Shown piece after piece: positions 1 to 64,000 of a DNA stretch of 64,000 nucleotides. Numbering within the stretch: position 1 is the first letter of the stretch; every line of letters begins with the position of its first letter. The stretch is from Gemmataceae bacterium (GTDB lineage Bacteria; Planctomycetota; Planctomycetia; Gemmatales; Gemmataceae). The stretch is taken from the NCBI GenBank assembly GCA_019748295.1, contig JAIEPT010000019.1:1-64000 (forward strand), in the 5' to 3' direction. Under the pieces are notes generated by a model. That model was given only the letters and a program-made list of their open reading frames with translations. It did no database searches and was not told where the DNA came from. The position numbers and the translations under genes were made by a program.

Positions 1-76
1 GAAGGGAGAGGGGAGCCAGAAGCAGGCCCCTCTCCCGGGGGGAGAGGGGAGCCGGACTCTCCCTGCGGGAGAGAGG
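1..76. repeat. palindromic repeat family A inside valS
   Basis: Two hairpins built from CTCTCCC/GGGAGAG arms are separated by a gagccagaagcaggc-like spacer. The same arrangement lies in an intergenic gap at 6054-6128. Here it lies inside the valS reading frame and is translated without a stop into a Ser/Pro/Gly-rich stretch. Confidence 0.85.
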
Positions 77-1193
77 CCAGTTCGCCCATCTTCACGAACC
101 ATTGGTCCGAGAGCAGCGGCTCGATCGGCGATTTGCTGCGGTCGCTGTACTTCATCGGAATCTCGCGGTCCTCTTTTCCCTCGAAGAAGCCGAGCGATTC
201 CATGTCGGCCACCACGGCTTCGCGCGCCTTGTAGCGGTCGAGGCCCTGGTACTTGCTGCCGTTCTCGTTGATGGTGCCGTCGGGGTTGAGAATGTTGATC
301 ATCCCAATGTGCGGGTTGCGGGACCAGCAGGCGTAATCGTTCGGATCATGGGCCGGCGTCACCTTCACGCAGCCGGTGCCGAGCTTGGGATCCGCCAGCA
401 AAGCATCCGCGATGATCGGGATCTCACGGCCCACGAGCGGAATCGTCACCTTCTTGCCGATGAGGTGCTTGTAGCGTTCGTCGCTCGGATGCACGCACAC
501 GGCGGCGTCGCCGAGCATCGTTTCGGGGCGCGTGGTGGAGAAGCGGATGAACGTGCCTTGCTCGCCCACCACCGGATACTTGAACGTCCAGAAACTTCCC
601 TTGATGTCTTCCGTGTAGGTTTCGTCGTCGGCCACAGAGGTTTGGAGCTGGGTGTCCCAGTTCACAAGGCGTTTGCCGCGGTAGATGAGGCCGTCGCGGA
701 AGAGGTTGAAGAAGGTTTGCCGCACGGCGCGGGCGCAGGTTTCGTCGAGCGTGAAGCGGGTGCGTTCCCAATCGCAGGAGCAACCCATGCTGCGAAGTTG
801 GCCGAGGATGCGGGCCTCGTATTTGTCCTTCCATTGCCAGATGCGTTTCACCAGTTCGTCGCGGCCCAGGTCGTGGCGCGTCTTCTTTTCCGTCTGCATC
901 ACGAGCCGTTCCACCACGGCCTGCGTGGCGATGCCGGCGTGGTCGGTGCCTGGCATCCACATCGCGTTGTAGCCCTGCATGCGGCGCCAGCGGATGAGCA
1001 CGTCTTGCAGCGTGTTGTTGAGGGCATGCCCCATGTGGAGGGCGCCGGTCACGTTGGGCGGCGGGATGACGATGGCGAAGGGTTCTTTCGTGGCGTCGGG
1101 CCGAGCGTGGAAGAACTTTCGTTCGTCCCAAAACTTCGACCAGCGCTGCTGCGCTTCGCGGGGGTCGTATTGCTTCGGCAATTCCGTCGTCAT
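1..1193 (-). CDS. valS: valyl-tRNA synthetase, N-terminal part (runs off left edge)
   Basis: Charges tRNA-Val with valine in the cytoplasm. The minus-strand frame is open from the ATG at 1193 to the window edge (about 397 codons). The class I signature PPPNVTGALHMGHA lies near residues 44-57, followed by the typical ValRS stretches GTDHAGIATQ and FSTTRPETMLGDAAV of the editing domain. The last recognisable conserved block, SDQWFVKMGELA, is encoded at about 75-110. From there the frame runs into a GC-rich palindromic repeat (1-76) instead of the expected ValRS continuation, and stays open through it. Either the repeat is an in-frame insertion or the gene is damaged; the other side is outside the window. 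ValRS identity is certain, integrity is not. Confidence 0.93.
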   Translation of the reverse strand, partial: MTTELPKQYDPREAQQRWSKFWDERKFFHARPDATKEPFAIVIPPPNVTGALHMGHALNNTLQDVLIRWRRMQGYNAMWMPGTDHAGIATQAVVERLVMQTEKKTRHDLGRDELVKRIWQWKDKYEARILGQLRSMGCSCDWERTRFTLDETCARAVRQTFFNLFRDGLIYRGKRLVNWDTQLQTSVADDETYTEDIKGSFWTFKYPVVGEQGTFIRFSTTRPETMLGDAAVCVHPSDERYKHLIGKKVTIPLVGREIPIIADALLADPKLGTGCVKVTPAHDPNDYACWSRNPHIGMINILNPDGTINENGSKYQGLDRYKAREAVVADMESLGFFEGKEDREIPMKYSDRSKSPIEPLLSDQWFVKMGELASLPQGESGSPLPPGEGPASGSPLP

Positions 1194-1340
1194 CGTTCGC
1201 AATCCTTGTTGAAGCGAGCCGTTCGCCGCGGCTTACCAAGTCAAATTTATGGGCGGGCTCTCCCGAAGGAAGGACTGCGACGGGCGGACGCGGGTTCATC
1301 CGAAAGCATGGTTACCGTGTCGCTTCGGGCGTAGGTTCTT

Positions 1341-1416
1341 CCCTCACCCCCAGCCCCTCTCCCGGAGGGAGAGGGGAGAAAGAAGCTGCCCGCGCTCCGC
1401 TGCGCGTCGCGGCTAA
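1341..1416. repeat. repeat families A and G between valS and the ATP-grasp gene
   Basis: A family A hairpin (CCCTCACCCCCAGCC then CTCTCCCGGAGGGAGAG) at 1341-1382 is followed by family G (GCGCTCCGCTGCGCGTCGCGG) at 1390-1412, seen again at 14115-14199. Nothing coding is visible between 1194 and 1419. Confidence 0.8.
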
Positions 1417-1419
1417 CCC

Positions 1420-2295
1420 TCATGCGGCATCGAAACACACCAAGTCATCTCGCCAGCGGAGGTCAACGGCTTCGCCGTTTGCGACCTTCAGCCATGCATC
1501 CGCCAAGTTCGTTGTCGAGAGTTGCCGCATGCCGACGTAGGACGTCGTCAGCCGCGGGTTGATTTCGATGGCCCGATCGTCCGCGGCCGAATCGCCGAGG
1601 ACAAGGTCGACGCCCACCCATCCCAGCAGCCCGGGAATTCCGGCGAGTGCATGCCTTCCCAGGTTGATGGCTCGTTGTTCCAAAGAACTGGGCAACGGGA
1701 TGCGGCCGCCCAGGTATTGGAAGCACCCATCTTGCGTCAACGTTTGCTCGGCAGCGAGCATGGGAACCTGATCGCGCGGGCCGCATAGAAAGGCGATGCT
1801 CGCGGGCAATCCGGGGACGAATTCCTGCACGATGAACGCATCCGAAACACGTGCGGACAAGTTGTCGAAGCGCTGCGTATCCTGGGACCCGGCTCCAAAC
1901 CGCGGCTTGACGACCACGGAATCCCGCGTGGGACCATGCATGAACCGGGGCGTTGGAACGCCGCGCGACAGCCACCATTCCCCCAACGTTCGCTTGTCGG
2001 CAGCGAGCCGAATCGCCTCCGCCGAGCAGCCGAGCCATCGGCAATCCGCATCGCTTGCTTCACGTTGCAGGCGCTCGAGGATCCCGTCGAACTCGGGGGC
2101 GATCGCAAGAACGGCGTCGGCTTTCCGCACCAAGTCGCGAAACGCTGAAGCGGGGGTTTGCACCACCACGTCGGCAACGGCGGCGAAATCCTCGACGACG
2201 GCGCGGAGCATCGCGGCCCCCTCGCGCAAAAGCGAAGGGGCCGGACGTTCGCCCAGCCCCCCGGCCGTCACATGCTCGTAGATCAAAAGCCGCAT
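1420..2295 (-). CDS. ATP-grasp ligase, MfnD-like (tyramine/amino-acid ligase type)
   Basis: A 291-residue ATP-grasp enzyme, expected to join a carboxylate to an amine through an acyl-phosphate using ATP. Visible motifs are the lysine of VVKPRFGAGSQDT (about 145-157), FIVQEFVPGLPASIAF (about 172-187) and the metal-binding IEINPRLTTSYVGM (about 245-258). The N-terminus MRLLIYEHVTAGG matches the MfnD/ATP-grasp family found beside C1-carrier (methanofuran-type) genes in methylotrophs and planctomycetes. The ThuA-like gene just upstream ends 5 bases before this ATG, so they are probably co-transcribed. No other C1 genes are visible here, so the substrate is inferred only from family resemblance. 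Confidence 0.8.
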   Translation of the reverse strand: MRLLIYEHVTAGGLGERPAPSLLREGAAMLRAVVEDFAAVADVVVQTPASAFRDLVRKADAVLAIAPEFDGILERLQREASDADCRWLGCSAEAIRLAADKRTLGEWWLSRGVPTPRFMHGPTRDSVVVKPRFGAGSQDTQRFDNLSARVSDAFIVQEFVPGLPASIAFLCGPRDQVPMLAAEQTLTQDGCFQYLGGRIPLPSSLEQRAINLGRHALAGIPGLLGWVGVDLVLGDSAADDRAIEINPRLTTSYVGMRQLSTTNLADAWLKVANGEAVDLRWRDDLVCFDAA

Positions 2296-2299
2296 GGCG

Positions 2300-3313
2300 T
2301 CATCGAGCGCTCATCGCGTGATCGCTCGGCTTCGCACCCTTCTTGAAGCCATTGTTTCCGAACGGATTCGCCTTGAACTCGCCGACGATTTCCACATTGG
2401 ACTTCGCCGCGATCTGATCTTCCAGCCCCAGTGCCCAGTAGGTTCCGTTCACCATCATGCGACGCGTCCCCTCGGCCGTGAAGTCCTCCGAGGCGCCCAT
2501 CGTCGTGTTGAACACGCGGGCTTCTTTGCCGGATTCGCCCTTGTAGTTGCGCGTCCACGAAACGGGCATCATCGGATTGTTCTTCTTCCCCTCGACCGGG
2601 GCATCATCGAACTTCATCCCCTTCAGCACTTGCCCATAGACGATCGGCGTCGAGTTCGGCAGCGGCAGCGTCACGGTGTAGACGTCGGTCGTGCCCCAGA
2701 TGTCGCCGTCCTTGATGCCGCGAACGATCGGATGATCGGCCGCTTCCTTGGCGATGATGCCGCGGGTGCTTTCCTTGCCGTGACCTCCGTGATGGTTGAC
2801 CCAGCGTTCGCCCAGCACCTGTTTGCCGAAGCCCCCCGCGTAATCCTTGCCGCCGAAGCCGTTGCCGTACTTGGCGAACTTGCGGCCGTTCGGGATGTTG
2901 AAGGCATGGGTCGCGGTCCGCATGCCGATGACCGGCTTGCCCGATTCGACGTAGTCCACGATGTGCTGCATCTGATCGTCGGGCAGATTACGGAAGCGCG
3001 TGAAGATGATCATGAGATCCGCGGACTTGAGGGCTTCGAGACCGGGGATGTTGCTGACGTTCGGATTGATGGCGCCGTCCTTGTCGATGGCGAAGAGAAC
3101 GGTGCATTTGAATCCATGATGCTTGGCGAGGATTTTGCCGAACTGCGGCATCGTCTCCTCGGAGCGATATTCCTCATCGCCCGAAATGAGGACAACATGC
3201 TTCCCCTTGCCCGGCCCTTCGCCTCCTTCGTAGACGACCCATTGCGGTTCCTGGGCGGAGAGCGACGAAACGAGAGTGACGGCCAGCAAAGCCGCGGCCA
3301 ACATCGAACGCAT
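2300..3313 (-). CDS. secreted ThuA-like (trehalose-utilisation type) protein
   Basis: A 337-residue protein starting MRSMLAAALLAVTLVSSLSA, a clear signal peptide, so exported. The frame is open for 34 codons further upstream, but the ATG at 3313 directly precedes the signal peptide and is preferred. The ThuA/glutamine-amidotransferase-like fold is indicated by HVVLISGDEEYRSEE (about 38-52), LMIIFTRFRNLPDDQ and GKPVIGMRTATHAF. This family is abundant in planctomycetes, often in sugar catabolism, and the fold usually lacks the amidotransferase triad; the biochemical role is unknown. It ends 4 bp before the ATP-grasp gene, so translation is likely coupled. Confidence 0.87.
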   Translation of the reverse strand: MRSMLAAALLAVTLVSSLSAQEPQWVVYEGGEGPGKGKHVVLISGDEEYRSEETMPQFGKILAKHHGFKCTVLFAIDKDGAINPNVSNIPGLEALKSADLMIIFTRFRNLPDDQMQHIVDYVESGKPVIGMRTATHAFNIPNGRKFAKYGNGFGGKDYAGGFGKQVLGERWVNHHGGHGKESTRGIIAKEAADHPIVRGIKDGDIWGTTDVYTVTLPLPNSTPIVYGQVLKGMKFDDAPVEGKKNNPMMPVSWTRNYKGESGKEARVFNTTMGASEDFTAEGTRRMMVNGTYWALGLEDQIAAKSNVEIVGEFKANPFGNNGFKKGAKPSDHAMSAR

Positions 3314-3415
3314 CGGGGATTCCTCAATGGGGTGGGGAAAGTCGTCCCCTATTATCCATGGCTCGCGGGCGATTGCAAGAAACGGGGGAATCCCGCAATG
3401 GGCGTCTTGCACCAA

Positions 3416-3467
3416 CCCGAAGCGTAATGTAAGCGAGGGAAGACTTCGACCTCGCTAACGCTTCGGG
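3416..3467. repeat. large palindrome after a small gene, possible bidirectional terminator
   Basis: CCCGAAGCGT at 3416-3425 pairs with ACGCTTCGGG at 3458-3467, and an inner AGCGAGG/CCTCGCT stem extends it. It abuts the stop codon of the minus-strand gene ending at 3468 and lies upstream of the ThuA gene. It has no T-run, so it may be a repeat rather than a terminator. Confidence 0.65.
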
Positions 3468-3722
3468 TTAGTGCAGAAAGCCCTTGCGGCTCACGCCGAA
3501 CTGGTCGCCGACGGCGATGATGTTGCCCTCCGCGTCGAGGATGATCTCGATCACCTTCTCGCTATGCGCCTCGCGCCCCTCTTCGTCCGTCAGCGAGGTC
3601 GCGATTTTTCGCGTCTTGATGTCGATCAGACATGAGCGGACTTCATGGGGCCGCAACCTATGTAGCCCTCTCGCTCCGCGAGAGGTAAGCGGCAGAGCAC
3701 CACGCCGTCGCATGGCATTCAT
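3468..3722 (-). CDS. small conserved-looking protein with repeat-derived N-terminus
   Basis: The longest ATG frame gives 84 residues, but about the first 22 are encoded by palindromic repeat C (LTSRGARGLHR is its translation). A shorter form starting at a TTG at 3656 would give 62 residues: RPHEVRSCLIDIKTRK, EEGREAHSEKVIEII, EGNIIAVGDQFGVSRK. The C-terminal part reads as a compact beta-rich domain of unknown function. It lies downstream of, and on the same strand as, the 121-residue gene at 3781-4146, with the repeat between them. I do not recognise the family. The start codon is uncertain because of the repeat. Confidence 0.6.
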   Translation of the reverse strand: MNAMRRRGALPLTSRGARGLHRLRPHEVRSCLIDIKTRKIATSLTDEEGREAHSEKVIEIILDAEGNIIAVGDQFGVSRKGFLH

Positions 3723-3757
3723 CCGCTTACCTCTGGCGGAGCGAGAGGGCTACATAG
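3658..3757. repeat. palindromic repeat family C
   Basis: An inverted pair: CTATGTAGCCCTCTCGCTCC...GAGAGGTAAGCGGC and its complement, with about 25 bases between arms. A second copy is at 15734-15833. Confidence 0.9.
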
Positions 3758-3780
3758 CCTCGCTGGCGCGAGGGAACAGA

Positions 3781-4146
3781 CTAAACGGTTTCGGAAACGG
3801 TCGGCGGCATCGAGGTGCAGTTGCCCGGCATCATGCTCGGCTCAGCCGTCTTGCGGTAGCCGAGGGCGCGGAGCACTTCGAGCACCTCGCTCCATGTGGG
3901 GAACGGGCGGCGATTTTCCCGCTTGTACTGGTCCATCGCCTTCATGAATTCGATTTCTTCGATGTTGTAATCCCGTTCGCAGGTAGTTGGATCGATCTGG
4001 CGACGGCGTTCGCCTTGTTCATCCCGGCGGTCTTTTCCGCTTCGGCGGTCCACGGCGACAGGGATGACGCGCTTGCGGCGTTCATTGCCGCGGCGTTCGT
4101 GAACGAGAACATCGGGGAATTCGGCGGTATTTTCTTGCACGCTCAT
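3781..4146 (-). CDS. hypothetical charged protein, 121 aa
   Basis: Begins [19 protein letters not shown], followed by an Arg/Lys/Asp-rich stretch (about 17-50: [25 protein letters not shown]) and then a predicted helical segment, [20 protein letters not shown], with [15 protein letters not shown] (about 60-99). It has no membrane segment or signal peptide. The second half resembles a short helical module seen in small planctomycete proteins, but I cannot name it. It shares strand with the small gene at 3468-3722 and may be transcribed with it across repeat C. Function unknown. Confidence 0.72.
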
Positions 4147-4206
4147 GGGGAACCTCGGTGTCGCGTCAAAGGGACCAAGCCGAAACTTGAGGGTTTGCGA
4201 CAGTAA

Positions 4207-4706
4207 AAACGCGATTCTTAACCAGCCATGTGAAGACTATACCTCATAATCCGGAAATAACAATTTTGGGCAGAACGATTTCAGCGAAACCTGGCGGGGA
4301 CTGCCGAATGGGCCGTAAGTAGCGATTCTCCAGGGCAATACGTGCGCTTTCTGTGACCCGCGCGTGCCATGCTTCGACGGATCCCTGGCCGGGCCGATCA
4401 AAGCTTCCGCTTCCACCGGCGAAGCATGCGAAGCTTCCGAGCGTTCGGCTCCCAATCGCTTGGGCTAAAACTTCAGTCTGGGGGCATGCTTGGGCGGTGA
4501 AAGCGGGCAGTTTGTTGGCCCCGGCCAGGGACCGCCCAAGCATGGCACACCGCGCCTACTTTTATGATCTAAACGATGTAAGCCAAACCCTCACCCCAGC
4601 CCTCTCCCGCCGCTTGCTTTAGCCGCCACTCCCCGGTTCTTGACACTTGCTCCCCTTACGGCGACGATGACTCCTCGCAAGCAAACCCCTCTGAAGGAAC
4701 CTCATC
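4207..4706. repeat. gene-free gap with repeat family F and half of family A
   Basis: 4348-4552 is a long nested inverted repeat beginning GTGCCATGCTTCGACGG and ending CCGCCCAAGCATGGCAC, with inner elements around GCATGCTTGGGCGGTGAAAG. A reverse-complement copy is at 11088-11249. 4587-4611 is the left half of family A (CCCTCACCCCAGCCCTCTCCC). ORFs here are translations of the repeats. A ribosome site (GAAGGAA) precedes the gene at 4707. Confidence 0.85.
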
Positions 4707-5924
4707 ATGCGTTTCGTAGCGGCGGCAGTGGCGTCGTTTCTCGCGGCTTCCCTTGGCTGGGCACAGGAAACCAAGGCGCCCATCCGCGTCACCATCAGCG
4801 TTCCCAAAGGCCAGGCCGAAAAGAAGTCGGCCGCCATCAACGTCGGCGGCAAGAAACTTTCTGCCCAATTGCTGCCCCCGAGCGTTTCGGTCACGGCCCA
4901 GCCCAAAGACGGGGAAGTCCTTCGCGATCTCTGCTTCCTTGCCGATGCGTCAAGCGACGGCGTCGCCACGCCGAAGATCGAATCGTTCGAAGAAGCTCTC
5001 GATCAAAACAGTCCCTCCTTCTCGTGGAAGAACGGCGACGACCACGACGACCTCAACCTCGGCGATCGGCCCGTCATGCGCTACATGCATCGCAAGTACG
5101 ACCCTTCGACCCCGGATGCCCGCAACAAGAGCTACAAAGTCTTTCACCACCTCTGGGATCCGGCCGGGAAGCGATTCGTCACCAACGGCGGACAGACCAA
5201 CGAGAACGCCACCGATACGAAGAAGCTGCTTTTCCCGCATCATCGCGGCCTGATGTTCGGCTTCAATCGAATCAGCTACGGCGAAAAGAAGTCGGCCGAC
5301 ACTTGGCACTGCACCGGCGACGCCCATGTCTCGCATGTAAAGACCCTATCCCAGGACGCGGGCCCCATCGTGGCGCGGCATGTCGTGCTGCTCACGTGGC
5401 ATGGCCCGAAGAACGAAGTCTTCGCGGAAGAAGAGCGGGAAATGACGGTGTGGAACGTGGGCGAAGGGACCGTCGTCGATTTCGCCACGCGGCTCAAGTC
5501 GAAAGTCGGCAAGGTCCGCTTGGATGGCGATCCGCAACATGCGGGCTTCCAGTTCCGCGCCCACAATGATGTCGCTGAGAAAACCGCGAAGCAGACGTAC
5601 TACCTCCGCCCCGACGGGAAGGATGCCCCCGGAAAAACCCGCAATTGGCCCGGCGACAAGACGCATATCAATTTGCCTTGGGACGTGGCGAGCTTCGTGC
5701 TCGACGATCAACGCTATTCGGTCGCCTACATCGACAGCCCGAACAACCCCGGCGAAAAGCGGCACAGCGAACGGGATTACGCCCGATTCGGCTGCTACTT
5801 CGAATACGGCCTTACCGAAGAGCGTCCCTTAGTGTTGAACCATCGCGTTTGGCTGGTCAAAGGCGAGCTGACGAAAGAGCAAGTCGATCGGCAACGCGGT
5901 TGGTTCGTGGGCGGCGGGCGGTAA
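4707..5924 (+). CDS. secreted PmoA-like (DUF6807) family protein
   Basis: A 405-residue protein with an N-terminal signal peptide (MRFVAAAVASFLAASLGWAQ). The remainder matches the planctomycete family annotated as methane oxygenase PmoA/DUF6807: RPVMRYMHRKYD, VFHHLWDPAGKRFVTNGG, LLFPHHRGLMFGFN, a WHC and H-rich central part, and PWDVASFVLDDQRYSVAYID with a conserved C-terminal ERDYARFGCYFEY. Despite the family label it is not a membrane monooxygenase subunit; it is a soluble beta-rich exported protein, often near sugar-related genes. The role is unknown. It is monocistronic, flanked by repeat F upstream and repeats B and A downstream. Confidence 0.87.
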   Translation: MRFVAAAVASFLAASLGWAQETKAPIRVTISVPKGQAEKKSAAINVGGKKLSAQLLPPSVSVTAQPKDGEVLRDLCFLADASSDGVATPKIESFEEALDQNSPSFSWKNGDDHDDLNLGDRPVMRYMHRKYDPSTPDARNKSYKVFHHLWDPAGKRFVTNGGQTNENATDTKKLLFPHHRGLMFGFNRISYGEKKSADTWHCTGDAHVSHVKTLSQDAGPIVARHVVLLTWHGPKNEVFAEEEREMTVWNVGEGTVVDFATRLKSKVGKVRLDGDPQHAGFQFRAHNDVAEKTAKQTYYLRPDGKDAPGKTRNWPGDKTHINLPWDVASFVLDDQRYSVAYIDSPNNPGEKRHSERDYARFGCYFEYGLTEERPLVLNHRVWLVKGELTKEQVDRQRGWFVGGGR

Positions 5925-5933
5925 AATAACATC

Positions 5934-6128
5934 CGCCAAGCCCCAGGGTAAGCGCAGCGCCCCCTGGGGATCAGACCGCGGTTTGATCCCCACCGTGCGC
6001 TGCGCTTACGGTGGGGCTTGGTGCACAACATCGACCTTGAGCACCGCTTACTCCCCTCACCCCCAGCCCCTCTCCCCAAAGGGGAGAGGGGAGCCAGAAG
6101 AAACAGCCACTCTCCCCACGGGGAGAGC
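5934..6128. repeat. palindromic repeat families B and A
   Basis: 5934-6029 is family B: CCAAGCCCCAGGGTAAGCGC inverted against GCGCTTACGGTGGGGCTTGG. 6054-6128 is family A with two hairpins. The terminal GGGGAGAG of the A repeat lies 6 bases before the ATG at 6134 and could serve as that gene's ribosome site. Confidence 0.9.
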
Positions 6129-6133
6129 GATGC

Positions 6134-7837
6134 ATGAAATGGATGCGCGTCTTCATCGTGGGCGGAATGATCGCGACCCTGGCGGCCGCGGGATTTTTGA
6201 CGCTGCGCGGATTGGGCGTGTTGGACGAAAGCGACCTGGGTCGGCCCCGAGCAGTCCCTCAAGGGGACCAGGAAATCGCCTATATCGCCCCCTCCACCGC
6301 AACCGATGGATGGGAACGCCTGATCGCCGCCATCAAACTGCTGAAAAAAGAATGGCGGCTCATTCATAACACTCCCGAAGACCTTCAGATCGACGATGAG
6401 CGGGCGTTTCTTCAATTGAGCGCCGAGGTTCCCGAGGTCGGCCTTTGGTTCGGCGACGGCGAAGGCGGGAAGCTCTGGGTTCGCTGGTACAAGCTCAGCA
6501 ATCTCAACGACAGCAAAAGCTGGATCCGCAAGCTCGCCCGCCGCGGCTCGCCCCCGTTGGCGATCGTGGGGGGCGATACGACGGACCGCGCTCTCGAAAT
6601 GTCGCGCGTCCTCGTCGGCGAGGCAGACAATTGGTCCGGACCCCCGCCCCTTTTCCTCATCACCACCGCGACGGCCGACCGCTACCTGCCCACCGATGCC
6701 GCCTCCGCCAATCTCAGCCATGATCGCTGGCCGAAGCTGCTCGACATCTACCGCGGACGATCCTTCCGATTCGCGTTCACCAACACCCGCATGGTGGATG
6801 CGGTGCTCGATTTCATTCATCAGCAGCCGACCGTGTGGGCCTCGCAATCGGTCGACGTCGCCCCGCGCGCGGGCATCGCGGGCATGGACGACTGGATGTC
6901 GCGGCTGGCCTTTGCGGGCGCCATGCAGCCGATCCATCCCTTTGTCGTCTACACGCTCGCCTGGTCGGACGACGGTTATTCCAAGGACCTCAGCGAGATC
7001 TTCTTCCGGCTCTCCGCCAATCGCTTTCGCGAAGACTACGGCGACAGCGGCGTTTCCAACATCATCGACAACTACGTGCTCTATAGCGCCGGCGATTACT
7101 ACCAACCCAATCGCCGCGAGGAGATCGCCGTCGGCTTGTTCCTCGCCGACGATCGCGTGATCGCGCAATCGAAACGCCTGCTCGTGCTCCCCACGGGCAC
7201 TCAGCGCGCCCGGCGATTCCTGCGGACGCTCTGCCGGCGGGCGCCGTTCGAAACATCGAAAACGGTCGTCGCGACCGGCGATTCGATCTCGTTCAACAGC
7301 GTCTACCGCGATCGCGATGTGGCCTGGAACATCCAGGACATGCCGGTGCCGATGGTCTTCTTCACCCATCGCAACCCAATCGACCGCAACGCCGGCTTCG
7401 GGAAGACGGAACGCAAGGGGGAACAACCTTCGACGACGGGGACGCAAGACCTCCTGCTCCACCGCGACATCTTCGAGGCGATCCTTCAAGCCGGCTTCGA
7501 GAAGGGCGAGCTCGTTGCCGACGGCGACAAGATGCGCGTGCGGTTGAAGCAAGCCATTTGGCACCAGGGCCGCGTTCGCAACCGGCTGATCCACCCCGCC
7601 GCCCAGGGAGCATTGCCCTTCTTCGACGACGAAGGCAATCGGGCCGCGGGGACGGGGGAACATGTCGTGTGGCTGCAGCCCAAACGGGACGGCATGCGCG
7701 TGCTGCCGGAAGCCATCCTCTCGGTCTGGCATGTCGATTCCGACGGTTCGCCGCCGCGCTGGGCGTTGACGGACGACCCGTTGCATGTTCGATACGACCG
7801 ATTGCAGGAAGCGTTTCAGGAGGGGGCCGGGCCATGA
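6134..7837 (+). CDS. membrane-anchored solute-binding-like sensory protein
   Basis: A 567-residue protein with one N-terminal hydrophobic segment (about 5-27: VFIVGGMIATLAAAGFLTLRGL), so anchored or exported. The body looks like a periplasmic-binding-protein fold: EIAYIAPSTATDGWERLIAAI near 46, PPLAIVGGDTTDRALEMS near 140-157 and VPMVFFTHRNPIDRN near 410-425 in alternating alpha/beta pattern. Its stop overlaps the start of a sensor histidine kinase (ATGA at 7834-7837), so the two are translationally coupled. It is plausibly the kinase's extracytoplasmic sensing partner. No ligand can be named. The start follows repeat A closely; no other convincing start is seen. Confidence 0.75.
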   Translation: MKWMRVFIVGGMIATLAAAGFLTLRGLGVLDESDLGRPRAVPQGDQEIAYIAPSTATDGWERLIAAIKLLKKEWRLIHNTPEDLQIDDERAFLQLSAEVPEVGLWFGDGEGGKLWVRWYKLSNLNDSKSWIRKLARRGSPPLAIVGGDTTDRALEMSRVLVGEADNWSGPPPLFLITTATADRYLPTDAASANLSHDRWPKLLDIYRGRSFRFAFTNTRMVDAVLDFIHQQPTVWASQSVDVAPRAGIAGMDDWMSRLAFAGAMQPIHPFVVYTLAWSDDGYSKDLSEIFFRLSANRFREDYGDSGVSNIIDNYVLYSAGDYYQPNRREEIAVGLFLADDRVIAQSKRLLVLPTGTQRARRFLRTLCRRAPFETSKTVVATGDSISFNSVYRDRDVAWNIQDMPVPMVFFTHRNPIDRNAGFGKTERKGEQPSTTGTQDLLLHRDIFEAILQAGFEKGELVADGDKMRVRLKQAIWHQGRVRNRLIHPAAQGALPFFDDEGNRAAGTGEHVVWLQPKRDGMRVLPEAILSVWHVDSDGSPPRWALTDDPLHVRYDRLQEAFQEGAGP

Positions 7838-9447
7838 TCCCCCCCTGGATCCGAGCTGTCCTTCCGCCGGTCCTCATCGGCCTCCTGCTGACGTTTCTGC
7901 TTCGCGAGCCGATCCGCTGGTGGCTTCGCGGCGAGGAGATCTACGATCAGGAAAACATGCGCGAGTGGATCCGCGAAGCACGCGCCCCCGCCTCGCTCCC
8001 CGATCTGACGCGACGCTACCTCGATCTGGCGAGCCAACGAGCCAAGGTCCGCAAAGAACTCAAGTCCGGCGACGACCATCGAAAGCACCTGCTGGGCAAC
8101 GAACTCCTCAGCATCGAACAACGCCTTGAAGAGCAGCGCGAGGAAATGCTGGAGCATCTGCAGACGCTGGGGAGCGCCCCCACGAAGATGTATTCCGGCC
8201 AGCTGCCGCTTTTCCCCGTCGTCTATCGCCTCGCCCTCTCCTTCGACGACGAGTGGGACCTGCGCCCCATCATCTGGGATTCGCAGCTCCCCCGCCAAAA
8301 GCTGCAGTATCGCGCTCTCTTGGAGCCGATCGTTTCCGGGTCGCATGTCGAAGTGCAGTATCGTCTCCATGCCTATCAGCAACGGCACTTCCAGGAACGC
8401 CAAGAAGCGACGCGCCGTCTCCTCGTCGGCGGCATCGGCTTGATGCTCGCGGTGGCGATGCTCCTCTGGTTCGTGCTCGTGCGTCGTCAGGAACTGGCGC
8501 GGGAACATGAACGCCTTGTCGTCGAACAAACCGCCAATGCGGCCGAGCGCCGCCGGCTCGAAGAAGAGATTCGCCGGCAGGACGCGGAACGCAAACATCA
8601 AGAAGCGGAACGGATCAACCTCGAGCTGAAATCGCAGCTCTTCGCCAACATCGGCATCATGGCCGGCTCGTACGCCCACAACATCAAGAACCTGCTCGTC
8701 CGTCCCAACGACTTGCTTCGCCGCTGCCTCGCCGATGGCCTGAGCAACGAGGAACGGGGCCGAATGCTGCAAGAAGTGAAGCAGACGCTCGGCACCGTGA
8801 CGGAGCGGCTGCAGCAGATTCTGCAGACCGTCCGGCGCGATCCGACCAAGAGCGAAATGGCTCGCCTGGATCTCAACGCGTTGGTCGCGGAGCTGCACCG
8901 CACCTGGACCGAGATGTCTCAGGACAAATGGAAAATGCAGATTCGCCTCGAACTCGATTCACGGCCCCTGCTGTTGGAAGGGGATGCCTCGAACTTGCAG
9001 CAAGCGTTCGAGAATCTGCTGTTCAACGCCCGCGACGCCACATTCGAGATGCGAACCCGCTTCCGCGCCGAAGCACGCAAAGCAGGCTCTGGGCCGCATG
9101 ATCCCGCACGGCGCGAAGCGATGATCTCGGCCGCGGCGTGGAAAGGCGAAACGACGCTCCGCACTCGCCGCGAAGGCGGCTTCGCCATCCTCGAAGTGCA
9201 AGACAACGGCATCGGCATGACGGACGACGTGCGGCAGCGCTGTCTCGAAACGCAATTCTCCACCAAGCGCGACAACGCCCTCTTCGCCGGCATGACCGCC
9301 GGGATGGGTTTGGGCCTGTCGTTCGTTCAAGCCATCCTGGAACACCACAAGGCAGCGGTGGAAATCGAATCGCAGCCCCTGCAAGGAGCCTGCTTCCGCA
9401 TCCGCTTTCCCCTTGCGAAGGACGCGGCAACCAGCACAATGCCGTGA
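7834..9447 (+). CDS. sensor histidine kinase with extracytoplasmic sensing region
   Basis: A 537-residue two-pass membrane kinase. TM1 is about 7-24, a sensing region follows to about 195, and TM2 is about 197-219 (LLVGGIGLMLAVAMLLWFVL). An Arg/Glu-rich coiled coil comes next, then the H-box GSYAHNIKNLL with His about 282, N-box NLLFNARDATFE (about 394), G1 LEVQDNGIGM (about 452) and G2 GMGLGLSFVQAILEHH (about 490). The H-box is atypical (YAHNIKN rather than a SHELRTP type), as in HWE/NtrY-like variants. It should autophosphorylate on His and pass phosphate to a response regulator, but none is adjacent, so it is an orphan kinase. It overlaps the solute-binding-like gene by 4 bp. Confidence 0.9.
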   Translation: MIPPWIRAVLPPVLIGLLLTFLLREPIRWWLRGEEIYDQENMREWIREARAPASLPDLTRRYLDLASQRAKVRKELKSGDDHRKHLLGNELLSIEQRLEEQREEMLEHLQTLGSAPTKMYSGQLPLFPVVYRLALSFDDEWDLRPIIWDSQLPRQKLQYRALLEPIVSGSHVEVQYRLHAYQQRHFQERQEATRRLLVGGIGLMLAVAMLLWFVLVRRQELAREHERLVVEQTANAAERRRLEEEIRRQDAERKHQEAERINLELKSQLFANIGIMAGSYAHNIKNLLVRPNDLLRRCLADGLSNEERGRMLQEVKQTLGTVTERLQQILQTVRRDPTKSEMARLDLNALVAELHRTWTEMSQDKWKMQIRLELDSRPLLLEGDASNLQQAFENLLFNARDATFEMRTRFRAEARKAGSGPHDPARREAMISAAAWKGETTLRTRREGGFAILEVQDNGIGMTDDVRQRCLETQFSTKRDNALFAGMTAGMGLGLSFVQAILEHHKAAVEIESQPLQGACFRIRFPLAKDAATSTMP

Positions 9448-9452
9448 GACGC

Positions 9453-9613
9453 TCCCTCTCCCTCTAGGAGAGGGTTGGGGTGAGAGAGAGCGGTGCAGTG
9501 GTTTGTCAATATCCGCCAAGCCCCACCGTAAGCGCAGCGCACGGTGGGGATCCAGACCGCGGGCGCGTGGATCCCCAGGGTGCGCTGCGCTTACCCAGGG
9601 GCTTGGTGCACAA
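9453..9613. repeat. palindromic repeat families A and B
   Basis: 9453-9488 is a short family A hairpin (CCCTCTCCCTCTAGGAGAGGG). 9511-9613 is a full family B inverted pair that ends GGGGCTTGGTGCACA, as at 5934-6029. Confidence 0.88.
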
Positions 9614-9646
9614 TATGAACGCTGGCTGTTTAACGGGGGTAAACCG

Positions 9647-9820
9647 ATGCCGCGATACGCCTGTGCGTTCATCTTGTTCGCCGCGAGCACGGCATTCGCC
9701 GACGACGAGATCGCCCGCCTCGCCGCCAAGAAGGGCTGGCGCTTCGATTACACGGCCGCGCGCCACGAAGCGAAGGCCAAGAACCTGCCGATGATGATCG
9801 TCTTCCGCTGCCAGCCTTGA
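9647..9820 (+). pseudogene. truncated secreted thioredoxin-like protein
   Basis: The reading frame encodes 57 residues: a signal peptide (MPRYACAFILFAASTAFA), then DDEIARLAAKKGWRFDYTAARHEAKAKNLPMMIVFRCQP and a stop. This matches the start of planctomycete thioredoxin-fold proteins, in which the segment K-P-hydrophobic-VFRC is followed by a second Cys and about 80 more residues. Here the frame stops two residues after the first Cys, so the redox domain is missing. It is probably a remnant. The next gene starts 66 bases later in another frame and does not contain the missing part. Confidence 0.55.
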
Positions 9821-9885
9821 ACGGGATTGAAGCAACGCCGAGAACGCCGTATCGAACCTTTATCGTTCGGCCGAGAGGAACTTCC

Positions 9886-10209
9886 ATGGGCATGGACGCG
9901 GAAGTAATTGCGATTGGTCCTTTTAGTGAAGCCGCGACCGCCTTCCTGACCTACCCGGCTGACAACTATTCTGCCGCGCGACCCGGTACGACCATCGTAG
10001 ATAAGGTGTTTTGCGTCGAGTCCGGATCGACGAGCGAAAGTTGCGAACTGGCACGGTTGGTCGGCGTGGAAGCTTGGGACTTCAACACCCATGAACTGGA
10101 TCCTTCCAAGGCCGACTTGGCGGGTTTGGCCGAACGATTCGATGGCGTGGCGCGGTTCGTCGGGCTCGCGGCGGCTGGATTTCGCTTTTACTATTTGCCC
10201 AACGGTTAG
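9886..10209 (+). CDS. hypothetical protein, 107 aa
   Basis: Starts at the ATG of MGMDAEVIAIGPFSEAA. The frame is open 23 codons further upstream, but that part is not protein-like. Conserved-looking stretches are FLTYPADNYSAARPGTT, SGSTSESCELARLVGVEAWDFN and a C-terminal FRFYYLPNG. Small proteins of this pattern occur as scattered single genes in planctomycetes, and some look like immunity-type proteins. I cannot assign a function. It is cytoplasmic, with no membrane segment. Confidence 0.62.
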   Translation: MGMDAEVIAIGPFSEAATAFLTYPADNYSAARPGTTIVDKVFCVESGSTSESCELARLVGVEAWDFNTHELDPSKADLAGLAERFDGVARFVGLAAAGFRFYYLPNG

Positions 10210-10312
10210 TAACCGGGGGAGGAAGCATGATTTTCCGCCGAACCCTCGCCATTCGCCCTAGGCGACGTTAGGATGGCGTCGTCTTCTTCCACGTCGTTCG
10301 CGGGTGGTCGTC

Positions 10313-10942
10313 ATGCATCGTTGTCCGCAGTGCAACAAGCCGCTTCCCGAGCTGGTTCGCCGTTGCCCCAGCTGCCAGGCCGATCTCGATTTGCTCGTGG
10401 ATCTCGCGGGGCAGATGCGAGGCTCGCTGGATCGCGCCGAAGCGCTGACGCGTCAGGGCGAACTCGGGCAGGCGATGTGGACCTACCTCGAAGTGCTCGA
10501 AGCGGATCCCGACAATCCCACCGCCCGCAAGCAAATCGCCCATGTCGCGACGGCCGTGCGCCAGTTCGACCTGTCCTCCCCCGCCAGGCGCTGGGCGTCC
10601 GGCATGCCGGTTCCCGAGTCCTGGTGGGAAAAGCACGGCAAAGTCATGTCCGCCTTCGGCATCGCCCTGGCGCTCGGCCTTCTGATCGGCCTGGTCGTCG
10701 GCAAAAGCGGTCGGCCCTCCAGCGGCGCCGCCATGGATCCCATCCCCGAGAAGCAAGACGACAAGAAGACGGATGGCAAAGACGACGGCAAGAAAGACGA
10801 CGCCGGCAAGAAGGACAACGGAAAGATCGACACGAATACGGACGACAAAAGCAAGGCGCCCAAGCTCGAGCTGAATCCGAACAAAAGACCCGATCTCGAT
10901 GTTCGCCCCAAGCTTGGCCGGCCGGTCGAGGAGACGAAGTAA
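10313..10942 (+). CDS. zinc-ribbon membrane protein with Lys/Asp-rich tail
   Basis: A 209-residue protein. The N-terminal zinc ribbon has two CxxC pairs (MHRCPQCNKPLPELVRRCPSC, about 4-22). A TPR-like helical hairpin follows (ALTRQGELGQAMWTYLEVLEADPDN, about 45-70), then one TM segment (about 118-140: VMSAFGIALALGLLIGLVVG). The tail is low-complexity, rich in Lys, Asp and Asn (about 150-190). The GTG at 10304 lies 9 bases upstream of the preferred ATG. It may be a membrane-tethered adaptor; function unknown. It is the last ordinary gene before the capsid module. Confidence 0.75.
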   Translation: MHRCPQCNKPLPELVRRCPSCQADLDLLVDLAGQMRGSLDRAEALTRQGELGQAMWTYLEVLEADPDNPTARKQIAHVATAVRQFDLSSPARRWASGMPVPESWWEKHGKVMSAFGIALALGLLIGLVVGKSGRPSSGAAMDPIPEKQDDKKTDGKDDGKKDDAGKKDNGKIDTNTDDKSKAPKLELNPNKRPDLDVRPKLGRPVEETK

Positions 10943-11087
10943 CGCCGAGAAAAATAGCGCCACCGACATTGCGTTCGCTTCGAAGCGCGGTACGATCGGG
11001 ACTGTTGGAAGCACGTCCACGCCACGATTTCTGCGGGATCGTTCATCTTCGACGTAAACCGTTTGATCTGTAAAAGTTCAAAGTCGC

Positions 11088-11249
11088 CGTGGCGTGCCAT
11101 GCTTGGGCGGGTCCCTGGCTGGGGCCGGCGAACTGACCGCTTTCACCGCCCAAGCATGCCCCCAGACCGAACGCTCGGAAGCTTCGCATGCTTCGCCGGT
11201 GGAAGCGGAAGCATTGATGAGCCCGCCTAGGGATCCGGCGAAGCATGGC
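11088..11249. repeat. palindromic repeat family F, reverse orientation
   Basis: Reverse-complement copy of 4348-4552: GTGCCATGCTTGGGCGGGTC at the left and GGCGAAGCATGGCAC at the right, with the inner CGAACGCTCGGAAGCTTCGC element. Nothing else is seen between 10943 and 11318. Confidence 0.85.
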
Positions 11250-11318
11250 ACATGTCCGCACACCTCCGCCTAGCTCTAGCCAACCCCCCCAACGCCGTCC
11301 TATCTCAGCACGACATCC

Positions 11319-12575
11319 ATGCTCGCCGAACTTGCTCTCCTCTTCGACCCGACGCGCATTCTGCGCGCCCAGCGATTCGCGGCCGATCCTTGGCAACGTG
11401 ATCTGCTGCTTTGCAACGACCGCTACCTGCTGCTGAATTGCACTCGCCAGGCGGGCAAATCGACCGTTGTCGCTGCCCTCGCGCTACATCAGATGTTGCT
11501 CGAACCAGGTTGCCTCGTGTTGCTCGTCGCCCCTGCCGAACGGCAGAGCCAGGAGTTGTTTCGCAAGGTCATTGCCGGGTGGCAAGCGATCAGCGCTCCG
11601 GTGGAAACGCGTGTCTGCAATCAGCATGAACTCGAACTGAGTACCGGCTCAAGGCTCGTCGCGTTGCCGGGGCGAGAAGGGACAATCCGCTCCTTCTCCG
11701 GCGTGCGTCTTCTGATCCTCGATGAAGCGTCGCGGGTGCCGGACGATCTGTATCGCTCCGTGCGGCCCATGCTCGCGGTCAGCGGCGGCAGGCTCGTCGC
11801 ACTTTCCACCCCCTTCGGCCAGCGCGGATGGTTCTATGACGAGTGGGTGGGACAAGGCCCCTGGCGGCGCTTTCGAATCCCATGGACAATGTGTCCGCGC
11901 ATCGATCCCGCCTTCGTCGCGGATGAACGCCGGGCCTTGGGCGACGCCTGGGTCGCTCAGGAATACGAGGCTGCATTCACGACGATGGAAGGGTTGGTCT
12001 ACCCCGACTTCCCGCAAGCGATCGTCGAAGAAGTGGAGCGGCAGGGCCGACGCGTGGGCGGGATCGATTTCGGCTGGCGCAATCCGTTCGCAGCCATTTG
12101 GGGCTTCCTCGATGCGGACGATGTGCTCTGGATCGAGGCGGAACGCTACGGCAGCCAGACGACGCTTGCCGACCATGCGGCCCACCTGCCGCGTGAGGTG
12201 ATTTGGTATGCCGATCCCGCCGGGGCCGCCGACATTGCGGAGCTTCGTCGCCGCGATTATCGGGTGCTGGCGGGCAGGAACGACATTCGCCGCGGCATCG
12301 CCCTTGTCGCCGCTCGGCTCCGCACGGGCCGGCTGAAAGTCGCTCGAAGTTGCGTCCATCTCTTGAAGGAGTCGCGGCTCTACCGCTATCCCTCCGCCGC
12401 GGAACGAGCGATCGCCGGCGAGAATCCGATCGACGAAAACAACCACGCGATGGCCGCATTGCGGTATCTGATCAGTCGCCTGCCGGAACGCATTCCTCGC
12501 GAAACGCCGAGCGAAAAATCCGCCCGGCAAGTGTCGTTGCCGGACGATGAGGACGACGGCTGGATGCGGGTCTGA
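11319..12575 (+). CDS. terL: phage terminase large subunit
   Basis: A 418-residue DNA-packaging motor. The ATPase domain has Walker A CTRQAGKST (about 42-50), Walker B LLILDEAS (about 132-139) and coupling motif ALSTPFG (about 160). The C-terminal RNase H-like nuclease has GGIDFGWRNPFAA (about 247-259) and DENNHAMAAL (about 371-380). It should cut concatemeric DNA and translocate it through the portal. It is the first gene of the capsid module; its small-subunit-like partner lies at the far end, at 58514. All key residues look intact. Confidence 0.92.
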   Translation: MLAELALLFDPTRILRAQRFAADPWQRDLLLCNDRYLLLNCTRQAGKSTVVAALALHQMLLEPGCLVLLVAPAERQSQELFRKVIAGWQAISAPVETRVCNQHELELSTGSRLVALPGREGTIRSFSGVRLLILDEASRVPDDLYRSVRPMLAVSGGRLVALSTPFGQRGWFYDEWVGQGPWRRFRIPWTMCPRIDPAFVADERRALGDAWVAQEYEAAFTTMEGLVYPDFPQAIVEEVERQGRRVGGIDFGWRNPFAAIWGFLDADDVLWIEAERYGSQTTLADHAAHLPREVIWYADPAGAADIAELRRRDYRVLAGRNDIRRGIALVAARLRTGRLKVARSCVHLLKESRLYRYPSAAERAIAGENPIDENNHAMAALRYLISRLPERIPRETPSEKSARQVSLPDDEDDGWMRV

Positions 12576-12590
12576 GGATTCGATTGCTTT

Positions 12591-12653
12591 CGTGGCGACA
12601 AGTTTATTAACTTGTCGGTTTGGAATTCGAACAAGTTGATAAACTTGTTCCCA
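12591..12653. repeat. palindromic repeat family E
   Basis: CGTGGCGACAAGTTTATTAA plus an inverted arm ending TAAACTTGTTCCCAC. The same family recurs at 15671-15724 (degenerate) and three times at 59181-59550. Confidence 0.9.
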
Positions 12654-12680
12654 CAAATACGCCCCACCGAGGTTGCCCTC

Positions 12681-13997
12681 ATGTTTCGCATCGTCGCCGT
12701 CTTGTTCGTCGCCGCGTTCGCCACGTTGGCGCAGGCCCAGCCCAAGGATTGGTCCGGCCAGCGGATCATGGTTCGCCAGCCGGGCGTGAAGATCGGCCAC
12801 ACCGATACGAAGGGGAATCAGATCTTCGTCGCCGAGCTGACCGGCATGGCGTACACGGTGATCGCCGACAAGGAAGGGTGGATCAAGGTCGCCCATCGCG
12901 AGGCCGAAGGCTGGTTCGACAAGGCCCAGGCTCTGCTCGTGGAAGATGCCGTCAAGTTCTGGAAGAACCGCGTCGCTCAGACGCCGCGCGATGCGAATGC
13001 TCTCGCCTACTACGGCTGGGCCCTGCGGGAAAATGCCGAGACGAAGGAATCGATCAAGGTCTACGATCAGGTGATCGCGATCGCGCCCACGCCCGATTGG
13101 CTCAACAACCGCGGCCTTATTCATCTCGAGATGAAGAGCTACGACAAGGCGATCGCCGACTTCACCGAGGCGATCAAGAAGGCGCCGAAGTTTCTCGTCC
13201 CTTATGAGAATCGGGCCAGCATCCATGCCGAGCGGAAGGAATGGGACAAGGCGATCGCCGATTTCAGCGAGCTGATCAAGCTCGATGCGAAGTACACCGA
13301 TGCCTATCGCAAGCGGGCCCAGGCGTATGTCGCCAAGGGGCAGCTCGAGAAGGCGTTGCCGGACCTGGATGTCGCCATCGAACGAGAGCCGAAGCATCTG
13401 CCGACGCGCATCTACCGCGGCTCGGTGCGGCTGGATTCGGGGAAGTATGAGCAAGCGATCGAAGACCTGACCGTCGCCCTGGCGATTCAAGCGAACGAGC
13501 CGAACGCCCTGGTTCAGCGGGCCCATGCCTACGAGGGATTGAAGAAGTACAAGGAAGCGATCACCGACCTGGACGAGGCGATTCGCCTGCAGCCCAAGAC
13601 CGCCGCCCCACGAGCCTCGCGCGGCTTCATCCGCTTCTTGACGAAGGACTACGAGGGAGCCGTCGGCGATTTCCAGGCCGCCATCAAGATCGACGCCCAA
13701 GACGCCACCGCCCTCAACGGCTACGCCTGGCTGCTCGCGACCAGCCCCGACGAGAAGTACCGCGACGGCAAGAAGGCCGTGGAGCTGGCAAAGCAAGCGT
13801 GCGACATCACGAAGTACAAGGAATCCGGCTGCATCGACACCTACGCCGCCGCCCAAGCCGAAGCCGGCAACTTCGACGAAGCCGTCCGTTTGCAAGGACA
13901 AGCCATCGAACTCGCCAACTTCGAAGGGGACGAACTCGCCGAAGCAAGACGCAGGCTGGACAACTACAAGAAAAAGATGCCCCACCGGCAACCATGA
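12681..13997 (+). CDS. secreted TPR-repeat protein with SH3-like N-terminus
   Basis: A 438-residue protein with a signal peptide (MFRIVAVLFVAAFATLAQAQ). It has an SH3-like region (about 25-85: GQRIMVRQPGVKIGH to DKEGWIKVAHREAEGWF), then about eight TPR units (about 95-430) with repeated patterns such as SYDKAIADFTEAIKKAP and KEWDKAIADFSELIKLD. It is probably a periplasmic scaffold. The family is typical of planctomycetes rather than phages, so its place between terminase and portal suggests a host gene sitting inside the capsid module. No binding partner can be read from sequence. Confidence 0.85.
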   Translation: MFRIVAVLFVAAFATLAQAQPKDWSGQRIMVRQPGVKIGHTDTKGNQIFVAELTGMAYTVIADKEGWIKVAHREAEGWFDKAQALLVEDAVKFWKNRVAQTPRDANALAYYGWALRENAETKESIKVYDQVIAIAPTPDWLNNRGLIHLEMKSYDKAIADFTEAIKKAPKFLVPYENRASIHAERKEWDKAIADFSELIKLDAKYTDAYRKRAQAYVAKGQLEKALPDLDVAIEREPKHLPTRIYRGSVRLDSGKYEQAIEDLTVALAIQANEPNALVQRAHAYEGLKKYKEAITDLDEAIRLQPKTAAPRASRGFIRFLTKDYEGAVGDFQAAIKIDAQDATALNGYAWLLATSPDEKYRDGKKAVELAKQACDITKYKESGCIDTYAAAQAEAGNFDEAVRLQGQAIELANFEGDELAEARRRLDNYKKKMPHRQP

Positions 13998-14006
13998 TGC
14001 CGCCCG

Positions 14007-14199
14007 GCTCCCCTCTCCCCTGTGGGGAGAGGGGCTGGGGTGAGGGGCTAACACGTGCTGAGGCCCCAACCAAAACACATGCGCGTTTCGGACGCACCCG
14101 CCGCAACCCCGGTTAGCCGCGACGCGCAGCGGAGCGCGGACTGCGAACCCTGTCATCGCGTGACGCGCTGTCCGCGCTCCGCTGCGCGTCGCGGCTAAC
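14007..14199. repeat. palindromic repeat families A and G
   Basis: 14007-14047 is a family A hairpin (CCCCTCTCCCCTGTGGGGAG). 14115-14199 holds two inverted family G units (GCCGCGACGCGCAGCGGAGC). No gene is seen from 13998 to 14338. Confidence 0.88.
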
Positions 14200-14338
14200 C
14201 AAAATCATGGCTGTCGCCTCCATGCCGCACGAACAAGCGGCATCGAGCTCAGACGGAGCCCCGTGAACGGGGTTCGGTCGTGCGTCACGTTCCACTTCGC
14301 TTTCAATCCCCTCCGCCTTCACTTCTTTGGGTTCCATC

Positions 14339-15592
14339 ATGTCCCTTCGCACGTTTTTTTCGCGTTGGTTTCGTCGCAAATTCGAGCCGGAGTTCACGCC
14401 GTACCATGGCGGGGCTGTCATCGATGCGTATCGGCGGCATCGGGCGCCTTCGTCGCAGGAACTGCTCGCGGACCTGAAGGGAGTCGCGTGGACCTGCGCG
14501 AGCATCAATGCTTCCGTCTGCGCCGCCCATGCGCCCCGGCTGTTTGTCCGCACCGCCTCCGGCCAACCGCGGCCGCGCTGCATGGTCCGCTCCATCGAGC
14601 CGAGCTTGATGCGGCGTTTCGCGAATGACCGACGCGGCATGGGGGAAACAATCGAGGAGGTCGTCGATCATCCCCTGCTGACGTTGCTCGCTCAGGTCAA
14701 TCCCGTCCACAACGCGTTCGACCTTTGGGAGCTGACCGAGCTGTATCTCGAAACGGCCGGCTCCGCCTACTGGCTGCTCGATTTCGATCCGCTCCTCGGC
14801 ATTCCGAATGCGATCTGGATTTTGCCTTCGCAATGGACGACTCCGGTGCGCAACCCCGATCGGGCGAATGTCGTCGAAGCTTACGATGTGCGCGGGCAGA
14901 CGCCGCAACGATTCCCGGCCGACCGCGTGATCCACTTCCGCTTCCCCGATCCGCGCGATCCCTATGGCACGGGCCTGAGTCCGCTTCGCGCATGCTTCGA
15001 GCAGGTCGCCCTCGTCTCCGAATACGCGGCCATGAAGCGGAGCATCTACGACAACTCCGCCCTGCCCAATGTCGTCGTCACGCCGGACGAAGCGATCGGC
15101 CCGGAGGAACGGGATCGGCTCGAGAAGCAATGGCACCAGAAGTTTTCGCGCGGCGGCCAGGGGAAGGCGCTCTTCGCGGATGCATCGCTCAAGGTGACGC
15201 TGCTTTCGCAATCGATGGGCGATCTGGCCGCCCTCGCCGACATGCGGGCGAGCAAGGAGGAGATCGCGAATGCCTTCCATGTGCCGATGCCGTTTCTTAG
15301 CGGCGACACGAATCTCGCGAACATGCAGGCGGCCGACCACTTGCACAAGACGCTCGCGATCTTGCCGAGGTTGCGCCGGCGCGACGAGAAGCTCAACGAG
15401 CAACTCGTCCCCAAGTTCGACCCCAGCGGCCGACTCTTCTTCGCCACGCCCGATCCGGCGCCGGCGAATCAATCGTTCGCGTTGCAGCAAGAGCAAGCGG
15501 ACTTGAAGCTCGGCGTCCGCACGATCAACGAAATCCGCTCCGCCCGCGGCCTACCGCCGGTAGCGTGGGGCGACAAGCCGCTGCAAGCTTAG
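14339..15592 (+). CDS. phage portal protein (HK97 type)
   Basis: A 417-residue portal forming the dodecameric DNA-entry ring at one capsid vertex. The start MSLRTFFSRWFRRKFEPE is chosen over an ATG 12 bases upstream. Family patterns are HPLLTLLAQVNPVHNAFDLWE (about 105-125), ETAGSAYWLLDFDP, IWILPSQWTTPVRNPD, RVIHFRFPDPRDPYGTGLSP (about 193-212) and FHVPMPFLSGDTNLANMQA near 315. Length fits the HK97/lambdoid portal family. Prohead protease and capsid genes follow in the standard order. No frameshift is visible. Confidence 0.9.
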   Translation: MSLRTFFSRWFRRKFEPEFTPYHGGAVIDAYRRHRAPSSQELLADLKGVAWTCASINASVCAAHAPRLFVRTASGQPRPRCMVRSIEPSLMRRFANDRRGMGETIEEVVDHPLLTLLAQVNPVHNAFDLWELTELYLETAGSAYWLLDFDPLLGIPNAIWILPSQWTTPVRNPDRANVVEAYDVRGQTPQRFPADRVIHFRFPDPRDPYGTGLSPLRACFEQVALVSEYAAMKRSIYDNSALPNVVVTPDEAIGPEERDRLEKQWHQKFSRGGQGKALFADASLKVTLLSQSMGDLAALADMRASKEEIANAFHVPMPFLSGDTNLANMQAADHLHKTLAILPRLRRRDEKLNEQLVPKFDPSGRLFFATPDPAPANQSFALQQEQADLKLGVRTINEIRSARGLPPVAWGDKPLQA

Positions 15593-15602
15593 CCGCGTCT
15601 GG

Positions 15603-15952
15603 CCCCCCTCTCCCCTTGGGGAAGAGGGCTGAGGGTGAGGGGTCGGCCCCTCGCGGAGATTCGATTGTTTCGTGGCGACAAGTTTATCGAACTTGTCGGA
15701 TTCGGATTTCGAACCAGGTTGATTGCCCCGCTTCTATGTAGCCCTCTCGCTCCGCGAGAGGTAAGCGGCTGAATGCCACGCCGTCGCCTGGTTCGCTGCC
15801 GCTTACCTCTCGCGGAGCGAGAGGGCTACATAGAAGCAACCTCCCATCGCGGCTGACCTCACGCGGAGCGTGAGGACTACTCTCGACACATCGCGGCACG
15901 GCGCCGCCCCCTCACCCCCGGCCCCTCTCCCTCAAGGGGAGAGGGGAGCAGA
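15603..15952. repeat. cluster of repeat families A, E, C, D and A
   Basis: Five palindromic repeats fill the whole portal-protease gap: A at 15603-15642, degenerate E at 15671-15724, C at 15734-15833, D at 15846-15885 and A at 15907-15950. The ribosome site GGAGAAATC precedes the next ATG at 15970. Confidence 0.9.
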
Positions 15953-15969
15953 ACTCACCTGGAGAAATC

Positions 15970-16755
15970 ATGCTTCTCAAGCCTTACTTCGACACCGAAG
16001 GCCCATTCGGGCTGCCGATGAAAGACGCCCAGGCGCGGGCACTCGAAGAGATGCTGAAGAACGTCCCGCGCGAGGATGCGTTCGCCCTGCGGCGGACCGT
16101 CGTGGCTCGTGGGATCAGCGAACTGCAGGCGGAAGGGCGGAGCGATGTGTCGTGGATCACGGAGCAATCGCCCGATCGCGTCGGCGACGTCGTCCTCGCT
16201 TCCGGCATGGACGACAGCCATTTTCAGCTGAACCCGATCGTCACCCTCAACCACGACTATCAGCAGCCGCCGGTGGGCAGGTCGCTGTGGCGAAAGCGCG
16301 TGAAGGAAGGCTCGCTCGTCGGCGTCAAAGCGAAGACGCACTATCCGGCTCGGCCCGACGGCTGGCTTGGCGATTGGGGGCCCGATCAGGCGTTCGCCCT
16401 CGTCCGCTCGGGTCTTCTGCTCGGCAAAAGCATCGGTTTCATCCCGCTCGCCCTGCATCCGCCGACGGCCGAGGAGATCGCGAAGAACGCCAGCTGGAAG
16501 GGCGTCCGTTATGTCGTCGAGCGATGGCTGCTGATCGAATATGCCTGCTGCTATTTGCCGATGCAGCCGAACTCCGTGGTCGAGGAAATCCACAAGTCCG
16601 CCGCCATTTCGCCGCAACTTCCGGCCCCTCGTTCCCTTCCGTCAGAAAGTGACATTGGTGCGTCACTGGCCAAGCTGGCGGGGTCGAAAAACTTTCTCCA
16701 GCTTGTCGAAAAATCGCTGCAACGGACATGGCAAAAGCTAATCGGAATCGTCTAA
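15970..16755 (+). CDS. HK97-family prohead protease
   Basis: A 261-residue serine protease that should process the scaffold or delta domain of the capsid protein. Seen are NPIVTLNHDYQQPPVGRS (catalytic His, about 95), a core GKSIGFIPLALHP (catalytic Ser, about 155) and VERWLLIEYACCYLPMQPNS, matching the U35/HK97 protease family. The C-terminal 60 residues are poorly conserved. It lies between portal and capsid genes as expected. The mature cleavage site in the capsid protein cannot be fixed from sequence alone. Confidence 0.87.
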   Translation: MLLKPYFDTEGPFGLPMKDAQARALEEMLKNVPREDAFALRRTVVARGISELQAEGRSDVSWITEQSPDRVGDVVLASGMDDSHFQLNPIVTLNHDYQQPPVGRSLWRKRVKEGSLVGVKAKTHYPARPDGWLGDWGPDQAFALVRSGLLLGKSIGFIPLALHPPTAEEIAKNASWKGVRYVVERWLLIEYACCYLPMQPNSVVEEIHKSAAISPQLPAPRSLPSESDIGASLAKLAGSKNFLQLVEKSLQRTWQKLIGIV

Positions 16756-16802
16756 TATACACCTGTCCACTAAGAGCTGCGGGATGCGAATCGACGCAGA
16801 CG

Positions 16803-16938
16803 AAGTGGAGGGGGTGGGTGGCACGCCCTGAACGTAGTGAAGGGCGTGGTGAAGCGCCCCAATGCGTCATGCAAGTTGGATGCTGCGTCGGCACGCGCTC
16901 CACGCCCTTTGCGATGCTCAGGGCGTGCCGCCCATCAG
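16803..16938. repeat. inverted repeat between protease and capsid genes
   Basis: GGCACGCCCTGAACGTAG at the left is inverted as GATGCTCAGGGCGTGCC at the right, with GGCGTGG/CCACGCC inside. The ribosome site for the capsid gene (TTTGGAG) follows. Confidence 0.75.
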
Positions 16939-16980
16939 TAGCTTCAATCACCTCATGTCTTCTACCCCTTTGGAGTCGCC

Positions 16981-18288
16981 ATGCACATTCAGCTCGCCAA
17001 AGACTTCCTCGGCCAATCGGCCGGCGTTCGCTTCGACATGCCGGACGCGGAGGCTCAGTCCCTGATCGACCAGGGCGTCGCCCAGATGGTGGACGATCCC
17101 CTTGGTCCCGCGCTGACGCGGTCGCTGCAGCCGGCTCTCGATGCGGCGATTGAAAAATCGCTGGGCCAAATGCTGCGTCGTCGCGGCGCGGACAAGTCCA
17201 TGCCGTTCGCCGCTCCGATCGATTTGCCGAGCGATGCTCGGTCCGGGTTCAAGAACTTCGGCGAGTTCGCCCTCGCCGTGCGCGATGCCTGCCAGCCGGG
17301 CAAACGGCCCGATGATCGCCTTGCTCCGATGCTCAAAGCTCCGAGCGGCATGGGCGAATCGGTCAATGCGGACGGCGGGTTCCTGGTGCCGACCGAGTTT
17401 TCGCAGAAGCTGCTGGAACGCGTTTACGCCAACAGCAACCTGCTCGGCATGACGGATCAGTACGTCGTCTCGGGCAACTCGATTGCCTTTCCCCGCAATG
17501 CGGAGACAAGCCGAGCGAATGGCTCGCGCTGGGGCGGAGTTCGCGCTTACTGGCGCAGCGAAGGCGATCAGGCCGCCGCGAGTCGGCCCACCTTCGGCCA
17601 ACTCTCGCTGACGCTCAGCAAGCTCTTCGTCATGATCACCGCATCGGACGAGTTGCTGGCCGACACGCAGGGTCTGGCACTTGAGCAATACCTGCTGCGG
17701 GTCGCTTCGGAGGAAATCAACTTCGTCGTGGGCGATTCGATCCTCAACGGATCCGGATCGGGCCAACCGCTCGGCATCCTGGGTGCGCCATGCCTCGTCA
17801 CCGTCGCCAAGGAAACGGGCCAGGCCGCGGCGACGCTGACGGCGAACAACGTCGCCGCCATGTGGTCGCGGCTCTGGGCGCCCTGCCGGCAGAATGCGGT
17901 CTGGCTCATCAACCAGGACGTCGAGTCGCAGCTCAACACGATGACTGTCGGCGCCGGATCGAGCGCAATGGCCGCATATCTTCCGCCGGGCGGCCTGTCG
18001 AGCAAGCCGTACGCGACGCTGCTGGGTCGGCCGGTCCACCCGGTCGAATGGTGCCCGACCCTCGGCACGGTCGGCGACGTCGTGCTTGCGGACCTGCGGC
18101 ACTACGTCACGATCACCAAGGGAATGGTGGAATCGGCGATGTCGATCCATCTGCGATTCGACTACGACGAATCGACCTTCCGCTTCATCTTCCGCGTGGA
18201 CGGCAAACCCTGGTGGAACGCGGCTCTCACGCCCTACAAGGGAAGCAACACGCAATCGTGCTTCGTGGCCTTGGCCACGCGGGCATGA
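16981..18288 (+). CDS. HK97-fold major capsid protein
   Basis: A 435-residue major head protein. The N-terminal about 95 residues are helical and charged, like a scaffold (delta) region that the upstream protease would remove. The capsid core starts near FKNFGEFALAVRDAC (about 82). Typical blocks are NADGGFLVPTEFSQKLLERV (about 127-146), SIAFPRNAETSR, LSLTLSKLFVMITASDELL (about 207-225), INFVVGDSILNGSGSGQPLG (about 243-262) and a C-terminal FRFIFRVDGKPWWNAALTP. Full length with all HK97 core elements, so it should still be able to build a shell. Confidence 0.92.
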   Translation: MHIQLAKDFLGQSAGVRFDMPDAEAQSLIDQGVAQMVDDPLGPALTRSLQPALDAAIEKSLGQMLRRRGADKSMPFAAPIDLPSDARSGFKNFGEFALAVRDACQPGKRPDDRLAPMLKAPSGMGESVNADGGFLVPTEFSQKLLERVYANSNLLGMTDQYVVSGNSIAFPRNAETSRANGSRWGGVRAYWRSEGDQAAASRPTFGQLSLTLSKLFVMITASDELLADTQGLALEQYLLRVASEEINFVVGDSILNGSGSGQPLGILGAPCLVTVAKETGQAAATLTANNVAAMWSRLWAPCRQNAVWLINQDVESQLNTMTVGAGSSAMAAYLPPGGLSSKPYATLLGRPVHPVEWCPTLGTVGDVVLADLRHYVTITKGMVESAMSIHLRFDYDESTFRFIFRVDGKPWWNAALTPYKGSNTQSCFVALATRA

Positions 18289-18296
18289 TCGAGAAG

Positions 18297-18417
18297 AGCT
18301 ATCAGCCATCAGCGGTCAGCGATCAGCCAAACAGGTCTGGTCGCTGATTGCAAATGGATGGTGGCTGGCTCTTTCTGGCTGATCGCTGATCGCTGACCGC
18401 TGACCGCTGATACCTCG
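18297..18417. repeat. GCTGATCGCTGACCGC-type inverted repeat
   Basis: CAGCGGTCAGCGATCAGCC on the left is inverted as GGCTGATCGCTGATCGCTGACCGCTG on the right. Nothing else is evident between 18289 and 18521 apart from a GC-rich tract. Confidence 0.8.
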
Positions 18418-18521
18418 TTTCGTTCACCTCCCCCTGCAAGCGGGGCGTCGCTCTCACGTCGCGCCTTCCCACCTCCTGCGCTGGGGCGGCCCCCGCTTCG
18501 CACCTTTTCCCGATCAAATCC

Positions 18522-19385
18522 ATGGCCAACCTCATCACTCGCGCTCGCGCGCTTCGCAATCTCAACAACCTCACGCCGACCGCCGACGACGAGACGACCA
18601 TCGACGGCCTGATCGCGGCGTGCAGCAACGCGATCGAGAAGCATTGCCGGCGTTCATTCGTCGTCGCCTCCTACGACGAGTCGCATGAAGGGCCGGGCCG
18701 GCGCGAACTCTTGCTGCGGAAGTATCCGGTCGTGTCCGTGGATCGCGTACTCTACGATCCGTCCCCGGTCTTCCATGTCGTCAACACGTCCCCGAGCGTG
18801 CAGCGAGCGTGGGCGAAGGTCGCGGGCGGCGGCCTCGCGCTCAATCGCGTCGCCTCGGGGACGGCGACGACCGATACGCTCGCCTTCGCGAACTACACCA
18901 CGCTCGCCGCCCTGAAAGCCGCGATCGATGCCGTCGGCTCCGGATGGGCCGCCGAGGTGGTCCATGCCGACGACGCCAACCTGGCGACCGCGGATCTTAT
19001 CTCGACCCAGGGCGGATACGACGCCAAATTCCAACCCGCCGGACTGCGCATGCATCGCCGGCAACTCGCCGACTTCGACGTCGATACCGAGCGCGGCATC
19101 CTCTATCGCGGCTGGTATTTCGAAGACGGCGGCGACGGTGATGGCCCAATCTTTTCCGGCGGCCCTCGTTACTGGCGCGTCGTCTATTCGGCTGGATATG
19201 CGACAGTGCCCGAAGACGTGCAGGAAGCATGCGCCATGTATGTGGCTGCCGTCTACTGGCAGACGAAGCGCGATCCGGGCCTTGCGAACGAAAGCGTTTC
19301 CGGCCTGATCTCCCGCACGCCGCGCGGCGACCTCGCCGCCGGCGCTTTCCGCCTGCTCCGCCCCTACCGCAACCTTCGGGTTTAG
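18522..19385 (+). CDS. phage head-tail connector (gp6-like) protein
   Basis: A 287-residue protein. The N-terminal helices ITRARALRNLNNL, DDETTIDGLIAACSNAIEKHCRR (about 24-46) and the C-terminal PEDVQEACAMYVAAVYWQTKRD (about 227-248) match the gp6/connector family that docks under the portal. The middle (about 90-200) contains a beta-rich insertion (VASGTATTDTLAFANYTTLAALKAAID) not usual for the about 100-residue minimal connector. It follows the capsid gene directly, as in HK97-like phages. Assignment is by family pattern and order. Confidence 0.75.
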   Translation: MANLITRARALRNLNNLTPTADDETTIDGLIAACSNAIEKHCRRSFVVASYDESHEGPGRRELLLRKYPVVSVDRVLYDPSPVFHVVNTSPSVQRAWAKVAGGGLALNRVASGTATTDTLAFANYTTLAALKAAIDAVGSGWAAEVVHADDANLATADLISTQGGYDAKFQPAGLRMHRRQLADFDVDTERGILYRGWYFEDGGDGDGPIFSGGPRYWRVVYSAGYATVPEDVQEACAMYVAAVYWQTKRDPGLANESVSGLISRTPRGDLAAGAFRLLRPYRNLRV

Positions 19386-19568
19386 AGTGGTCCTCACGCT
19401 CCGCGTGAGGTCAGCGGCGATGCAAGCGCATTCCGTTTTGAGCACGCAGCGCGGCAAGTCTTCGCAGGTTCCCGATAGCGACGTATTTTTTCCGAGAACG
19501 CCTCGCGCTCAATGCGGGATGACATCGCATCGCCGCTGACCTCACGCGGAGCGTGAGGACCACTCTGG
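19384..19568. repeat. palindromic repeat family D, inverted pair
   Basis: GTGGTCCTCACGCTCCGCGT at the left is inverted at the right, separated by about 110 bases. The left arm overlaps the stop of the connector gene. Confidence 0.9.
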
Positions 19569-19586
19569 CCCCTTCGGAGCAATGCC

Positions 19587-19949
19587 ATGTCCCTCCCCGC
19601 CGCCGCCACCCACGTCTGCGATATCTACCGCTCCAACCGCTTCCCGCCTGCCGCACCGGACATCACGGCCTCCCCGTGCATCCTGCGTGGCCGGTTCGGC
19701 AACTTGAAGACGACGGAAGCGTATTCGCACGTCGCCCTTTTCGATGAAACGGTGGACGTCCGCTACCACACCGACACCGGAGCCATCCCGGGCGATCAGC
19801 TCTACTTTCCCGACCAAAACGCCCTGACCGCCGGCGGTGCTCGCTATCGCGTGGTGCATGTGCAGAGCGTGGGGCATGGGACGGCTTTCGCCCACAAGGT
19901 CGCCTATCTCGCGATCGACGTCGTTCAGTACCCCACCACGGAGACATGA
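19587..19949 (+). CDS. putative phage head-closure protein
   Basis: A 120-residue beta-rich protein: THVCDIYRSNRFPPA, PCILRGRFGNLKT, IPGDQLYFPDQNALTAGG and RYRVVHVQSVGHG. Position after the connector, size, and a pattern of short strands around a D/P-G-D-x-hydrophobic turn fit head-closure/stopper proteins, but similarity is too weak for certainty. Its stop overlaps the next start by 4 bp (19946-19949). Confidence 0.55.
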   Translation: MSLPAAATHVCDIYRSNRFPPAAPDITASPCILRGRFGNLKTTEAYSHVALFDETVDVRYHTDTGAIPGDQLYFPDQNALTAGGARYRVVHVQSVGHGTAFAHKVAYLAIDVVQYPTTET

Positions 19950-20569
19950 GCATGTTCGCCCGATCGTTGATTCTTCTGGTTCTTCTCGCCGGCGCCCGCT
20001 CCGCAACCGTCGGCGGGGCGAAGCAGGGCGACGGCACCGAAGCGCAGATCGATTTGCCTCGCGAGCATCAGCTTCGCAATCGCGGCGGCAGCGATGGAGC
20101 GGGATTGTGCGTGTTCGCCAGCCTGCAACACAGTGCCGTCTGGCAAGACGTCGCTCCGCTCACCAAAGTCTTTTCCTGGATGTTCGCACGGCCCGGCGGC
20201 GGTTGGCCGGAGAAGGTCGATCAGGTGATCGCCGCGATCTGCAAGGAGCAAAAGGTTTCGCCGCCGGACTATCTGCAAGTGGAAGGGCAGGACCTCGAGA
20301 TTCTCAAACTCGCGTGTCGAACGGGTCGGATGCCCGCGGTGACGTATTCGATGTCGCCGACGGGCCGGTATGGCGGAGCGCGGATCGCTCACATGGTGTC
20401 GGTGGTGCATGCCGACGACCGCTGGTTCGCGGTGCTCGACAACAACTACCCCGGCACGATCGAGTGGATGACCCCCGCCGAGTTCCGCTCGACGTATTTG
20501 GGCCGTTCCGGCCAAGGTTGGGCGATCGTCCTTCTTGCCGAAGGCCCGCCCCCGCCGCCCCGCAACTGA
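19946..20569 (+). CDS. secreted papain/C39-like cysteine peptidase-like protein
   Basis: 207 residues with an N-terminal signal peptide (MFARSLILLVLLAGARSA, from the ATG at 19952). A papain-like or C39-like core is suggested by GGSDGAGLCVFASLQH (candidate Cys, about 55), ARIAHMVSVVHADDRWF (candidate His, about 150) and AVLDNNYPGTIEW (candidate Asn/Asp, about 165). This could be an exported cell-wall or protein-processing hydrolase. Planctomycete virus-like regions often encode it beside structural genes, but I cannot confirm activity. Translation is coupled to the gene before it. Confidence 0.62.
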   Translation: MSMFARSLILLVLLAGARSATVGGAKQGDGTEAQIDLPREHQLRNRGGSDGAGLCVFASLQHSAVWQDVAPLTKVFSWMFARPGGGWPEKVDQVIAAICKEQKVSPPDYLQVEGQDLEILKLACRTGRMPAVTYSMSPTGRYGGARIAHMVSVVHADDRWFAVLDNNYPGTIEWMTPAEFRSTYLGRSGQGWAIVLLAEGPPPPPRN

Positions 20570-20573
20570 TCTG

Positions 20574-20708
20574 GCTCCCCTCTTCCCTTGGGGGAGAGGG
20601 GCTGGGGGTGAGGGGGCGAACTGTGCTGCGGTTCCTTCGTCGGCTGTTGCGAAACATGTTTGCCGTCTGGATCCCCGGGGTGCGCTGCGCTTACCCCGGG
20701 GCTTGGGT
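20574..20708. repeat. palindromic repeat families A and B
   Basis: 20574-20615 is a family A hairpin with GGCTGGGGGTGAGGGGG. 20663-20708 is a short family B unit: CCCCGGGGTGCGCTGCGC then CTTACCCCGGGGCTTGG. Confidence 0.88.
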
Positions 20709-20746
20709 CTCCGCTGAAACAAACATCTTTAATCAAGGCGAAAACC

Positions 20747-21529
20747 ATGCGTCTCTTTCTTCTCCTTCTCGCTCTCCCGACGCTCGTCCATGCCCAACCA
20801 TGCGGGCCCGGCGGGTGCCCCGTCCCCATTATCCCGGCGGCGAAGGCGGAGTATCGCTGGGTGCAATCGCCCGAAGATCCGCAGCGGATTTACCTGTACC
20901 AGGGCGCCGCGCAGCTTGGCGGTTACGACCTTGATCGGCACTATTACCGGCCGCTCCTGGGCGAAGGATGGGGCGAAGCATGCGAGCCGCCGATCTCGCC
21001 GCCCTGCTTCGGAGTTTCCGCGGATCGCCTGGCGGAAAAGCCTCGGTACTCCCTGAATGGCCGAACCGTTGATCCCAATCGCGCCTATGAGGCCGTGAGC
21101 AAGGGGCTGACCGACGACAGCGGCAAGCTGCGCGTCACCATCATCGGTTCGGACGAAAAACGCCGCCAAGTGCGAAGCGATCTGGAAGCGGAGCCGACCT
21201 TCGCCGCCGAGCGCGAGCGATTCGCGGTGCGCGATTATCCGCCGGACCACTGGTCGCTTCGCCCCGGCTTCGTCGTCACCGCCGATCCCACGATCTATTG
21301 CCAGTCGCCGGACGGCAAAGTGCTGCATCGGCAGGACGACTACATCGGCGGAGCGGCCACGCTGCTTGCGGCGTTGCGGCAGACCCGCAACGACTACGAC
21401 CCCAAGAAGGATCCCGACCTTCGCACGTCCAGGAATCTCGATCCGCAGAAACTTGCCCCCTTCGCCTTGTTGGCCGTCGCCGCCTTCGTCTTCCTCCGCC
21501 GATCCCCCACCCTTTCGAGAGGATTCTGA
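20747..21529 (+). CDS. secreted hypothetical protein with C-terminal membrane segment
   Basis: 260 residues. Signal peptide MRLFLLLLALPTLVHAQ, then a Cys/Pro/Gly-rich start CGPGGCPVPIIP, RWVQSPEDPQRIYLYQGAAQLGGYD, and a central SLNGRTVDPNRAYEAVSKG that reads like a small domain anchored by an N-G-R motif. A C-terminal hydrophobic segment follows (LAPFALLAVAAFVFLRR). Similar proteins with a CGPxGCP start occur near phage-type genes in planctomycetes; function unknown. The 61-residue membrane protein follows after 2 bases, so they form an operon. Confidence 0.65.
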   Translation: MRLFLLLLALPTLVHAQPCGPGGCPVPIIPAAKAEYRWVQSPEDPQRIYLYQGAAQLGGYDLDRHYYRPLLGEGWGEACEPPISPPCFGVSADRLAEKPRYSLNGRTVDPNRAYEAVSKGLTDDSGKLRVTIIGSDEKRRQVRSDLEAEPTFAAERERFAVRDYPPDHWSLRPGFVVTADPTIYCQSPDGKVLHRQDDYIGGAATLLAALRQTRNDYDPKKDPDLRTSRNLDPQKLAPFALLAVAAFVFLRRSPTLSRGF

Positions 21530-21531
21530 CC

Positions 21532-21717
21532 ATGCCGCAAATTGATTGGATGCACGTGATCGCCCTCGCCTTCGGCGCCGCCAGCACCTACGTGATGCAA
21601 CGCTTCGGCGGCCCGAAACCCGCGGATTCGCCGTTTGCGATTCCTCAGCCGGCCACCCCCGCAAAGACCGCCGACCCGCCGACCATTCGCGTGATTCTGG
21701 TGAAGGACGAAAAGTAA
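21532..21717 (+). CDS. small single-pass membrane protein, 61 aa
   Basis: MPQIDWMHVIALAFGAASTYVMQRF contains one TM segment (about 7-24), followed by a Pro/Ala-rich linker and the short strand TIRVILVKDEK. The ribosome site GAGAGGA lies upstream in the end of the preceding gene. Probably accessory to the preceding secreted protein; function unknown. Confidence 0.55.
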   Translation: MPQIDWMHVIALAFGAASTYVMQRFGGPKPADSPFAIPQPATPAKTADPPTIRVILVKDEK

Positions 21718-21736
21718 ATCGGTCCCTCGGTGATCC

Positions 21737-21791
21737 CCGCTTGCGGCTTAGCGATCCGAACCGTCTATCCGGAACGCTAAGCCGCAAGCGG
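21737..21791. repeat. 17-bp inverted repeat
   Basis: CCGCTTGCGGCTTAGCG at 21737-21753 is perfectly inverted at 21775-21791. Another palindromic intergenic family. Confidence 0.85.
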
Positions 21792-21817
21792 AGGACAAAA
21801 GCCCTTTGGAGAACTCC

Positions 21818-22366
21818 ATGACTCGCAATCGCATCGTTCGACACGCCCGCGTCGCCGCGAAGGACCTGGTCCCGCACGAACTCAACCCACGCACGCATAG
21901 CGAAGTGCAACGGCAGGCGTTGCAAGCCTTGTACGACGACATCGGCTTCGCCCGCAGCTTGCTCGCCTACGAACTTCCCGATGGCCGGCTCAAGCTGATC
22001 GACGGGCACCTCCGCCGCGACATGTCGCCGGAGATGATGGTGGAGGTCGAGGTGCTCGACGTGAATGACGCCGAGGCGCGAGCGCTGCTGCTGGCGATCG
22101 ATCCGCTCGCGCAGCTTGCGGGCTACGACTCGGCGACGCTCGATGCATTGCGCACGCAGGCGGAAGCCGATTTCGCGTCGGTAAAGTCTCTTTGGAAGGT
22201 GCTTGAAGAAGCAAGCGTTCGCACCAAGAAGCAGATCAAAGATGGGGCCGATGCGTTGCCGCCGCTGTTCTTCGTCTTGATCGAATGCGCCGATGAAGAC
22301 GAGCAACTGGAGTTGCTGAAGCGATTCCAAGGTGAAGGCCTGAAATGCCAAGCGAAGCTTGGCTAA
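21818..22366 (+). CDS. ParB-like nuclease-domain protein
   Basis: 182 residues. The ParB/sulfiredoxin-like fold is indicated by DLVPHELNPRTHSEVQRQAL (about 14-33), LLAYELPDGRLKLIDGHLRRDM (about 48-69; the DGHLR box is characteristic) and EVEVLDVNDAEARALLLAIDPLAQLAGYD. Phage-type ParB-domain proteins usually stand beside terminase genes and bind or process DNA. Here it precedes an ATPase-GNAT gene, a pair that recurs in phage genomes. The start at 21818 (MTRNRIVRHAR) is preferred over one 12 bases upstream. Confidence 0.8.
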   Translation: MTRNRIVRHARVAAKDLVPHELNPRTHSEVQRQALQALYDDIGFARSLLAYELPDGRLKLIDGHLRRDMSPEMMVEVEVLDVNDAEARALLLAIDPLAQLAGYDSATLDALRTQAEADFASVKSLWKVLEEASVRTKKQIKDGADALPPLFFVLIECADEDEQLELLKRFQGEGLKCQAKLG

Positions 22367-22368
22367 GG

Positions 22369-22508
22369 CGAGCGGCCGGCGTCAGCCGGCTGGCGGTGCG
22401 AACTTGCAAGTCTCGTGTTCGCACTCCGAAACCAAAGCCAGATCGGTGCAAATCGCGATGAGACTTGCAAGTTCGCACTACCAGCCGGCTAACGCCGGCC
22501 GCTCGCCA
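22369..22508. repeat. inverted repeat with GCCGGC and GAACTTGCAAGT arms
   Basis: GCGAGCGGCCGGCGTCAGCC and TGCGAACTTGCAAGTCTCG at the left are inverted at the right, ending CGCCGGCCGCTCGC. It fills the gap between the ParB-like and ATPase genes. Confidence 0.88.
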
Positions 22509-22522
22509 GGAGAAAGACACCC

Positions 22523-23212
22523 ATGCGAATCACCGTGGAAACGCCGATCGCCGATTCGCCGCGCGTGCAGCAGATTCGCGGCATGTTCGATTTGCCGCAT
22601 GAAAAGGCGAGTCGGCTGACCTGGGACGTTTCCTTGCCGCTCGACGAAAAGCCCTGGAGCGTGGGCCTCATCGTCGGCCCTTCCGGCTGCGGCAAAAGCA
22701 CGATTGCGAAGCGCCTGTATCCCGAGTTGGCGGAACACGATCACTATGGATTGCCCTCATCGCTCGCGGCTCGCTTGGACCTCGGCGCGGTCGTCGATGC
22801 GTTCCCCGAGGGGATGCCGATTCAGGAAATCGCCGCCCTGCTCAGTGCCGTCGGCTTCGCGTCGCCGCCCGCATGGCTACGGCCGTTTTCCGTGCTTTCG
22901 ACCGGACAGCAATTCCGCGTCGCCCTTGCCGCACTGATCGCCTCGACGCCGAAAGACAGGCCAATCGTTTGCGATGAGTTCACCAGCGTCGTCGATCGCA
23001 CGGTCGCTCAGATCGGCAGCGCGGCGGTTGCTAGGGCGGTGCGGCAGCGCACGCGGCAGTTCGTCGCCGTCACGTGTCACGAAGACGTCAACGATTTTCG
23101 TTTTGCAGTCCCGTTCGCGTTGCACGCGGATTACGAAGAATCCAAGAGAAAGCAGTCTAAAGCGGCTGCTTGCTGGGCAAGGGGTGTAATATCCTCTGCC
23201 CATGGGAATTGA
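22523..23212 (+). pseudogene. 5' part of ATPase-GNAT gene, interrupted by the integrative element
   Basis: Codons 1-188 (to 23086) encode an ABC-type ATPase domain: Walker A VGPSGCGKSTIAKRLY (about 52-67), signature-like FSVLSTGQQFRVALAALIAS (about 124-143), Walker B RPIVCDEFTSVVDR (about 149-162) and H-loop VAVTCHEDV (about 180-188). From 23089 the frame enters the element and ends 41 codons later in unrelated sequence. The GNAT-like half is at 57881-58436. Joining 23088 to 57881 keeps the frame (Val codon GT+G) and gives 373 codons. The disrupted form may still make a free ATPase domain. Confidence 0.88.
23060..23116. other. attL of the integrative element
   Basis: Host half CACGTGTCACGAAGAC up to 23086, core GT at 23087-23088, element arm 23089-23116. 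The arm, read in reverse complement, matches the right arm 57851-57878 at 24 of 28 positions (both begin GAACGGGACTG). This is the layout of a large-serine-integrase attachment site: a two-base core between imperfect inverted arms. Confidence 0.88.
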
Positions 23213-23376
23213 AATCAGCTTATGTTCGAACAAATTGTTGCCGACATACTTGAGCCACTTCTTTTCGCCAGAAATCCTGTCAGTATCTCGCGGGGAACAA
23301 CCCCATTCGGTGTATAGAAGGTAGGGAGGAGTCGTCGGGACTCCTCCATTCGTAACTCCATTTTCGGAGCTGTTTT

Positions 23377-23628
23377 ATGGTGTTTATGACACCGCCCTCG
23401 CTGGACCCGAGCGTTTCGGTCTGGCTGGCAGTCATTTGCTTGCTGCCGCTCATTAAGAAGGCATTCCGCCGGTGCGTGCGTATGCGGATTTTCGCTTACT
23501 TTGTGGCCGCTTGGCAGACCTCGGTATGGGTGTTCCTCACCTTCGTAACTGCAAGGCTTGCCCTGCTGACACTGCGACAGGGCCGCCGCACTTGCGAAGC
23601 ATGGAAGGAGGTGTGGAGACCGCGATAG
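23377..23628 (+). CDS. small two-pass membrane protein
   Basis: 83 residues with two hydrophobic segments (about 12-27 and 38-62: FAYFVAAWQTSVWVFLTFVT). GGAG lies 8 bases upstream of the ATG, after hairpins at 23325-23347 and 23357-23370. A strong terminator follows at 23660. Size and layout suggest a real small gene of unknown role. Confidence 0.5.
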   Translation: MVFMTPPSLDPSVSVWLAVICLLPLIKKAFRRCVRMRIFAYFVAAWQTSVWVFLTFVTARLALLTLRQGRRTCEAWKEVWRPR

Positions 23629-23659
23629 GCGGCTCCTGATAGGACGGCAGACCAAGGAC

Positions 23660-23686
23660 AAGCCCCGCTTTTTCGGGGCTTTCTTT
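23660..23686 (+). terminator. rho-independent terminator
   Basis: AAGCCCCG (23660-23667) pairs with CGGGGCTT (23674-23681) across a TTTTT-containing loop, followed by TTCTTT. It ends the small membrane-protein transcript. Confidence 0.85.
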
Positions 23687-24087
23687 ACGCGCCTATTCTC
23701 GCCACCCGTGTCCGACCGCCCCCTTTTTCCAATTGCCCAGAACCCCTGTTGCGGTTGATTAGTGCCGGGTGAGCGCGACGTTGATCAAGGATCGGAATCG
23801 CTTGCCTGTCGAAGCAAGTGCGAGGACGATCACCGCACCCGTGACCCGACGGTGGCCGCCTATCGTAAGGGCGTCCAGCTGCAGCGCCCCATCCCATTGG
23901 GTGGAACTTTCCCGAGCATTTCTTCGTACGCACAAGCCATTCAAGTTAAAGGATTTACGAAGTGTACATTTATTATAACTGTACGTTTGTGAGATTTCCG
24001 TTTGATGACATGGCAAGTCGTGTTATGATCCAGTCGTTCCCGAACAACTTTGTTCTGGAACGACCTAACACGTTAGGAGATAGGAAA

Positions 24088-24429
24088 GTGAAGAGTATCA
24101 TCTTGAGTTCGGCTGCGTGCCTTCTCCTGGCCGCTTCCGTCGTCTTTTCCCAAGGCGTGGAAGCAAGCGGGGGCAAGGTCGGCTCTGTGACCGTTACGGA
24201 ATCTGGAATCGCTGGAATGTCCGTCAAGGTGCATGTCCAAGGTCCAGGTCGGTACACGGTCAAGGACATTGAGCAGAAGACGCCAGACGGAACACGGATC
24301 ATCGGCAACTCCGTAAAGGAAGTGACGATCATTCCCACTGGCGTCGGCACGATTGAAGTGACCATTACGACGAAGGCTCCAAACGACGACGCCGTTCGGA
24401 CCCAAAAACTGAAGATTGAGGCGAAGTAG
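24088..24429 (+). CDS. secreted hypothetical protein, 113 aa
   Basis: GTG start at 24088 with the strong ribosome site AGGAGATAGG. Signal peptide KSIILSSAACLLLAASVVFSQ, then a small beta-rich domain (KVGSVTVTESGIAGMSVKVHV, RYTVKDIEQKTPDGTRIIGN, VGTIEVTITTKAPNDDAVR). The frame is open upstream, but only this start places the signal peptide at the N-terminus. The upstream region to 23987 is AT-rich and likely promoter-bearing. It is monocistronic with its own terminator. Family not recognised. Confidence 0.72.
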   Translation: MKSIILSSAACLLLAASVVFSQGVEASGGKVGSVTVTESGIAGMSVKVHVQGPGRYTVKDIEQKTPDGTRIIGNSVKEVTIIPTGVGTIEVTITTKAPNDDAVRTQKLKIEAK

Positions 24430-24445
24430 CCTCCGTGAAGCATTG

Positions 24446-24480
24446 GGAAGTTCGGAGTAAATCCGAACTTCCACTTTTTT
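24446..24480 (+). terminator. rho-independent terminator
   Basis: GGAAGTTCGGA (24446-24456) pairs perfectly with TCCGAACTTCC (24462-24472), followed by ACTTTTTT. It lies 17 bases after the stop of the secreted protein. Confidence 0.93.
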
Positions 24481-24526
24481 ACATACCGCCGCCACCCCGC
24501 AATAGCGTTCCTAGCCGATCACTTCC

Positions 24527-24754
24527 TCACGGCTTTTCGGTCGACTCTTTCGCTAGCGAACGAAGCGCAAGCACGACGCCGATTTCGCCGCGCACCAAGA
24601 CATGCTTTGCGTTCGCGGGAAGGTCAATGACCAACAGCCGCTTCCGAACGGCTTGGACCTGTTTCGCTCGTTCCATCGCTCGGCGCCGCTCCTCTAGTTC
24701 GCGAGCCAGTTCCGCAGCGATATTCCGCACGGCTTCGGCCTGTTCTTCCGTCAT
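24527..24754 (-). CDS. small coiled-coil protein, 75 aa
   Basis: Begins MTEEQAEAVRNIAAELARELEERRRAMERAKQ, a charged coiled coil, then RKRLLVIDLPANAKHVLVRGEIGVVLALRSL. Its start overlaps the end of the upstream 83-residue gene (ATGA at 24751-24754), which supports both as a coupled pair. No family recognised; it could be a small accessory or adaptor protein. Confidence 0.6.
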   Translation of the reverse strand: MTEEQAEAVRNIAAELARELEERRRAMERAKQVQAVRKRLLVIDLPANAKHVLVRGEIGVVLALRSLAKESTEKP

Positions 24755-25002
24755 CGCTTCTCTTCCTTCTCGCTCGCGGGGTAATGCAGAAGGACGCTCA
24801 GATGGTGGACGGCATCACATGCCCGTTCCACGACGACCAAGAGCGGATCGGACGGCAGAAAGCCGACTCCGTACATCCGCTTCCGCAGCCGTCCAAGATA
24901 GCGGAGCATCGGAGCGACCGCAGCGCCGACGATCCGAGCATGAGAAGGACGCAGACGCTTTCCAGCTGGAACTCCTGGCGTGCTATGGGGCGGAAGGTTC
25001 AT
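24751..25002 (-). CDS. small hypothetical protein, 83 aa
   Basis: MNLPPHSTPGVPAGKRLRPSHAR, then LGRLRKRMYGVGFLPSDPLLVVVERACDAVHHLSVLLHYP. Predicted helical, cytoplasmic. It overlaps the downstream coiled-coil gene by 4 bases. Diverges from the membrane-protein gene starting at 25102, so the approximately 100 bases between should hold both promoters. Confidence 0.55.
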   Translation of the reverse strand: MNLPPHSTPGVPAGKRLRPSHARIVGAAVAPMLRYLGRLRKRMYGVGFLPSDPLLVVVERACDAVHHLSVLLHYPASEKEEKR

Positions 25003-25101
25003 GCGCTCATTCCTTCGCGGCTCGGCTCAAAGTGCAAGGTCAGTTTCGCCGCCCGCAAATTACCTAAATGTTGTTTGCGTCGTATTTCGCATTCCGCTAC
25101 C

Positions 25102-26400
25102 ATGCCTCAAAATCTTGGTTTCGCCGAGTCTCTTATGGCAATCGATCCGCTTTCGCCTCCGCCGCCTGCTGCGTCACCTGCTGCGCCACCTGCGCCAGTT
25201 ACCGCTGGCGATCTTGCGGCAGCAATCGCCGCATTCTCGGAAGGACAAGGCAAACGCTTCTGGTGGGCTTTTGCTGCCGTCATTGGGTTTCTTGGCTGGA
25301 TTTCTCTGCGGCTTGAAAGTATCCCGGCCATCGACAGACGAGTAACGAGTCTCGAAGGGCTTGAGAAACGGCTAAACGATTCCGTCGCGTTTTTTGGGCT
25401 AAAAAGCGAGACGCAGGCAAACGCAGTGAAAGATATGTTCAAGGAATTCTTGAACGAAAAGGCGCAGATGCAGAAAGATATTGCAGCCGACAGACGAGAA
25501 AAAGAAGAGCAAAAGCAGCACCAAGACATTCAGTACAAAGCAATCAGTCTTCTGAATCAGCTTGATAATGATCGGTGTTGTCAAGAAAACTGTCCCGACC
25601 TGCTCGGATTGATCAAGTCAAGCGGTCTTATTCCTAAAGCAACAAGTCTCCATCCTATTCATCGCAATCGCCTTTACGAGCACTACTTTCGCCAGCTTGT
25701 GAGAAGCGGCGAATTTGAGGCCATTCAAAAAGATGACCTCGTTCAATTCCAGAAATGGCTCGGCGAGGAACAGATACTTTCTTGCTCAAGAGCCTACGAG
25801 ACATTAGCGCGTGCCTATGTTGCGAAGCGGGACCTTGCAGTTGCGCGAGACCATATGCAGCACTTTGCGCTTATTAACGGAAAGTCTAATTCTGAAAACG
25901 CCGCTATTGGCATGGCTGGACTTGTATTTATCGAGCTGATTGACAAAAGCACACCGACGGTGGGTGACAGACTTGAGGTAGCTTGGACGACACTGAAAGC
26001 CGCCCAACAAAACCGAGTTCGCGAGGGGCGATCTTTAGCCGACATGGATCATATCTATCTCTACTTGACCAACGAATTCAACATGCAGTTATATGCTCGG
26101 GCGCTGACGACCGACCCAAAGGTTATTCCTATATCTTTCACGAAGTTTCTCGAACGGATGGATGAGAAGACCTTCGGGGTAGAATACAAAGAGCGAAAGG
26201 AGAAGGATTACACTGTGCTTGTTAGCGCAGTGGTTGAAATTCCAAACAAAAACAAAGGCTCGCGCAAAGAGCCTTCGCTTGTCGTCCCGAAAACGCCGCA
26301 ACCGCTTGAACCCAAGAAGATGCCGACCACAGATCGACCGATATCTTGCTGCGGAAATGAACTTGTCATTTCGCGGAAGGAAGACCTTGATCAGAAGTGA
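25102..26400 (+). CDS. membrane protein with coiled coil and helical repeat domain
   Basis: 432 residues from 25102 (an ATG at 25135 is an alternative). A Pro/Ala-rich N-terminus is followed by one TM segment (about 53-70: FWWAFAAVIGFLGWISL), a coiled coil (about 75-150, LEGLEKRLNDSVAFF to DRREKEEQKQHQDIQ) and a helical domain (about 180-340) with TPR-like units (SCSRAYETLARAYVAKRDLAVARDHMQHF). Codon use is more AT-rich than in the flanking genes. The topology suggests a membrane-anchored cytoplasmic scaffold. Family not recognised. Confidence 0.7.
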   Translation: MPQNLGFAESLMAIDPLSPPPPAASPAAPPAPVTAGDLAAAIAAFSEGQGKRFWWAFAAVIGFLGWISLRLESIPAIDRRVTSLEGLEKRLNDSVAFFGLKSETQANAVKDMFKEFLNEKAQMQKDIAADRREKEEQKQHQDIQYKAISLLNQLDNDRCCQENCPDLLGLIKSSGLIPKATSLHPIHRNRLYEHYFRQLVRSGEFEAIQKDDLVQFQKWLGEEQILSCSRAYETLARAYVAKRDLAVARDHMQHFALINGKSNSENAAIGMAGLVFIELIDKSTPTVGDRLEVAWTTLKAAQQNRVREGRSLADMDHIYLYLTNEFNMQLYARALTTDPKVIPISFTKFLERMDEKTFGVEYKERKEKDYTVLVSAVVEIPNKNKGSRKEPSLVVPKTPQPLEPKKMPTTDRPISCCGNELVISRKEDLDQK

Positions 26401-26743
26401 CCCTCGACTCGCTCGACTGCCCGAATGCGACCAAGGGAAGAACTTCCGCCTCCCTTGGCGTGAGCGAATCCCGAGCGGGCCGAAAGGTCTTTTCCGGTTT
26501 GGCGAAGAACGCATCCAGGTCTTCGCCCGGCATTCCGAACTGGTTGGGGTGCGCCGCACGTATGCGCGGCTTAAGTGCCGGAACGATCCGGTGAGCCGAC
26601 GCGCCATGACGAACGTTCCAGACGAGAGTATTGCTTGGCGTCATTTTCCTACGGAACCGCCCAACAGCGAACAGACCCAACGCTTGTCGCGAATATGCTG
26701 CGAAGGTACGATTGGCGGTGTCCAAAGTAACGAGGAACAGTCG

Positions 26744-27100
26744 ATGCAAACCTTTGCCGCATTTGCAGCCGCAGTTGCGGCGACGCTAGGCGCAATCGTC
26801 GCCATCTTCCAGATTGCGGATCACGTCAAGAAACGACGTCTGATTGAGTCGCCAATCGCTCGCGAAGTCGCATTTTGGGTCATATGGGTTTCTGTATTCT
26901 TTGTTTTGCCTATTTGCCTTCATGAGTCGGGGTTGAAATGGTTAGGGTTCCTCCTTGGTGCGGTTGGGATGGGCGTCGCTCTTTTGCGCAACCATCTGAA
27001 AGAAGACGCCTACACCAAACTTCTCAATGAGCGTTTTTACGAAGAGAAGTTTCCAAAGCCCCCGCAAGCACAAACCGAGGAAGTCAACCCGCATGATTGA
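26744..27100 (+). CDS. small membrane protein, 118 aa
   Basis: Two to three hydrophobic segments: FAAFAAAVAATLGAIVAIFQI (about 4-24), EVAFWVIWVSVFFVLPICL (about 41-59) and KWLGFLLGAVGMGVALL (about 65-81). A charged C-terminal tail carries Lys/Glu. The ribosome site GAGGAAC is 7 bases from the ATG. The frame is open upstream to 26219 but that part is not protein-like. About 340 bases separate it from the previous gene, with nothing clear between. Confidence 0.6.
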   Translation: MQTFAAFAAAVAATLGAIVAIFQIADHVKKRRLIESPIAREVAFWVIWVSVFFVLPICLHESGLKWLGFLLGAVGMGVALLRNHLKEDAYTKLLNERFYEEKFPKPPQAQTEEVNPHD

Positions 27101-28030
27101 ACCAGGCCTCAAGGGCAAGGACGAACTCCGGTAGCCCGTTACAAATGGGGCTGGCGCACAATGTCGGTCAATCTTGGTCTTCGATCTTTAGTTTTTTCCC
27201 GTGCAGTATGGTAGTTGTCTACCTGAAAACTTCCTGTTTCGGTTCTGGCTGGTTGGTCCAGATTGTTAAGAGTTAAACTTTATCTTCCTAAACACTTCCG
27301 TCCAAACCAAGCATTTGACCAGATGCGAAGCATCTGGTCCTATCCGAACGAAGTGAGGATAGTCAGGGCATTGCCCCTTACCTGCCGATCAGGTTGGTGA
27401 GGCAGGTTGACCGCGTGCGCGTACCTTGCGGAAGGGTCAGGTACGGGTTGCGATGTGCTGGTGCGGTACTCCAGCCTGACTGTCCTCACTTCGTTCGGAT
27501 AGGACCAGATGCTTCGCATCTGGTCAAATGCTTCGTTTTTGGTTGTTCGTGCTGGTTAGTCTTGGTTGGTCTCGTCTGTATAAGCGCAACTTAAGACTAC
27601 CCTGCACCGCTTGTTTGAAATGCGGACAAGCTGTTGGCGACACCAAAAAACCGCAGAAAAGACTTGATATTGTTTGAGCGGGTATCCATGGGTTGCTACT
27701 CCCGCTTCGTATCGTCGCCACGCGCGCTCTTGACCATCCACGCCCTACGCAAGCTCAGGTCTCCACGCCCCGACATCACATCTATTCTGCTCAAATTCTT
27801 GCCGACTTCCAGACACCGTATCGGGTCGGGCTGGGTCTTTGCCGTTATTGACGTTTCGCCGTTGTCGAAGTTGCCAGTTGCGGAACTGTTTGGGTTCGGT
27901 TCCAGATGTTGTCCCGCCTCACGTGTATTTAACCCGCAAAGACAAGCAGAATAGTTTCAGAAGTTACAGTTAATATAGTATCGTCGGTTGAATTATCGAT
28001 TAGAGAAACCCACTTTACTGAATAAAAGCA
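27101..28030. other. AT-richer gene-free stretch of about 0.9 kb
   Basis: No convincing gene. The only long frame (27634-27954, plus) lacks a ribosome site and reads as noise. The stretch holds the foldback at 27311-27531 and scattered GGTTGGT/CTGGTTGG motifs. It could be a regulatory, replication or noncoding-RNA region. Confidence 0.6.
27311..27531. repeat. 57-bp near-perfect foldback
   Basis: 27311-27367 and 27475-27531 are inverted copies differing at one base that can still form G-U. Each arm contains its own perfect hairpin (GACCAGATGC/GCATCTGGTC). The 107-base interior has a CGTACC/GGTACG stem. No transposase is nearby. Confidence 0.9.
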
Positions 28031-28207
28031 GTTAGGTCGACCTCAGAAACAATCTTCACTCACTGAAAAGGAAAGCATGAGTTGACCTAATAGCCTTCAA
28101 CATTTTACTATAGGTCTCATCAGTAGCGCAATCGAACTAAACACTAATCGCCCTTGCATCGGTTTGCGCTACTTCACCGGTGTCGAGGGCGATTCTCCTT
28201 TTTTTTG
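28031..28207 (+). ncRNA. candidate structured leader or small RNA ending in a terminator
   Basis: TTAGGTC (28032-28038) pairs with GACCTAA (28084-28090). AGTAGCGCAA (28122-28131) pairs with TTGCGCTACT (28164-28173). AATCGCCCT (28146-28154) pairs with AGGGCGATT (28186-28194), followed by a run of T to about 28207. The second pairing uses the loop of the third, so the two helices may compete or form a pseudoknot. It lies just before the operon at 28217, so attenuation or a free small RNA are both possible. Confidence 0.55.
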
Positions 28208-28216
28208 GAAGCAGCA

Positions 28217-28660
28217 ATGTTAACGGCGAGATGGTTAGGCGGCATATGTGACGAACTGCGCAACGAGCGCATCGAAAAGCTGGAGCGAGCCGAAAGACGA
28301 AGGAAACAGCGGGCGGACGACAGGTTCATCCTTCGGTATCACGGATATCCATCGATAGCCGCCGCCAAGAGAGATGGCTGGAAGGAACTTCGCATTACGG
28401 AACCATTGTGCGGAGGCGAGCGGATGTCGCTGAACAATTGCACGTTGATCCGAAACTACAAAATTGGCAAGTCGGAGTCGGCATGGGCGAAGCAGGGAGT
28501 GCGGGTGAGGAAGGGCGAGAGACCGGCGGGATCGGCCTATTACTCTTCGGTGTTCTTGCATCGCTGGTACGACATCTACACGGACGACCAAGTCGAACAG
28601 AAGCCGGAGACGAAGCCGACTCATCCCGCGAAACTGGACAAAACCCAAAAAAGCGTTTAA
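28217..28660 (+). CDS. hypothetical protein, 147 aa
   Basis: Start MLTARWLGGICDELRNERIEK follows the candidate terminator by 10 bases. There is a basic helix (RAERRRKQRADDRF), then FILRYHGYPSIAAAKRDGW and SESAWAKQGVRVRKGERPAGSA with FLHRWYDIYTDDQVE. The V-R-K-G-E-R-P segment followed by an aromatic strand faintly recalls the N-terminal domain of ArdC antirestriction proteins, but I cannot confirm that. It is the first of three tightly spaced genes (next starts 23 bases later). Confidence 0.6.
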   Translation: MLTARWLGGICDELRNERIEKLERAERRRKQRADDRFILRYHGYPSIAAAKRDGWKELRITEPLCGGERMSLNNCTLIRNYKIGKSESAWAKQGVRVRKGERPAGSAYYSSVFLHRWYDIYTDDQVEQKPETKPTHPAKLDKTQKSV

Positions 28661-28683
28661 CAATTAACACAAAGGAATACGAA

Positions 28684-28923
28684 ATGAATATAGCAAGGCG
28701 GAAACTCGAGGCAGTGGCATCGGTGGCGGGCTGGAATCAATGGCAAAAATGGGAGCAAGGGAGAATCGAAGAGTGTGGCGAGGCAACTACAGCGGTGCTC
28801 GACGCATGCGATAGCAAATTGGATATGGTCTATGGGCTAAATGACGAAGATGATGAAGGAGAGCCGGTTTCACTGACATTGAAGCGAGGAGAGGCTGCAC
28901 GTAAGGCGAAGGGGGCGAAATGA
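28684..28923 (+). CDS. small hypothetical protein, 79 aa
   Basis: Starts MNIARRKLEAVASVAGWNQWQKWEQG with ribosome site AAAGGA. The second half is acidic (YGLNDEDDEGEPVSLTLKRGE) and the tail is Lys/Ala-rich. Overlaps the next gene by 4 bases. Function unknown. Confidence 0.62.
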   Translation: MNIARRKLEAVASVAGWNQWQKWEQGRIEECGEATTAVLDACDSKLDMVYGLNDEDDEGEPVSLTLKRGEAARKAKGAK

Positions 28924-29531
28924 TGCGAGAGGAAATCAAGCCAAGCGATCATTTTCGCCGAAAGTCGCTGGAAGATTATTTCGGCCAAACGGTCTTGGCC
29001 GAAGGCATATTTGAAGGGTCGGATATGCGATATTGCCAATTCTCGAATCGGCAAAATCGCGTTTGCCTCGTGAACGACGTGCGAATCACCACCGACGAGG
29101 AGCAATTTGACGTTGGGCATATGTGGGTTCAGCGGGCGAACGCAATCAAAAACGTGAATCCGGTCATAGGCGAAAAGATCGCTTTTTACGCGCGGGTGAA
29201 CAAATACCAGTATCGAAACCATGTCGTCAGCAAAGACGGAATCATGGTGGAGACAAGATACGGGCTGGAGAATCCGTCAGATGTCGAAGTCCTAACTCCA
29301 TCGCATTACCGAGCAGGTGAACCCAGAGAACCCGCAGTCGTTTCGTCGAAAACCGCTCCAGTGGCCGCCTTGGACACCATCGAAGCGATCAAAGTTGCGA
29401 AGTCTCTTCTCGTCGATCTTGGCGCGGAACTGGTTCTGTCAGCGCTTCCTCAATTGGAACGATTGACCGAGGCGTCGGCGAAACTTGGGGGTGCAAGCCG
29501 CCTTCGTGAAATGGTGGAGGTGCTTCGCTAG
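28920..29531 (+). CDS. hypothetical protein, possible OB-fold
   Basis: 203 residues. The N-terminal half reads like a single-strand-nucleic-acid-binding OB fold: LEDYFGQTVLAEGIFEG, CLVNDVRITTDEEQFDVGHMWV, NVNPVIGEKIAFYARVNKYQYRNH (about 80-105). The C-terminal part is helical (LDTIEAIKVAKSLLVDLG, LPQLERLTEASAKLGG). It could be a replication or recombination accessory of the element; this is inference from pattern only. It ends the three-gene operon. Confidence 0.62.
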   Translation: MMREEIKPSDHFRRKSLEDYFGQTVLAEGIFEGSDMRYCQFSNRQNRVCLVNDVRITTDEEQFDVGHMWVQRANAIKNVNPVIGEKIAFYARVNKYQYRNHVVSKDGIMVETRYGLENPSDVEVLTPSHYRAGEPREPAVVSSKTAPVAALDTIEAIKVAKSLLVDLGAELVLSALPQLERLTEASAKLGGASRLREMVEVLR

Positions 29532-30082
29532 CTTGGCACTTGCTCCCGGTCTCGGCGGCGAGACCCAGGCGTCATGGGACGGGGCGCGCTGTTTCGGACG
29601 GAAGCTTGAAGGGAAGCGGTTGTGCCTTTTTGGGGCAGTTGTTCGGCTGTGATGGGCAAGAGCTGCGATGAAATCCCCGCGATCAGGGCGAAGGCGAATC
29701 CGGCATGATCGGTTCGCTAGGAGTTGGCTGCCGCCTTGGGACGGTAAACAATTCTGGCCACGGATGGTCTTTCAAGGAGACAGGGCGCGTCCGAGAATTC
29801 GCCGTCTGCCGAGCGGCTGTGATCGGTCATGATCGGGACTTCCCATGTCGCGGGCGTGTCGGCTCTCGGAATCGACGGCATCACTGCGTGAACTTTGTTC
29901 CGGTAGTTCGGCAGCCGGATTACGTCGCATGAGACGGCGAGATCACTGCCCCTCCGCCCATCCGAGCCTCACGCTTGCTCCAATACGATTTCGCAGCGAC
30001 CCAACGAGCGACCGTTCGACGTGACGACCATCTCGACCAAGGTGGACTCGGCCCGATCTTCAATCAGCAAGCATTCGGTCAG
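29532..30082. other. gene-free stretch, possible decayed coding sequence
   Basis: No supported gene. On the minus strand 29717-29881 has a 54-codon frame (MPSIPRADTPATWEVPIM...) that reads protein-like, and the same frame continues upstream with one stop, so it may be a remnant. No terminator or promoter was recognised. Confidence 0.45.
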
Positions 30083-31738
30083 TTAGGCCGTCGCCAGTGC
30101 CGTGTCTTGCTGTTCGCTATTTATCGCCCCAAGGTGCTTCTTAAACATGGCCAGGTTCTTGTCGAGCTTCTTCCGCAACGTCCCGGCTTTCTTGCCGATC
30201 TTCTCGCCACTGCGCTTCACCGTGGTTGCCCATTTGGTGATTTGGTCCAACGCCGCGATGTCGCTCGTAATAGCGACCAGCGCCGCTTTCAGGGCAACAA
30301 AGCTGGACCTGTTCTTGGCGTCCGCGAGTTGCTCTCGGATCACCAAGGCTTTCGCCACCGACAAGCCGACTCGCAGATAAATGTCCGTTGTCGGATTGTC
30401 TCGGTCCCAAACGACGACAATGTGCTTGCCATGGCGAGAGAAGGGGGCGAGGCCCGCAGGGGCCGTGGTCTTCGAGAACACGAAGATGCCGATCTGGGCC
30501 TCCCGATTGTGTCGTGCCTGCTCGATTTCCTTCAAGGCTTTGACCAAATCGTAGCTCTTGTCCTCCTTGGCTTCCAACACGATCCTCGCACCGGGAACCG
30601 CGCTTTCGGCTCCGAGCGTGACGATATGATCGCCCATCTTGCAGTAAGAAATCGCCCCCGTCTTGTTTCCAGTTTCCTCGAAGATATCGCAGGACTTCTG
30701 CGCTTCAGCCTGAACGATGCTGCCAACCGCTTCCTCGAACTCCCCGCCGTGGCGGGTCGAGCGTGCGGCCTCTTCTCGCCGGGCCTTAAATGATTCGAGC
30801 GTGACTTTGACCTCGTTGTGGAAGTCGGCACTGGACTCCTGCATCTTCTGGATGACCTCGGTGAGTTCCCGTCGCAATCGGTAGAGCGGAGAATTCTCGT
30901 TGTCGAGCGTCAGGTTGTCGGTGATGGTTGCGTTAGCCTTCTCCATCAACCCCACAAGACGGCAAAGCGCGGACTTCTTGTTGTCCAGGGAAAATTCATC
31001 GGTGATCGTTCTCTGCGCTTTTTCGACTCTGCCAACCAAGCGTGAAAGCGCTCCCTGCTCGTTGTCGAGCGAAAACTCCTTGTGGAGCTTTTCAACGTCC
31101 TTGGCAAAATCCTCCCGCAACTTGCCGTTGGTTCCGGTCATCTCGCTGACCATCCTGGATAAAGCGGACTCCTTGTCATCCAAGCTGAACTGGCGGAGGA
31201 TGTGGCCTCGTTGCAGTTCCAAAGCTTCAGCCACCGCCTGGCCAAGAGACGCAACAACCCCTTCGCTTTCTTCCGGCGAGAGTAAACGAAGGAGCGGGCT
31301 GTCGTCGCCAATGTGCTTGGACAAAGTTCGGGCGACCACGCACTGGTCGCCGTCCAGATGGCTTGCCAGAAGAGACTGCAACTCGCCGTCCTTCTTGATG
31401 AGCCGGTCAAGTCGCTGGTGCAGATGGCCCTCGGCGGGGTCAAAATACGTCTTCAGTGTTGAGGCCACGTTAGTCAGAAATGTCGTCGTGTTGGCCGACA
31501 GCAGCTCCCGGACGGAACCGACAAGACGTTCTCCCTCGGCCCGGACGGCACTGGCGTCTACGACGCCGCTCGCCTGGCGCAGTGCCAAGACGCCAATCCG
31601 CAAGGCGGAAGTGGCAAACTGGTCACGCTCCCTGCCGTCCTCGAACTTGTTTAGTTCGAGGACAACCTCCGGTTCACGGATCGTCAACGAGAGGCGAACG
31701 CAAGAAGGCAGAACAGGCGATTTATCGGCGGCAATCAT
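30083..31738 (-). CDS. nuclease-like protein with tandem internal repeats
   Basis: 551 residues from the ATG at 31738, chosen because CGGAG lies just upstream; the frame is open 21 codons further. The middle (about 190-330) has four tandem units built on FSLDNxxxALSRLVxxxEKAxxxIxD: FSLDDKESALSRMVSEM, FSLDNEQGALSRLVGRVEKA, FSLDNKKSALCRLVGLMEKA, LTLDNENSPLYRL. The C-terminal part (about 355-470) looks like a PD-(D/E)xK nuclease core: GGEFEEAVGSIV, KMGDHIVTL, ARIVLEAKEDKSYDL. It follows the DUF3892 gene by 86 bases on the same strand, in divergence from the sigma-54 regulator. Predicted defence-related endonuclease; unnamed. Confidence 0.7.
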   Translation of the reverse strand: MIAADKSPVLPSCVRLSLTIREPEVVLELNKFEDGRERDQFATSALRIGVLALRQASGVVDASAVRAEGERLVGSVRELLSANTTTFLTNVASTLKTYFDPAEGHLHQRLDRLIKKDGELQSLLASHLDGDQCVVARTLSKHIGDDSPLLRLLSPEESEGVVASLGQAVAEALELQRGHILRQFSLDDKESALSRMVSEMTGTNGKLREDFAKDVEKLHKEFSLDNEQGALSRLVGRVEKAQRTITDEFSLDNKKSALCRLVGLMEKANATITDNLTLDNENSPLYRLRRELTEVIQKMQESSADFHNEVKVTLESFKARREEAARSTRHGGEFEEAVGSIVQAEAQKSCDIFEETGNKTGAISYCKMGDHIVTLGAESAVPGARIVLEAKEDKSYDLVKALKEIEQARHNREAQIGIFVFSKTTAPAGLAPFSRHGKHIVVVWDRDNPTTDIYLRVGLSVAKALVIREQLADAKNRSSFVALKAALVAITSDIAALDQITKWATTVKRSGEKIGKKAGTLRKKLDKNLAMFKKHLGAINSEQQDTALATA

Positions 31739-31824
31739 GGTCACTCCGGGAGAATTTGCAAGGGCAGCAAGCAGATGATCTGGACAGGGAGTTGCCGCCA
31801 CGAGTCGCCGTGGCGGCGTTCAGT

Positions 31825-32112
31825 TCAACGGCATTCTGGGAGGCTGAGCAGGTTGTCGGGTTGCTCGCCGTCGTTCTCGGTTTTGAGGTACTTGTTTCCG
31901 AACCGGCTCACGGAGACGATCACTCTCGCTGTCGAGCCGCCACGGCGAACGTAGAAGGACCATTTGCCGTTTTCGATCCCGGTGATGGCGTCCTGCTGCG
32001 TGATCTTCCAGGCCGTTCCATCGCCGTTTCGACCGCCGATGTGCGTGATCCGCTCGTGCGCATTCGTGCGATCGCTTTTGTTGATGCAGAGGACTTCGTG
32101 CCGATCCGCCAT
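31825..32112 (-). CDS. DUF3892-family protein
   Basis: 95 residues matching DUF3892: RITHIGGRNGDGTAWKITQQ, DAITGIENGKWSFYVRRGG, VSRFGNKYLKTENDGEQPDN and the C-terminal LLSLPEC. The family is small and common on mobile elements; function unknown. It overlaps nothing and precedes the nuclease-like gene on the same strand, so they probably form an operon. The start at 32112 (MADRHEVLC) is preferred over a frame extension of 22 codons. Confidence 0.85.
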   Translation of the reverse strand: MADRHEVLCINKSDRTNAHERITHIGGRNGDGTAWKITQQDAITGIENGKWSFYVRRGGSTARVIVSVSRFGNKYLKTENDGEQPDNLLSLPECR

Positions 32113-32354
32113 GATGACTCTCCTTCTTGTCGAGGGTATCCAAACAAAATTGCTTGATGATACCGCATCGCAAAGCACTGGAAGTGCCGACAGTCGCTCT
32201 GAAAGCCTTGATCAGTTTGCCCCTGCTCGGAAAACCCTGGATTATCAAGCGTTTGCGGCAATCTGAAAGGCTGCGTTTTCCTAAATCGGCTTCCAATATC
32301 CCAACCGACAAGTACAATCGCGTTTGTGAATCTACAAATGATGTGGTGAACTTC

Positions 32355-33941
32355 ATGCCGACGCGACGTATCTTGTTTTCTTGGATCGGCCACGCGGATT
32401 TGCGGGCACTGGCGGCGACGTTGGCGGAAAGCGAGCAGCAGGAGGTTCTGAAGGGGATCAACCCGCCAAAGCCTTCGCCCGGTCAACCGGGGCCGTTGAA
32501 GTGCCTGCTCGACGCCGAACAGTTTGATGAAGTGCATCTCCTCAGCGATCACTCAACCGCCAAGAATCGCCTTTACCTCAAGTGGATCGGCAGCGACGCC
32601 GAACTTCATCCAGTCAAGCTGACCAATCCCACCGATTACCCGGAAGTCTTCAAGGTCGCTGACCGCGAACTCGCGTCGGTGGTCAATGTGCCCCGTCCGC
32701 ACCGAATTGATCTCTGCATTCATTTAAGCCCCGGCACGCCAACCATGACGGCGATCTGGCTGCTGCTCGGCAAGAGCAAGTACCCGGCGACGTTCTACCA
32801 GACGCACGACTGCAAAGCCTGGGTCACGAGCGTTCCGTTCGACCTGATGGTGGATTTCGTCCCGCAGGTGCTTCGAGACGCCGATGCCCGACTCCAACGA
32901 CTTTCGAGCGAAAGTCCCCAAGACGTAGCCGGTTTTGAAGGCATCGTTGGCGAGAGCCGAAGCCTCCGGGTCGCGGTGGGGCTGGCGCGGCGGGCGGCGC
33001 AGCGAGATGTGTCGGTGCTGATCCTTGGCGAAAGCGGCACTGGCAAGGAAAAGTTCGCTAGAGCCATCCATGACGCCAGCCCCCGCAAGGCGAAGAAGTT
33101 CGTCTCGATCAACTGCGCCGCCATATCCAGGGAGTTGCTCGAATCTGAACTGTTCGGCCATAAGAAAGGCGCGTTCACCGGAGCCGTCGAAGATCGACAC
33201 GGTGCCTTCAAGGAAGCTGATGGCGGCACGCTATTCTTGGATGAGATCGGCGAATGCGGCCCGGCGATGCAAGCCAAACTTCTTCGGGTGCTGCAACCGC
33301 CTGATGATGAACCCTGCCAGAGGGTCTTTTACCGGGTCGGCGAGTCGAAGCAAATCACCAGTGACGTCCGCGTTATCGCCGCCACGAACCGGGATTTGGT
33401 CGCCGCCATTGCTCGGAACGAGTTCCGGGACGACCTGTACTATCGTGTGGCGGCCATTACTTTAAAGCTGCCGCCTTTGCGGGAGCGCCGGGAAGACATT
33501 CCGTTGCTCGTGCCAAAGCTCCTCGGCCACATCAATGAGAACTTCGAGAAGCAGGAACCCGGCTACAAGCACAAAAAACTTTCTACTTCCGCCATGACGT
33601 TTGTTCGGAAGCATCCGTGGCCGGGCAATGTCCGGCAGTTGTTCAATACACTGCTGCAAGCGGCAGTGATGACGGACGGCGACGTGATTGACCGGCAGGA
33701 CGTTGCTGACGCCATTGCCGAAGTTCCGGGCAAGGCATCGGTCGATCTGATGGAGCAGCCGCTAGGCGAAGGCTTCGTATTGACCGATTTTCTCGAAGAA
33801 ATCCAGCGCCACTACCTGATCCGTGGCATGAAGGAGGCGGGCGGCGTGAAGACCAAAGCCGCCGAGCTTCTGGGCTACAAGAACTACCAGACACTCGCTG
33901 CCCAACTGGAGCGGCTAAAGGTCGAAGTCCCGACAGTCTGA
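32355..33941 (+). CDS. sigma-54-dependent activator with RtcR/CARF-like sensor domain
   Basis: 528 residues. The N-terminal about 185 residues resemble the CARF-type sensor of RtcR: ILFSWIGHADLRAL, FDEVHLLSDH, and LCIHLSPGTPTMTAIWLLLG (about 118-137), where the G-T-x-x-M turn is the expected ligand loop. The AAA+ domain has Walker A GESGTGKE (about 224-231), the sigma-54-contact loop GAFTGA (272-277), Walker B TLFLDEIGE (about 293) and sensor RVIAATNRDL. The C-terminal Fis-like helix-turn-helix is AAELLGYKNYQTLAAQLE (about 503-520). It should bind a nucleotide-type signal and activate the -24/-12 promoter that lies 15 bases after its stop, ahead of hsdR. Confidence 0.88.
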   Translation: MPTRRILFSWIGHADLRALAATLAESEQQEVLKGINPPKPSPGQPGPLKCLLDAEQFDEVHLLSDHSTAKNRLYLKWIGSDAELHPVKLTNPTDYPEVFKVADRELASVVNVPRPHRIDLCIHLSPGTPTMTAIWLLLGKSKYPATFYQTHDCKAWVTSVPFDLMVDFVPQVLRDADARLQRLSSESPQDVAGFEGIVGESRSLRVAVGLARRAAQRDVSVLILGESGTGKEKFARAIHDASPRKAKKFVSINCAAISRELLESELFGHKKGAFTGAVEDRHGAFKEADGGTLFLDEIGECGPAMQAKLLRVLQPPDDEPCQRVFYRVGESKQITSDVRVIAATNRDLVAAIARNEFRDDLYYRVAAITLKLPPLRERREDIPLLVPKLLGHINENFEKQEPGYKHKKLSTSAMTFVRKHPWPGNVRQLFNTLLQAAVMTDGDVIDRQDVADAIAEVPGKASVDLMEQPLGEGFVLTDFLEEIQRHYLIRGMKEAGGVKTKAAELLGYKNYQTLAAQLERLKVEVPTV

Positions 33942-33955
33942 TTACACGCACCACA

Positions 33956-33970
33956 TGGCACACCGCTTGC
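33956..33970 (+). promoter_or_regulatory. sigma-54 (-24/-12) promoter for the hsdRMS-gajAB operon
   Basis: TGGCAC at 33956-33961, five bases, then TTGC at 33967-33970, matching the sigma-54 consensus with the correct spacing. Transcription would start near 33981, about 57 bases before the hsdR ATG. The gene just upstream encodes a sigma-54 activator, which makes the call strong. Confidence 0.87.
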
Positions 33971-34037
33971 CTTAGACTCACAAATCATCTTGTGTGATCT
34001 TGAACAGACGCGGCGGCTCGCATCGGCAGAGGCGTTT

Positions 34038-37000
34038 ATGCAATCGAAGAACTTTGAGTTCCTACGACCGACGTGGGCGGATTTGGCGGAACTCGGCGCT
34101 TTCGCCGAGCAATACGCCAACCCCGACCCACAGAGCGCCGTAGCCAAGCTACGAAACTTTGCCGAGCAGATCGTCCTGTTCATCTACCACAAGCACGGGC
34201 TGCCGAAACCCTTTCAGCCAAATCTTAACGACCTGCTGACCGCCGCCGCATTCGTCCAGGCGGTCCCCAGGGTCATCGTCTCCAAGTTGCATACGCTCCG
34301 CATCCAGGGCAACAAGGGAGCGCACGGAGAAACGGTCCTGTCGCAGTCGGCGATCATGCTTCTTCAGGAAGCCTTTGAGCTTGGCCGCTGGATGCACATC
34401 AATTACGCCAATGGCAAGAAAGACGATTGTCCAGCGTTCAATGCTCCCAGCCCTGGCGAAGCAACCGAGATCGAGAAGAAGCTCAAGAAGGAGAAGACGT
34501 CAATCCTGCAGCTGTACGCTGCTCAGGAAGCCGAGATGCATAAGCTCTTGGCGGACCTCGAAGCGACTCGCTCGAAGGCGAAAGTCGCCGAGGAGACGGT
34601 CGCACAACTCCAAGCCGTGCAAACTCACGGCCAACAAGTTGCCGACGCCCTGGCGTTCGATGAGGCCACGACCCGTCATCGTCTCATCGACACTGCCCTG
34701 GTTTCCGCCGGATGGAATGTCGGGGCCAAGGGCGCGAACACGGAGCAGGTCGGCCAGGAGATCGAAGTCGATCACCAACCGACCGCCAGCAAGAAGGGCA
34801 AGGCCGATTACGTTTTATGGGGCGACAACGGCAAGCCCGTCGGCGTGATCGAGAGCAAGAAAACCGCCGTTGATCCAGAAGTCGGTCGCACCCAGGCCAA
34901 GTGCTATGCCGATGGCTTGGAAAAGGCGCACGGCCAGCGGCCCGTCATCTTCTACACGAACGGTTACGACATCTGGATGTGGAACGACGCTGCGGGCGAG
35001 CCGCCCCGCAAGCTCTACGGTTTCTACTCGCCCGAAAGCCTGCTGTACCTGCTCTATCAGCGGACCAACAAAGAGTCGCTGGCCAAAACCGCTCCGAGTC
35101 CATTGATCGCCGGGTACATGTATCAGATCGAGGCAATCAAGCGGGTAGTCGAACGATTTGCCGCAAAGCACCGGCATGCTTTGATTGTGATGGCGACCGG
35201 GACCGGCAAGACCCGCGTGGCGATCTCGCTTTGTGACGTGTTGCTGCGTGCGAAGTGGGCCAAACGGATTCTGTTCCTCTGCGACCGTAAGGAACTCCGC
35301 AAACAGGCGCACAACACTTTCAAGGGGCATCTGCCCGGTGAACCTCGCACTTATGTCACGTCTGCCACGTCGAAGGATCGTGACAAGCGCATCTACCTCG
35401 CCACCTACCCGGCGATGATGGAGTGCTACGAGTCGTTCGACGTGGGGTTCTTCGACCTGATCATCGCCGACGAATCGCACCGCAGCATCTATAACCGCTA
35501 CCGGGAACTGTTCGCTCACTTCGACTGCCTGCAAGTGGGACTGACGGCCACCCCGGTCGAGTTCATCGCCCGCAACACCTACAAGATTTTCGGCTGCGAA
35601 GATCGTGACCCCACGGCCTACTTCAGCTTCGAGGATGCCATCAACAGCGTCCCGCAGTGGCTCGTGCCGTTCGAGGTTATCACGCACACGACCCCGTTCT
35701 TGCGCAAGGGAATCAAGTATTCGGAGATGTCGCCCGAACAGCGGCAGCAGCTCGAAGAAGACGAGGCGGCTCCCGCCGCCGTTGAGTTCGATCAAGCCGA
35801 CGTGGACAAGGCAGTGTTCAACAAGGACACCAACCGGGTGATCCTGCGAAATCTGATGGAAAACGGGATCAAAGACACCACTGGCACACGGGTAGGCAAG
35901 TCGATCATCTTCGCCCGCAACCACAACCACGCCATCCTGCTGCAAAACCTGTTTGACGAGATGTACCCGCAGTACGGTGGGCAGTTCTGCCGGGTCATCG
36001 ACAACTACGACCCCCGTGCCGAAGAACTGATTGATGACTTCAAAGGCGATGGGAACAACCCGGAACTGACCATCGCCATCTCGGTGGACATGCTCGACAC
36101 CGGCATCGACGTGCCAGAGATCGTGAATCTCGTCTTCGCCAAGCCGGTCTACTCGTACGTCAAGTTCTGGCAGATGATCGGGCGAGGAACCCGCCTCTGC
36201 GAAAACTTGTTTGGGCCGGACAAGCACAAGACGCACTTCCTGATCTTCGATCACTGGAAGAACTTTGAGTATTTCGACCAGCACTACCAAGCCGCCGAGC
36301 CGAAGCAGTCCAAGTCGTTGCCGCAGATCGTCTTCGAGAACCGCATCAGGTTGGCCGAAACTGCGCTGCATCAAGCGAAGCCCGAAGTGTTCGAGATGGC
36401 GATTGACCTGATCGCCAAGGATATCGCTGATTTGCCGGGCAAAACCATCGCCGTGAAGGAAAAGTGGAAGGAGATCAAAGCCGTCAGCAACCAGGACCGG
36501 CTGCGGCAGTTCGACGCCGCCACCAAGAACATGCTGCTGCACGAGATCGCCCCGCTCATGCAGTGGCGCAACATCGGGGGCAACGAGGCGGCGCACAAGT
36601 TCGATCTGCTCGTCTGCCGAATACAGACCGAACACTTGAAGAAGTCGAGCAGCTTCGAGGACTTGAAGATCAACCTCCAAGACCAGCTCAACGACCTGCG
36701 CATGAACTTGTCCCAGGTGAAGGCCGTGGCTCCGCTGATTGTGGAGGCCCGCACGAACGACTTCTGGATCGGCATAAGCGTCCAGAAACTCGAAGACCTA
36801 CGGGGCAAGCTCCGGGGCGTGGTGCAATATCGTCAGGGCGGCGGCGGAGGCAGTGGCCCGTTGCCGCCAAAGGTCATCGACATCAAGGAAGACCCCTCGC
36901 TAATCGAGCGCAAGAAACACGCCGTCAAGCTCGAAGGGCTGCAACTCGCCGCGTACCGCAACCGGGTTGAGAAGGTTCTGCGAGATTTGTTTGAAACGAA

Positions 37001-37439
37001 CGATACGCTCAAGCGAATTAAGGCAGGCCAGCCGGTCAGTGACTCCGACCTGGACTCGCTGACCTCGCTCGTGCTGACGCAAGACCCGATGCTGAACCTG
37101 CACGATCTCGTGGAGTATTACCCCGACTGTGCCGGGCACTTGGACCTCGCCATTCGCAGCATCATCGGCCTCAATGCGGCGGCGGTCGGCAAACGCTTCA
37201 CAACTTTCGTACAGCAGCACCCGACGTTAAACTCGGCGCAGATACGGTTTCTGGACCTCCTCCAGAACCACATCGCCAAGTACGGCTCCATCGAGCTCGA
37301 CCGGCTCTACGAAGCTCCGTTCACCACCATTCATACCGACAGCATTGACGGCCTGTTCCCGGATGAGGATCAGGCGACCGAGATCATCGAGATCATCAAG
37401 CAGTTTCAGCCGATCAAGGAAGGGACATCGAAGGCATGA
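34038..37439 (+). CDS. hsdR: type I restriction enzyme, R subunit
   Basis: 1133 residues from the ATG at 34038, with AGAGG upstream; a TTG-start extension to 33990 would begin too close to the predicted transcript start. The N-terminus has a DUF4145-like helical part ([18 protein letters not shown]), then the PD-(D/E)xK nuclease with KADYVLWGD and VGVIESKKT (about 255-273). The SF2 helicase motor has [11 protein letters not shown] (about 383) and [10 protein letters not shown] (about 474), with motif VI IGRGTRL near 715. An EcoEI-type C-terminal domain follows. It translocates DNA and cleaves unmodified invaders with HsdM and HsdS. It overlaps hsdM by 4 bases. Confidence 0.93.
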
Positions 37440-38950
37440 TTACCGGCACGCTACGCAACCAGATCGACAAGCTCTGGACCGAATTCTGGACCGGGGGCAT
37501 CACCAACCCGCTCACGGTCATCGAACAGATTTCGTTCCTGATGTTCTCCCGTCTGCTTGACATCACCGAGACACGGGCCGAGAAGCGGTCGTCCCGCCTG
37601 AGCAAGCCCTTCAAGGGGCAGTTCAGCGTCAAGGAGCAGAAACTCCGCTGGTCAAACTTCAAGAACTTGCCCGCCGAGCAGATGCTCAAGACGGTGCGGG
37701 ACGAAGTGTTCCCGCACTTCCGCAACCTCGGCGACAGCGAATCGACCTTCGCCGAGTACATGACCGACGCCCAACTTCTCATTCAAAAGCCGAGCCTGCT
37801 TGTATCGGCGGTCAACATGATCGACGCCTTGCCGCTGACAGAAGGCGACACCAAGGGCGACCTTTACGAGTACCTGCTCGGCAAGTTGACCACGGCGGGT
37901 ATCAACGGCCAGTTCCGCACGCCCCGTCACATCATCCGGCTTATGGTCGATCTGATCGAACCGAAGCCGAACGAGATCATCGGCGATCCGGCCTGTGGCA
38001 CGGCGGGCTTCCTCGTCGGCGTCATGCAGCACTTGCTCGAAAAATACACGTCGCCCCAGGGCATCGTCACCCACGACGACGGCCAAAAGACCTACACCGG
38101 CGACCTGCTGGAACCCTACCGCAAGCACATTCAAACGCAGTTGTTCCACGGCTACGACTTCGACGCCACGATGCTCCGTATCGCCGCCATGAACCTGATG
38201 CTGCACGGCGTTGATTCGCCCGACATCCACTACCAGGACACCCTCAGTAACTCGTTCCCGGAAAAGTTCCCCAAACAGGCCACGGACGGCTTCGACGTGA
38301 TTCTGGCGAATCCGCCCTTCAAGGGCAGCCTGGACGAGTCCGACGTGCATTCCTCGATCACCGGCAAGGTGAAGACGAAGAAGACCGAACTCCTCTTCGT
38401 CGCCCTCATTCTGCGAATGCTCAAGCTCGGCGGGCGGGCGGCGATCATCGTGCCGGACGGCGTGCTGTTCGGTTCATCCAACGCCCACCGTGATCTCCGC
38501 AAGCTGCTCGTAGACGAGAACCAACTTGAGGCGGTGATCTCCATGCCGTCCGGTGTCTTCAAGCCGTATGCGGGTGTATCCACGGCCATCATGATCTTCA
38601 CCAAGGGCGGCAAGACCGACCGGGTGTGGTTCTACAAGATGGAGTCGGACGGCTTCAGCCTAGACGACAAGCGGGAGAAGATCGGCGACGGCACGGGCGA
38701 TCTACCGGACATCCGGGAGAAATGGTTCGCTAGGGAGAAGGCGAAGAAGAACGACCGCAAGGCCAAGCACTTCTTCGTGCCGGTTAAGGAGATTCGGGAC
38801 AACAAGTTTGACCTGTCGATCAACCGCTACCGGGAAACCGAGTACGAGGAGGCCACGTTCGACCCACCGCAGGAGATCATGCAGCGGCTCCGCTCACTGG
38901 ATGAGGAAGTCAGCCGTGACATGGACGAATTGGAGGCGCTGCTGAAATGA
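37436..38950 (+). CDS. hsdM: type I restriction-modification methyltransferase, M subunit
   Basis: 504 residues. An N-terminal helical HsdM domain ([31 protein letters not shown]) precedes the N6-adenine methylase domain with motif [14 protein letters not shown] (about 183-195) and catalytic NPPF (about 289-293). The region after it, [22 protein letters not shown], is typical. It methylates adenine in the HsdS-specified site using S-adenosylmethionine. It is coupled by 4-base overlaps to hsdR and hsdS. Confidence 0.94.
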
Positions 38951-40191
38951 GCGTTGCATTCCCCTTGGGCAAACTCGAATTTGATCCACCATCAAATTGG
39001 ACCCAAACTTTCGTGGGCCAAATTTGCGATGAGAACGACGGCGACGTGCAAACCGGGCCGTTCGGAAGTCAACTTCATGCCTCTGACTATTCAGACGAGG
39101 GTGTTCCTCTCGTCATGCCACAAGATATGGCTGACGGCAAGATTCTGACAACGAAGATCGCCCGTGTTGATTCATCGCATGTCGAGCGCCTGAGTAAACA
39201 CATGCTCCGCACAGGTGACATTGTTTTCAGCAGGCGAGGCGATGTAGCACGCTTCGCCATAGTGAACTGTGCTGAGCAAGGATGGCTGTGCGGAACCGGC
39301 AGTGTGCGGATTCGCCTAAACAGTCCGCTCATCGACACCCTGTTTCTCCGCCGTTTTCTCCAGCTTGACTCGGTTGGAAAGTGGCTCAACCACCAAGCAA
39401 AGGGTATCACGATGCCCAACCTCAACACGGGCATCCTTCGAGCCTTGCCACTGTATTTCCCTTCCCTGCCCGAACAGCGTCAGATCGCCGCCATTCTCGA
39501 CAAGGCCGACGCCGTACGTCGCAAGCGAGAGGAAAGCATCCGGTTGACCGAGGAATTGCTGCGCTCCACCTTCCTGGAAATGTTCGGCGATGTGGCGACC
39601 GCCCCGGCGAAGCCGCTCGCAGAACTTGCTGAGGTAGTGTCCGGCGTCACGAAAGGCCGCAAGCTAAATGGCCGGGCAGTGACAGTGCCATACTTGCGAG
39701 TTGCGAATGTCCAAGATGGGTTCCTCAATCTGGATGAGATCAAGACGATTGAGGCGCTTCCCAGCGAAGTTGAAGCACTGGCGCTCAAAGCGGGCGACAT
39801 CGTGATGACTGAAGGCGGCGATCACGACAAGCTCGGTCGTGGGGCAATCTGGACAGGAGCAGTTCAGAACTGCATCCACCAGAATCATGTCTTTCGTGTT
39901 CGAGTGAACCAGAGGCATATCTTGCCCGATTACTTCGCTACCTATTTGCGGACCAGTGAGGCCAAGCAGTATTTCTTACGCTGCGCCAAGAAGACGACGA
40001 ATCTTGCCAGCATCAACATGACTCAGTTGCGTGGCCTTCCCGTGCCTCTTCCGTCCGTCCGGCTTCAGCAGAAATTCCAGGATGCTGCAAAGGCAATCTA
40101 TGAATTGTCGGCGGCTCGGAAAAAGGCGGCGCATGAGTCGCAATCGCTTTTCGGCTCACTCGTCCAACGGGCCTTTCGAGGAGAGCTATGA
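38947..40191 (+). CDS. hsdS: type I restriction-modification specificity subunit
   Basis: 414 residues with two target-recognition domains and conserved spacer helices. TRD1 (about 10-170) ends [20 protein letters not shown]. The first conserved helix [29 protein letters not shown] follows at about 178-206. TRD2 runs about 215-375, ending [16 protein letters not shown]. The closing helix is [30 protein letters not shown]. It defines the bipartite site recognised by HsdM and HsdR; the recognised sequence cannot be inferred. The gene is complete. Confidence 0.92.
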
Positions 40192-40772
40192 GCCACATCC
40201 TCGACCTCGATAAAGCGATCAACGAGATCATCGCCTCGAACGAGCGCATCCAGACGTTCTGGACCAAAGAAGCGTCCGGCTGGTCGCCCAGAGAGACAGC
40301 CGAGTTGCTGGAGAGCTCTCGGATGGATCGCCTCGTGTCCTTGTCCCGGAGCCTGCGTCTTTGGGCCGAGCCGTGCGCCGAGGAAGACCGAGAAGGCCGA
40401 CTAATCCTGGCCTGGGCCAATCTCGGCATACTCGTTGAAGGCACGATGACGTGGTTCCTATGCGTCTTCGAGAGCGATTACGCCAAGCAACCCATGAAGG
40501 CGAAGGCTGGCTTCGACCTGCGACCGAACCGGCTGCGTTTCGAGGAAATGTGCCGCTTCTTCAGCGAACATGTTTGGATCGACTCCCAGCGTGCCGAGTG
40601 GGACGACTGGCTTGCAAATGTCCGCAACTTCCGCAACGCCGTCCACGCCTTCAACCACCGGCACATCGGCGACTGGAACGATTGGCAGGATGCCGTGGTG
40701 CGTTACCACGACTTCATCGGTGAGTTGGACGGACGAGTGCCATACCCGGAAGCCAGGGACTACTACGCCTGA
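40188..40772 (+). CDS. HEPN-like protein in the restriction-Gabija operon
   Basis: 194 residues, all-helical. GRLILAWANLGILVEGTMTWFL and VRNFRNAVHAFNHRHIGDW (about 145-163) fit a HEPN-type R-x4-6-H arrangement (R-N-F-R-N-A-V-H). HEPN proteins are often RNases or abortive toxins, but some are inactive partners. It overlaps hsdS by 4 bases, so it is expressed with the restriction system. Homologues next to type I systems are plausible but I cannot check. HEPN assignment is moderate. Confidence 0.62.
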   Translation: MSHILDLDKAINEIIASNERIQTFWTKEASGWSPRETAELLESSRMDRLVSLSRSLRLWAEPCAEEDREGRLILAWANLGILVEGTMTWFLCVFESDYAKQPMKAKAGFDLRPNRLRFEEMCRFFSEHVWIDSQRAEWDDWLANVRNFRNAVHAFNHRHIGDWNDWQDAVVRYHDFIGELDGRVPYPEARDYYA

Positions 40773-40798
40773 TGGTGTCGAGGTCGGAGAATTGTGAA

Positions 40799-41626
40799 AT
40801 GACAATCACGTTCAACCAACGGATACCGCCGTTCGCCGCCGAACGCCTGGAGGCCATCAGTAAAGTCCTTGCCGACACGAACGAGGGGCTTACCGGCACA
40901 GAGATCGACCATCTCCTGCGGAGCTGCAACATCTCCGACCCGACGCCGGACATGACCAAGTGGAAGCGGCTGCACAATGCTTTCGTGGAGTTCCAGAACG
41001 AGCATCAAGTGGGCAACCACGTTGTCGTCTTCATCAAACGGTCAATGGACCCGGCTCGATATGTTGGGAAGCCGCAGGTCTTTCGTTATCGCCGGGACCG
41101 CCTGAACTCGGTGTTGGCATTCTGTGGCTACACGCTTGGCGAGGATGGTCAACTTCGCAAGGCGGACGCCGCTCGCACGATCAGCGAGGCGCTGGAGCGG
41201 GCCAACCGCCTGCACGCCGCCCTGATCCAGCGCAGCGTCCACGCCGACGTGCTGAAGTTCTGCAAGGCGGAACTGCTCGAAGAGAACTACTTCCACGCCG
41301 TCTTCGAGGCCATGAAAAGCGTAACGGCCAAGATCAGGACGCTGACCGGCATGACCGGCGACGGTTGCGACCTCGTTCACGACGCCTTCGGCCAGAAGTA
41401 CGGCGACCCACTCCTGGTGATTAACTCGTTCCAGACCGAGACACATAAGGGTGAGCAATACGGCTTCATGAATCTGCTCAAAGGGTTATACGGCACGATA
41501 CGCAACCCTCTCGCCCACACGCCGAAAACCGAGTGGGACATGACGGAGCAGGACGCCCTCGACATCCTGACCATGATCTCTTTGGTCCACAGGAAGCTGG
41601 ATCAAGCTCGCCGGTTCCGCCCGTGA
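40799..41626 (+). CDS. TIGR02391-family (Ymh) HEPN-like protein
   Basis: 275 residues; the start MTITFNQRIPPFAAERLEAI is chosen because GGAG lies 11 bases upstream. The C-terminal domain (about 140-270) matches TIGR02391/Ymh: HADVLKFCKAELLEENYFHAVFEAMKSV, DLVHDAFG, GEQYGFMNLLKGLYGTIRNP and the R-N-P-L-A-H motif followed by W-D-M-T-E-Q-D-A-L-D. R-x4-H is the HEPN catalytic pattern. The N-terminal half (about 1-130) includes helical and wHTH-like pieces (LTGTEIDHLLRSCNI). Predicted RNase or effector-like component of the operon. It lies 26 bases after the previous gene. Confidence 0.78.
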   Translation: MTITFNQRIPPFAAERLEAISKVLADTNEGLTGTEIDHLLRSCNISDPTPDMTKWKRLHNAFVEFQNEHQVGNHVVVFIKRSMDPARYVGKPQVFRYRRDRLNSVLAFCGYTLGEDGQLRKADAARTISEALERANRLHAALIQRSVHADVLKFCKAELLEENYFHAVFEAMKSVTAKIRTLTGMTGDGCDLVHDAFGQKYGDPLLVINSFQTETHKGEQYGFMNLLKGLYGTIRNPLAHTPKTEWDMTEQDALDILTMISLVHRKLDQARRFRP

Positions 41627-41649
41627 CTTTTGAAGAGGCCTGGTAGATC

Positions 41650-43500
41650 ATGAGAATATCCCGGATCGAGATCACGAACTTCAGAAACTTCCGGCACCTG
41701 GATGTGACTATCGGCATGCACGCCGTCATCGTAGGAGAGAACAAGATCGGCAAATCGAATTTATTGTTCGCCCTTCAACTCATCTTGGACCCTTCGTTAC
41801 CGGACTCCGAGCGGTGCTTAAGGCTCGAAGACTTTTGGGACGGATTAGAGCGGCCTCTGAACCAGAACGACCGAATCGAAGTATCGGTAGAACTATCAGA
41901 CTTCGACGACAACAATGACCATTTGGCGCTAGTCGGAGAGTTCCTGATTCAACCCGATCCGATGGTCGCTCGACTGACGTACGTTTACCAACCAGTTCCG
42001 AATCTTCCTGACGGGCCGAAGAAGGAAAGTGACTACGAGTTCGCCATTTACGGCGGCGGGCGACCAGAGTGCCGGGTCGGTTACGAGTTACGAAAAAAAC
42101 TGCCAATGAACATGCTCCCGGCCCTCCGGGACGCAGTAAGTGACCTGGCGAATTGGCGGAAGTCTCCGCTCCGCCCATTGCTCGATAAGATCGCCGGGGA
42201 AATGGACCGAGATCGGCTCAATGAACTTGCAGAAGGCGTGTCGAAAGCGACGGCTACTATCGCCGGAAGCGACGAAGTAAGGTCTGTCGGCGACCTCATC
42301 TCTCAAAGACTGTTGGAGATGGTCGGCTCGCTGCACGCATTGGAGATGTCGCTCGGATTTTTACCATCCGATGCGGAAAGACTGATCCGATCACTTCGCC
42401 TGTTCATCGACGGCGGGGAGCGTACCGTTGCAGATGCAAGCCTTGGTTCGGCGAATCTGTTGTATCTCGCTCTCAAAGCACTACAACTTGACCAACAGGT
42501 GAGCGAATGCGAACGCAGTCATACCTTTCTCGCCATTGAGGAGCCGGAGGCCCATCTGCATCCCCACGTCCAACGACGGGTTTATCGAGCCTTCCTTCGA
42601 CCACGCCAAGCCGTGCCAAACGGCGAGGCAGGCCCGGGAAAGCCTTCGCCAGAGATGACGATTCTTCTCACTACCCACTCTCCGAGTATCGTTAGTGTCT
42701 CCCCAGTTCACTCGCTCGTCCTCCTTCGCAAAACTGCCGATTTGACCTCAACCCTGGGCGTCTCGACGGCCAAGCTCGAATTGGATGCTGCCGAAGCCGA
42801 CGACATCGAGCGGTATCTCGACGTGACCAGGGGTGAAATGCTGTTTGCCAAAGGGGTGCTGCTCGTTGAAGGCGAGGCCGAGCAATACATGCTGCCAGTA
42901 CTGGCGGAGTTAAATGGCTACAACCTTGATGAGCTGGGAATTACTGTATGCTCGGTGGCGGGGACGCACTTTCTCCCATATCTGAAGTTTCTGGGGCCGA
43001 CTGGATTGAACATCCCCTACGCCGTGATAACGGATGCGGACCCGAACGTGCAGATCACCGGATTAAGCCGCATCCGACAACTGCTTGAATTTCTCGCCCC
43101 CGACGATTTGGAAGAACTGGCGGATGAAGACGAAATAATCGACCTTGGAAAACGACATGGCATCTTTCTGACTGAGGACACTTTCGAGGTTGCTCTCTTT
43201 CGTGGAGGAAGGCACGCCAGCTTCGCTACGACGATGGGCGAGTTGTCTTCCAATGCCGCAGCTAAGACTCGTGCAACCTCCTGGAAGGCGAACCCTACAA
43301 CGTTAGACGTAGACAAGATGCTGAAGGACATAAATGCCATTGGTAAAGGGCGGTTCTCGCAACGGTGGGCACTGCGCATAAGTCGCTCAAAAAGCAAAAG
43401 CTGCCCGACGTCAGTTTCGGAGGCACTGAAACATGTCACAAGTCGCATCCAGGTCCAGGCTCTACCTGAAAGCAGCGACGGAACTTCGGAAGAACCGTGA
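41650..43500 (+). CDS. gajA: Gabija protein GajA, OLD-family ATPase-TOPRIM nuclease
   Basis: 616 residues. The ABC ATPase half has Walker A GENKIGKSN (about 30-38), a signature-containing region DASLGSANLLYLALKAL (about 262-278), and Walker B LAIEEPEAHLHPHV (about 294-307) with TTHSP (about 339). The TOPRIM half has VLLVEGEAEQYMLP (about 403-416) and VITDADPNVQ (about 458). GajA is a nucleotide-gated endonuclease that acts with the GajB helicase against phages. It overlaps gajB by 68 bases. GajA looks intact. Confidence 0.85.
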   Translation: MRISRIEITNFRNFRHLDVTIGMHAVIVGENKIGKSNLLFALQLILDPSLPDSERCLRLEDFWDGLERPLNQNDRIEVSVELSDFDDNNDHLALVGEFLIQPDPMVARLTYVYQPVPNLPDGPKKESDYEFAIYGGGRPECRVGYELRKKLPMNMLPALRDAVSDLANWRKSPLRPLLDKIAGEMDRDRLNELAEGVSKATATIAGSDEVRSVGDLISQRLLEMVGSLHALEMSLGFLPSDAERLIRSLRLFIDGGERTVADASLGSANLLYLALKALQLDQQVSECERSHTFLAIEEPEAHLHPHVQRRVYRAFLRPRQAVPNGEAGPGKPSPEMTILLTTHSPSIVSVSPVHSLVLLRKTADLTSTLGVSTAKLELDAAEADDIERYLDVTRGEMLFAKGVLLVEGEAEQYMLPVLAELNGYNLDELGITVCSVAGTHFLPYLKFLGPTGLNIPYAVITDADPNVQITGLSRIRQLLEFLAPDDLEELADEDEIIDLGKRHGIFLTEDTFEVALFRGGRHASFATTMGELSSNAAAKTRATSWKANPTTLDVDKMLKDINAIGKGRFSQRWALRISRSKSKSCPTSVSEALKHVTSRIQVQALPESSDGTSEEP

Positions 43501-45329
43501 GCAATGGCAGGCGTATGAGTCGACCAGTCATTGCGTCGTGTTGGCTGGGCCGGGCAGCGGCAAAACCAAGGTGTTGACAACTAAACTGGCCCGCCTGATC
43601 TCGGAAGAAATCACGCCGCCCCGTGGCGTTGCATGCCTGACGTACAATAACGAATGTGTAAAGGAACTGACCGGGAGACTGGCCCGCCTTGGTATCCGCA
43701 ACTCTACCAATGTGTTCGTCGGCACAGTGCATTCCTTCTGCCTCAAGAATATAATTCTGCCTTACGGGAAGATGGGAGGCTTAGAGACCCTGACAAAACT
43801 CAGGCAGGTCCCCATTTTACCCAACTTTCCAGGGGTTTTGTCAGCGTCTCTTAGGTCTGCCTGATCAGTTTCGGATCGCCACGCCATCTGATTCAGAGAA
43901 GCTCTTCATTCAGGCGAAGGATCGAGTAGTCGGGGTGGATGAGCGACCGGATGAATGGCGGCGTCGATGCGACATGTACCGGCGAACTTATTTGGATCGT
44001 GAAAGTCTGGAATGGAGAGACGAAAACAAGCAGTGCGCCGACCTTATTGAAGATTACGAACGAAGACTTCGGAAATCCGGCTTGATCGACTTTGATGATA
44101 TGGTGCTTCTTGGCCTCCGACTCGTTGAGACCCACCCTTGGGTGCGGAAGGTCTTGGCCGCACGATTTCCAGCGCTCGTCGTTGACGAATATCAAGACCT
44201 CGGTCTCACCCTTCACCGCCTCGTAATTTCGCTGTGTTTCTCCCCCAACAGCAAATGCCGCTTGTTTGCAGTGGGCGACCCTGATCAGTCGATTTACTCG
44301 TTCACCGGGGCGCAGCCGGAACTCTTGCAAAACCTTGCGGAGAATGAATTGGTTCAGAAGGTACACCTTCGACTGAACTATCGAAGCCGGTCGAATATTG
44401 TCACGGCATCTGAAGTCGCCCTCGGCGAGAGCCGAGGCTATGAAGCTGCAACCGGTGAAGGCGGCGTCATTGAATTCCACAAATGCAGTAATGGCCTTCA
44501 GCACCAAGCAATGCACGCCTGCGAGGAGCTGATTCCAAGAGTGCTAAAGTCCGGGATGGCCCGAAGCATCGGGGAAATCGCGATCCTATATCGAGATAAG
44601 AATCAGGGGGACGTTGCCGCCGAATGCGCTGCCGCTGCCGCTCTACAGTTCGTCCGATCAGACGCAAATGCTCCTTACCGTTGTACGCCGATGACGATGT
44701 GGTTAGAAATTTGTGCGGCTTGGTGTGTTAGTGGATGGAAGGTTGGAGAGCCAGGGTTGTCCGAGCTATTGGCAAAGTGGCGAGCGTTCAACGGCTCAAC
44801 GACGAGCGACAATGAGAACTTGGATAGTTGCCGGAAACTCGTTGGGTTTCTCTTTTCGCATCGTGACACCAAGAAATCACTCGGCGAGTGGCTGAATGGC
44901 TTGAACAAATCCTGTCTGGAAGGTCTGTTCGAGCGTGAGCCAATGCTCGGCGATGAAGCCTTGAAGGTAGCAGGCATCATGAGCCTTTGTGAAAAGGGGA
45001 AGAAGCTGGCCGAGTGGTCCGTAGGCCAATTCGGCGGGCAGGGCGGCTCACCGGATCACTTGAATCTTATGACCTTTCACAGTGCGAAAGGGTTGGAGTT
45101 CGACGTGGTGTTTATGATCGGCCTTGATCAAGGCGTCATTCCAAACTATCGCGAGAGCAGTCCGGCATCGAAACGAGAGCCAAGGCGCCTATTTTACGTC
45201 GCTCTAACCAGGGCGAGGCACGAAGTCCACATGATGTACTCTGGTTGGCGCGATTCTCCATACGGTCGGAAGTCGGACGGACCTTCTGAGTTTCTTCTGG
45301 AAGTACAGCGTTCGGTTTCAGGAAAATAG
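43433..45329 (+). pseudogene. gajB: Gabija helicase GajB, broken by a small insertion
   Basis: UvrD-like helicase in two frames. Frame one (43433-43864) has Walker A LAGPGSGKTKVL (about 38-49) and GTVHSFC. Frame two (from about 43854 to 45329) has FPALVVDEYQDL, FAVGDPDQSIYSFTG, LRLNYRS, MTFHSAKGLEFDVVFM and YVALTRARHEV. A 70-base insertion at 43784-43853 shifts the frame. Removing it with one TTA reads MGG-LGLPDQFRIATPS continuously. GajB is needed for Gabija function, so the system is probably inactive unless the insertion excises or a short GajB suffices. Confidence 0.85.
43784..43850. mobile_element. 67-bp MITE-like insertion in gajB with TTA target duplication
   Basis: Terminal inverted repeats GAGACCCTGACAAAAC (43784-43799) and GTTTTGTCAGCGTCTC (43835-43850) match at 15 of 16. 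TTA flanks both sides (43781-43783 and 43851-43853). Three-base TNA duplications are typical of IS1031/ISL2-type IS5-family elements, so a non-autonomous derivative is likely. The donor is not in this window. Confidence 0.88.
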
Positions 45330-45532
45330 CCAGGAATGAACTGGAGAAGGCAAATCGGTGGGGCAGTCGAGAGCCAAACACTTTCGCCCTCCAGCCCGAT
45401 ACTTCGCCTGGGCCACGTTCCAGACGAGCCAACAATGCCAGCTGCCGTGAATTTCCGAGAACCGCCACCTAATTCGGCTTGTCGTGCTGCGACCCTGATC
45501 GAACTTTCTTGACGTTCGGCGTTTTGAACGGT

Positions 45533-45988
45533 TTACAGCGTCGCCAGGTACAGATTGAGCCGTGCTACGTCCGCCGCATTTGCAAGTTTCGCTCTTAGCA
45601 GCGTCCCCATCAGCTTGATTTCATCCGTTCGCGGTATTTCGCCGATTGCCCCTTCCGCAGCAGCGAGCGATCGTTGTAAGGCTGGGTTCGATGTCGCCCT
45701 TTCCCGAACGCGAAGAGCAGCCGCGAGTATCTGCTTGCAGCGCGGGATTCCGATTTGAAACCACCGCTGGTCGGGCTGGCTCTGCACCTCCAGCTGCCAC
45801 AGCGTGTTGTCAGGCATCCGACCACAGCACATGCAATCGCCGTAGGAATTGTGGTTGTGCATGACGGCATCGAACCTGGCGATCTCATCACCAAGATAAT
45901 CATGGTTCAGGTAATGATTTTTGAAGTGCAGGACCGGGTTTTCCTGCATGTTACGTGGATAGGGCAGTGTTCCACGAATGAGCGCCAT
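45533..45988 (-). CDS. hypothetical protein, 151 aa
   Basis: Start at 45988 (MALIRGTLPYPRN), preceded by GGAGG; the frame is open further but that part is not protein-like. HNHNSYGDCMCCGRMPDNTLW (about 45-65) has a CxCC cluster. WFQIGIPRCKQILAAALRV and a helical tail (LQRSLAAAEGAIG, LMGTLLRAKLANAADV) follow. It is convergent with gajB. Family not recognised. A possible metal-binding cluster is inferred only from the cysteines. Confidence 0.58.
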   Translation of the reverse strand: MALIRGTLPYPRNMQENPVLHFKNHYLNHDYLGDEIARFDAVMHNHNSYGDCMCCGRMPDNTLWQLEVQSQPDQRWFQIGIPRCKQILAAALRVRERATSNPALQRSLAAAEGAIGEIPRTDEIKLMGTLLRAKLANAADVARLNLYLATL

Positions 45989-46445
45989 AAGGCCTCCGCT
46001 GACACTCAAATAAACAAGTTTTGGACCGCAGGGGTGCGCGTCTGAGGTAAGCGTATAGCCCATCGTCCTTGAATGCAACGACCGCATCTCACCTGTGACA
46101 GTTACGGCGAAACGAATTTGGGGCCGTCAGTCCTATTGCCAGCAGGCCGACCTTTTATTCGGTGGGCCGGGTTGGGCGTTGGCGCAACTTTTTGTACTTT
46201 CTTGGGGATATCTAGCGCGGTGCAGCAAGTGTCCGTCAGTTCCCAAGCCAGCGCCCATTCAAAGATCGTGATCTCCGTCCAGGCGGTCGCACCGACCGCG
46301 CAACGTCGCAATGAGACTTGAAACCGACTTACGATACCGCCCGGCTCCTCACGCGCTCGCGGATGTCTTCCGGGACGTTACCTCCGCTCCTCTCATGACC
46401 TCCATCCGCCGTCGCGAACAAAACCGATTTTTTGAGGAGATTACC

Positions 46446-47189
46446 ATGCAAAAGACTTCTCTTGTCCTTCACACTGGCGCCCGCTCCGTCAACCGCGAAC
46501 AGGTCGCCCAAGTCGCCACGCCGAACCGGACACAGACCTGGGTGCCGATTCCCCACGCCCGACTGCTCGATGGCGTTCAGGGGTGCCTTGAGCGTGCCGG
46601 TCTGTCGGTCGTCAATGAAGCTCACGGGTTGACCGGCGACGGTTGCCGCTACTTCGGACTTTTGCAAGTGGCGCATGCCGATGCCAGCGACTTCGGTCTG
46701 GTGGTCGGCCTCCGCAATAGCCATGACAAAACCTTCCCCGCCGGGCTGGTGCTGGGAGCGGCGATTTTCGTCTGCGATAACCTCTCATTCTCCGGCGAAG
46801 TGAAATTGGCCCGCAAGCACACCGCCCACGTCGAACGCGACTTGCCGCAGTTGATTGAGCGGGCAATCGGCAAACTCGGAGACCTTCGCCGCACTCAGGA
46901 TGAGCGGTTCGCCAGCTACCGGCAGCATGAACTGACCGACGCGAACGCTCACGACCTCATTGTCCGCAGTCTGGATGGCGGCGTGGTCCCGGTCACGCGG
47001 TTGCCGCTGGTGTTGCAGGAATGGCGCGAACCCCGTCACCCAGAGTTCCGAAAAGACCGCACGGCTTGGCGGTTGTTCAACGCCTTCACCGAAGCGTTGA
47101 AGGGCAACCTCGACATGTTGCCGCGTCGGACGCAGGCGTTGCACGGCCTTCTCGACGCCGCCTGTGGTCTGACCGTCAACCGGAACTGA
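46446..47189 (+). CDS. DUF932 family protein
   Basis: 247 residues, phage/plasmid-type DUF932: NRTQTWVPIPHARLLDGVQG, LSVVNEAHGLTGDGCRYFGL, DFGLVVGLRNSHDKTFPAGLVLGAAIFVCDNLSFSGEV and HELTDANAHDLIVRSLDGG. The start is supported by TTGAGGAG upstream (GAGGAG, 6 bases). The family is common on plasmids and prophages; its role is unknown. It heads a row of same-strand small genes to 50.6 kb. Confidence 0.83.
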   Translation: MQKTSLVLHTGARSVNREQVAQVATPNRTQTWVPIPHARLLDGVQGCLERAGLSVVNEAHGLTGDGCRYFGLLQVAHADASDFGLVVGLRNSHDKTFPAGLVLGAAIFVCDNLSFSGEVKLARKHTAHVERDLPQLIERAIGKLGDLRRTQDERFASYRQHELTDANAHDLIVRSLDGGVVPVTRLPLVLQEWREPRHPEFRKDRTAWRLFNAFTEALKGNLDMLPRRTQALHGLLDAACGLTVNRN

Positions 47190-47283
47190 CCGGCACAATG
47201 GAGCGCGGGCCACGGATGGCCCGTTGTTCCTGTCGCTAATTTCAGGCGTCGGCCATCCGTTTGGTTCAGGGGATGTTCCAATC

Positions 47284-47658
47284 ATGACCATCCGGTGCAA
47301 CAAAGTTCACGCACCGGAGGATCAAATGCTATCCGCGAAAAACGAATTGGCGCATGTCCTCGCCGGAATGACCGAGGAAGAAGCCGAAATCATGCTCGAT
47401 CTTGTTGGCGTGTCCAACAAGGACTCCGACAAGGTGGCGCACGCCATCGAACTTCTCAAGATCGCGGCACGCCTGCTTTATCGAGATGGACGCCCGGAGT
47501 GCGTCCAGGCTGGCGAGCAAGTGGATGCCATTCTCAAGGACTTGATCAAGCGTGAGGCTGGAAAAATGCTGCATGAAGCGTTGACGGAGATTCTGCGTAA
47601 GTTTGCCCGCTCGATCATCGCCATCATCCAACGTGAACGGAAAAAGAAGGACGAATAA
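47284..47658 (+). CDS. hypothetical helical protein, 124 aa
   Basis: MTIRCNKVHAPEDQMLSAKNELAHVLAGM, then long helices (EEEAEIMLDLVGVSNKDSDK, AHAIELLKIAARLLYRDGR, REAGKMLHEALTEILRKFARSIIAIIQ) and a Lys/Arg-rich end. No ATPase or nuclease motif. It follows DUF932 by 94 bases and precedes the AAA+ gene by 55. Function unknown. Confidence 0.6.
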   Translation: MTIRCNKVHAPEDQMLSAKNELAHVLAGMTEEEAEIMLDLVGVSNKDSDKVAHAIELLKIAARLLYRDGRPECVQAGEQVDAILKDLIKREAGKMLHEALTEILRKFARSIIAIIQRERKKKDE

Positions 47659-47713
47659 CCCCGGATGGTCCGCGCAATCATGAGCCATCCGCCGCACCAA
47701 AAGGAGAACTTCA

Positions 47714-48679
47714 ATGATCACCGCACGACCTTTCAGTCACAACGAACACCGAAAGGGCCACTCCGCACTTTTCGCAGATGAGCTGTCTGAAGAGGATAAA
47801 ACCCCGCCGCCGACGGCTTTGGAAGAGAAACAGGCGTTGCTTGCACACCATGTCCGTCTGGTCGCGAGAAAGATCAGTCATGGGCTGTTTGTGGCCGGAC
47901 AAGGGGGACTCGGCAAGAGTCGGACAATCAGCCAGACGCTTGCCGAAGAAGGCATCAGTCCCGTCTTGGTTAACAGCCACATCACGCCGTTATCCCTCTA
48001 TACGACGTTGTTTCACAACCGCCTGGATGCTTGCATTTGGTTGGACGATTGCGACAGTATCTTCCAGAGCACCGCAATTCTTGGCATTCTGCGAAGCGCC
48101 CTCTGGGGCCAAAAGGAAGGCCGCGTCGTGACCTATACATCGACGCAGCTCGGGAACATCCCCAATCGATTCGTGTTCGAAGGGCAGATCATTTTCTGCG
48201 CCAACACTTTTCCAAAGCGCAATGAAGCATTCAAGGCAGTGTTGTCGCGGGTAGACGTATTTGAACTGTCAGCAACGAACGATGAGGTTTTGGAGTTGAT
48301 GCGGACGATGGCCGAGAACGGCTACGGCAAGCTCTCGCCAAAGCGCTGCTTGCAAGTCGTTGAGTTCATCGCCAAAGCGGGCGGCACCCGTCAACTGTCC
48401 ATGCGCATGTACGAACCATCCATGAAAAAAGTGGAATACGCCCTCAAGAACCGCGTGCCATGGCGTGATCTTGTCCGGTCTCAACTCGATCAGATCGGGA
48501 TAAGCGAAGGCGTCGCGGAACCACTGAACAGCAAGGCCCACGATTTCACCGTGATGGCGCAGGCCATTGCGGCCCACGAGTCGGTCAAGCTGCAGGAGGA
48601 GTTTTGGTGCAAGGCGACCGGCAAGAGCAGGGCATCGTTTTTCAGAACCAAGAAGCAATACGACGCCGAGCAAAAGTAA
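47714..48679 (+). CDS. AAA+ ATPase of phage/plasmid type
   Basis: 321 residues. Walker A GLFVAGQGGLGKSRT (about 58-72), Walker B CIWLDDCDSIF (about 106-116), and a sensor-like segment GQIIFCANTFPKRN with Arg-rich R-V-D motif (LSRVDVFEL). The C-terminal half contains a helical lid and a DNA-binding-like end. Family resembles small AAA+ proteins with a plasmid helper/partition-type role. The cargo role is unknown. It follows the helical gene by 55 bases and precedes the small gene at 48721 by 41. Confidence 0.75.
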   Translation: MITARPFSHNEHRKGHSALFADELSEEDKTPPPTALEEKQALLAHHVRLVARKISHGLFVAGQGGLGKSRTISQTLAEEGISPVLVNSHITPLSLYTTLFHNRLDACIWLDDCDSIFQSTAILGILRSALWGQKEGRVVTYTSTQLGNIPNRFVFEGQIIFCANTFPKRNEAFKAVLSRVDVFELSATNDEVLELMRTMAENGYGKLSPKRCLQVVEFIAKAGGTRQLSMRMYEPSMKKVEYALKNRVPWRDLVRSQLDQIGISEGVAEPLNSKAHDFTVMAQAIAAHESVKLQEEFWCKATGKSRASFFRTKKQYDAEQK

Positions 48680-48720
48680 AGCGGCAAGCAACCATCCCAA
48701 ACCCGAAAGACAGGTCCATC

Positions 48721-49074
48721 ATGGCGAACAAGATCGGCAAGCTGACGTACCACAAGCGAATCATGAACATCCTGGCTGACGGCGAGTGGCACGCTTTCAC
48801 CGACATCCTCGCCGCCGTGGCGCGGCATGTGGACGCGGGGACTGCCCAGAAGGAATACATGAAGCGTCACCCCAACTGGAAGGATGAAAAGCAAACGGTT
48901 CGCGTGGCGCAGGGCCGCAGGCGGTTGGTCTTCTTAAGTCTCAACAGCGCGATTCACCACGCCGAGACGGTCACGGCGCGGGGTCACGGCGACGAACGCA
49001 AGTACAGGCTCACCGCGAAGGCGCTGAAGGCCCGCTGCCCAAAAGGACCGAAACGACCGGAGTCTCAACCGTGA
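48721..49074 (+). CDS. hypothetical wHTH-like protein, 117 aa
   Basis: MANKIGKLTYHKRIMNILADGEWHAFTDILAAVARHVDAG resembles a winged-helix N-terminus. RVAQGRRRLVFLSLNSAIHHAET follows, with a basic C-terminus (KYRLTAKALKARCPKGPKR). It may bind DNA or regulate the row of genes around it. Its stop overlaps a GTG start of the next, frameshifted, gene. Confidence 0.6.
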   Translation: MANKIGKLTYHKRIMNILADGEWHAFTDILAAVARHVDAGTAQKEYMKRHPNWKDEKQTVRVAQGRRRLVFLSLNSAIHHAETVTARGHGDERKYRLTAKALKARCPKGPKRPESQP

Positions 49075-49347
49075 GCGCGTTGTTCCCGATGGGCCGATTG
49101 TTTGCAACGCCGGGCGCACTCGCCGCCCTGGAAAAGAGCGGCGAAAAATCCGGCCCACTTCATTTCCCGGCATGTCGCGGGCGATTGGGACGAAGTCTGC
49201 GCTGGTGACAAACGCCTGAATGATGAGGCGGTCAAGGAGGGAACGCGGATCATCTCGGCCTACCGCACGGCCATGGGCGAGAAGCTTTGGGTTATCACCG
49301 AGGCCGACCGAAGCGTGACAACGATCTTGTTGCCCGATGAGTATTGA
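49071..49347 (+). pseudogene. frameshifted plasmid-type small protein
   Basis: Frame one from GTG 49071: MGRLFATPGALAALEKSGEKSG. Frame two to 49347: HFISRHVAGDWDEVCAGDKR, NDEAVKEGTRIISAY, EKLWVITEADRSVTTILLPDEY. Together they make the about 85-residue plasmid protein family with SRHxxGDWG and ITEADRSxTTxLLPxEY. The shift is near the A-run at 49143-49147. It may be a real mutation, a programmed frameshift or a sequencing slip. Confidence 0.68.
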
Positions 49348-49553
49348 CAGGTCACAAGTCACCGAAACGACCGCAAGAAACAGGTGGCCGAAATGCTCGG
49401 TTCGCTCACCGGCGGCACGGCCCTGCACCTGGCTCACCTTCAAAGGTCTGCCGCCGGACAAATGACCAACGTTGCGATCTGGACGAAGCGGGAGCCATTC
49501 GGGGCTGCTTAGACGGCCTGGGCATCAAAACGACCGTCATGGCCGCTACGTGA
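49337..49553 (+). pseudogene. multiply frameshifted small gene remnant
   Basis: Fragments in three frames read in order as one protein: MSIDRSQVTETTARNRWPKC, LTFKGLPPDK, MTNVAIWTKREPFG and CLDGLGIKTTVMAAT. It overlaps the end of the preceding gene. At least two shifts are required, so this is decay rather than one error. The inference rests on pattern continuity only. Confidence 0.45.
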
Positions 49554-49633
49554 GGCAACGTGAGGCCGCAAACGCTATTTCGCAGAATAGACAAACCCCG
49601 AAATTAGACGCCCATTTGGGCCTGGGGACCGCC

Positions 49634-50374
49634 ATGAAACTGACCAAAGGCCCGCCTGATTTCGAGGCGCAAAACGGAAAAGCGAAATCGCAAAAGGCCC
49701 GGATCGTGGCCGACATCGCCAGGATCGTACGCCGCGAGGGGCTGGATTATCTTGGCTGGCGCTATGTTGCCAAGAAGGTCCGCCAGGTCTGCGAACTTCG
49801 CCCGGCAAAGAAAGGCCGCAAGCTGCCTCGCGTCTTGAACTCCGACGAGTTTCGGCGGTTCTACGTTGCCGTGGACCAAGCGGACAACGTGCAACACGCC
49901 CTCATGCTGCGACTCCTTTTCTACACCGCCGTCCGCGTCAGCGAACTATGCAAGATCGAGATTGCCGACATCGATCTTGATGCGTGCAAAATCCGAATCA
50001 ACAGCGGCAAGGGCGACAAGGACCGCTACGTCCTTTTCGGCAAGTCCTTCGCCACGGCGTTGCGGACCCACATTGCGGCCCACCCGCGTAGCCGTTGGTT
50101 GTTCCAGACCCGGCGCAACGGCAAGTTCTCCACACGCCGGGTTCAGCAAATCGTCAAAGTCTACGCATTAAGAACGGGCGTCAATGCGACTCCGCACACA
50201 TTCCGGCATCAAGCCATCACTTGGCTAACCCGTCATTCAGGCCTTGCGGACGCCGAGTTGCAACTCATCACCGGCCACGCCCGGCGGGAAACGCTGGCGA
50301 TCTACCAGCATGTGGCACTGGACGGCGACCTTGAAGCGAAATACCAGCAGACTATGAGAAACCTCGAACTTTGA
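49634..50374 (+). CDS. tyrosine recombinase (phage-integrase family)
   Basis: 246 residues. A short N-terminal SAM-like domain (IARIVRREGLDYLGWRYVAKKVRQ) is followed by the catalytic domain: FYTAVRVSELCKIEI (Arg, about 102), the beta hairpin with GKGDKDRYVLFG, HTFRHQAITW (His and Arg, about 189-192), TGHARRETLAIYQHV (His about 215 and the nucleophile Tyr about 224). All catalytic residues are present. It is separate from the serine recombinase that bounds the element, so it may belong to a nested unit or act in dimer resolution. Start at the ATG after CTGGGG. Confidence 0.88.
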   Translation: MKLTKGPPDFEAQNGKAKSQKARIVADIARIVRREGLDYLGWRYVAKKVRQVCELRPAKKGRKLPRVLNSDEFRRFYVAVDQADNVQHALMLRLLFYTAVRVSELCKIEIADIDLDACKIRINSGKGDKDRYVLFGKSFATALRTHIAAHPRSRWLFQTRRNGKFSTRRVQQIVKVYALRTGVNATPHTFRHQAITWLTRHSGLADAELQLITGHARRETLAIYQHVALDGDLEAKYQQTMRNLEL

Positions 50375-50386
50375 AAGGGAGATTGC

Positions 50387-50602
50387 ATGTGGCCTTTCTC
50401 GAAGTGGAGCGCCACTCGCTGCGGCGGATGCAAGGGCAGCGGTGACTGTCGGCGCTGCCAGGGGACCGGCAAGCACGACGATGATGCAGGTAGCGCGGCG
50501 CAGGTTGTCGGCGGCATCACCTGCCGTCGATGCAATGGCACTGGCATTTGCGGAGGCTGTAGCGGCACGGGTTGGCTCGGTGCAAAGTATCCCGAACGGT
50601 GA
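50387..50602 (+). CDS. DnaJ-type zinc-finger small protein
   Basis: 71 residues with four Cys-x-x-Cys units in the CxxCxGxG style: CGGCKGSG, CRRCQGTG, CRRCNGTG, CGGCSGTGW. This is the cysteine-rich Zn domain of DnaJ without a J domain. It follows the tyrosine recombinase by 12 bases, with AAAGGGAG upstream. Probably a small Zn protein or chaperone-like adaptor. Confidence 0.72.
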   Translation: MWPFSKWSATRCGGCKGSGDCRRCQGTGKHDDDAGSAAQVVGGITCRRCNGTGICGGCSGTGWLGAKYPER

Positions 50603-51074
50603 ACTAGCTTCCGCGTCGCGCCAATTTATACGAGGGGAAGACGCATGGCGGACCCCATCTAAGAAGATGGGTCGCGTACGGTTCGTGTCGGCGGACATCG
50701 CCACCGGATGAAGCAGTTGAAAGGGCTGAATGCCGGACTGGTGGAATCGATGAGCAGAGGTCGCCCCAATAAGTCACTCGGAGGATAGTCTCGTTACTCT
50801 CGCCATAGCTGACTGTGCAGGCACAGGTTTTGTTACAAAAATTGAAATGGTGAAACTTTCCCCCCAAATCGGAAAAGTGGGACTCCTGCCTTGAGCCGTG
50901 CGACCAATCCGACCATGCTCACACACTTCTTTCTGAGCGGAAAAGCGCCGTGCCGCTTGTGGGGTTTAGCTCACCTTACGCTTCGCCAATTCGCGACATT
51001 TGCCAAAACCTGGCGCGAACTCTTCTCTCTCTCGGAAGGGAGCAAATCGGCGATAAAAAGACGAAAGGCTTAAC
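50603..51074. other. gene-free stretch, nothing recognised
   Basis: No convincing frame or structure. It separates the plus-strand row of genes from the minus-strand FGE-like gene, so converging transcripts end here. Confidence 0.5.
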
Positions 51075-52796
51075 TCAGTCCAGGAAGAAACAGACACGCA
51101 AGCCGGAGCTAGTGTTACGGTGGCCAGGTCTAAGCCACATACGCGAGGCCGATCTGCAATCCCCAGGAATGTCCATCCACGAACCGCCACGCAGCACACG
51201 CTGCTCGCCATTTTCTGGCCCCTTCGGATCAGTCACGTTCTTTCTCGGATACTCGCCACGCCAGTCCTGGCACCATTGCCATACATTGCCGTGCATGTCA
51301 TGCAGTCCCCAAGCATTGGCGGGGAAACTGCCAACCGGCGTGGTCTTATTGCGAAACACGCCCTTCATGCCTCTGCCGTAGACGAACTCTCCCTGGTAAT
51401 TCGCCTGCCCAGTGGAAATCGTTTCGCCGAAATGAAAAGGCGTCGTCGTCCCCGCACGGCAAGCATATTCCCATTCAGCTTCAGTCGGCAAGCGGTACGC
51501 TTTCTTGTCCTTGTCCCGCATTTTCTTGATAAACTCCTGACAATCGTCCCAGGAACGATCGTCTACCGGCAAGTGCTTCTCCCCCTTGAAAAAGCTGGGA
51601 TTGTCCCCCATGACCTCCTGCCACTGCTCCTGCGTCACGGTGTACACGCCCATGTAGAAGCCCTTGGTCAGCGTGACCTTGTGTTGAGTTTCGTCGTCAG
51701 ATCGTAGTTCTTCTTCTTTTGGACTGCCCATTAGGAAGCTGCCGGGAGGAATCCACACGAACTTCATACCCACGCCGTTGGTGTAGTGAGTGGAAGGTGC
51801 TATGCCTTCGATCGGTGGAGCAGTCGCCTTTGTCGTTGTCGGCGCGGTATTATCTGTTACTCCGCTCTCCTTCGGCTTTGGTGTCGATTCTGGCCGCGCC
51901 TCGGCATCCTCAACATGCGGCTGACTGCGCCACTTGGCCTCAGCGTTCAGAACACCGGCTTTGCTTTTTGCGGCGGCTTTGTCCCGTTCCGCTTTTTCGG
52001 CAGCCCGTACCTTGGCGTCCTGAATCCGCCTATCGATCTCGTTTTGTGCCTGCTTATCAAGGACTTTCGCACGGTTCACATACGACTGCTCGCTCTCTTG
52101 TGCGCTCTTGCGTATGGATTCCATCTGTTCTCGTGACCTCTTTAGCGAGGAGGCCAGGGGCGCGAGAGATTTTGCCAAGTCTGGTCGGTTTTGAATTGAA
52201 GCCGATGTTGGAGTCGAGTTATCCGCTATGCGCTCGATACGCGGAGCAGGCCGACCCGAAAACGCGAACACGATAAAGCACACGATCAGCCCGATTACTG
52301 TTCCGAATCCGATGCAAGTCCTTCGCCAGCCAGACAGACCCGAAGGCCACAAGTCTTTCCTTGCTGCATTCGTGTCATCCTCTTGTTTTTGGGCCGCAGC
52401 ACGAGCGTCTTTTGCTTTCTGGAATTCTTCCTCTGCACCGGCAGGCGGTAAAGCTTGTGCCTGCGCCGAGATAGCAAGTTGGCGCAGTAAAGTGCTTCGG
52501 CGGCATTCCAACGCTTCTGCTTGCTTCTTCGTGTTTGCTCCTTCGCGGGTCTTTGCATCCAACGCGGAAATCTGCTCTCGAAGCTCCGCATCGCCGAGGC
52601 CAAGCTCAACCAAGCGTTGGCCGAGGGCAATGTCGGCCTGCGCCAGAATCTTGTTCAAGGATCGGGAACGCCAACTGCCGCGCCCAAATCCATAGAGGCG
52701 GGAAGTTTGAGCTATTGTCGCCGAACAGGTTTCACGGACTTCGTGGAGCAGCCCGCCGCATTTGACGGGTGTCGGGTTTGTGCGAAATGGCCACAT
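51075..52796 (-). CDS. membrane protein with coiled coil and FGE-sulfatase (SUMF1) domain
   Basis: 573 residues. N-terminal coiled-coil region (about 45-150, with AELREQISALDAKTREG), one TM (about 162-182: GFGTVIGLIVCFIVFAFSG), a second charged coiled coil (about 205-290), then the FGE/SUMF1 domain (about 335-573): VGMKFVWIPPGSFLMGSP, YTVTQEQWQEVMGDNPS, RLPTEAEWEYACRAGTTT, WGLHDMHGNVWQWCQDW, RVLRGGSWMDIPGDCRSASR. The formylglycine-generating active-site Cys pair is not evident, so it probably serves as a binding or sensing domain. Likely membrane-anchored with the domain outside. It is monocistronic. Confidence 0.83.
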   Translation of the reverse strand: MWPFRTNPTPVKCGGLLHEVRETCSATIAQTSRLYGFGRGSWRSRSLNKILAQADIALGQRLVELGLGDAELREQISALDAKTREGANTKKQAEALECRRSTLLRQLAISAQAQALPPAGAEEEFQKAKDARAAAQKQEDDTNAARKDLWPSGLSGWRRTCIGFGTVIGLIVCFIVFAFSGRPAPRIERIADNSTPTSASIQNRPDLAKSLAPLASSLKRSREQMESIRKSAQESEQSYVNRAKVLDKQAQNEIDRRIQDAKVRAAEKAERDKAAAKSKAGVLNAEAKWRSQPHVEDAEARPESTPKPKESGVTDNTAPTTTKATAPPIEGIAPSTHYTNGVGMKFVWIPPGSFLMGSPKEEELRSDDETQHKVTLTKGFYMGVYTVTQEQWQEVMGDNPSFFKGEKHLPVDDRSWDDCQEFIKKMRDKDKKAYRLPTEAEWEYACRAGTTTPFHFGETISTGQANYQGEFVYGRGMKGVFRNKTTPVGSFPANAWGLHDMHGNVWQWCQDWRGEYPRKNVTDPKGPENGEQRVLRGGSWMDIPGDCRSASRMWLRPGHRNTSSGLRVCFFLD

Positions 52797-52936
52797 CGAA
52801 CCCTCTTCTTGCGGGCACTCTAGTTCTTTCTTCCCCGCGCTAAACCGTAGCCGGTACGAAAGTGCCTGTCAACAAGTACTAATGTTTCTTCCTTGTCCAG
52901 CCGCGCTTCGACATGATCTCGGGCCGGGGGACAGGA

Positions 52937-53311
52937 ATGCAGCAGCGGAAAAAGCAAAAAAGTCATGGCGAAGTAGTTCGCCTCTTTTCCAGCCGCCTTC
53001 GAGAGGTGCGACTGTCTCGCGGAATGACGCAGGCGGAACTTGCGCATTCCGCTCAAGTAAGCGAAGCCTACGTGGGGAGACTCGAACGAGGAGAAGCGGC
53101 CCCGGGAATTGAGCTTGTTCTGCGGATGGCCGAATCGCTGGGAGTGGTCCCGGCAGATTTGTTGCCGACGAGAACATCAGAGGGCGAGTCGCACGATCAA
53201 CTACGGCAGCAGGCCAAGAACCTCTTCGCGACCTTGCTCGATCGCGCCGATCGAGAAGCTTTTACCTTGCTTTGCCCATTTCTTCGCCTTCTATTGGATC
53301 GCACCAAATAG
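52937..53311 (+). CDS. XRE-family transcriptional regulator
   Basis: 124 residues from 52937 (an ATG 24 bases upstream is possible). Helix-turn-helix LREVRLSRGMTQAELAHSAQVSEAYVGRLERGEAAPGIELVLRMAESLGV (about 19-68). The C-terminal helices DQLRQQAKNLFATLLDRAD likely mediate dimerisation. Divergent from the FGE-like gene (about 140 bases between), which it may regulate, as may the nearby recombinase region. No ligand domain is seen. Confidence 0.85.
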   Translation: MQQRKKQKSHGEVVRLFSSRLREVRLSRGMTQAELAHSAQVSEAYVGRLERGEAAPGIELVLRMAESLGVVPADLLPTRTSEGESHDQLRQQAKNLFATLLDRADREAFTLLCPFLRLLLDRTK

Positions 53312-53457
53312 GGCTTGGCCTTCAAACCTGATACCAGACGGACAGCATTCCGAGCGCAATGCCATTTAATCCTTCCATGTTGCCCCACGATCGCTTGAAG
53401 CGTCAGCGTTGGCTGCAAAAGCCATGAATCGGCCCCAAGCGAACGTGAGCGGCCCTG

Positions 53458-54174
53458 TTACAGCTCAACCTCCGTGCCGTCGTGGCGGAAGTATCGCCAT
53501 TCGCCCCTGATTTTCACTCTCGATGCATATGGCGACAATCCCTTGTCTGCCCATGCCAAACGCTCAAGAGCGATGCCGACGTATGGCGGATGCATGTCGG
53601 CGCAGATGTAGCGTCTGCCTGTCAGATGGCACGCCAGGGCCGTAGTTCCCGATCCGCAGTATGGATCAAGAACCACGTCACCGGGCTTCGTCAGCAGTTC
53701 GACGATAGCAATCATTCCTTGCAGCGGCTTGAAACACCGATGCGGAATGAAATCATCCATCTCGCCGTACTTCGTCAGGAACAATTCCCTTTGAAAGTCG
53801 GGCCGTTTCCTACTTGCCGTCTGAATCGCTGCGAAATCCAGCATGTAGCACTTTCGCGAACCCGCCAAGGTCCATTTCGCAAGGGCGATTTGGTGATACG
53901 GACCTATCGCTTTTTCAAGCGTGCCGTCGTCCATGTAACGGATTGCCTGAAAAAACACGATGTGCCCATCCGGCTTGAGCAATCGAAACCAATCGTCCCA
54001 AATGGGGCCAAGGTACGTCCAATGGTCGTACCAATTGGTTGCCTCTCGCCAGCCGTGATACTCGTATCCAACCCCGTAGGGCGGATCGGTCAACACCAGC
54101 GATATAGACCGTTTGGTCAGCAATCGTTGCAAGGTTTCTGCGGTGTAGGGCAAGATTTTGTTTTCGTAGCTCAT
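53458..54174 (-). CDS. DNA methyltransferase (N4/N6, beta type)
   Basis: 238 residues; the start at 54174 (MSYENKILPYTAETLQRLL) overlaps the previous gene's stop by 4 bases. Catalytic LTDPPYGVGYEYHGW (about 30-44), motif I-like DPYCGSGTTALACHLTGRRY (about 168-187). The order (DPPY first, FxGxG last) is beta class. It should transfer methyl from S-adenosylmethionine to adenine-N6 or cytosine-N4 in DNA, perhaps as an orphan protecting the element. The upstream gene encodes a phage-type helical protein. Confidence 0.87.
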   Translation of the reverse strand: MSYENKILPYTAETLQRLLTKRSISLVLTDPPYGVGYEYHGWREATNWYDHWTYLGPIWDDWFRLLKPDGHIVFFQAIRYMDDGTLEKAIGPYHQIALAKWTLAGSRKCYMLDFAAIQTASRKRPDFQRELFLTKYGEMDDFIPHRCFKPLQGMIAIVELLTKPGDVVLDPYCGSGTTALACHLTGRRYICADMHPPYVGIALERLAWADKGLSPYASRVKIRGEWRYFRHDGTEVEL

Positions 54175-54662
54175 GCCGCCACCACCTTTCCGGCCTTGCT
54201 GCCCCGAATCAGACGGTTGATTGCGGCACGCAGTCCAAGCAATCCGTTCTTGCACGTCTTCGCCAGGTCCAAGAGCATTCTGTCGATGTCGTCGCCTTTC
54301 AGTCCCTTGGTCTTGAACGTGGCGATTCGAGGTTGCGGCCTTTCTCCCTTCAACTTGGGTTTGGGTTTCGCACTGGCGATTCCGGCCTTTCGGAACGCTT
54401 CATCCAACGTCAATCCCTTGATCTGCTCGAAAGTGATTGCCGTTGCCAGCTGCCGATATTTGGCGATGGTGCTGTAAGCCATCCCAGCCATTTCGGCGAG
54501 CCATTCCTTGTAGGGTTTGCTGCCCTCGTACTTGCCCTTGGAGATGAGGGCGCAACGTCCCTTGATCCATGCGATTTCAGCGGTTTTGATTCCGCATGCT
54601 CGCAGGGTTTCGGCGAGTTGCTCGATGGTCCAGTTGTCTTGCGGCAGTTCGATAGGGTTCAT
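54171..54662 (-). CDS. phage-type helical protein, DUF3102-like
   Basis: 163 residues from 54662, with GGAGG upstream; the frame extends 36 codons further but lacks a site. MNPIELPQDNWTIEQLAETLRACGIKTA, EIAWIKGRCALISKGKYEGS, YKEWLAEMAGMAYSTIAKYRQLA resembles proteins of the DUF3102 type, which have a GRxLxxxK...YGxWxxWL pattern. A basic linker and IDRMLLDLAKTCKNGL follow. It may bind DNA. It is coupled to the methyltransferase. Confidence 0.65.
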   Translation of the reverse strand: MNPIELPQDNWTIEQLAETLRACGIKTAEIAWIKGRCALISKGKYEGSKPYKEWLAEMAGMAYSTIAKYRQLATAITFEQIKGLTLDEAFRKAGIASAKPKPKLKGERPQPRIATFKTKGLKGDDIDRMLLDLAKTCKNGLLGLRAAINRLIRGSKAGKVVAA

Positions 54663-55003
54663 TTCCATCCTCCATAGGGGGAGCGATGGCATTCGTAAGA
54701 ACGAAAAAACCACCGCTCCCAAACTCACTTGAGCTTGAAAGCGATGGTTCACGGGCCACTGTACCCGCAAGTTGCGCTAGCCTCTTGGCTGCACCATCAT
54801 CCCACCCATCTATCGGCTTTCGGCTTCGGCACGCCGTCCGCTGAGCGAACTGCCTCGGCTTATCCGGGGGTGGACCTTGCCAAACGTTGGCTGCCGATCC
54901 CAAATGCACTTGAGATGCCAATTGTCGGCGATTGCCACAAGTGGTCTTCACCGGGTGCTTTGGGCTAAGGGGCTGTTTGTTGGCAGTTCTCCCTTGTTGC
55001 GAA
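54663..55003. other. gap with no recognised gene
   Basis: Frames here lack ribosome sites and family patterns. The promoter for the 54662 gene is expected near 54700-54760 on the minus strand. Confidence 0.5.
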
Positions 55004-55207
55004 TTACTGCATGAGTTGTACGACTCCGCCGCACTTTACGCATTGCTGCTTTCCGAAGGCGAGATTCGCGACATTCACTGCGACCACCGCGACGGCGGCG
55101 CATACTGCCGCGTTAGGAGAAAAGACCGGAGTACAAGCAACTGCTGCAATACTGAGGATGCAGATTGTTGAGCGCACCCAGACCGGAACGAGGGGAGGCT
55201 TGGTCAC
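55004..55207 (-). CDS. small membrane protein, 67 aa
   Basis: GTG start at 55207 overlaps the stop of the preceding gene (GTGA). Two hydrophobic stretches: STICILSIAAVACTPVFSP (about 13-31) and AAVCAAVAVVAVNVANLAF (about 34-52). It ends with a CxxC pair (QQCVKCGGVVQL). Translationally coupled and probably real; function unknown. Confidence 0.55.
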   Translation of the reverse strand: MTKPPLVPVWVRSTICILSIAAVACTPVFSPNAAVCAAVAVVAVNVANLAFGKQQCVKCGGVVQLMQ

Positions 55208-55662
55208 TTTTTGCCTCCCTTCGGAATTTGCTTTCTGATCTCTGCGATGACAGATTCCGTAGATTCTTTCGTTCGAGCAGCTAGGACGTTCATCAGCATG
55301 GCGAGACGTTCGACAAGTTCGGGAAGGTATCGAACCGTCGCCAATTTCAAAGTCCGATTGTAGTCGGTCCAAGGCGCTTCATCCAAATCGCCTCCGTTTT
55401 GAGGTCGTGTTGCTATGGTGATGCGGTATTTCCCGCCGATACGACCGTATCCCAAGAAAACTTCAAGTTCTGGATTGGCGGCTCCGGGGTCGAGGTCAGC
55501 CATGTTCCCTGCGGAGACATGTAGGTCCATTCCGACGCCGCAAGTTTTGGTGAGATAGTCCTCGAGCGCAAGCACCAATTCGGATGCTTCGTCAACGGTG
55601 CTGTTTAGAATGGTCGAGGATTGCTTTAGCGCATCAAGCGACGCGCGCAGAGATGAACCCAT
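55204..55662 (-). CDS. hypothetical protein, 152 aa
   Basis: MGSSLRASLDALKQSSTILNS with AAGGAG upstream. Helical N-terminus (EASELVLALEDYLTKTCG), a beta-rich middle (LEVFLGYGRIGGKYRITIATRP) and a helical C-terminus (LPELVERLAMLMNVLAAR). No family recognised. It forms a pair with the small membrane protein that overlaps its stop. Confidence 0.65.
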   Translation of the reverse strand: MGSSLRASLDALKQSSTILNSTVDEASELVLALEDYLTKTCGVGMDLHVSAGNMADLDPGAANPELEVFLGYGRIGGKYRITIATRPQNGGDLDEAPWTDYNRTLKLATVRYLPELVERLAMLMNVLAARTKESTESVIAEIRKQIPKGGKK

Positions 55663-55803
55663 CTGGTTCTCCTTATATGGCCTTCAGGCCGACGTCAGTC
55701 TTGGTCGCCCCCGTCGAGGGGCATCCAGTGCGAGGTCGCTCGCAACCTCAACAAATCTATCGAATGGCACGTCAGGTCGTCAAGAAGACATCTCAATGAC
55801 GCT

Positions 55804-56022
55804 TCAATCTTCGTCTGAAAAATCAGTGGTCAAGTAATCCCGAATCTCATCAGCGAATGCGGCGATGTCGTTGGCGGGAATCGGTTTTTCAGTCCAAGTA
55901 TCGGTCTTCACGACGTCGCCGTTCCTTGCCCAGCAAATCACGATCTGCCGCATGTATGGCGAATCCTTGAATCTCACTTGACGAACGCTTGGCGGGACGC
56001 AGTCGTGCCGGTGAACACTCAC
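55804..56022 (-). CDS. small acidic protein, up to 72 aa
   Basis: The likely start is the GTG at 55977 or the ATG at 55953. MRQIVICWARNGDVVKTDTW, PANDIAAFADEIRDYLTTDFSDED form a compact strand-helix pattern. It ends 27 codons or fewer before the next gene, with no strong ribosome site. Low confidence; unknown function. Confidence 0.4.
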   Translation of the reverse strand: MSVHRHDCVPPSVRQVRFKDSPYMRQIVICWARNGDVVKTDTWTEKPIPANDIAAFADEIRDYLTTDFSDED

Positions 56023-56094
56023 GTCATGTCCCGAATGATTCGCGAAACAGATGCCCTTACTCTTGGCCTCATCTTTTCGAGTTCGGAGTTGCGA

Positions 56095-57801
56095 TCAATC
56101 CTCGATTTCCAAGCGGGCAAATGGGTCCAGCCGATCAAAGCTTTTCGGCAACTTGTCCAGACGGATGTCGCTCTGCCCTTCCCATTCGGTTTCTGTATCC
56201 CCCTTGTCATAAGTGATCTCAAATTGCCACCAGTCACCATTCCGTAATCGCACCTCGGCGAAGGCGTGCTTTGCGTTCGGATTGCCGCGAACGCGCTTTT
56301 TGGACTTGCTTTTGGACAGGACGACGTAGACCTTTTCAATCATCAGACGGATTTGACCTCGGAGGCGTTCGCGGATATTATCCCGGGCCTTTCCTTTCGC
56401 GTTCTGCATTGCGGTGATTTCGTCGCAGACGGCCACCATCTGTTGGAGCGGATCGGAGACCGTTTTGCTGCGGAGCAAGTCCACATCTTTCGCGAGTCGT
56501 TCCCGGTTGCTTTCCAAGTCGTCGAGCAGGTCGATGAATGTCTTTGCGTTGCCGCGCTTCAGGATGCGGGACTGAACTTCCTTAATGTTTGCTTCCGTTT
56601 CTTTCAGTTCCGCTTCCTTGTTCTGCAATTCGTCGCTCATGTCCTCTCGCTGCATTCCGGTGAAATCGGAAGTGGACAAGTGGCTCGAAATCGTGAGCAG
56701 GATTTGGAATTCCAGTTCGGGATACGGAAACGTTATGAAGCAGGAGTCCGGCATCTTCCGCAAGGCGTCATGGGATACAACGTATTGCCAGATTTTCCCG
56801 TTCTTGCGCTGGTGATGGAGGATTAGTGTTGAACCGTCACGAGCATCAACGAGAAGGCCAGAGAAAAGGTTTCTTGTCGTCTTTGCACCGCGTCCTCGGA
56901 ATCGTGCATTATTGTCGCGGATGGCAAGTTGTTCCTGGACCTTGAAGAACAGCGCCCTCTCTATGATGGGGGGGTAATAGCCCTTGATCGTTTCGGCTTT
57001 CACTCGTTTTCCATTTTCGGGCCGGGTGAATACACGCTCCCCGATAACGCCTCGGTGATGGAGCAGCAGTGAAACATAGGAATGATTCCACCGCCCTTTG
57101 TCGATGTTGTCAGAGTTCTTTTCCTTCCGCTTTCTCCAGCCGATGCTCTTGATTTTCTTCGCGTGCAATTCGCGGATAATGGCGAACGATCCTTTTCCTT
57201 CGGCACTCATTCGGTAGATTTCGCGGACGATCTCTGCCTTCTCTTCGATGATTTCGTACTCCTTCGTTTCGGCGTTCCATCGCAGCCAGGCCGGGCAAAG
57301 CGCGCCCATCTTGCCGCCTTGTTTCCGCTTGTTCTTCCATGTCGCCTTCAGACGTTCGCTTTTCTTGTTGCTTTCTTCGTTCGCGAGCAGAAAGGTCACG
57401 ATCGGCTCGAGCATGGCGAGTGCGCCGCCCTTTGCAAAATCGGGCGGATAGGTCTTTTCTGGAGAAAGGGTCTGAATCGTGATGCCCGCTCGCAAGATGT
57501 CCTGAAAGATCGTTAGAGCGTGCGAAATTTCATCGCGAGAAAGACGATCGAGGTTCTCGATGACCAGTACGGCGGGGGTCTTGATTTTGCCGCTGCGGAC
57601 TGCCGCCAAGAACATCGATAGACCGCCTTCCCGCCAGTTTTCGCCGGTCCAAGCGGAAACACCAAGGTCTTCAAAATTGGAGGACGCCAGCGGAATGCCG
57701 GTGCGTTGGGACCACTCTTCTGTTTTCGCGGTTTGCCTGCGAAGAGAATCGCCGGTTGCTTGCTTCTTGCTGCTGAACCGAATGTAGGAGTACGCTAGCA
57801 T
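56095..57801 (-). CDS. large serine recombinase (integrase of the element)
   Basis: 568 residues. The catalytic N-terminal domain has YIRFSSKKQ (nucleophile Ser about 10), DLGVSAWTGEN, and ENLDRLSRDEISHAL (about 82-96). The recombinase domain follows (about 170-320: FAIIRELHAKKIKSIGWRKRK, HSYVSLLLHHRGVIGERV). The region after about 320 matches the zinc-ribbon position but lacks the usual Cys pairs. A coiled coil (about 385-440: QNKEAELKETEANIKEVQSRIL) and a basic C-terminus follow. Expected to integrate and, with a directionality factor, excise the element. It lies 50 bases from attR, pointing inward, the normal integrase-att arrangement. Confidence 0.92.
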   Translation of the reverse strand: MLAYSYIRFSSKKQATGDSLRRQTAKTEEWSQRTGIPLASSNFEDLGVSAWTGENWREGGLSMFLAAVRSGKIKTPAVLVIENLDRLSRDEISHALTIFQDILRAGITIQTLSPEKTYPPDFAKGGALAMLEPIVTFLLANEESNKKSERLKATWKNKRKQGGKMGALCPAWLRWNAETKEYEIIEEKAEIVREIYRMSAEGKGSFAIIRELHAKKIKSIGWRKRKEKNSDNIDKGRWNHSYVSLLLHHRGVIGERVFTRPENGKRVKAETIKGYYPPIIERALFFKVQEQLAIRDNNARFRGRGAKTTRNLFSGLLVDARDGSTLILHHQRKNGKIWQYVVSHDALRKMPDSCFITFPYPELEFQILLTISSHLSTSDFTGMQREDMSDELQNKEAELKETEANIKEVQSRILKRGNAKTFIDLLDDLESNRERLAKDVDLLRSKTVSDPLQQMVAVCDEITAMQNAKGKARDNIRERLRGQIRLMIEKVYVVLSKSKSKKRVRGNPNAKHAFAEVRLRNGDWWQFEITYDKGDTETEWEGQSDIRLDKLPKSFDRLDPFARLEIED

Positions 57802-57850
57802 CACAGCCCCTCTTGCAAGTGGGGAAAACTGCGGCCAGAACTAAAGTATG

Positions 57851-57900
57851 GAACGGGACTGAAAAACGAAAGTCCTCGGTGGAAGATTGGCTCAACCCCG
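57851..57900. other. attR of the integrative element
   Basis: Element arm 57851-57878, core GT 57879-57880, host half GGAAGATTGGCTCAACCCCG from 57881. The arm matches the reverse complement of the attL arm at 24 of 28 bases. The host half continues the ATPase-GNAT gene in frame. Confidence 0.88.
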
Positions 57901-58436
57901 ATTGGACCTATCGCCCCGCGGAGAATCGCTTCGCATGGAGGCGGCTTCGGCGAAGGCCCATCATTCAACTCGATCTCGTTCGTTGCCAGGCATCGGCGTG
58001 GCGCCTGTTCGCATCGCATCACTATCTGAGCAGCCAACTCGCAACCAGTGCCGTGTGCTTTCTCGCATCGTGGCGCGATCAGCCCGTGGCGTTTTCGGCG
58101 TGGCTGCCGTTCTTCGGCAAAGGCCCGCCCACGCGGCGCGAGCATCGCACGGTCTGTTTGCCGGACTTTCAGGGAGTGGGCATCGGCAATGCCGTCAGCG
58201 ATTTCATGGCATCCATGTGGGCGGGCCTCGGCTATCGGGCAACTTCGACCACGACGCATCCGGCCATGATCCGCTCGCGTCTCGCCTCGGCGAATTGGGA
58301 GATGATTCGCAAGCCTTCGTTCGCCGCGGGACGCGAAGGCGGATTGCGACATGCGACCACGCGGCTGACGGCGGGATTCAAGTACGTTGGTCCACCCCTT
58401 CCGCCGATCGCAGCCCGGGTCCTGCTCGGCCACTGA
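57881..58436 (+). pseudogene. 3' GNAT-like part of the interrupted ATPase-GNAT gene
   Basis: Codons from 57882 read EDWLNPDWTYRPAENRFAWRR, PIIQLDLVRCQASAWRLFASHHYLSS, TSAVCFLASWRDQPVAFSAW, and a GNAT acetyl-CoA segment LPDFQGVGIGNAVSDFMASMW (about Q-G-x-G-I-G). A frame from 57813 runs through the att arm, but its first 23 codons belong to the element. Joined to 22523-23088 it gives a 373-codon ATPase-GNAT fusion, a known phage-associated architecture. Alone it lacks the ATPase half and any clear start. Confidence 0.87.
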
Positions 58437-58513
58437 TTTCGATTCGCATCTTCCGCCTGCATTCGTGATTTCACGCGCGTTCCTCACCAGCCGGCGCCTC
58501 CCGGGTGTTCGCC

Positions 58514-58954
58514 ATGCCGCGCCTACGACTTACCGCTCCGCTCATCGAACAGATCGCCGCCGGCGTTCGCGCGGGCGGCTATCCGCATGTGGTGGCCCAG
58601 GCGTGGGGCGTGCCGAAGGCGACCTTCGAAGGCTGGATGGGGAAGGGCGTCAAAGGGAATGGAATGTGTGTTTTGCTCGCGAAGACGATGGGCGTGGCTC
58701 ACGCTCAGGCCCGGTTGCGAGCGGAGATGACGATCAGCCGCGAAGACTCGCGCATCTGGCTGGAGCATGGCCCCGCCCGCGATCAGCCCGGCAATCCAGG
58801 CTGGTCCAGTTCCGCTCGCCTCGCCCCTTCCGCGGAGCCGTCGCTGTTCGCTCACGTGCCGATGGTCGCTCTCATTCGCGATGCCGTCGGCCAACTGGGC
58901 GAACATCCCGAAGCCCGTCAAATCATTGCCCGAACGTTCGAAAACTACAACTGA
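58514..58954 (+). CDS. phage terminase small subunit-like protein
   Basis: 146 residues. Helix-turn-helix segment LTAPLIEQIAAGVRAGGYPHVVAQAWGVPKATFEGWMGKG (about 5-44), then a helical part (MGVAHAQARLRAEMTISREDSRIWLEHGPAR) that fits the DNA-binding small terminase pattern, including a W-x-x-x-GP tail. TerS recognises the packaging site and recruits TerL. It lies 78 bases after the GNAT segment and, ignoring the element, is 13 kb downstream of TerL. Confidence 0.68.
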   Translation: MPRLRLTAPLIEQIAAGVRAGGYPHVVAQAWGVPKATFEGWMGKGVKGNGMCVLLAKTMGVAHAQARLRAEMTISREDSRIWLEHGPARDQPGNPGWSSSARLAPSAEPSLFAHVPMVALIRDAVGQLGEHPEARQIIARTFENYN

Positions 58955-58963
58955 GGCCACACC

Positions 58964-59242
58964 ATGTCGCTCGCTCGTTTCGTTGCGCAGGAATCGGTTC
59001 GCGTCAAAAAATCGATTCGCCGTGCGGATACGTTTCTCGATCAGGCCCGCTGCCCCTGGTGCCGCCATCCGTTGATCGCGCGGGTCGGCAAGCTGGGACC
59101 GTACTTCCACTGCGGCTGCATCGAAAGTAGTCCTCACGCTCCGCGTGAGGTCAGCCGCGACGCAAGGTCACACGAGTCTTTCGTGGCGACAAGTTTATTA
59201 ACTTGTCGGAATGGTCATAAAGAGACGTTTCGAACAAGTTAA
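58964..59242 (+). CDS. small zinc-ribbon protein with repeat-derived C-terminus
   Basis: MSLARFVAQESVRVKKSIRRADTFLDQ is a basic helix, followed by CPWCRHPLIARVGKLGPYFHCGC (about 30-52), a four-Cys zinc ribbon. The end of the frame (from about 54: SSPHAPREVSRDARSHESF) is the translation of repeats D and E, so the natural stop was probably lost or shifted by repeat insertion. Total 92 residues. It begins 10 bases after the small-terminase-like gene, so it is the last gene of the capsid module. Confidence 0.65.
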   Translation: MSLARFVAQESVRVKKSIRRADTFLDQARCPWCRHPLIARVGKLGPYFHCGCIESSPHAPREVSRDARSHESFVATSLLTCRNGHKETFRTS

Positions 59243-59590
59243 TAAACTTGTTTCCACGGTTCGTCTGACCTCACATCGCGGCAGACCTCACGCGGAGCGT
59301 GAGCACTACGCTCGCTGCCTTTCGTGGCGACAAGTTTATTAACTTGTCGGGATTGGATTTTGAGAAGCTATCTAAACAAGTTAATAAACTTGTTTCCACG
59401 GCCGTCTGACCTTGCATCGCGGCTGACCTCACGCGGAGCGCGAGGACTACTCTCGCTGCCTTTCGTGGCGACAAGTTTATTAACTTGTCGGGATTGGATT
59501 TTGAGAAGCTATCTAAACAAGTTAATAAACTTGTTTCCACGGCCGTCTGACCTCGCATCGCGGCTGACCTCACGCGGAGCGTGAGGATTA
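59129..59590. repeat. tandem array of repeat families D and E
   Basis: Family D arms (CCTCACGCGGAGCGTGAGG) alternate with family E inverted pairs at about 59181-59260, 59322-59400 and 59463-59541. The last two E-D units are near-identical direct repeats with a 141-base period. Any ORF here is repeat translation. Confidence 0.92.
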
Positions 59591-60457
59591 CTCTCCGTAG
59601 TCGAGCGCAATATCGAGTGCCGGAGCGGAGTGGGTCAGGGCGCCGATGCTGATGCGATCGACGCCGGTGTCGGCGATTGCTCGGACCGTGGCGAGTTGGA
59701 TGCCGCCGGAAGCCTCGAGCTTCACTTCGGGCGCGGTCTGGTCGCGCAGCTTCACCGCTTCATGCATCTGGTCCGGCGTCATGTTGTCGAGGAGCACGAT
59801 GTCGGGCTTGCAAGCAAGCGCTTCGCGAAGCATGTCGAGCGAATCGACCTCGATCTCGATGGTGACGAACGTGACGAAGTCACGTGCCGCCTTCACGGCT
59901 TGGGAGATCGGATCGCCTTGAGCGCGGAGCGAGGCGAGATGATTGTCCTTGATGAGGACGCCGTCGTGCAGACCCATGCGGTGGTTGTGGCCGCCGCCGC
60001 AGCGGACCGCATATTTGTCGAGGACGCGCCAGCCGGGCAATGTCTTGCGCGTATCCAAGATCTGTCCTTTGCAACCGGCGATGGCGTCCACGAATCGGCG
60101 AGTCAATGTGGCGACGCCGCTGAGATGCTGCAGGAAGTTGAGCGCGGTCCGCTCAGCGGTAAGAATCGAACGCATGGGCCCCGCCACGGTCGCGATTTGC
60201 TGCCCTGCGGTCACGTTCGTGCCGTCGCGCACCTGGGTTCCGAATTGCAGCGAGCCGTCAATCGTTTCGCAGGTCAACTGGGCCGCGGGCAGACCGGAGA
60301 CGACACCGGCGCTGCGTGCCACGAACACCGCACGCCCCTTCGAATCTTCGGGGATGGTCGATCGGCTCGTGATGTCGCCGGCATCGCCCAAGTCTTCTTG
60401 CAAGGCGAGTTCGAGCAGGCGACGGCAGGCTTCGGATTCGGCGGGCGTAAAAATCAT
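59588..60457 (-). CDS. nadC: nicotinate-nucleotide diphosphorylase (carboxylating)
   Basis: 289 residues from 60457. Converts quinolinate and PRPP to nicotinate mononucleotide, CO2 and PPi in NAD synthesis. Motifs: LQEDLGDAGDITSRSTIPED (about 19-38), LNFLQHLSGVATLT, the active-site DTRKTLPGWRVLDKYAVRCGGG (about 138-159), HRMGLHDGVLIKDNH (about 162-176) and KLEASGGIQL (about 245). The full domain is intact. An upstream extension in frame lacks homology. It follows the FAD oxidoreductase gene by 20 bases, so the two may be co-transcribed. Confidence 0.95.
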   Translation of the reverse strand: MIFTPAESEACRRLLELALQEDLGDAGDITSRSTIPEDSKGRAVFVARSAGVVSGLPAAQLTCETIDGSLQFGTQVRDGTNVTAGQQIATVAGPMRSILTAERTALNFLQHLSGVATLTRRFVDAIAGCKGQILDTRKTLPGWRVLDKYAVRCGGGHNHRMGLHDGVLIKDNHLASLRAQGDPISQAVKAARDFVTFVTIEIEVDSLDMLREALACKPDIVLLDNMTPDQMHEAVKLRDQTAPEVKLEASGGIQLATVRAIADTGVDRISIGALTHSAPALDIALDYGE

Positions 60458-60477
60458 GGCGGGCGTCCTCGTCGGGG

Positions 60478-61716
60478 TCACTTCTTGCCGGCATAGAGGT
60501 CGAGGTTCGGATTGCCGGCCATGAGGGCGAAGGCATCGCGGATCTGTTCGAAGCCGAGCCGCAACAGAAAATTCGAGTTTCGCCCCAGGCTCTTGGCCCC
60601 GAGGATGTAGAAATTGGGCTCGGGGTTCCGTAACGCCTCCGCTCCCAGGCCGCTCATGCGGAGCGGATCGGACACTTTCGCAAGGGCCACGGCGTCGGCC
60701 ATTTTCTGCGAAGCCAGCGACGCGGGACATTCGCGAACCTGCAACTCCCGGTAGAGGTTCGTATCCGGAGAATAGCCGACATTCGCGATGATGCGATCCA
60801 CTTCGACGACGCGCGTCTTCAGCGGGCTGCGCAAGGTGACTTTGAAACCCTTGTCTTGACCCAAATATTCGATGGCATCAACGACGGTGGCGGGCGAATA
60901 CTCGACGTTGTCGTCCGTGCGAGTTGCCAGCGAATTGGCGCGAGAGGCGAAGCGGTCGCGCTCTTTCAGCGGATCGTTGGCGAATCGGCGGAGCGGCGTC
61001 GTTTGCGACGTGCGTGCGACCCAGATCACCCACGTCGTCTGGTGTTCGAGCGAAATCTCCGCGAGGTTGCACACCGTCGTCGCCGCGGAAAACCCGGCTC
61101 CGACGACCAAAATCGTGCGATTCGCGTAATGCCCCTTGCGCTCGCCGAGGATATCCTCGAGCTGATAAGCGATGTGCGTCTCGGCCGAGAGTTCGCCTGG
61201 CGCCGGCATGCCTCCAGCGCCGGCCCAACGATGTTGAGCGTAGACGCCGGTGCAATCAAGCACGACGTCGGCCGTCTCGATGCGCTCGCGCTGCTTGTCG
61301 CGAACAAGCAATCGAAAGGGATTGCGTGCCCGCTTGAGATCGCCCGGCTCATCGTTCTTCAGCAGGTCCTGACGCGAGATCTTGAGCACCTGCGTCTCGC
61401 CGACGAGATTCTCCTTGAGCAACTCCCCAAGCGGGTTCAGATAGGCAGCCACATGCTCGCGGCCGAGGACGCAGGCGTCGTCGGCCGGAAACTCGTGCCC
61501 CAGCTTTTGTTTGCCGATGGCTTGCTTGCCCAGGAGCGTGGCGTTCATGCCGAAGGGGCTGAAGAGACGGACATGGCCCCAGCGGAGCATGTGTTCGCCG
61601 ATGCGGCCGCGTTCGAAGATGGTGAACGGCCAGCCGAGTGTTTTTGCGTAGAGCCCCGCTTCGAGCCCGATGGGGCCCGCGCCGAGGATCGCCAAGCGAG
61701 GCGCCGACTTCGCCAT
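60478..61716 (-). CDS. FAD-dependent NAD(P)-binding oxidoreductase
   Basis: 412 residues from the ATG at 61716, with GGAAAGGA upstream. FAD-binding LAILGAGPIGLEAGLYAKTLG (about 8-28), NAD(P)-binding ILVVGAGFSAATTVCNLAE (about 200-218) and the late VGYSPDTNLYRELQV (about 316-330). It resembles flavin-dependent monooxygenase/thioredoxin-reductase-fold enzymes, but lacks a clear redox CxxC and a specific monooxygenase signature. Substrate unknown. It leads directly into nadC. Confidence 0.82.
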   Translation of the reverse strand: MAKSAPRLAILGAGPIGLEAGLYAKTLGWPFTIFERGRIGEHMLRWGHVRLFSPFGMNATLLGKQAIGKQKLGHEFPADDACVLGREHVAAYLNPLGELLKENLVGETQVLKISRQDLLKNDEPGDLKRARNPFRLLVRDKQRERIETADVVLDCTGVYAQHRWAGAGGMPAPGELSAETHIAYQLEDILGERKGHYANRTILVVGAGFSAATTVCNLAEISLEHQTTWVIWVARTSQTTPLRRFANDPLKERDRFASRANSLATRTDDNVEYSPATVVDAIEYLGQDKGFKVTLRSPLKTRVVEVDRIIANVGYSPDTNLYRELQVRECPASLASQKMADAVALAKVSDPLRMSGLGAEALRNPEPNFYILGAKSLGRNSNFLLRLGFEQIRDAFALMAGNPNLDLYAGKK

Positions 61717-61797
61717 GAGATTCCTTTCCAAGCCGCGTCATGCGGTCTGGGCATTCTAAAGCAGTTTGCAGATTGATGTCGCAACCGACGATGCCCT

Positions 61798-61996
61798 CTG
61801 TAGGGAACGCCCTCCGTGGCGTTCCGCCGAACTGGACGATGTCGGCCCCAGTAATGCATCTGCCGCTCTGCCGCAACCGGCTAAGCGATCATGTGTGGCG
61901 TCAGGGGCAAGCCGAAAGTCGCGGGTTGTTGGATGATGGGGGCCGACATCGTCCAGTTCGGCGGAACGCCACGGAGGGCGTTCCCTACAGAGGGCA
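61798..61996. repeat. inverted repeat with GTAGGGAACGCCCTCC arms
   Basis: GTAGGGAACGCCCTCCGTGG at the left is inverted at 61970-61993, with a second inner pair around ACTGGACGATGTCGGCCCC. About 110 bases lie between arms. Nothing else is seen from 61717 to 62009. Confidence 0.88.
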
Positions 61997-62009
61997 TCGT
62001 CGGTCGTCG

Positions 62010-62990
62010 CTATGGTTCCGTGGCGGCGGCAGTCGGCGAATTGGCCTTCTTCAGGTCGTTGCGGCTTTGATTCAGCAACTGACTTGTTTCCTGACGGCGC
62101 GACCAGAAATCGTGATAGACGGGACCGAAAAGGACGATGACTGCTGGCACCCAAAGGCAGAGAATCGTCGGGAACAGCATCCAGAAATTGGCTCGATTCG
62201 CCTGCGTCTCAGCCCGATGCCGAAGCGTCGTGCGCAGGTTGCTGGAATATTCGAGAAGCCCCGCGGATAGATCGGCGCCCAGGCGTTCGCTCTGCGTCAG
62301 GACCATCGCCAGCGTGCGGACGTCAGGCACATTGGTCCGTTCCGCGAACTGCTGCAAGGCCCTGCTGAAGCTGCTCAGCTCGGCGTGTTCGCGGAGAATG
62401 GTGAGTTCGTCGGCGAGGACGGGATACGCGTTTCGCAGTTCCTTGGAAACCAGGGCAAGCGACGCGCCGAGGTTTTGGCCGCCCGTAAGACCCAGGTTGA
62501 GCAGATCGACGGCGATGGGCAACCCGCGCTCGATCTGCCGAGCGCGAACGCGGGCTCGATAATGGATGAAGAGCCGGGGGATGCTGAATCCGAGCACGGC
62601 CAACATTGTCCCGGACATGGCGATGCGAGGGATGTCTTCGCGGCGAGCGGCGAGGCCGAGCAATGCCGCGACGACGAACGGCGAGAAAACGAGCACGGCG
62701 CGAATGGCCTGGAATTCCGTCAGGGCGTTCTTGTGGTAGAAGCCGGCTTCGCGAAGCTCTTGCTGAATGGCGGGGCGCTTCGATTCGCCGATCGGCGAAT
62801 GTCCCGCAATCGCAGGCGTCATGCCGCCGAGGATCATGACCTCCTCGGCCGACGGCAGGCTGTGCGATTCTTCCGCATGGACGTCGCGCAGCAGCGCCAG
62901 GCGCCGGCGTTCCAATAGCCATGCGTAAACGCCGAGGGTAAGCCCCGCGACGGCGACGAATGCCAGACTCAGCACCAAACCCTGAAACAT
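62010..62990 (-). CDS. tadC: type II secretion system F-family protein, TadC-like
   Basis: 326 residues from 62990. Membrane protein with N-terminal TM (about 5-25: VLSLAFVAVAGLTLGVYAW), two central TM (about 90-135) and a C-terminal one (about 275-300: FPTILCLWVPAVIVLFGPVY). The T2SS-F cytoplasmic domain has RGLPIAVDLLNLGLTGGQNLGASL (about 160-183) and FAERTNVPDVRTLAMVLTQS. It pairs with TadB as the inner-membrane platform of a Tad/Flp pilus. It follows the TadB gene on the same strand, with a repeat between. Upstream extension is repeat A. Confidence 0.88.
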   Translation of the reverse strand: MFQGLVLSLAFVAVAGLTLGVYAWLLERRRLALLRDVHAEESHSLPSAEEVMILGGMTPAIAGHSPIGESKRPAIQQELREAGFYHKNALTEFQAIRAVLVFSPFVVAALLGLAARREDIPRIAMSGTMLAVLGFSIPRLFIHYRARVRARQIERGLPIAVDLLNLGLTGGQNLGASLALVSKELRNAYPVLADELTILREHAELSSFSRALQQFAERTNVPDVRTLAMVLTQSERLGADLSAGLLEYSSNLRTTLRHRAETQANRANFWMLFPTILCLWVPAVIVLFGPVYHDFWSRRQETSQLLNQSRNDLKKANSPTAAATEP

Positions 62991-63000
62991 TCCGACTCTT

Positions 63001-63138
63001 TTCTCCCCTCTCCGCTTGGGGGAGAGGGGTTGGGGGTGAGGGGGCGACGCCGCGGGGGCGTTTGATCTCTTCGCAACTTCAAACAAATCGACCGTCTGGA
63101 TCCCCGGGGTGCGATGCGCTTATCCCGGGGCTTGGGTC
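63001..63138. repeat. palindromic repeat families A and B between tadB and tadC
   Basis: 63001-63045 is a family A hairpin (CCCTCTCCGCTTGGGGGAGAGG). 63091-63138 is a short family B unit that abuts the tadB stop. Confidence 0.9.
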
Positions 63139-64000
63139 TCAATACTCGATCTTCAGCAAGCGGTAGAGCCACACGCCGCCGGCGAGTTCGACTCCCAGGC
63201 ATACGCATGTCAGCATCCAGCCCTGTTGGCTTTGGAAAAACGCCGTCCCGAACTCCGGCTGCCAAAAGGCATATCCCAGCAGAAACAGCGGCGTGGCCGC
63301 GGCGATGCAGATCGCGGAAATTCGGCCCAGCGCCGTCGACGAGCGAACGTAACTGCGAAACTGGTTGTGCTCGCGCGTGCCGACCGCGAGGCGTTCCAGC
63401 AGCGAGGGGAGGTTGCCGCCGGTCGTTTGATAAAGAGCGATCAGCGAAGCAAGCGAGCTGAAATCGAGCAGATCGAGCCGTCGCGCGGTGCGTTGCAGGG
63501 CGGCGATCACTGGAAGGCCAAGCTCGACTTGAGCATGGCAGCGGCTGAACTCCGCGGCGATCGCCAGCTTTCGCTGCCGGCCGATCAGTTCAATGCTTTT
63601 CTCTAGACTTAGGCCCGCTCGTGCCGAGCGGGCGAGCATGAAGATGACGTCGGGAAGTTGCTCCTGCACCGCCCAACGATTGCGCGAACGCTGCACGAGG
63701 AAGACGCCGAAGACGCCCGCTACGCCCAGCACGCCGCCGAGCGCCGCGCTCCACCATTCGCTGCGGAGCATGAAGAAGGCCGTCGCCGATACCACCGCGA
63801 TCAGGGCGATCCATGCGGTCGCTTGTTCGACCTTGAGGTCCATCCCTGTGTTGGCGACCAGATTCTCGAATGCCCCGTCCAGCTTTTCGACCGCCCCTTC
63901 ATGCTGCTTGGGCCGGACGAACAGCGGATCCTCGGCCTCATCGCGAATCTTGGGCGGAGCGAATGTTTCCCACACGTAGCGCAGGCCGAGAAACAGCACG
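63139..64000 (-). CDS. tadB: type II secretion system F-family protein, TadB-like (possibly partial)
   Basis: At least 286 residues; the frame is open to the right edge with no ribosome site visible, so the N-terminus is probably outside the window. TM segments: about 61-80 (ATAWIALIAVVSATAFFML) and 83-103, and two near the C-terminus (ISAICIAAATPLFLLGYAF; MLTCVCLGVELAGGVWLYRL). The T2SS-F domain has LPDVIFMLARSARAGLSLEKSIELIG (about 116-141) and LYQTTGGNLPSLLERLA. TadB with TadC forms the platform of a Tad pilus or secretion system. TadA and the pilin are expected outside the window. Confidence 0.85.
   Translation of the reverse strand, partial: VLFLGLRYVWETFAPPKIRDEAEDPLFVRPKQHEGAVEKLDGAFENLVANTGMDLKVEQATAWIALIAVVSATAFFMLRSEWWSAALGGVLGVAGVFGVFLVQRSRNRWAVQEQLPDVIFMLARSARAGLSLEKSIELIGRQRKLAIAAEFSRCHAQVELGLPVIAALQRTARRLDLLDFSSLASLIALYQTTGGNLPSLLERLAVGTREHNQFRSYVRSSTALGRISAICIAAATPLFLLGYAFWQPEFGTAFFQSQQGWMLTCVCLGVELAGGVWLYRLLKIEY

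Follow-up and report, generated by a model that had tools for sequence, protein, structure and literature searches.

A 551-amino-acid protein of a Gemmataceae bacterium, here called X, is probably a member of an unnamed family of coiled-coil PD-(D/E)xK nucleases that has been recruited into an RtcR-type CARF/sigma-54 regulon beside a type I restriction operon. The stretch analysed, hereafter the window, comprises positions 1-64,000 of contig JAIEPT010000019.1 (assembly GCA_019748295.1). For the X locus we computed the genes, a fold model, conserved catalytic residues, promoter-like sites, an enhancer-like element and the linkage to the regulator.

Architecture and fold of X

X is encoded on the minus strand at 30083-31738, where the frame is open throughout and an ATG at 31738 gives 551 residues (an alternative, longer start at a GTG would give 572). 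The protein comprises a helical N-terminal region, FSLDN-type units, a PD-(D/E)xK nuclease-like core and a long C-terminal helix. As an earlier note on this DNA had described, it carries four tandem FSLDN...LSRLV-type units (residues 184-289; 30872-31189, minus strand), which start at residues 184, 222, 249 and 276 with spacings of 38, 27 and 27, and a core that follows them with the motifs GDHIVTL (369-375) and LEAKED (388-393). Among 82 aligned proteins (X of the window and those of 81 fetched loci) a permissive motif finds one to five units per protein, with three units in 52 proteins, four in 21, two in seven and one or five in a single protein each, versus 0.05 units per protein in a shuffled control. 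No N-terminal transmembrane segment was found, the top 19-residue hydropathy in residues 1-120 being 1.06; the overall maximum, 1.72 at residue 479, lies inside the predicted C-terminal helix.

The core spans residues 330-450 (30389-30751, minus strand) and includes E335, G369-D370 and E389-x-K391. G369, D370, E389 and K391, all contained in GDHIVTL and LEAKED, are invariant in 82 of 82 aligned rows, E335 is nearly invariant, and the D...(D/E)xK signature of the PD-(D/E)xK superfamily is conserved in X (D370, E389 and K391). In the AlphaFold2 model of the whole protein, residues about 330-470 have a pLDDT of 92-98 and the alpha-beta core of the PD-(D/E)xK fold is present, in the order helix, strands 352-355, 371-374 and 385-391, helix, strands 416-444; modelled alone, the core has a mean pLDDT of 92. 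In line with the nuclease-like character suggested earlier, this nuclease-type fold superposes in VIA-align on McrC (6hz4_M; Z 9.8, rmsd 3.8, 131 aligned), Can2 (8bao_A; Z 9.6, rmsd 3.4, 131 aligned) and PaqCI (8em1_B; Z 9.2, rmsd 3.8, 133 aligned). The top Foldseek matches are restriction-type nucleases (MspJI 0.0037, McrC 0.008 and DdmD 0.012), none of the PDB matches falling under E 0.001, and a sequence search of the PDB returned no relative. Given the confident core model, the VIA matches and the invariant residues, the predicted nuclease fold of X is well supported, and X would on these grounds be expected to cleave DNA.

The earlier note had not recognised X as a known defence gene, and the protein is indeed unnamed in Pfam, NCBIfam, PADLOC and PHROGs. 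Specifically, Pfam gave only a sub-threshold match to Mrr_cat (PF04471; 18 bits versus a cut-off of 21, residues 368-446), the NCBIfam and PHROGs scans gave no family, and the PADLOC scan gave no convincing match, with weak PDC-S06 similarity in 19 of 82 members (best 4.1e-5). A literature search, with subscription papers mostly outside its scope, returned no account of X in an RtcR or restriction setting. The Mrr catalytic domain belongs to the same nuclease superfamily, and it matches 12 of the 82 members at E 0.01 or better (best 3.6e-5). This marginal similarity, together with the fold neighbours McrC, MspJI and AspBHI, would suit an enzyme akin to type IV systems, directed at modified DNA and covering phages that escape type I restriction by base modification. 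We consider such an activity unlikely, however, as neither an McrB-like motor gene nor a modified-base-binding domain was identified in X or its scanned neighbours and the Mrr similarity of the window protein remains below the Pfam cut-off.

A probable RtcR-type regulon beside type I restriction

The first gene of the divergent transcript encodes a 95-aa DUF3892 protein (31825-32112, minus strand; Pfam PF13031, E 6.5e-22). As previously described, it precedes X, and the two genes lie back-to-back with the regulator, with 242 bases between the start codons. The regulator (32355-33941, plus strand; Pfam domains CARF, sigma-54 AAA+ and HTH) is of the RtcR_PspF2 type and covers the whole PADLOC profile (PDLC01995, 1.7e-167; positions 2-481 of 481). 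It is followed on the same strand by hsdR (33990-37439), hsdM (37436-38950) and hsdS (38947-40191). The window HsdR carries an N-terminal DUF4145 domain (1.7e-5). Past hsdS and the gene of an unassigned 194-aa protein, further defence-type genes lie beyond the restriction operon: 40772-43500 encodes a PD-Lambda-3_B-like protein (6.5e-109) together with a GajA-like ATPase (1.3e-216). According to the available portions of the published accounts, RtcR-like CARF/NtrC regulators are often associated with R-M systems (published 2014; PMC4012209) and RtcR homologues occur with type I RM (PMC11090510); the window regulator is one such R-M-linked protein. The available part of the 2014 account mentions neither X nor DUF3892; the link of X to the regulon comes from the promoter-like and enhancer-like sites of the present loci.

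Before hsdR lies the sigma-54 promoter-like site TGGCACACCGCTTGCC (33956-33971, plus strand), the only site in the window without a mismatch to TGGCACN5TTGC. A weak -24/-12-like site, CGGCACTTCCAGTGCT (32174-32189, minus strand), lies 61 nt before DUF3892; by itself it is not above chance, and it aligns with the better site TGGCACAGCCATTGCG, 60 nt before DUF3892 in a related locus (L249), and the third relative (L250) has no good site. A window scan allowing up to two mismatches to the sigma-54 pattern returned 68 sites versus 69 expected, so single weak sites carry no weight. The comparison across loci was scored against TGGCACN5TTGCW, with a background of 0.09 per kb and strand at -1.5. A site of -1.5 or better occurs near the regulator stop in 13 of 14 regulator loci, within 160 nt past the stop and in one case 52 nt before it; the exception, the close regulator locus L195, has neither X nor a good site. 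At the same score, a site lies upstream of X in 9 of 9 linked loci (the DUF3892-X site of the window among them) versus 2 of 72 unlinked ones, 'unlinked' meaning that the fetched flanks, not the whole genome, hold no such regulator; at the stricter -0.7 the counts are 6/9 versus 0/72, the thresholds having been chosen after the first sites were seen and five of them compared. With two members of the single lineage formed by L082, L115 and L192 removed, all seven remaining linked X genes still have the site, and three X genes distant from their regulators (L244, L246 and L248) have sites of their own (scores -0.7, -0.7 and 0). This difference between linked and unlinked genes makes the co-regulation of X with the restriction operon by the RtcR-type regulator well supported.

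An enhancer-like element, TTTGTAGATTCACAAACGCGATTGTAC (32312-32338, minus strand), lies outward of the regulator, about 17 nt from its start. It was first spotted by eye upstream of regulators and then tested. In the window, L080, L089, L196 and L197, the palindromic pattern TTTGT-N6/7-ACAA-N3/5-ATTGTA lies 10-29 nt from the regulator on its outward side. These account for five of the seven matches obtained across 597 kb of strand (mean of 1.6 in shuffles), a count that is not independent because the pattern was defined on some of the loci concerned. A related pattern has a single occurrence in the 6.47-Mb genome, beside the window regulator. The element also adjoins the regulator in three loci fetched later (L249, L250 and L258) and is absent from the regulators of L251-L254. 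As for an enhancer common to both promoters of one locus, the best 16- and 20-mers did not rise above shuffles, and this candidate was rejected. Together, the sigma-54 sites and the enhancer-like element support the earlier proposal that X and the restriction operon are parts of one inducible system.

Gene order around X is variable. Among the 82 X loci, a regulator homologue lies within about 0.5 kb of X in the window, L080, L082, L089 and L115, and 7 kb away in L104; the X-linked regulators of these loci other than the window are likewise RtcR_PspF2 (2e-103 or better). L089 has the same arrangement as the window. L082 and L115 present a one-strand order of regulator, promoter-like site, X, hsdR, hsdM and hsdS, with 16 bases from the end of X to hsdR. 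L082 has a short HsdR of 794 aa, and a 1406-aa protein follows hsdS in L082 (9881-14101) and L115 (16740-20960); in the L082 protein, the one scanned, a single chain unites N6 methylase, specificity and AAA_16 ATPase domains. In L192, the neighbour of X is a 950-aa protein that has both a specificity and an AAA_16 domain. Elsewhere, the stretches fetched around the regulators of L251 and L252 (about 69% identical to that of the window) gave no hsd match, and the gene after the regulator encodes a protein of about 1,700 aa. In L197 (6237-16826), a Druantia III DruH-like gene lies on one side of an RtcR_PspF2 regulator and a divergent metallophosphatase and AAA_27 pair, which we take to be SbcCD-like, on the other; both sides have a sigma-54-like site.

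The idea that DUF3892 and X form a conserved pair was not sustained and is rejected. L249 and L250 each have a DUF3892 gene (85% and 70% identical, respectively) divergent from their regulator, yet their genomes gave no X match, and the nearest X relatives, L240 and L241, have no DUF3892 match in their fetched flanks. DUF3892 accompanies the regulator rather than X. The available part of one account describes a fold like those of dsRNA-binding domains and ribosome hibernation factors and proposes a sensing role for DUF3892 (PMC12419801).

Distribution of the X family

X relatives occur in 32 of 392 genomes of a phylum sample (E 0.001 or better) and in 56 of 397 genomes of a class sample (1e-5). 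A search of a contig collection, with the best 80 of 113 matching stretches retained, places X in Planctomycetota, Acidobacteriota, Myxococcota, Chloroflexota, Pseudomonadota and Spirochaetota, and more distant relatives lie on seven archaeal plasmids, near AAA, VWA, MBL-fold and UvrD-type helicase genes in L042 and L044. The phage records searched gave no match and the viral contigs a single locus.

A CARF domain is present in 38 of the 397 class-sample genomes (1e-10), and a CARF regulator and X occur together in nine genomes versus 5.4 expected by chance. In eight of these nine both lie on the same contig (the exception is G560): they are adjacent in G000, G274, G380, G603 (the same record as L082) and G741 (the same as L115), and about 9-22 kb apart on the same strand in G023, G027 and G649. 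No regulator lies near the closest X relatives (L240 and L241, about 68% identical), and G567 and G504 (the same record as L078) likewise yielded no regulator. In the X tree, all six regulator-linked genes used fall in one 11-row group with weak support, and the regulator-link label changes four times versus a shuffled mean of 5.9, a value as low being reached in 0 of 500 shuffles. The other division, of 65 rows, has no adjacent regulator and mostly housekeeping neighbours, recurrently a 1349-aa protein without a Pfam hit, PQQ proteins, phosphofructokinase, and what we presume from sequence to be a HemW-like protein and an ExeA-like ATPase. A PADLOC scan (1e-15) of the 76 nearest neighbours of 38 X loci, with L102 and L146 (X not called), L140 and L148 (sparse gene calls) and short-flank loci left out, returned 22 families, 20 of them with a single member.

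On co-occurrence with defence genes, a point by which the earlier note would have judged its reading, most X genes are not beside recognisable ones. Housekeeping genes are the neighbours of most members, so the X family does not serve as a defence marker; X is more probably a nuclease recruited into the regulon than a dedicated defence gene. The predominance of unlinked X genes, the absence of a nearby regulator in the closest X relatives and the genome-level co-occurrence of nine versus 5.4 count against recruitment, as do the weak divergent site of the window, the lack of a Foldseek match under E 0.001 and the X-less regulator locus L195. The 65-row division, with its housekeeping neighbours (HemW-like, phosphofructokinase and PQQ) and lack of adjacent regulators, is what a general chromosome-maintenance or DNA-repair nuclease with an RmuC-like role, lying beside the regulator by chance in some genomes, would produce. 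Of 21 related genomes only 2 yielded RmuC itself, and the genome of the window did not, so the RmuC role could be vacant. Chance placement is nonetheless rather improbable in view of the sigma-54 sites before all nine linked X genes versus 2 of 72 unlinked ones, the sites owned by three X genes 9-22 kb from their regulators, and the one-contig linkage in eight of the nine genomes having both.

Parallels and a proposed mechanism

The closest parallel to X is ShdA (Shield) of Pseudomonas. In the available portions of the published descriptions, Pseudomonas RtcR/type I loci include ShdA, a transmembrane coiled-coil RmuC-like nuclease (PMC11090510), which degrades DNA through its nuclease domain and protects against phages (PMC10270631). 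Both proteins combine a coiled coil with a REase-fold nuclease in RtcR-regulated type I RM loci, but X shows no RmuC domain and no N-terminal membrane segment, and it occurs in Planctomycetota and other phyla. An identity of X with RmuC or ShdA was rejected: PF02646 matches 0 of 82 members, and hhalign against E. coli RmuC gives a probability of 0.2%. X thus appears to resemble ShdA by position and architecture while failing the two defining ShdA features tested, the RmuC domain and the membrane segment. CoCoNuT superoperons offer a second likeness, an RtcR-type gene being followed by more restriction genes with X up to 22 kb downstream (G023, G027 and G649); among the window genes scanned (30083-43500), no McrB-type GTPase with a coiled-coil nuclease was identified, and X is a separate protein.

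Like the ShdA nuclease domains, X might act in abortive infection, degrading host and phage DNA once induced. The type of locus, with an RtcR-like regulator, type I RM and a coiled-coil nuclease, is the same in the available parts of both sources (PMC11090510; PMC10270631), and toxicity would fit tight control. Such decay as costly genes may undergo is also seen: X is reduced to residues 16-85 and 494-540 at the divergent position in G380 (L196), and the X gene of G023 (L244, 6349-8964) has an apparent interruption of ~1.2 kb near residue 397 of its subtype. We regard this role as somewhat unlikely, however, because X lacks RmuC homology and an N-terminal membrane segment, and many genomes keep X without a nearby regulator, so that it is not obviously toxic.

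For X as a recruited nuclease, we infer a chain of events in which the ligand, the cleavage of DNA, its target, an anti-phage effect and any part played by DUF3892 are conjectural. Infection or RNA damage would lead to the production of a ligand, for which RNA ends with a 2',3'-cyclic phosphate have been proposed in RtcR-type regulators (PMC11090510, available portion), and the CARF domain of the regulator would bind it. The activator would then bind the palindrome upstream of its own gene and open the sigma-54 promoters before hsdRMS and before DUF3892-X, after which X would cut DNA as an additional, normally silent line of defence. More tentatively, and short of an even chance in our estimation, the family may consist of a resident chromosomal division and a recruited one, the latter captured several times by RtcR-type regulons (within the hsdRMS operon, divergently, or at a distance with its own promoter) to serve as inducible effectors that destroy DNA, with an evolutionary origin separate from that of Pseudomonas ShdA.

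With its promoter and enhancer positions, the regulon provides a direct test bed for what RtcR-like CARF regulators of restriction sense and control. With X, the candidate defence genes gain an unnamed nuclease family, and the findings suggest that the pairing of type I restriction with a coiled-coil nuclease that is normally silent had more than one origin. X may give the bacteria that carry it in this setting an additional antiviral weapon under tight control.

What the first reader, a model, noticed from the sequence alone, without database searches (positions are those of the whole stretch)
43781..43853. A 67-bp MITE-like element interrupts gajB and its exact removal restores the frame
Terminal inverted repeats of 16 bases (15 matching), TTA on both sides, and the frame MGG-LGLPDQFRIATPS continuous after deleting 70 bases. 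This is a clean, recent knockout of the Gabija helicase while gajA is intact. It could be selection against an expensive defence, or a reversible switch if a related transposase can excise it.
Basis: seen in the sequence. Interest (0 to 1): 0.7.

Follow-up and report, generated by a model that had tools for sequence, protein, structure and literature searches.

The report
Tiny mobile element breaks phage-defence gene
A 67-base piece of mobile DNA, one of a previously unlabelled family that I found in related bacteria together with the full-length element likely to move it, has landed in the helicase gene of a Gabija anti-phage system and shifted its reading frame, so this copy of the defence is probably switched off.

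Summary
A 67-bp element (43784-43850) with 16-bp inverted ends (15/16) and a TTA target duplication interrupts gajB after codon 117. Intact homologues (about 50-60% identical) read straight across the site; gajA is full length. The element is not a local oddity. Relatives in the same bacterial family carry about 66-67-bp elements with the same ends and TTA/TAA duplications (22 of 95 genomes, own included). Some exist as identical copies at unrelated loci, so the family moved recently. A model trained without the window copy finds it at E=2e-11. Full-length insertion sequences of about 0.9 kb with near-identical ends (CAGACGCTGACAAAACC against GAGACGCTGACAAAACC) encode an IS5-family transposase. 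So this is an IS5-type MITE, resembling the IS1031 group (TNA duplication). The own draft assembly holds no second copy and no detectable transposase of this type. Loss of Gabija function is predicted from published work, not shown. The 'reversible switch' is untested: no excised form was seen, although 5-bp direct repeats (CTTAG) around a hairpin would allow rare slippage loss. Side finding: 66-bp members add 69 nt, which keeps frame, and two sit in frame inside real genes; the 67-bp member here adds 70 nt and cannot.

The parts
43784..43850 (.). 67-bp MITE, IS5-type, inverted ends of 16-19 bp
   Evidence: model trained without it, E=2.2e-11
43784..43799 (+). left terminal inverted repeat GAGACCCTGACAAAAC
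43835..43850 (-). right terminal inverted repeat GAGACGCTGACAAAAC (read on - strand)
43781..43783 (.). target-site duplication TTA, left
43851..43853 (.). target-site duplication TTA, right
43780..43784 (+). 5-bp direct repeat CTTAG, left (TTA plus one base each side)
   Evidence: sequence
43850..43854 (+). 5-bp direct repeat CTTAG, right
   Evidence: sequence
43433..43864 (+). 5' fragment of gajB (143 aa as read; 117 native residues with Walker A, then 26 residues from the element and shifted frame)
   Evidence: (PDLC00117 positions 3-119)
43935..45329 (+). 3' fragment of gajB (464-aa ORF; helicase motifs II-VI; native residues 145-608); the native frame is open from 43794
   Evidence: (PDLC00117 positions 145-600)
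41650..43500 (+). gajA, intact (616 aa, AAA + OLD-like TOPRIM)

Best explanation
The segment is a non-autonomous miniature transposable element of an IS5-type (IS1031-like) group. A transposase encoded elsewhere recognised its 16-19-bp inverted ends and inserted it at a TTA in gajB, duplicating the TTA (shown by anatomy and by relatives; the act of transposition is inferred). Element plus duplication adds 70 nt, which shifts the frame by one: translation leaves GajB after residue 117 and stops at 43862. The Walker A part (residues 1-117) is thereby separated from the DEXQD box and motifs III-VI (sequence shows). With no complete GajB the GajAB complex cannot form properly and Gabija defence is lost (inferred from published work on B. 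cereus Gabija), leaving an intact gajA. Reversion is possible in principle, by transposase excision or by RecA-independent slippage between the two CTTAG repeats across the hairpin, but was not observed.
For: Anatomy, unique in the window. Homologues without the insert. Family: 66-68-bp elements with the same ends and TTA/TAA duplications in relatives, found in 22 of 95 genomes of the bacterial family, own included; 46 of 59 measured copies have identical TTA or TAA duplications and 52 of 59 are 66 or 67 bp. A model built without the window copy finds it and nothing else in the window. Recent mobility: four identical 66-bp copies in one genome (G246) and four identical 67-bp copies in another (G285), with essentially unrelated flanks. 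Autonomous partner: 896-bp and 905-bp IS in G073 (L121 1079-1974, L123 741-1645; 98.8% identical, TAA duplications) ending CAGACGCTGACAAAACCC, transposase NF033580 IS5 family 4.3e-51, Pfam PF13340 + PF01609; further 0.88-0.96-kb IS with related ends and TNA duplications. MITEs and the transposase co-occur across genomes: 12 of 22 against 10 of 73, Fisher p=2e-4 (not corrected for phylogeny). TNA target preference of the IS1031 group: PMC12016507. Gabija needs GajB and the complex: PMC10781630, PMC10822852.
Against: No other copy in the own assembly and no match to the IS5-type transposase or to PF01609/PF13586 there, so the mobilising enzyme is not shown in this organism; the assembly has 399 contigs and 94% completeness, and repeats are often lost from such drafts. 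The inner sequence of the window copy differs from the common CCGTTTTCAAGG core of many relatives. A +1 frameshift inside 43794-43861 would give a near-complete GajB with 23 extra residues; no recognised shift signal was seen, but none was tested.
Confidence: 0.9

Rival explanations
1. Reversible switch: the element is excised often enough (by transposase, or by slippage between the CTTAG repeats) that the population is a mix of Gabija-on and Gabija-off cells, and this state is maintained by selection.
For: Target duplication is perfect, deletion between the CTTAG repeats exactly restores the frame, and the single strand folds into a strong hairpin (DNA -13 kcal/mol, z -3.5; RNA z -5.3), which is the classic set-up for RecA-independent precise loss (established knowledge of IS/Tn excision in E. 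coli).
Against: No excised form seen; the assembly is a single consensus and reads are not available. No matching transposase in the assembly. Slippage rates for such repeats are normally very low, and nothing indicates regulation.
Confidence: 0.06
2. Split or frameshifted GajB remains active: the two fragments associate, or a +1 frameshift in the overlap 43794-43861 yields a 631-aa GajB with 23 extra residues.
For: The element is free of stops in the upstream frame, and the downstream frame is open from 43794, so the frames overlap by about 68 nt. Other members of the family are read through in frame inside real genes.
Against: The second ORF begins at a GTG 70 nt downstream without a strong ribosome-binding site; no long slippery run; the break falls inside the conserved helicase core of a protein whose complex is required.
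Confidence: 0.04
3. Not a transposable element: a chance hairpin, regulatory stem-loop or assembly error.
For: Single copy in this assembly; transcript hairpin is strong.
Against: Same-sized family with TNA duplications in 21 other genomes, identical copies at unrelated loci, IS with the same ends; homologues lack the segment; independent model hit 2.2e-11.
Confidence: 0.01

Closest known systems
IS5-family MITEs, IS1031-like group (TNA target duplication)
   Same: Inverted ends matching a full-length IS5-type element, 3-bp TTA/TAA duplication, no coding capacity, size far below the parent.
   Different: Formal placement in the IS1031 group was not tested against ISfinder.
Rickettsia palindromic elements (PMC10969869)
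   Same: Short palindromic mobile elements found inside protein-coding genes; 66-bp members here keep frame (69 nt) and lie in frame in at least two genes.
   Different: No sequence relation tested; about 150 bp against 66 bp; here clear TNA duplications and an IS5-type parent; the gajB copy is 67 bp and breaks the frame.
MITE insertional inactivation, e.g. MITEAba12 in hns of Acinetobacter, MITEs in mcy of Anabaena (PMC10969869)
   Same: A MITE disrupts a chromosomal gene and abolishes its function.
   Different: Target is an anti-phage defence gene; function loss here is predicted only.
Gabija (GajA + GajB)
   Same: gajA and the two gajB fragments match PADLOC Gabija models, gene order as usual.
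   Different: gajB is interrupted by a frame-shifting element.

Membership tests
MITE | Short element with terminal inverted repeats and no coding capacity | tested here: met
   67 bp, 16-bp ends 15/16
MITE | Target-site duplication | tested here: met
   TTA both sides; homologues show the uninterrupted site
MITE | Repeated: several copies of the same element | tested here: inconclusive
   One copy in the own draft assembly; many copies, some identical, in relatives. Copy number is usual for MITEs rather than strictly required, and the own assembly is incomplete; the claim is 'member of a MITE family found across the bacterial family'.
MITE | Ends shared with an autonomous IS able to mobilise it | tested here: met
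   In relatives: L121, L123 with ends 15/16 identical to the right arm; not found in own assembly
IS5 family, IS1031-like group | IS5-type DDE transposase in the parent element | tested here: met
   NF033580 over its cut-off, PF13340 and PF01609, for the relatives' IS
IS5 family, IS1031-like group | 3-bp TNA duplication and GAG-type ends | tested here: met
   TTA and GAGAC... here; TTA/TAA in 46 of 59 copies; TNA preference from PMC12016507; GAG ends from my own knowledge of ISfinder groups
IS5 family, IS1031-like group | Phylogenetic placement among named IS1031 elements | not tested
   ISfinder not available
Gabija | Intact GajA (ATPase + TOPRIM) | tested here: met
Gabija | Intact GajB UvrD-like helicase | tested here: not met
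   Split at residue 117 by the element; so a Gabija remnant, not a complete system
Gabija | Anti-phage activity | not testable with these tools
   needs plaque assays

The most novel reading that the evidence does not exclude
The family comes in two size classes, 66 bp (adds 69 nt, keeps frame) and 67 bp (adds 70 nt, shifts frame). The first can be tolerated as a 23-residue insert in proteins, the second breaks genes but can be lost precisely, so 67-bp copies in defence genes such as gajB could act as rare, transposase- or slippage-driven on/off switches of immunity.
Probability: 0.06. Interest if true: 0.75.

Novelty: new member of a known kind. Interest (0 to 1): 0.42.

Why it matters
Defence systems are usually counted from gene models alone; a 67-bp insert turns a listed Gabija into a likely dead one without removing either hallmark. 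The work also turns a single odd hairpin into a family with a model, a tight size and full-length partners, which makes excision, mobility and the effect on Gabija testable. The frame-keeping 66-bp class would be a further case, beyond Rickettsia, of small mobile elements becoming parts of proteins.

Tried and rejected
Element against plasmids: nothing. End patterns in viral contigs: one single-ended chance hit, L037, and no pairs. Paired-end pattern in genome contigs: one Lachnospiraceae hairpin, L038, judged unrelated because the inner end bases differ and the host is remote; not pursued. Strict end patterns in 59 relatives and in 398 class genomes gave only unpaired hits; loosening to two mismatches with TTA included revealed the family. 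First set of IS loci by Pfam gave IS with TTA|GAG ends, but at most 10 of 16 bases like the element; superseded by L121/L123. Inversion of the inner segment as a switch: rejected, it leaves the 70-nt shift unchanged. Rfam: nothing. Open frames over most other copies are probably shadow frames in GC-rich DNA; only L169 and L194/L202 were accepted as genes. My boundary script misplaced a few ends (L193, L199, L206, L218, L220-L222), and it favours boundaries with matching triplets, so its duplication counts are descriptive.

Full report
What was checked. The ends GAGACCCTGACAAAAC and GAGACGCTGACAAAAC match at 15 of 16 positions. Counting one more base each side, the direct repeat is CTTAG. In 64 kb no other 16-nt inverted pair of this kind is bracketed by an identical TNA triplet, and 12 simulated windows of similar dinucleotide content had none. 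Folding is far stronger than in shuffles as RNA (z -5.3) and as DNA (z -3.5).

The gene. gajA (41650-43500) and both pieces of gajB match PADLOC Gabija models; the two gajB pieces cover positions 3-119 and 145-600 of the same model. With the flanks joined in a script, the frame is open for 608 codons. Homologues in other genomes, L028 and L029, are intact and run through the site without extra residues. As it stands, translation passes through the element, which has no stop in that frame, and ends at TGA 43862-43864. The downstream native frame is open from 43794, and its first start codon is GTG 43935. Walker A lies upstream of the break; the DEXQD box and motifs III-VI lie downstream.

What the element is. 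Strict searches found no second copy in the own assembly and only unpaired end matches in 398 genomes of the class. Including the TTA and allowing two mismatches in 95 genomes of the same family revealed paired ends. The fetched loci hold elements of 66-68 bp with TTA or TAA duplications and ends [GC]AGRCNCTGACAAAACC (alignment A3). Paired positions in the ends change together, as expected of inverted repeats kept by a transposase. A covariance model found members in 22 of 95 genomes, own included, with up to about 14 places per genome (matches are counted on both strands). Of 59 measured copies, 27 are 66 bp and 25 are 67 bp, and 46 have identical TTA/TAA duplications (the script favours such boundaries, so this is a description, not a test). 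A second model built without the window copy gives E=2.2e-11 for it and no other match in the window.

Mobility and partner. Genome G246 has four identical copies and a fifth at 98%, and G285 has four identical copies, with essentially unrelated surroundings. In G073 two full-length elements of 896 and 905 bp, 98.8% identical and flanked by TAA, end in CAGACGCTGACAAAACCC. The intact one (L123) encodes a transposase scoring above the curated cut-off for NCBIfam NF033580 (IS5 family) with PF13340 and PF01609. Related transposases in other genomes lie in elements of about 0.88-0.96 kb with similar ends and TNA duplications. Genomes with the MITE are enriched for this transposase (12 of 22 against 10 of 73, p=2e-4; 10 of 12 transposase genomes carry the MITE at a stricter cut chosen afterwards; shared ancestry not corrected). 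The own assembly shows neither this transposase nor any PF01609 or PF13586 match; it is a 399-contig draft, so absence is weak evidence.

Mechanism. Shown: element, duplication, frame shift, intact homologues, family, partner IS in relatives. Inferred: insertion in trans by an IS5-type transposase, and loss of Gabija function. The second inference rests on published work that GajB and the GajA-GajB complex are needed (PMC10781630, PMC10822852). GajA alone can cut DNA in vitro (PMC10781630), so a residual effect of gajA is not excluded.

Switch or wreck. Nothing here shows excision. The geometry (5-bp direct repeats around a hairpin) permits rare precise loss without transposase, by established knowledge of transposon excision in E. 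coli. I put a maintained switch at about 6%. Age cannot be dated: imperfect ends are no sign of age, since the four identical copies in G285 also match at only 16 of 19 positions.

Frame arithmetic. A 66-bp member plus its duplication adds 69 nt, 23 codons. Two cases sit in frame inside genes supported by Pfam: a methyltransferase in G246 (L169) and a HEAT-repeat protein in G098 and G073 (L194, L202), where gene and element are orthologous (88% identical), so the insert has been inherited. Forms without the insert were not examined. The 67-bp member in gajB adds 70 nt and shifts the frame.

Verdict. Real, well explained, and a new family of a known kind; of moderate interest.

Noticed in passing
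L194:901-972, L202:901-972 (genomes G098, G073): 66-bp members of the family lie in frame inside a HEAT-repeat protein at the same place in two genomes (23 extra residues, element 88% identical): an inherited, protein-coding MITE.
   Followed up: partly
L169:901-972 (genome G246): A 66-bp copy, identical to three others in that genome, lies in frame between a cysteine-rich N-terminal stretch and a methyltransferase domain.
   Followed up: partly
window 33990-45329: Defence island: HsdR 33990, HsdM 37436, HsdS 38947, an unknown ORF 40188, a Hypoth_Ymh (PADLOC PD-Lambda-3_B) protein 40772, gajA 41650, broken gajB; a phage-type integrase at 49472.
   Followed up: partly
window 27304-27538, 61782-62006, 19383-19567, 15729-15838, 3656-3757: Long, nearly perfect inverted repeats around short loops, unlike the gajB element; they lack TNA duplications.
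   Followed up: no
window 59126-59540 (also near 15700 and 12598-12648): Repeated palindromes ACAAGTTTATTAACTTGT / ACAAGTTAATAAACTTGT in tandem-like blocks of about 141 bp.
   Followed up: no
window 32127-33941: Sigma-54 activator-like protein with an unassigned N-terminal part, just upstream of the type I restriction genes.
   Followed up: no
L038:1704-1755: Lachnospiraceae hairpin ATTAGAGACTGTGAAAAAAC...GTTTTTCCACAGTCTCTT with similar outer ends; may be a remote IS end pair or a chance palindrome.
   Followed up: no
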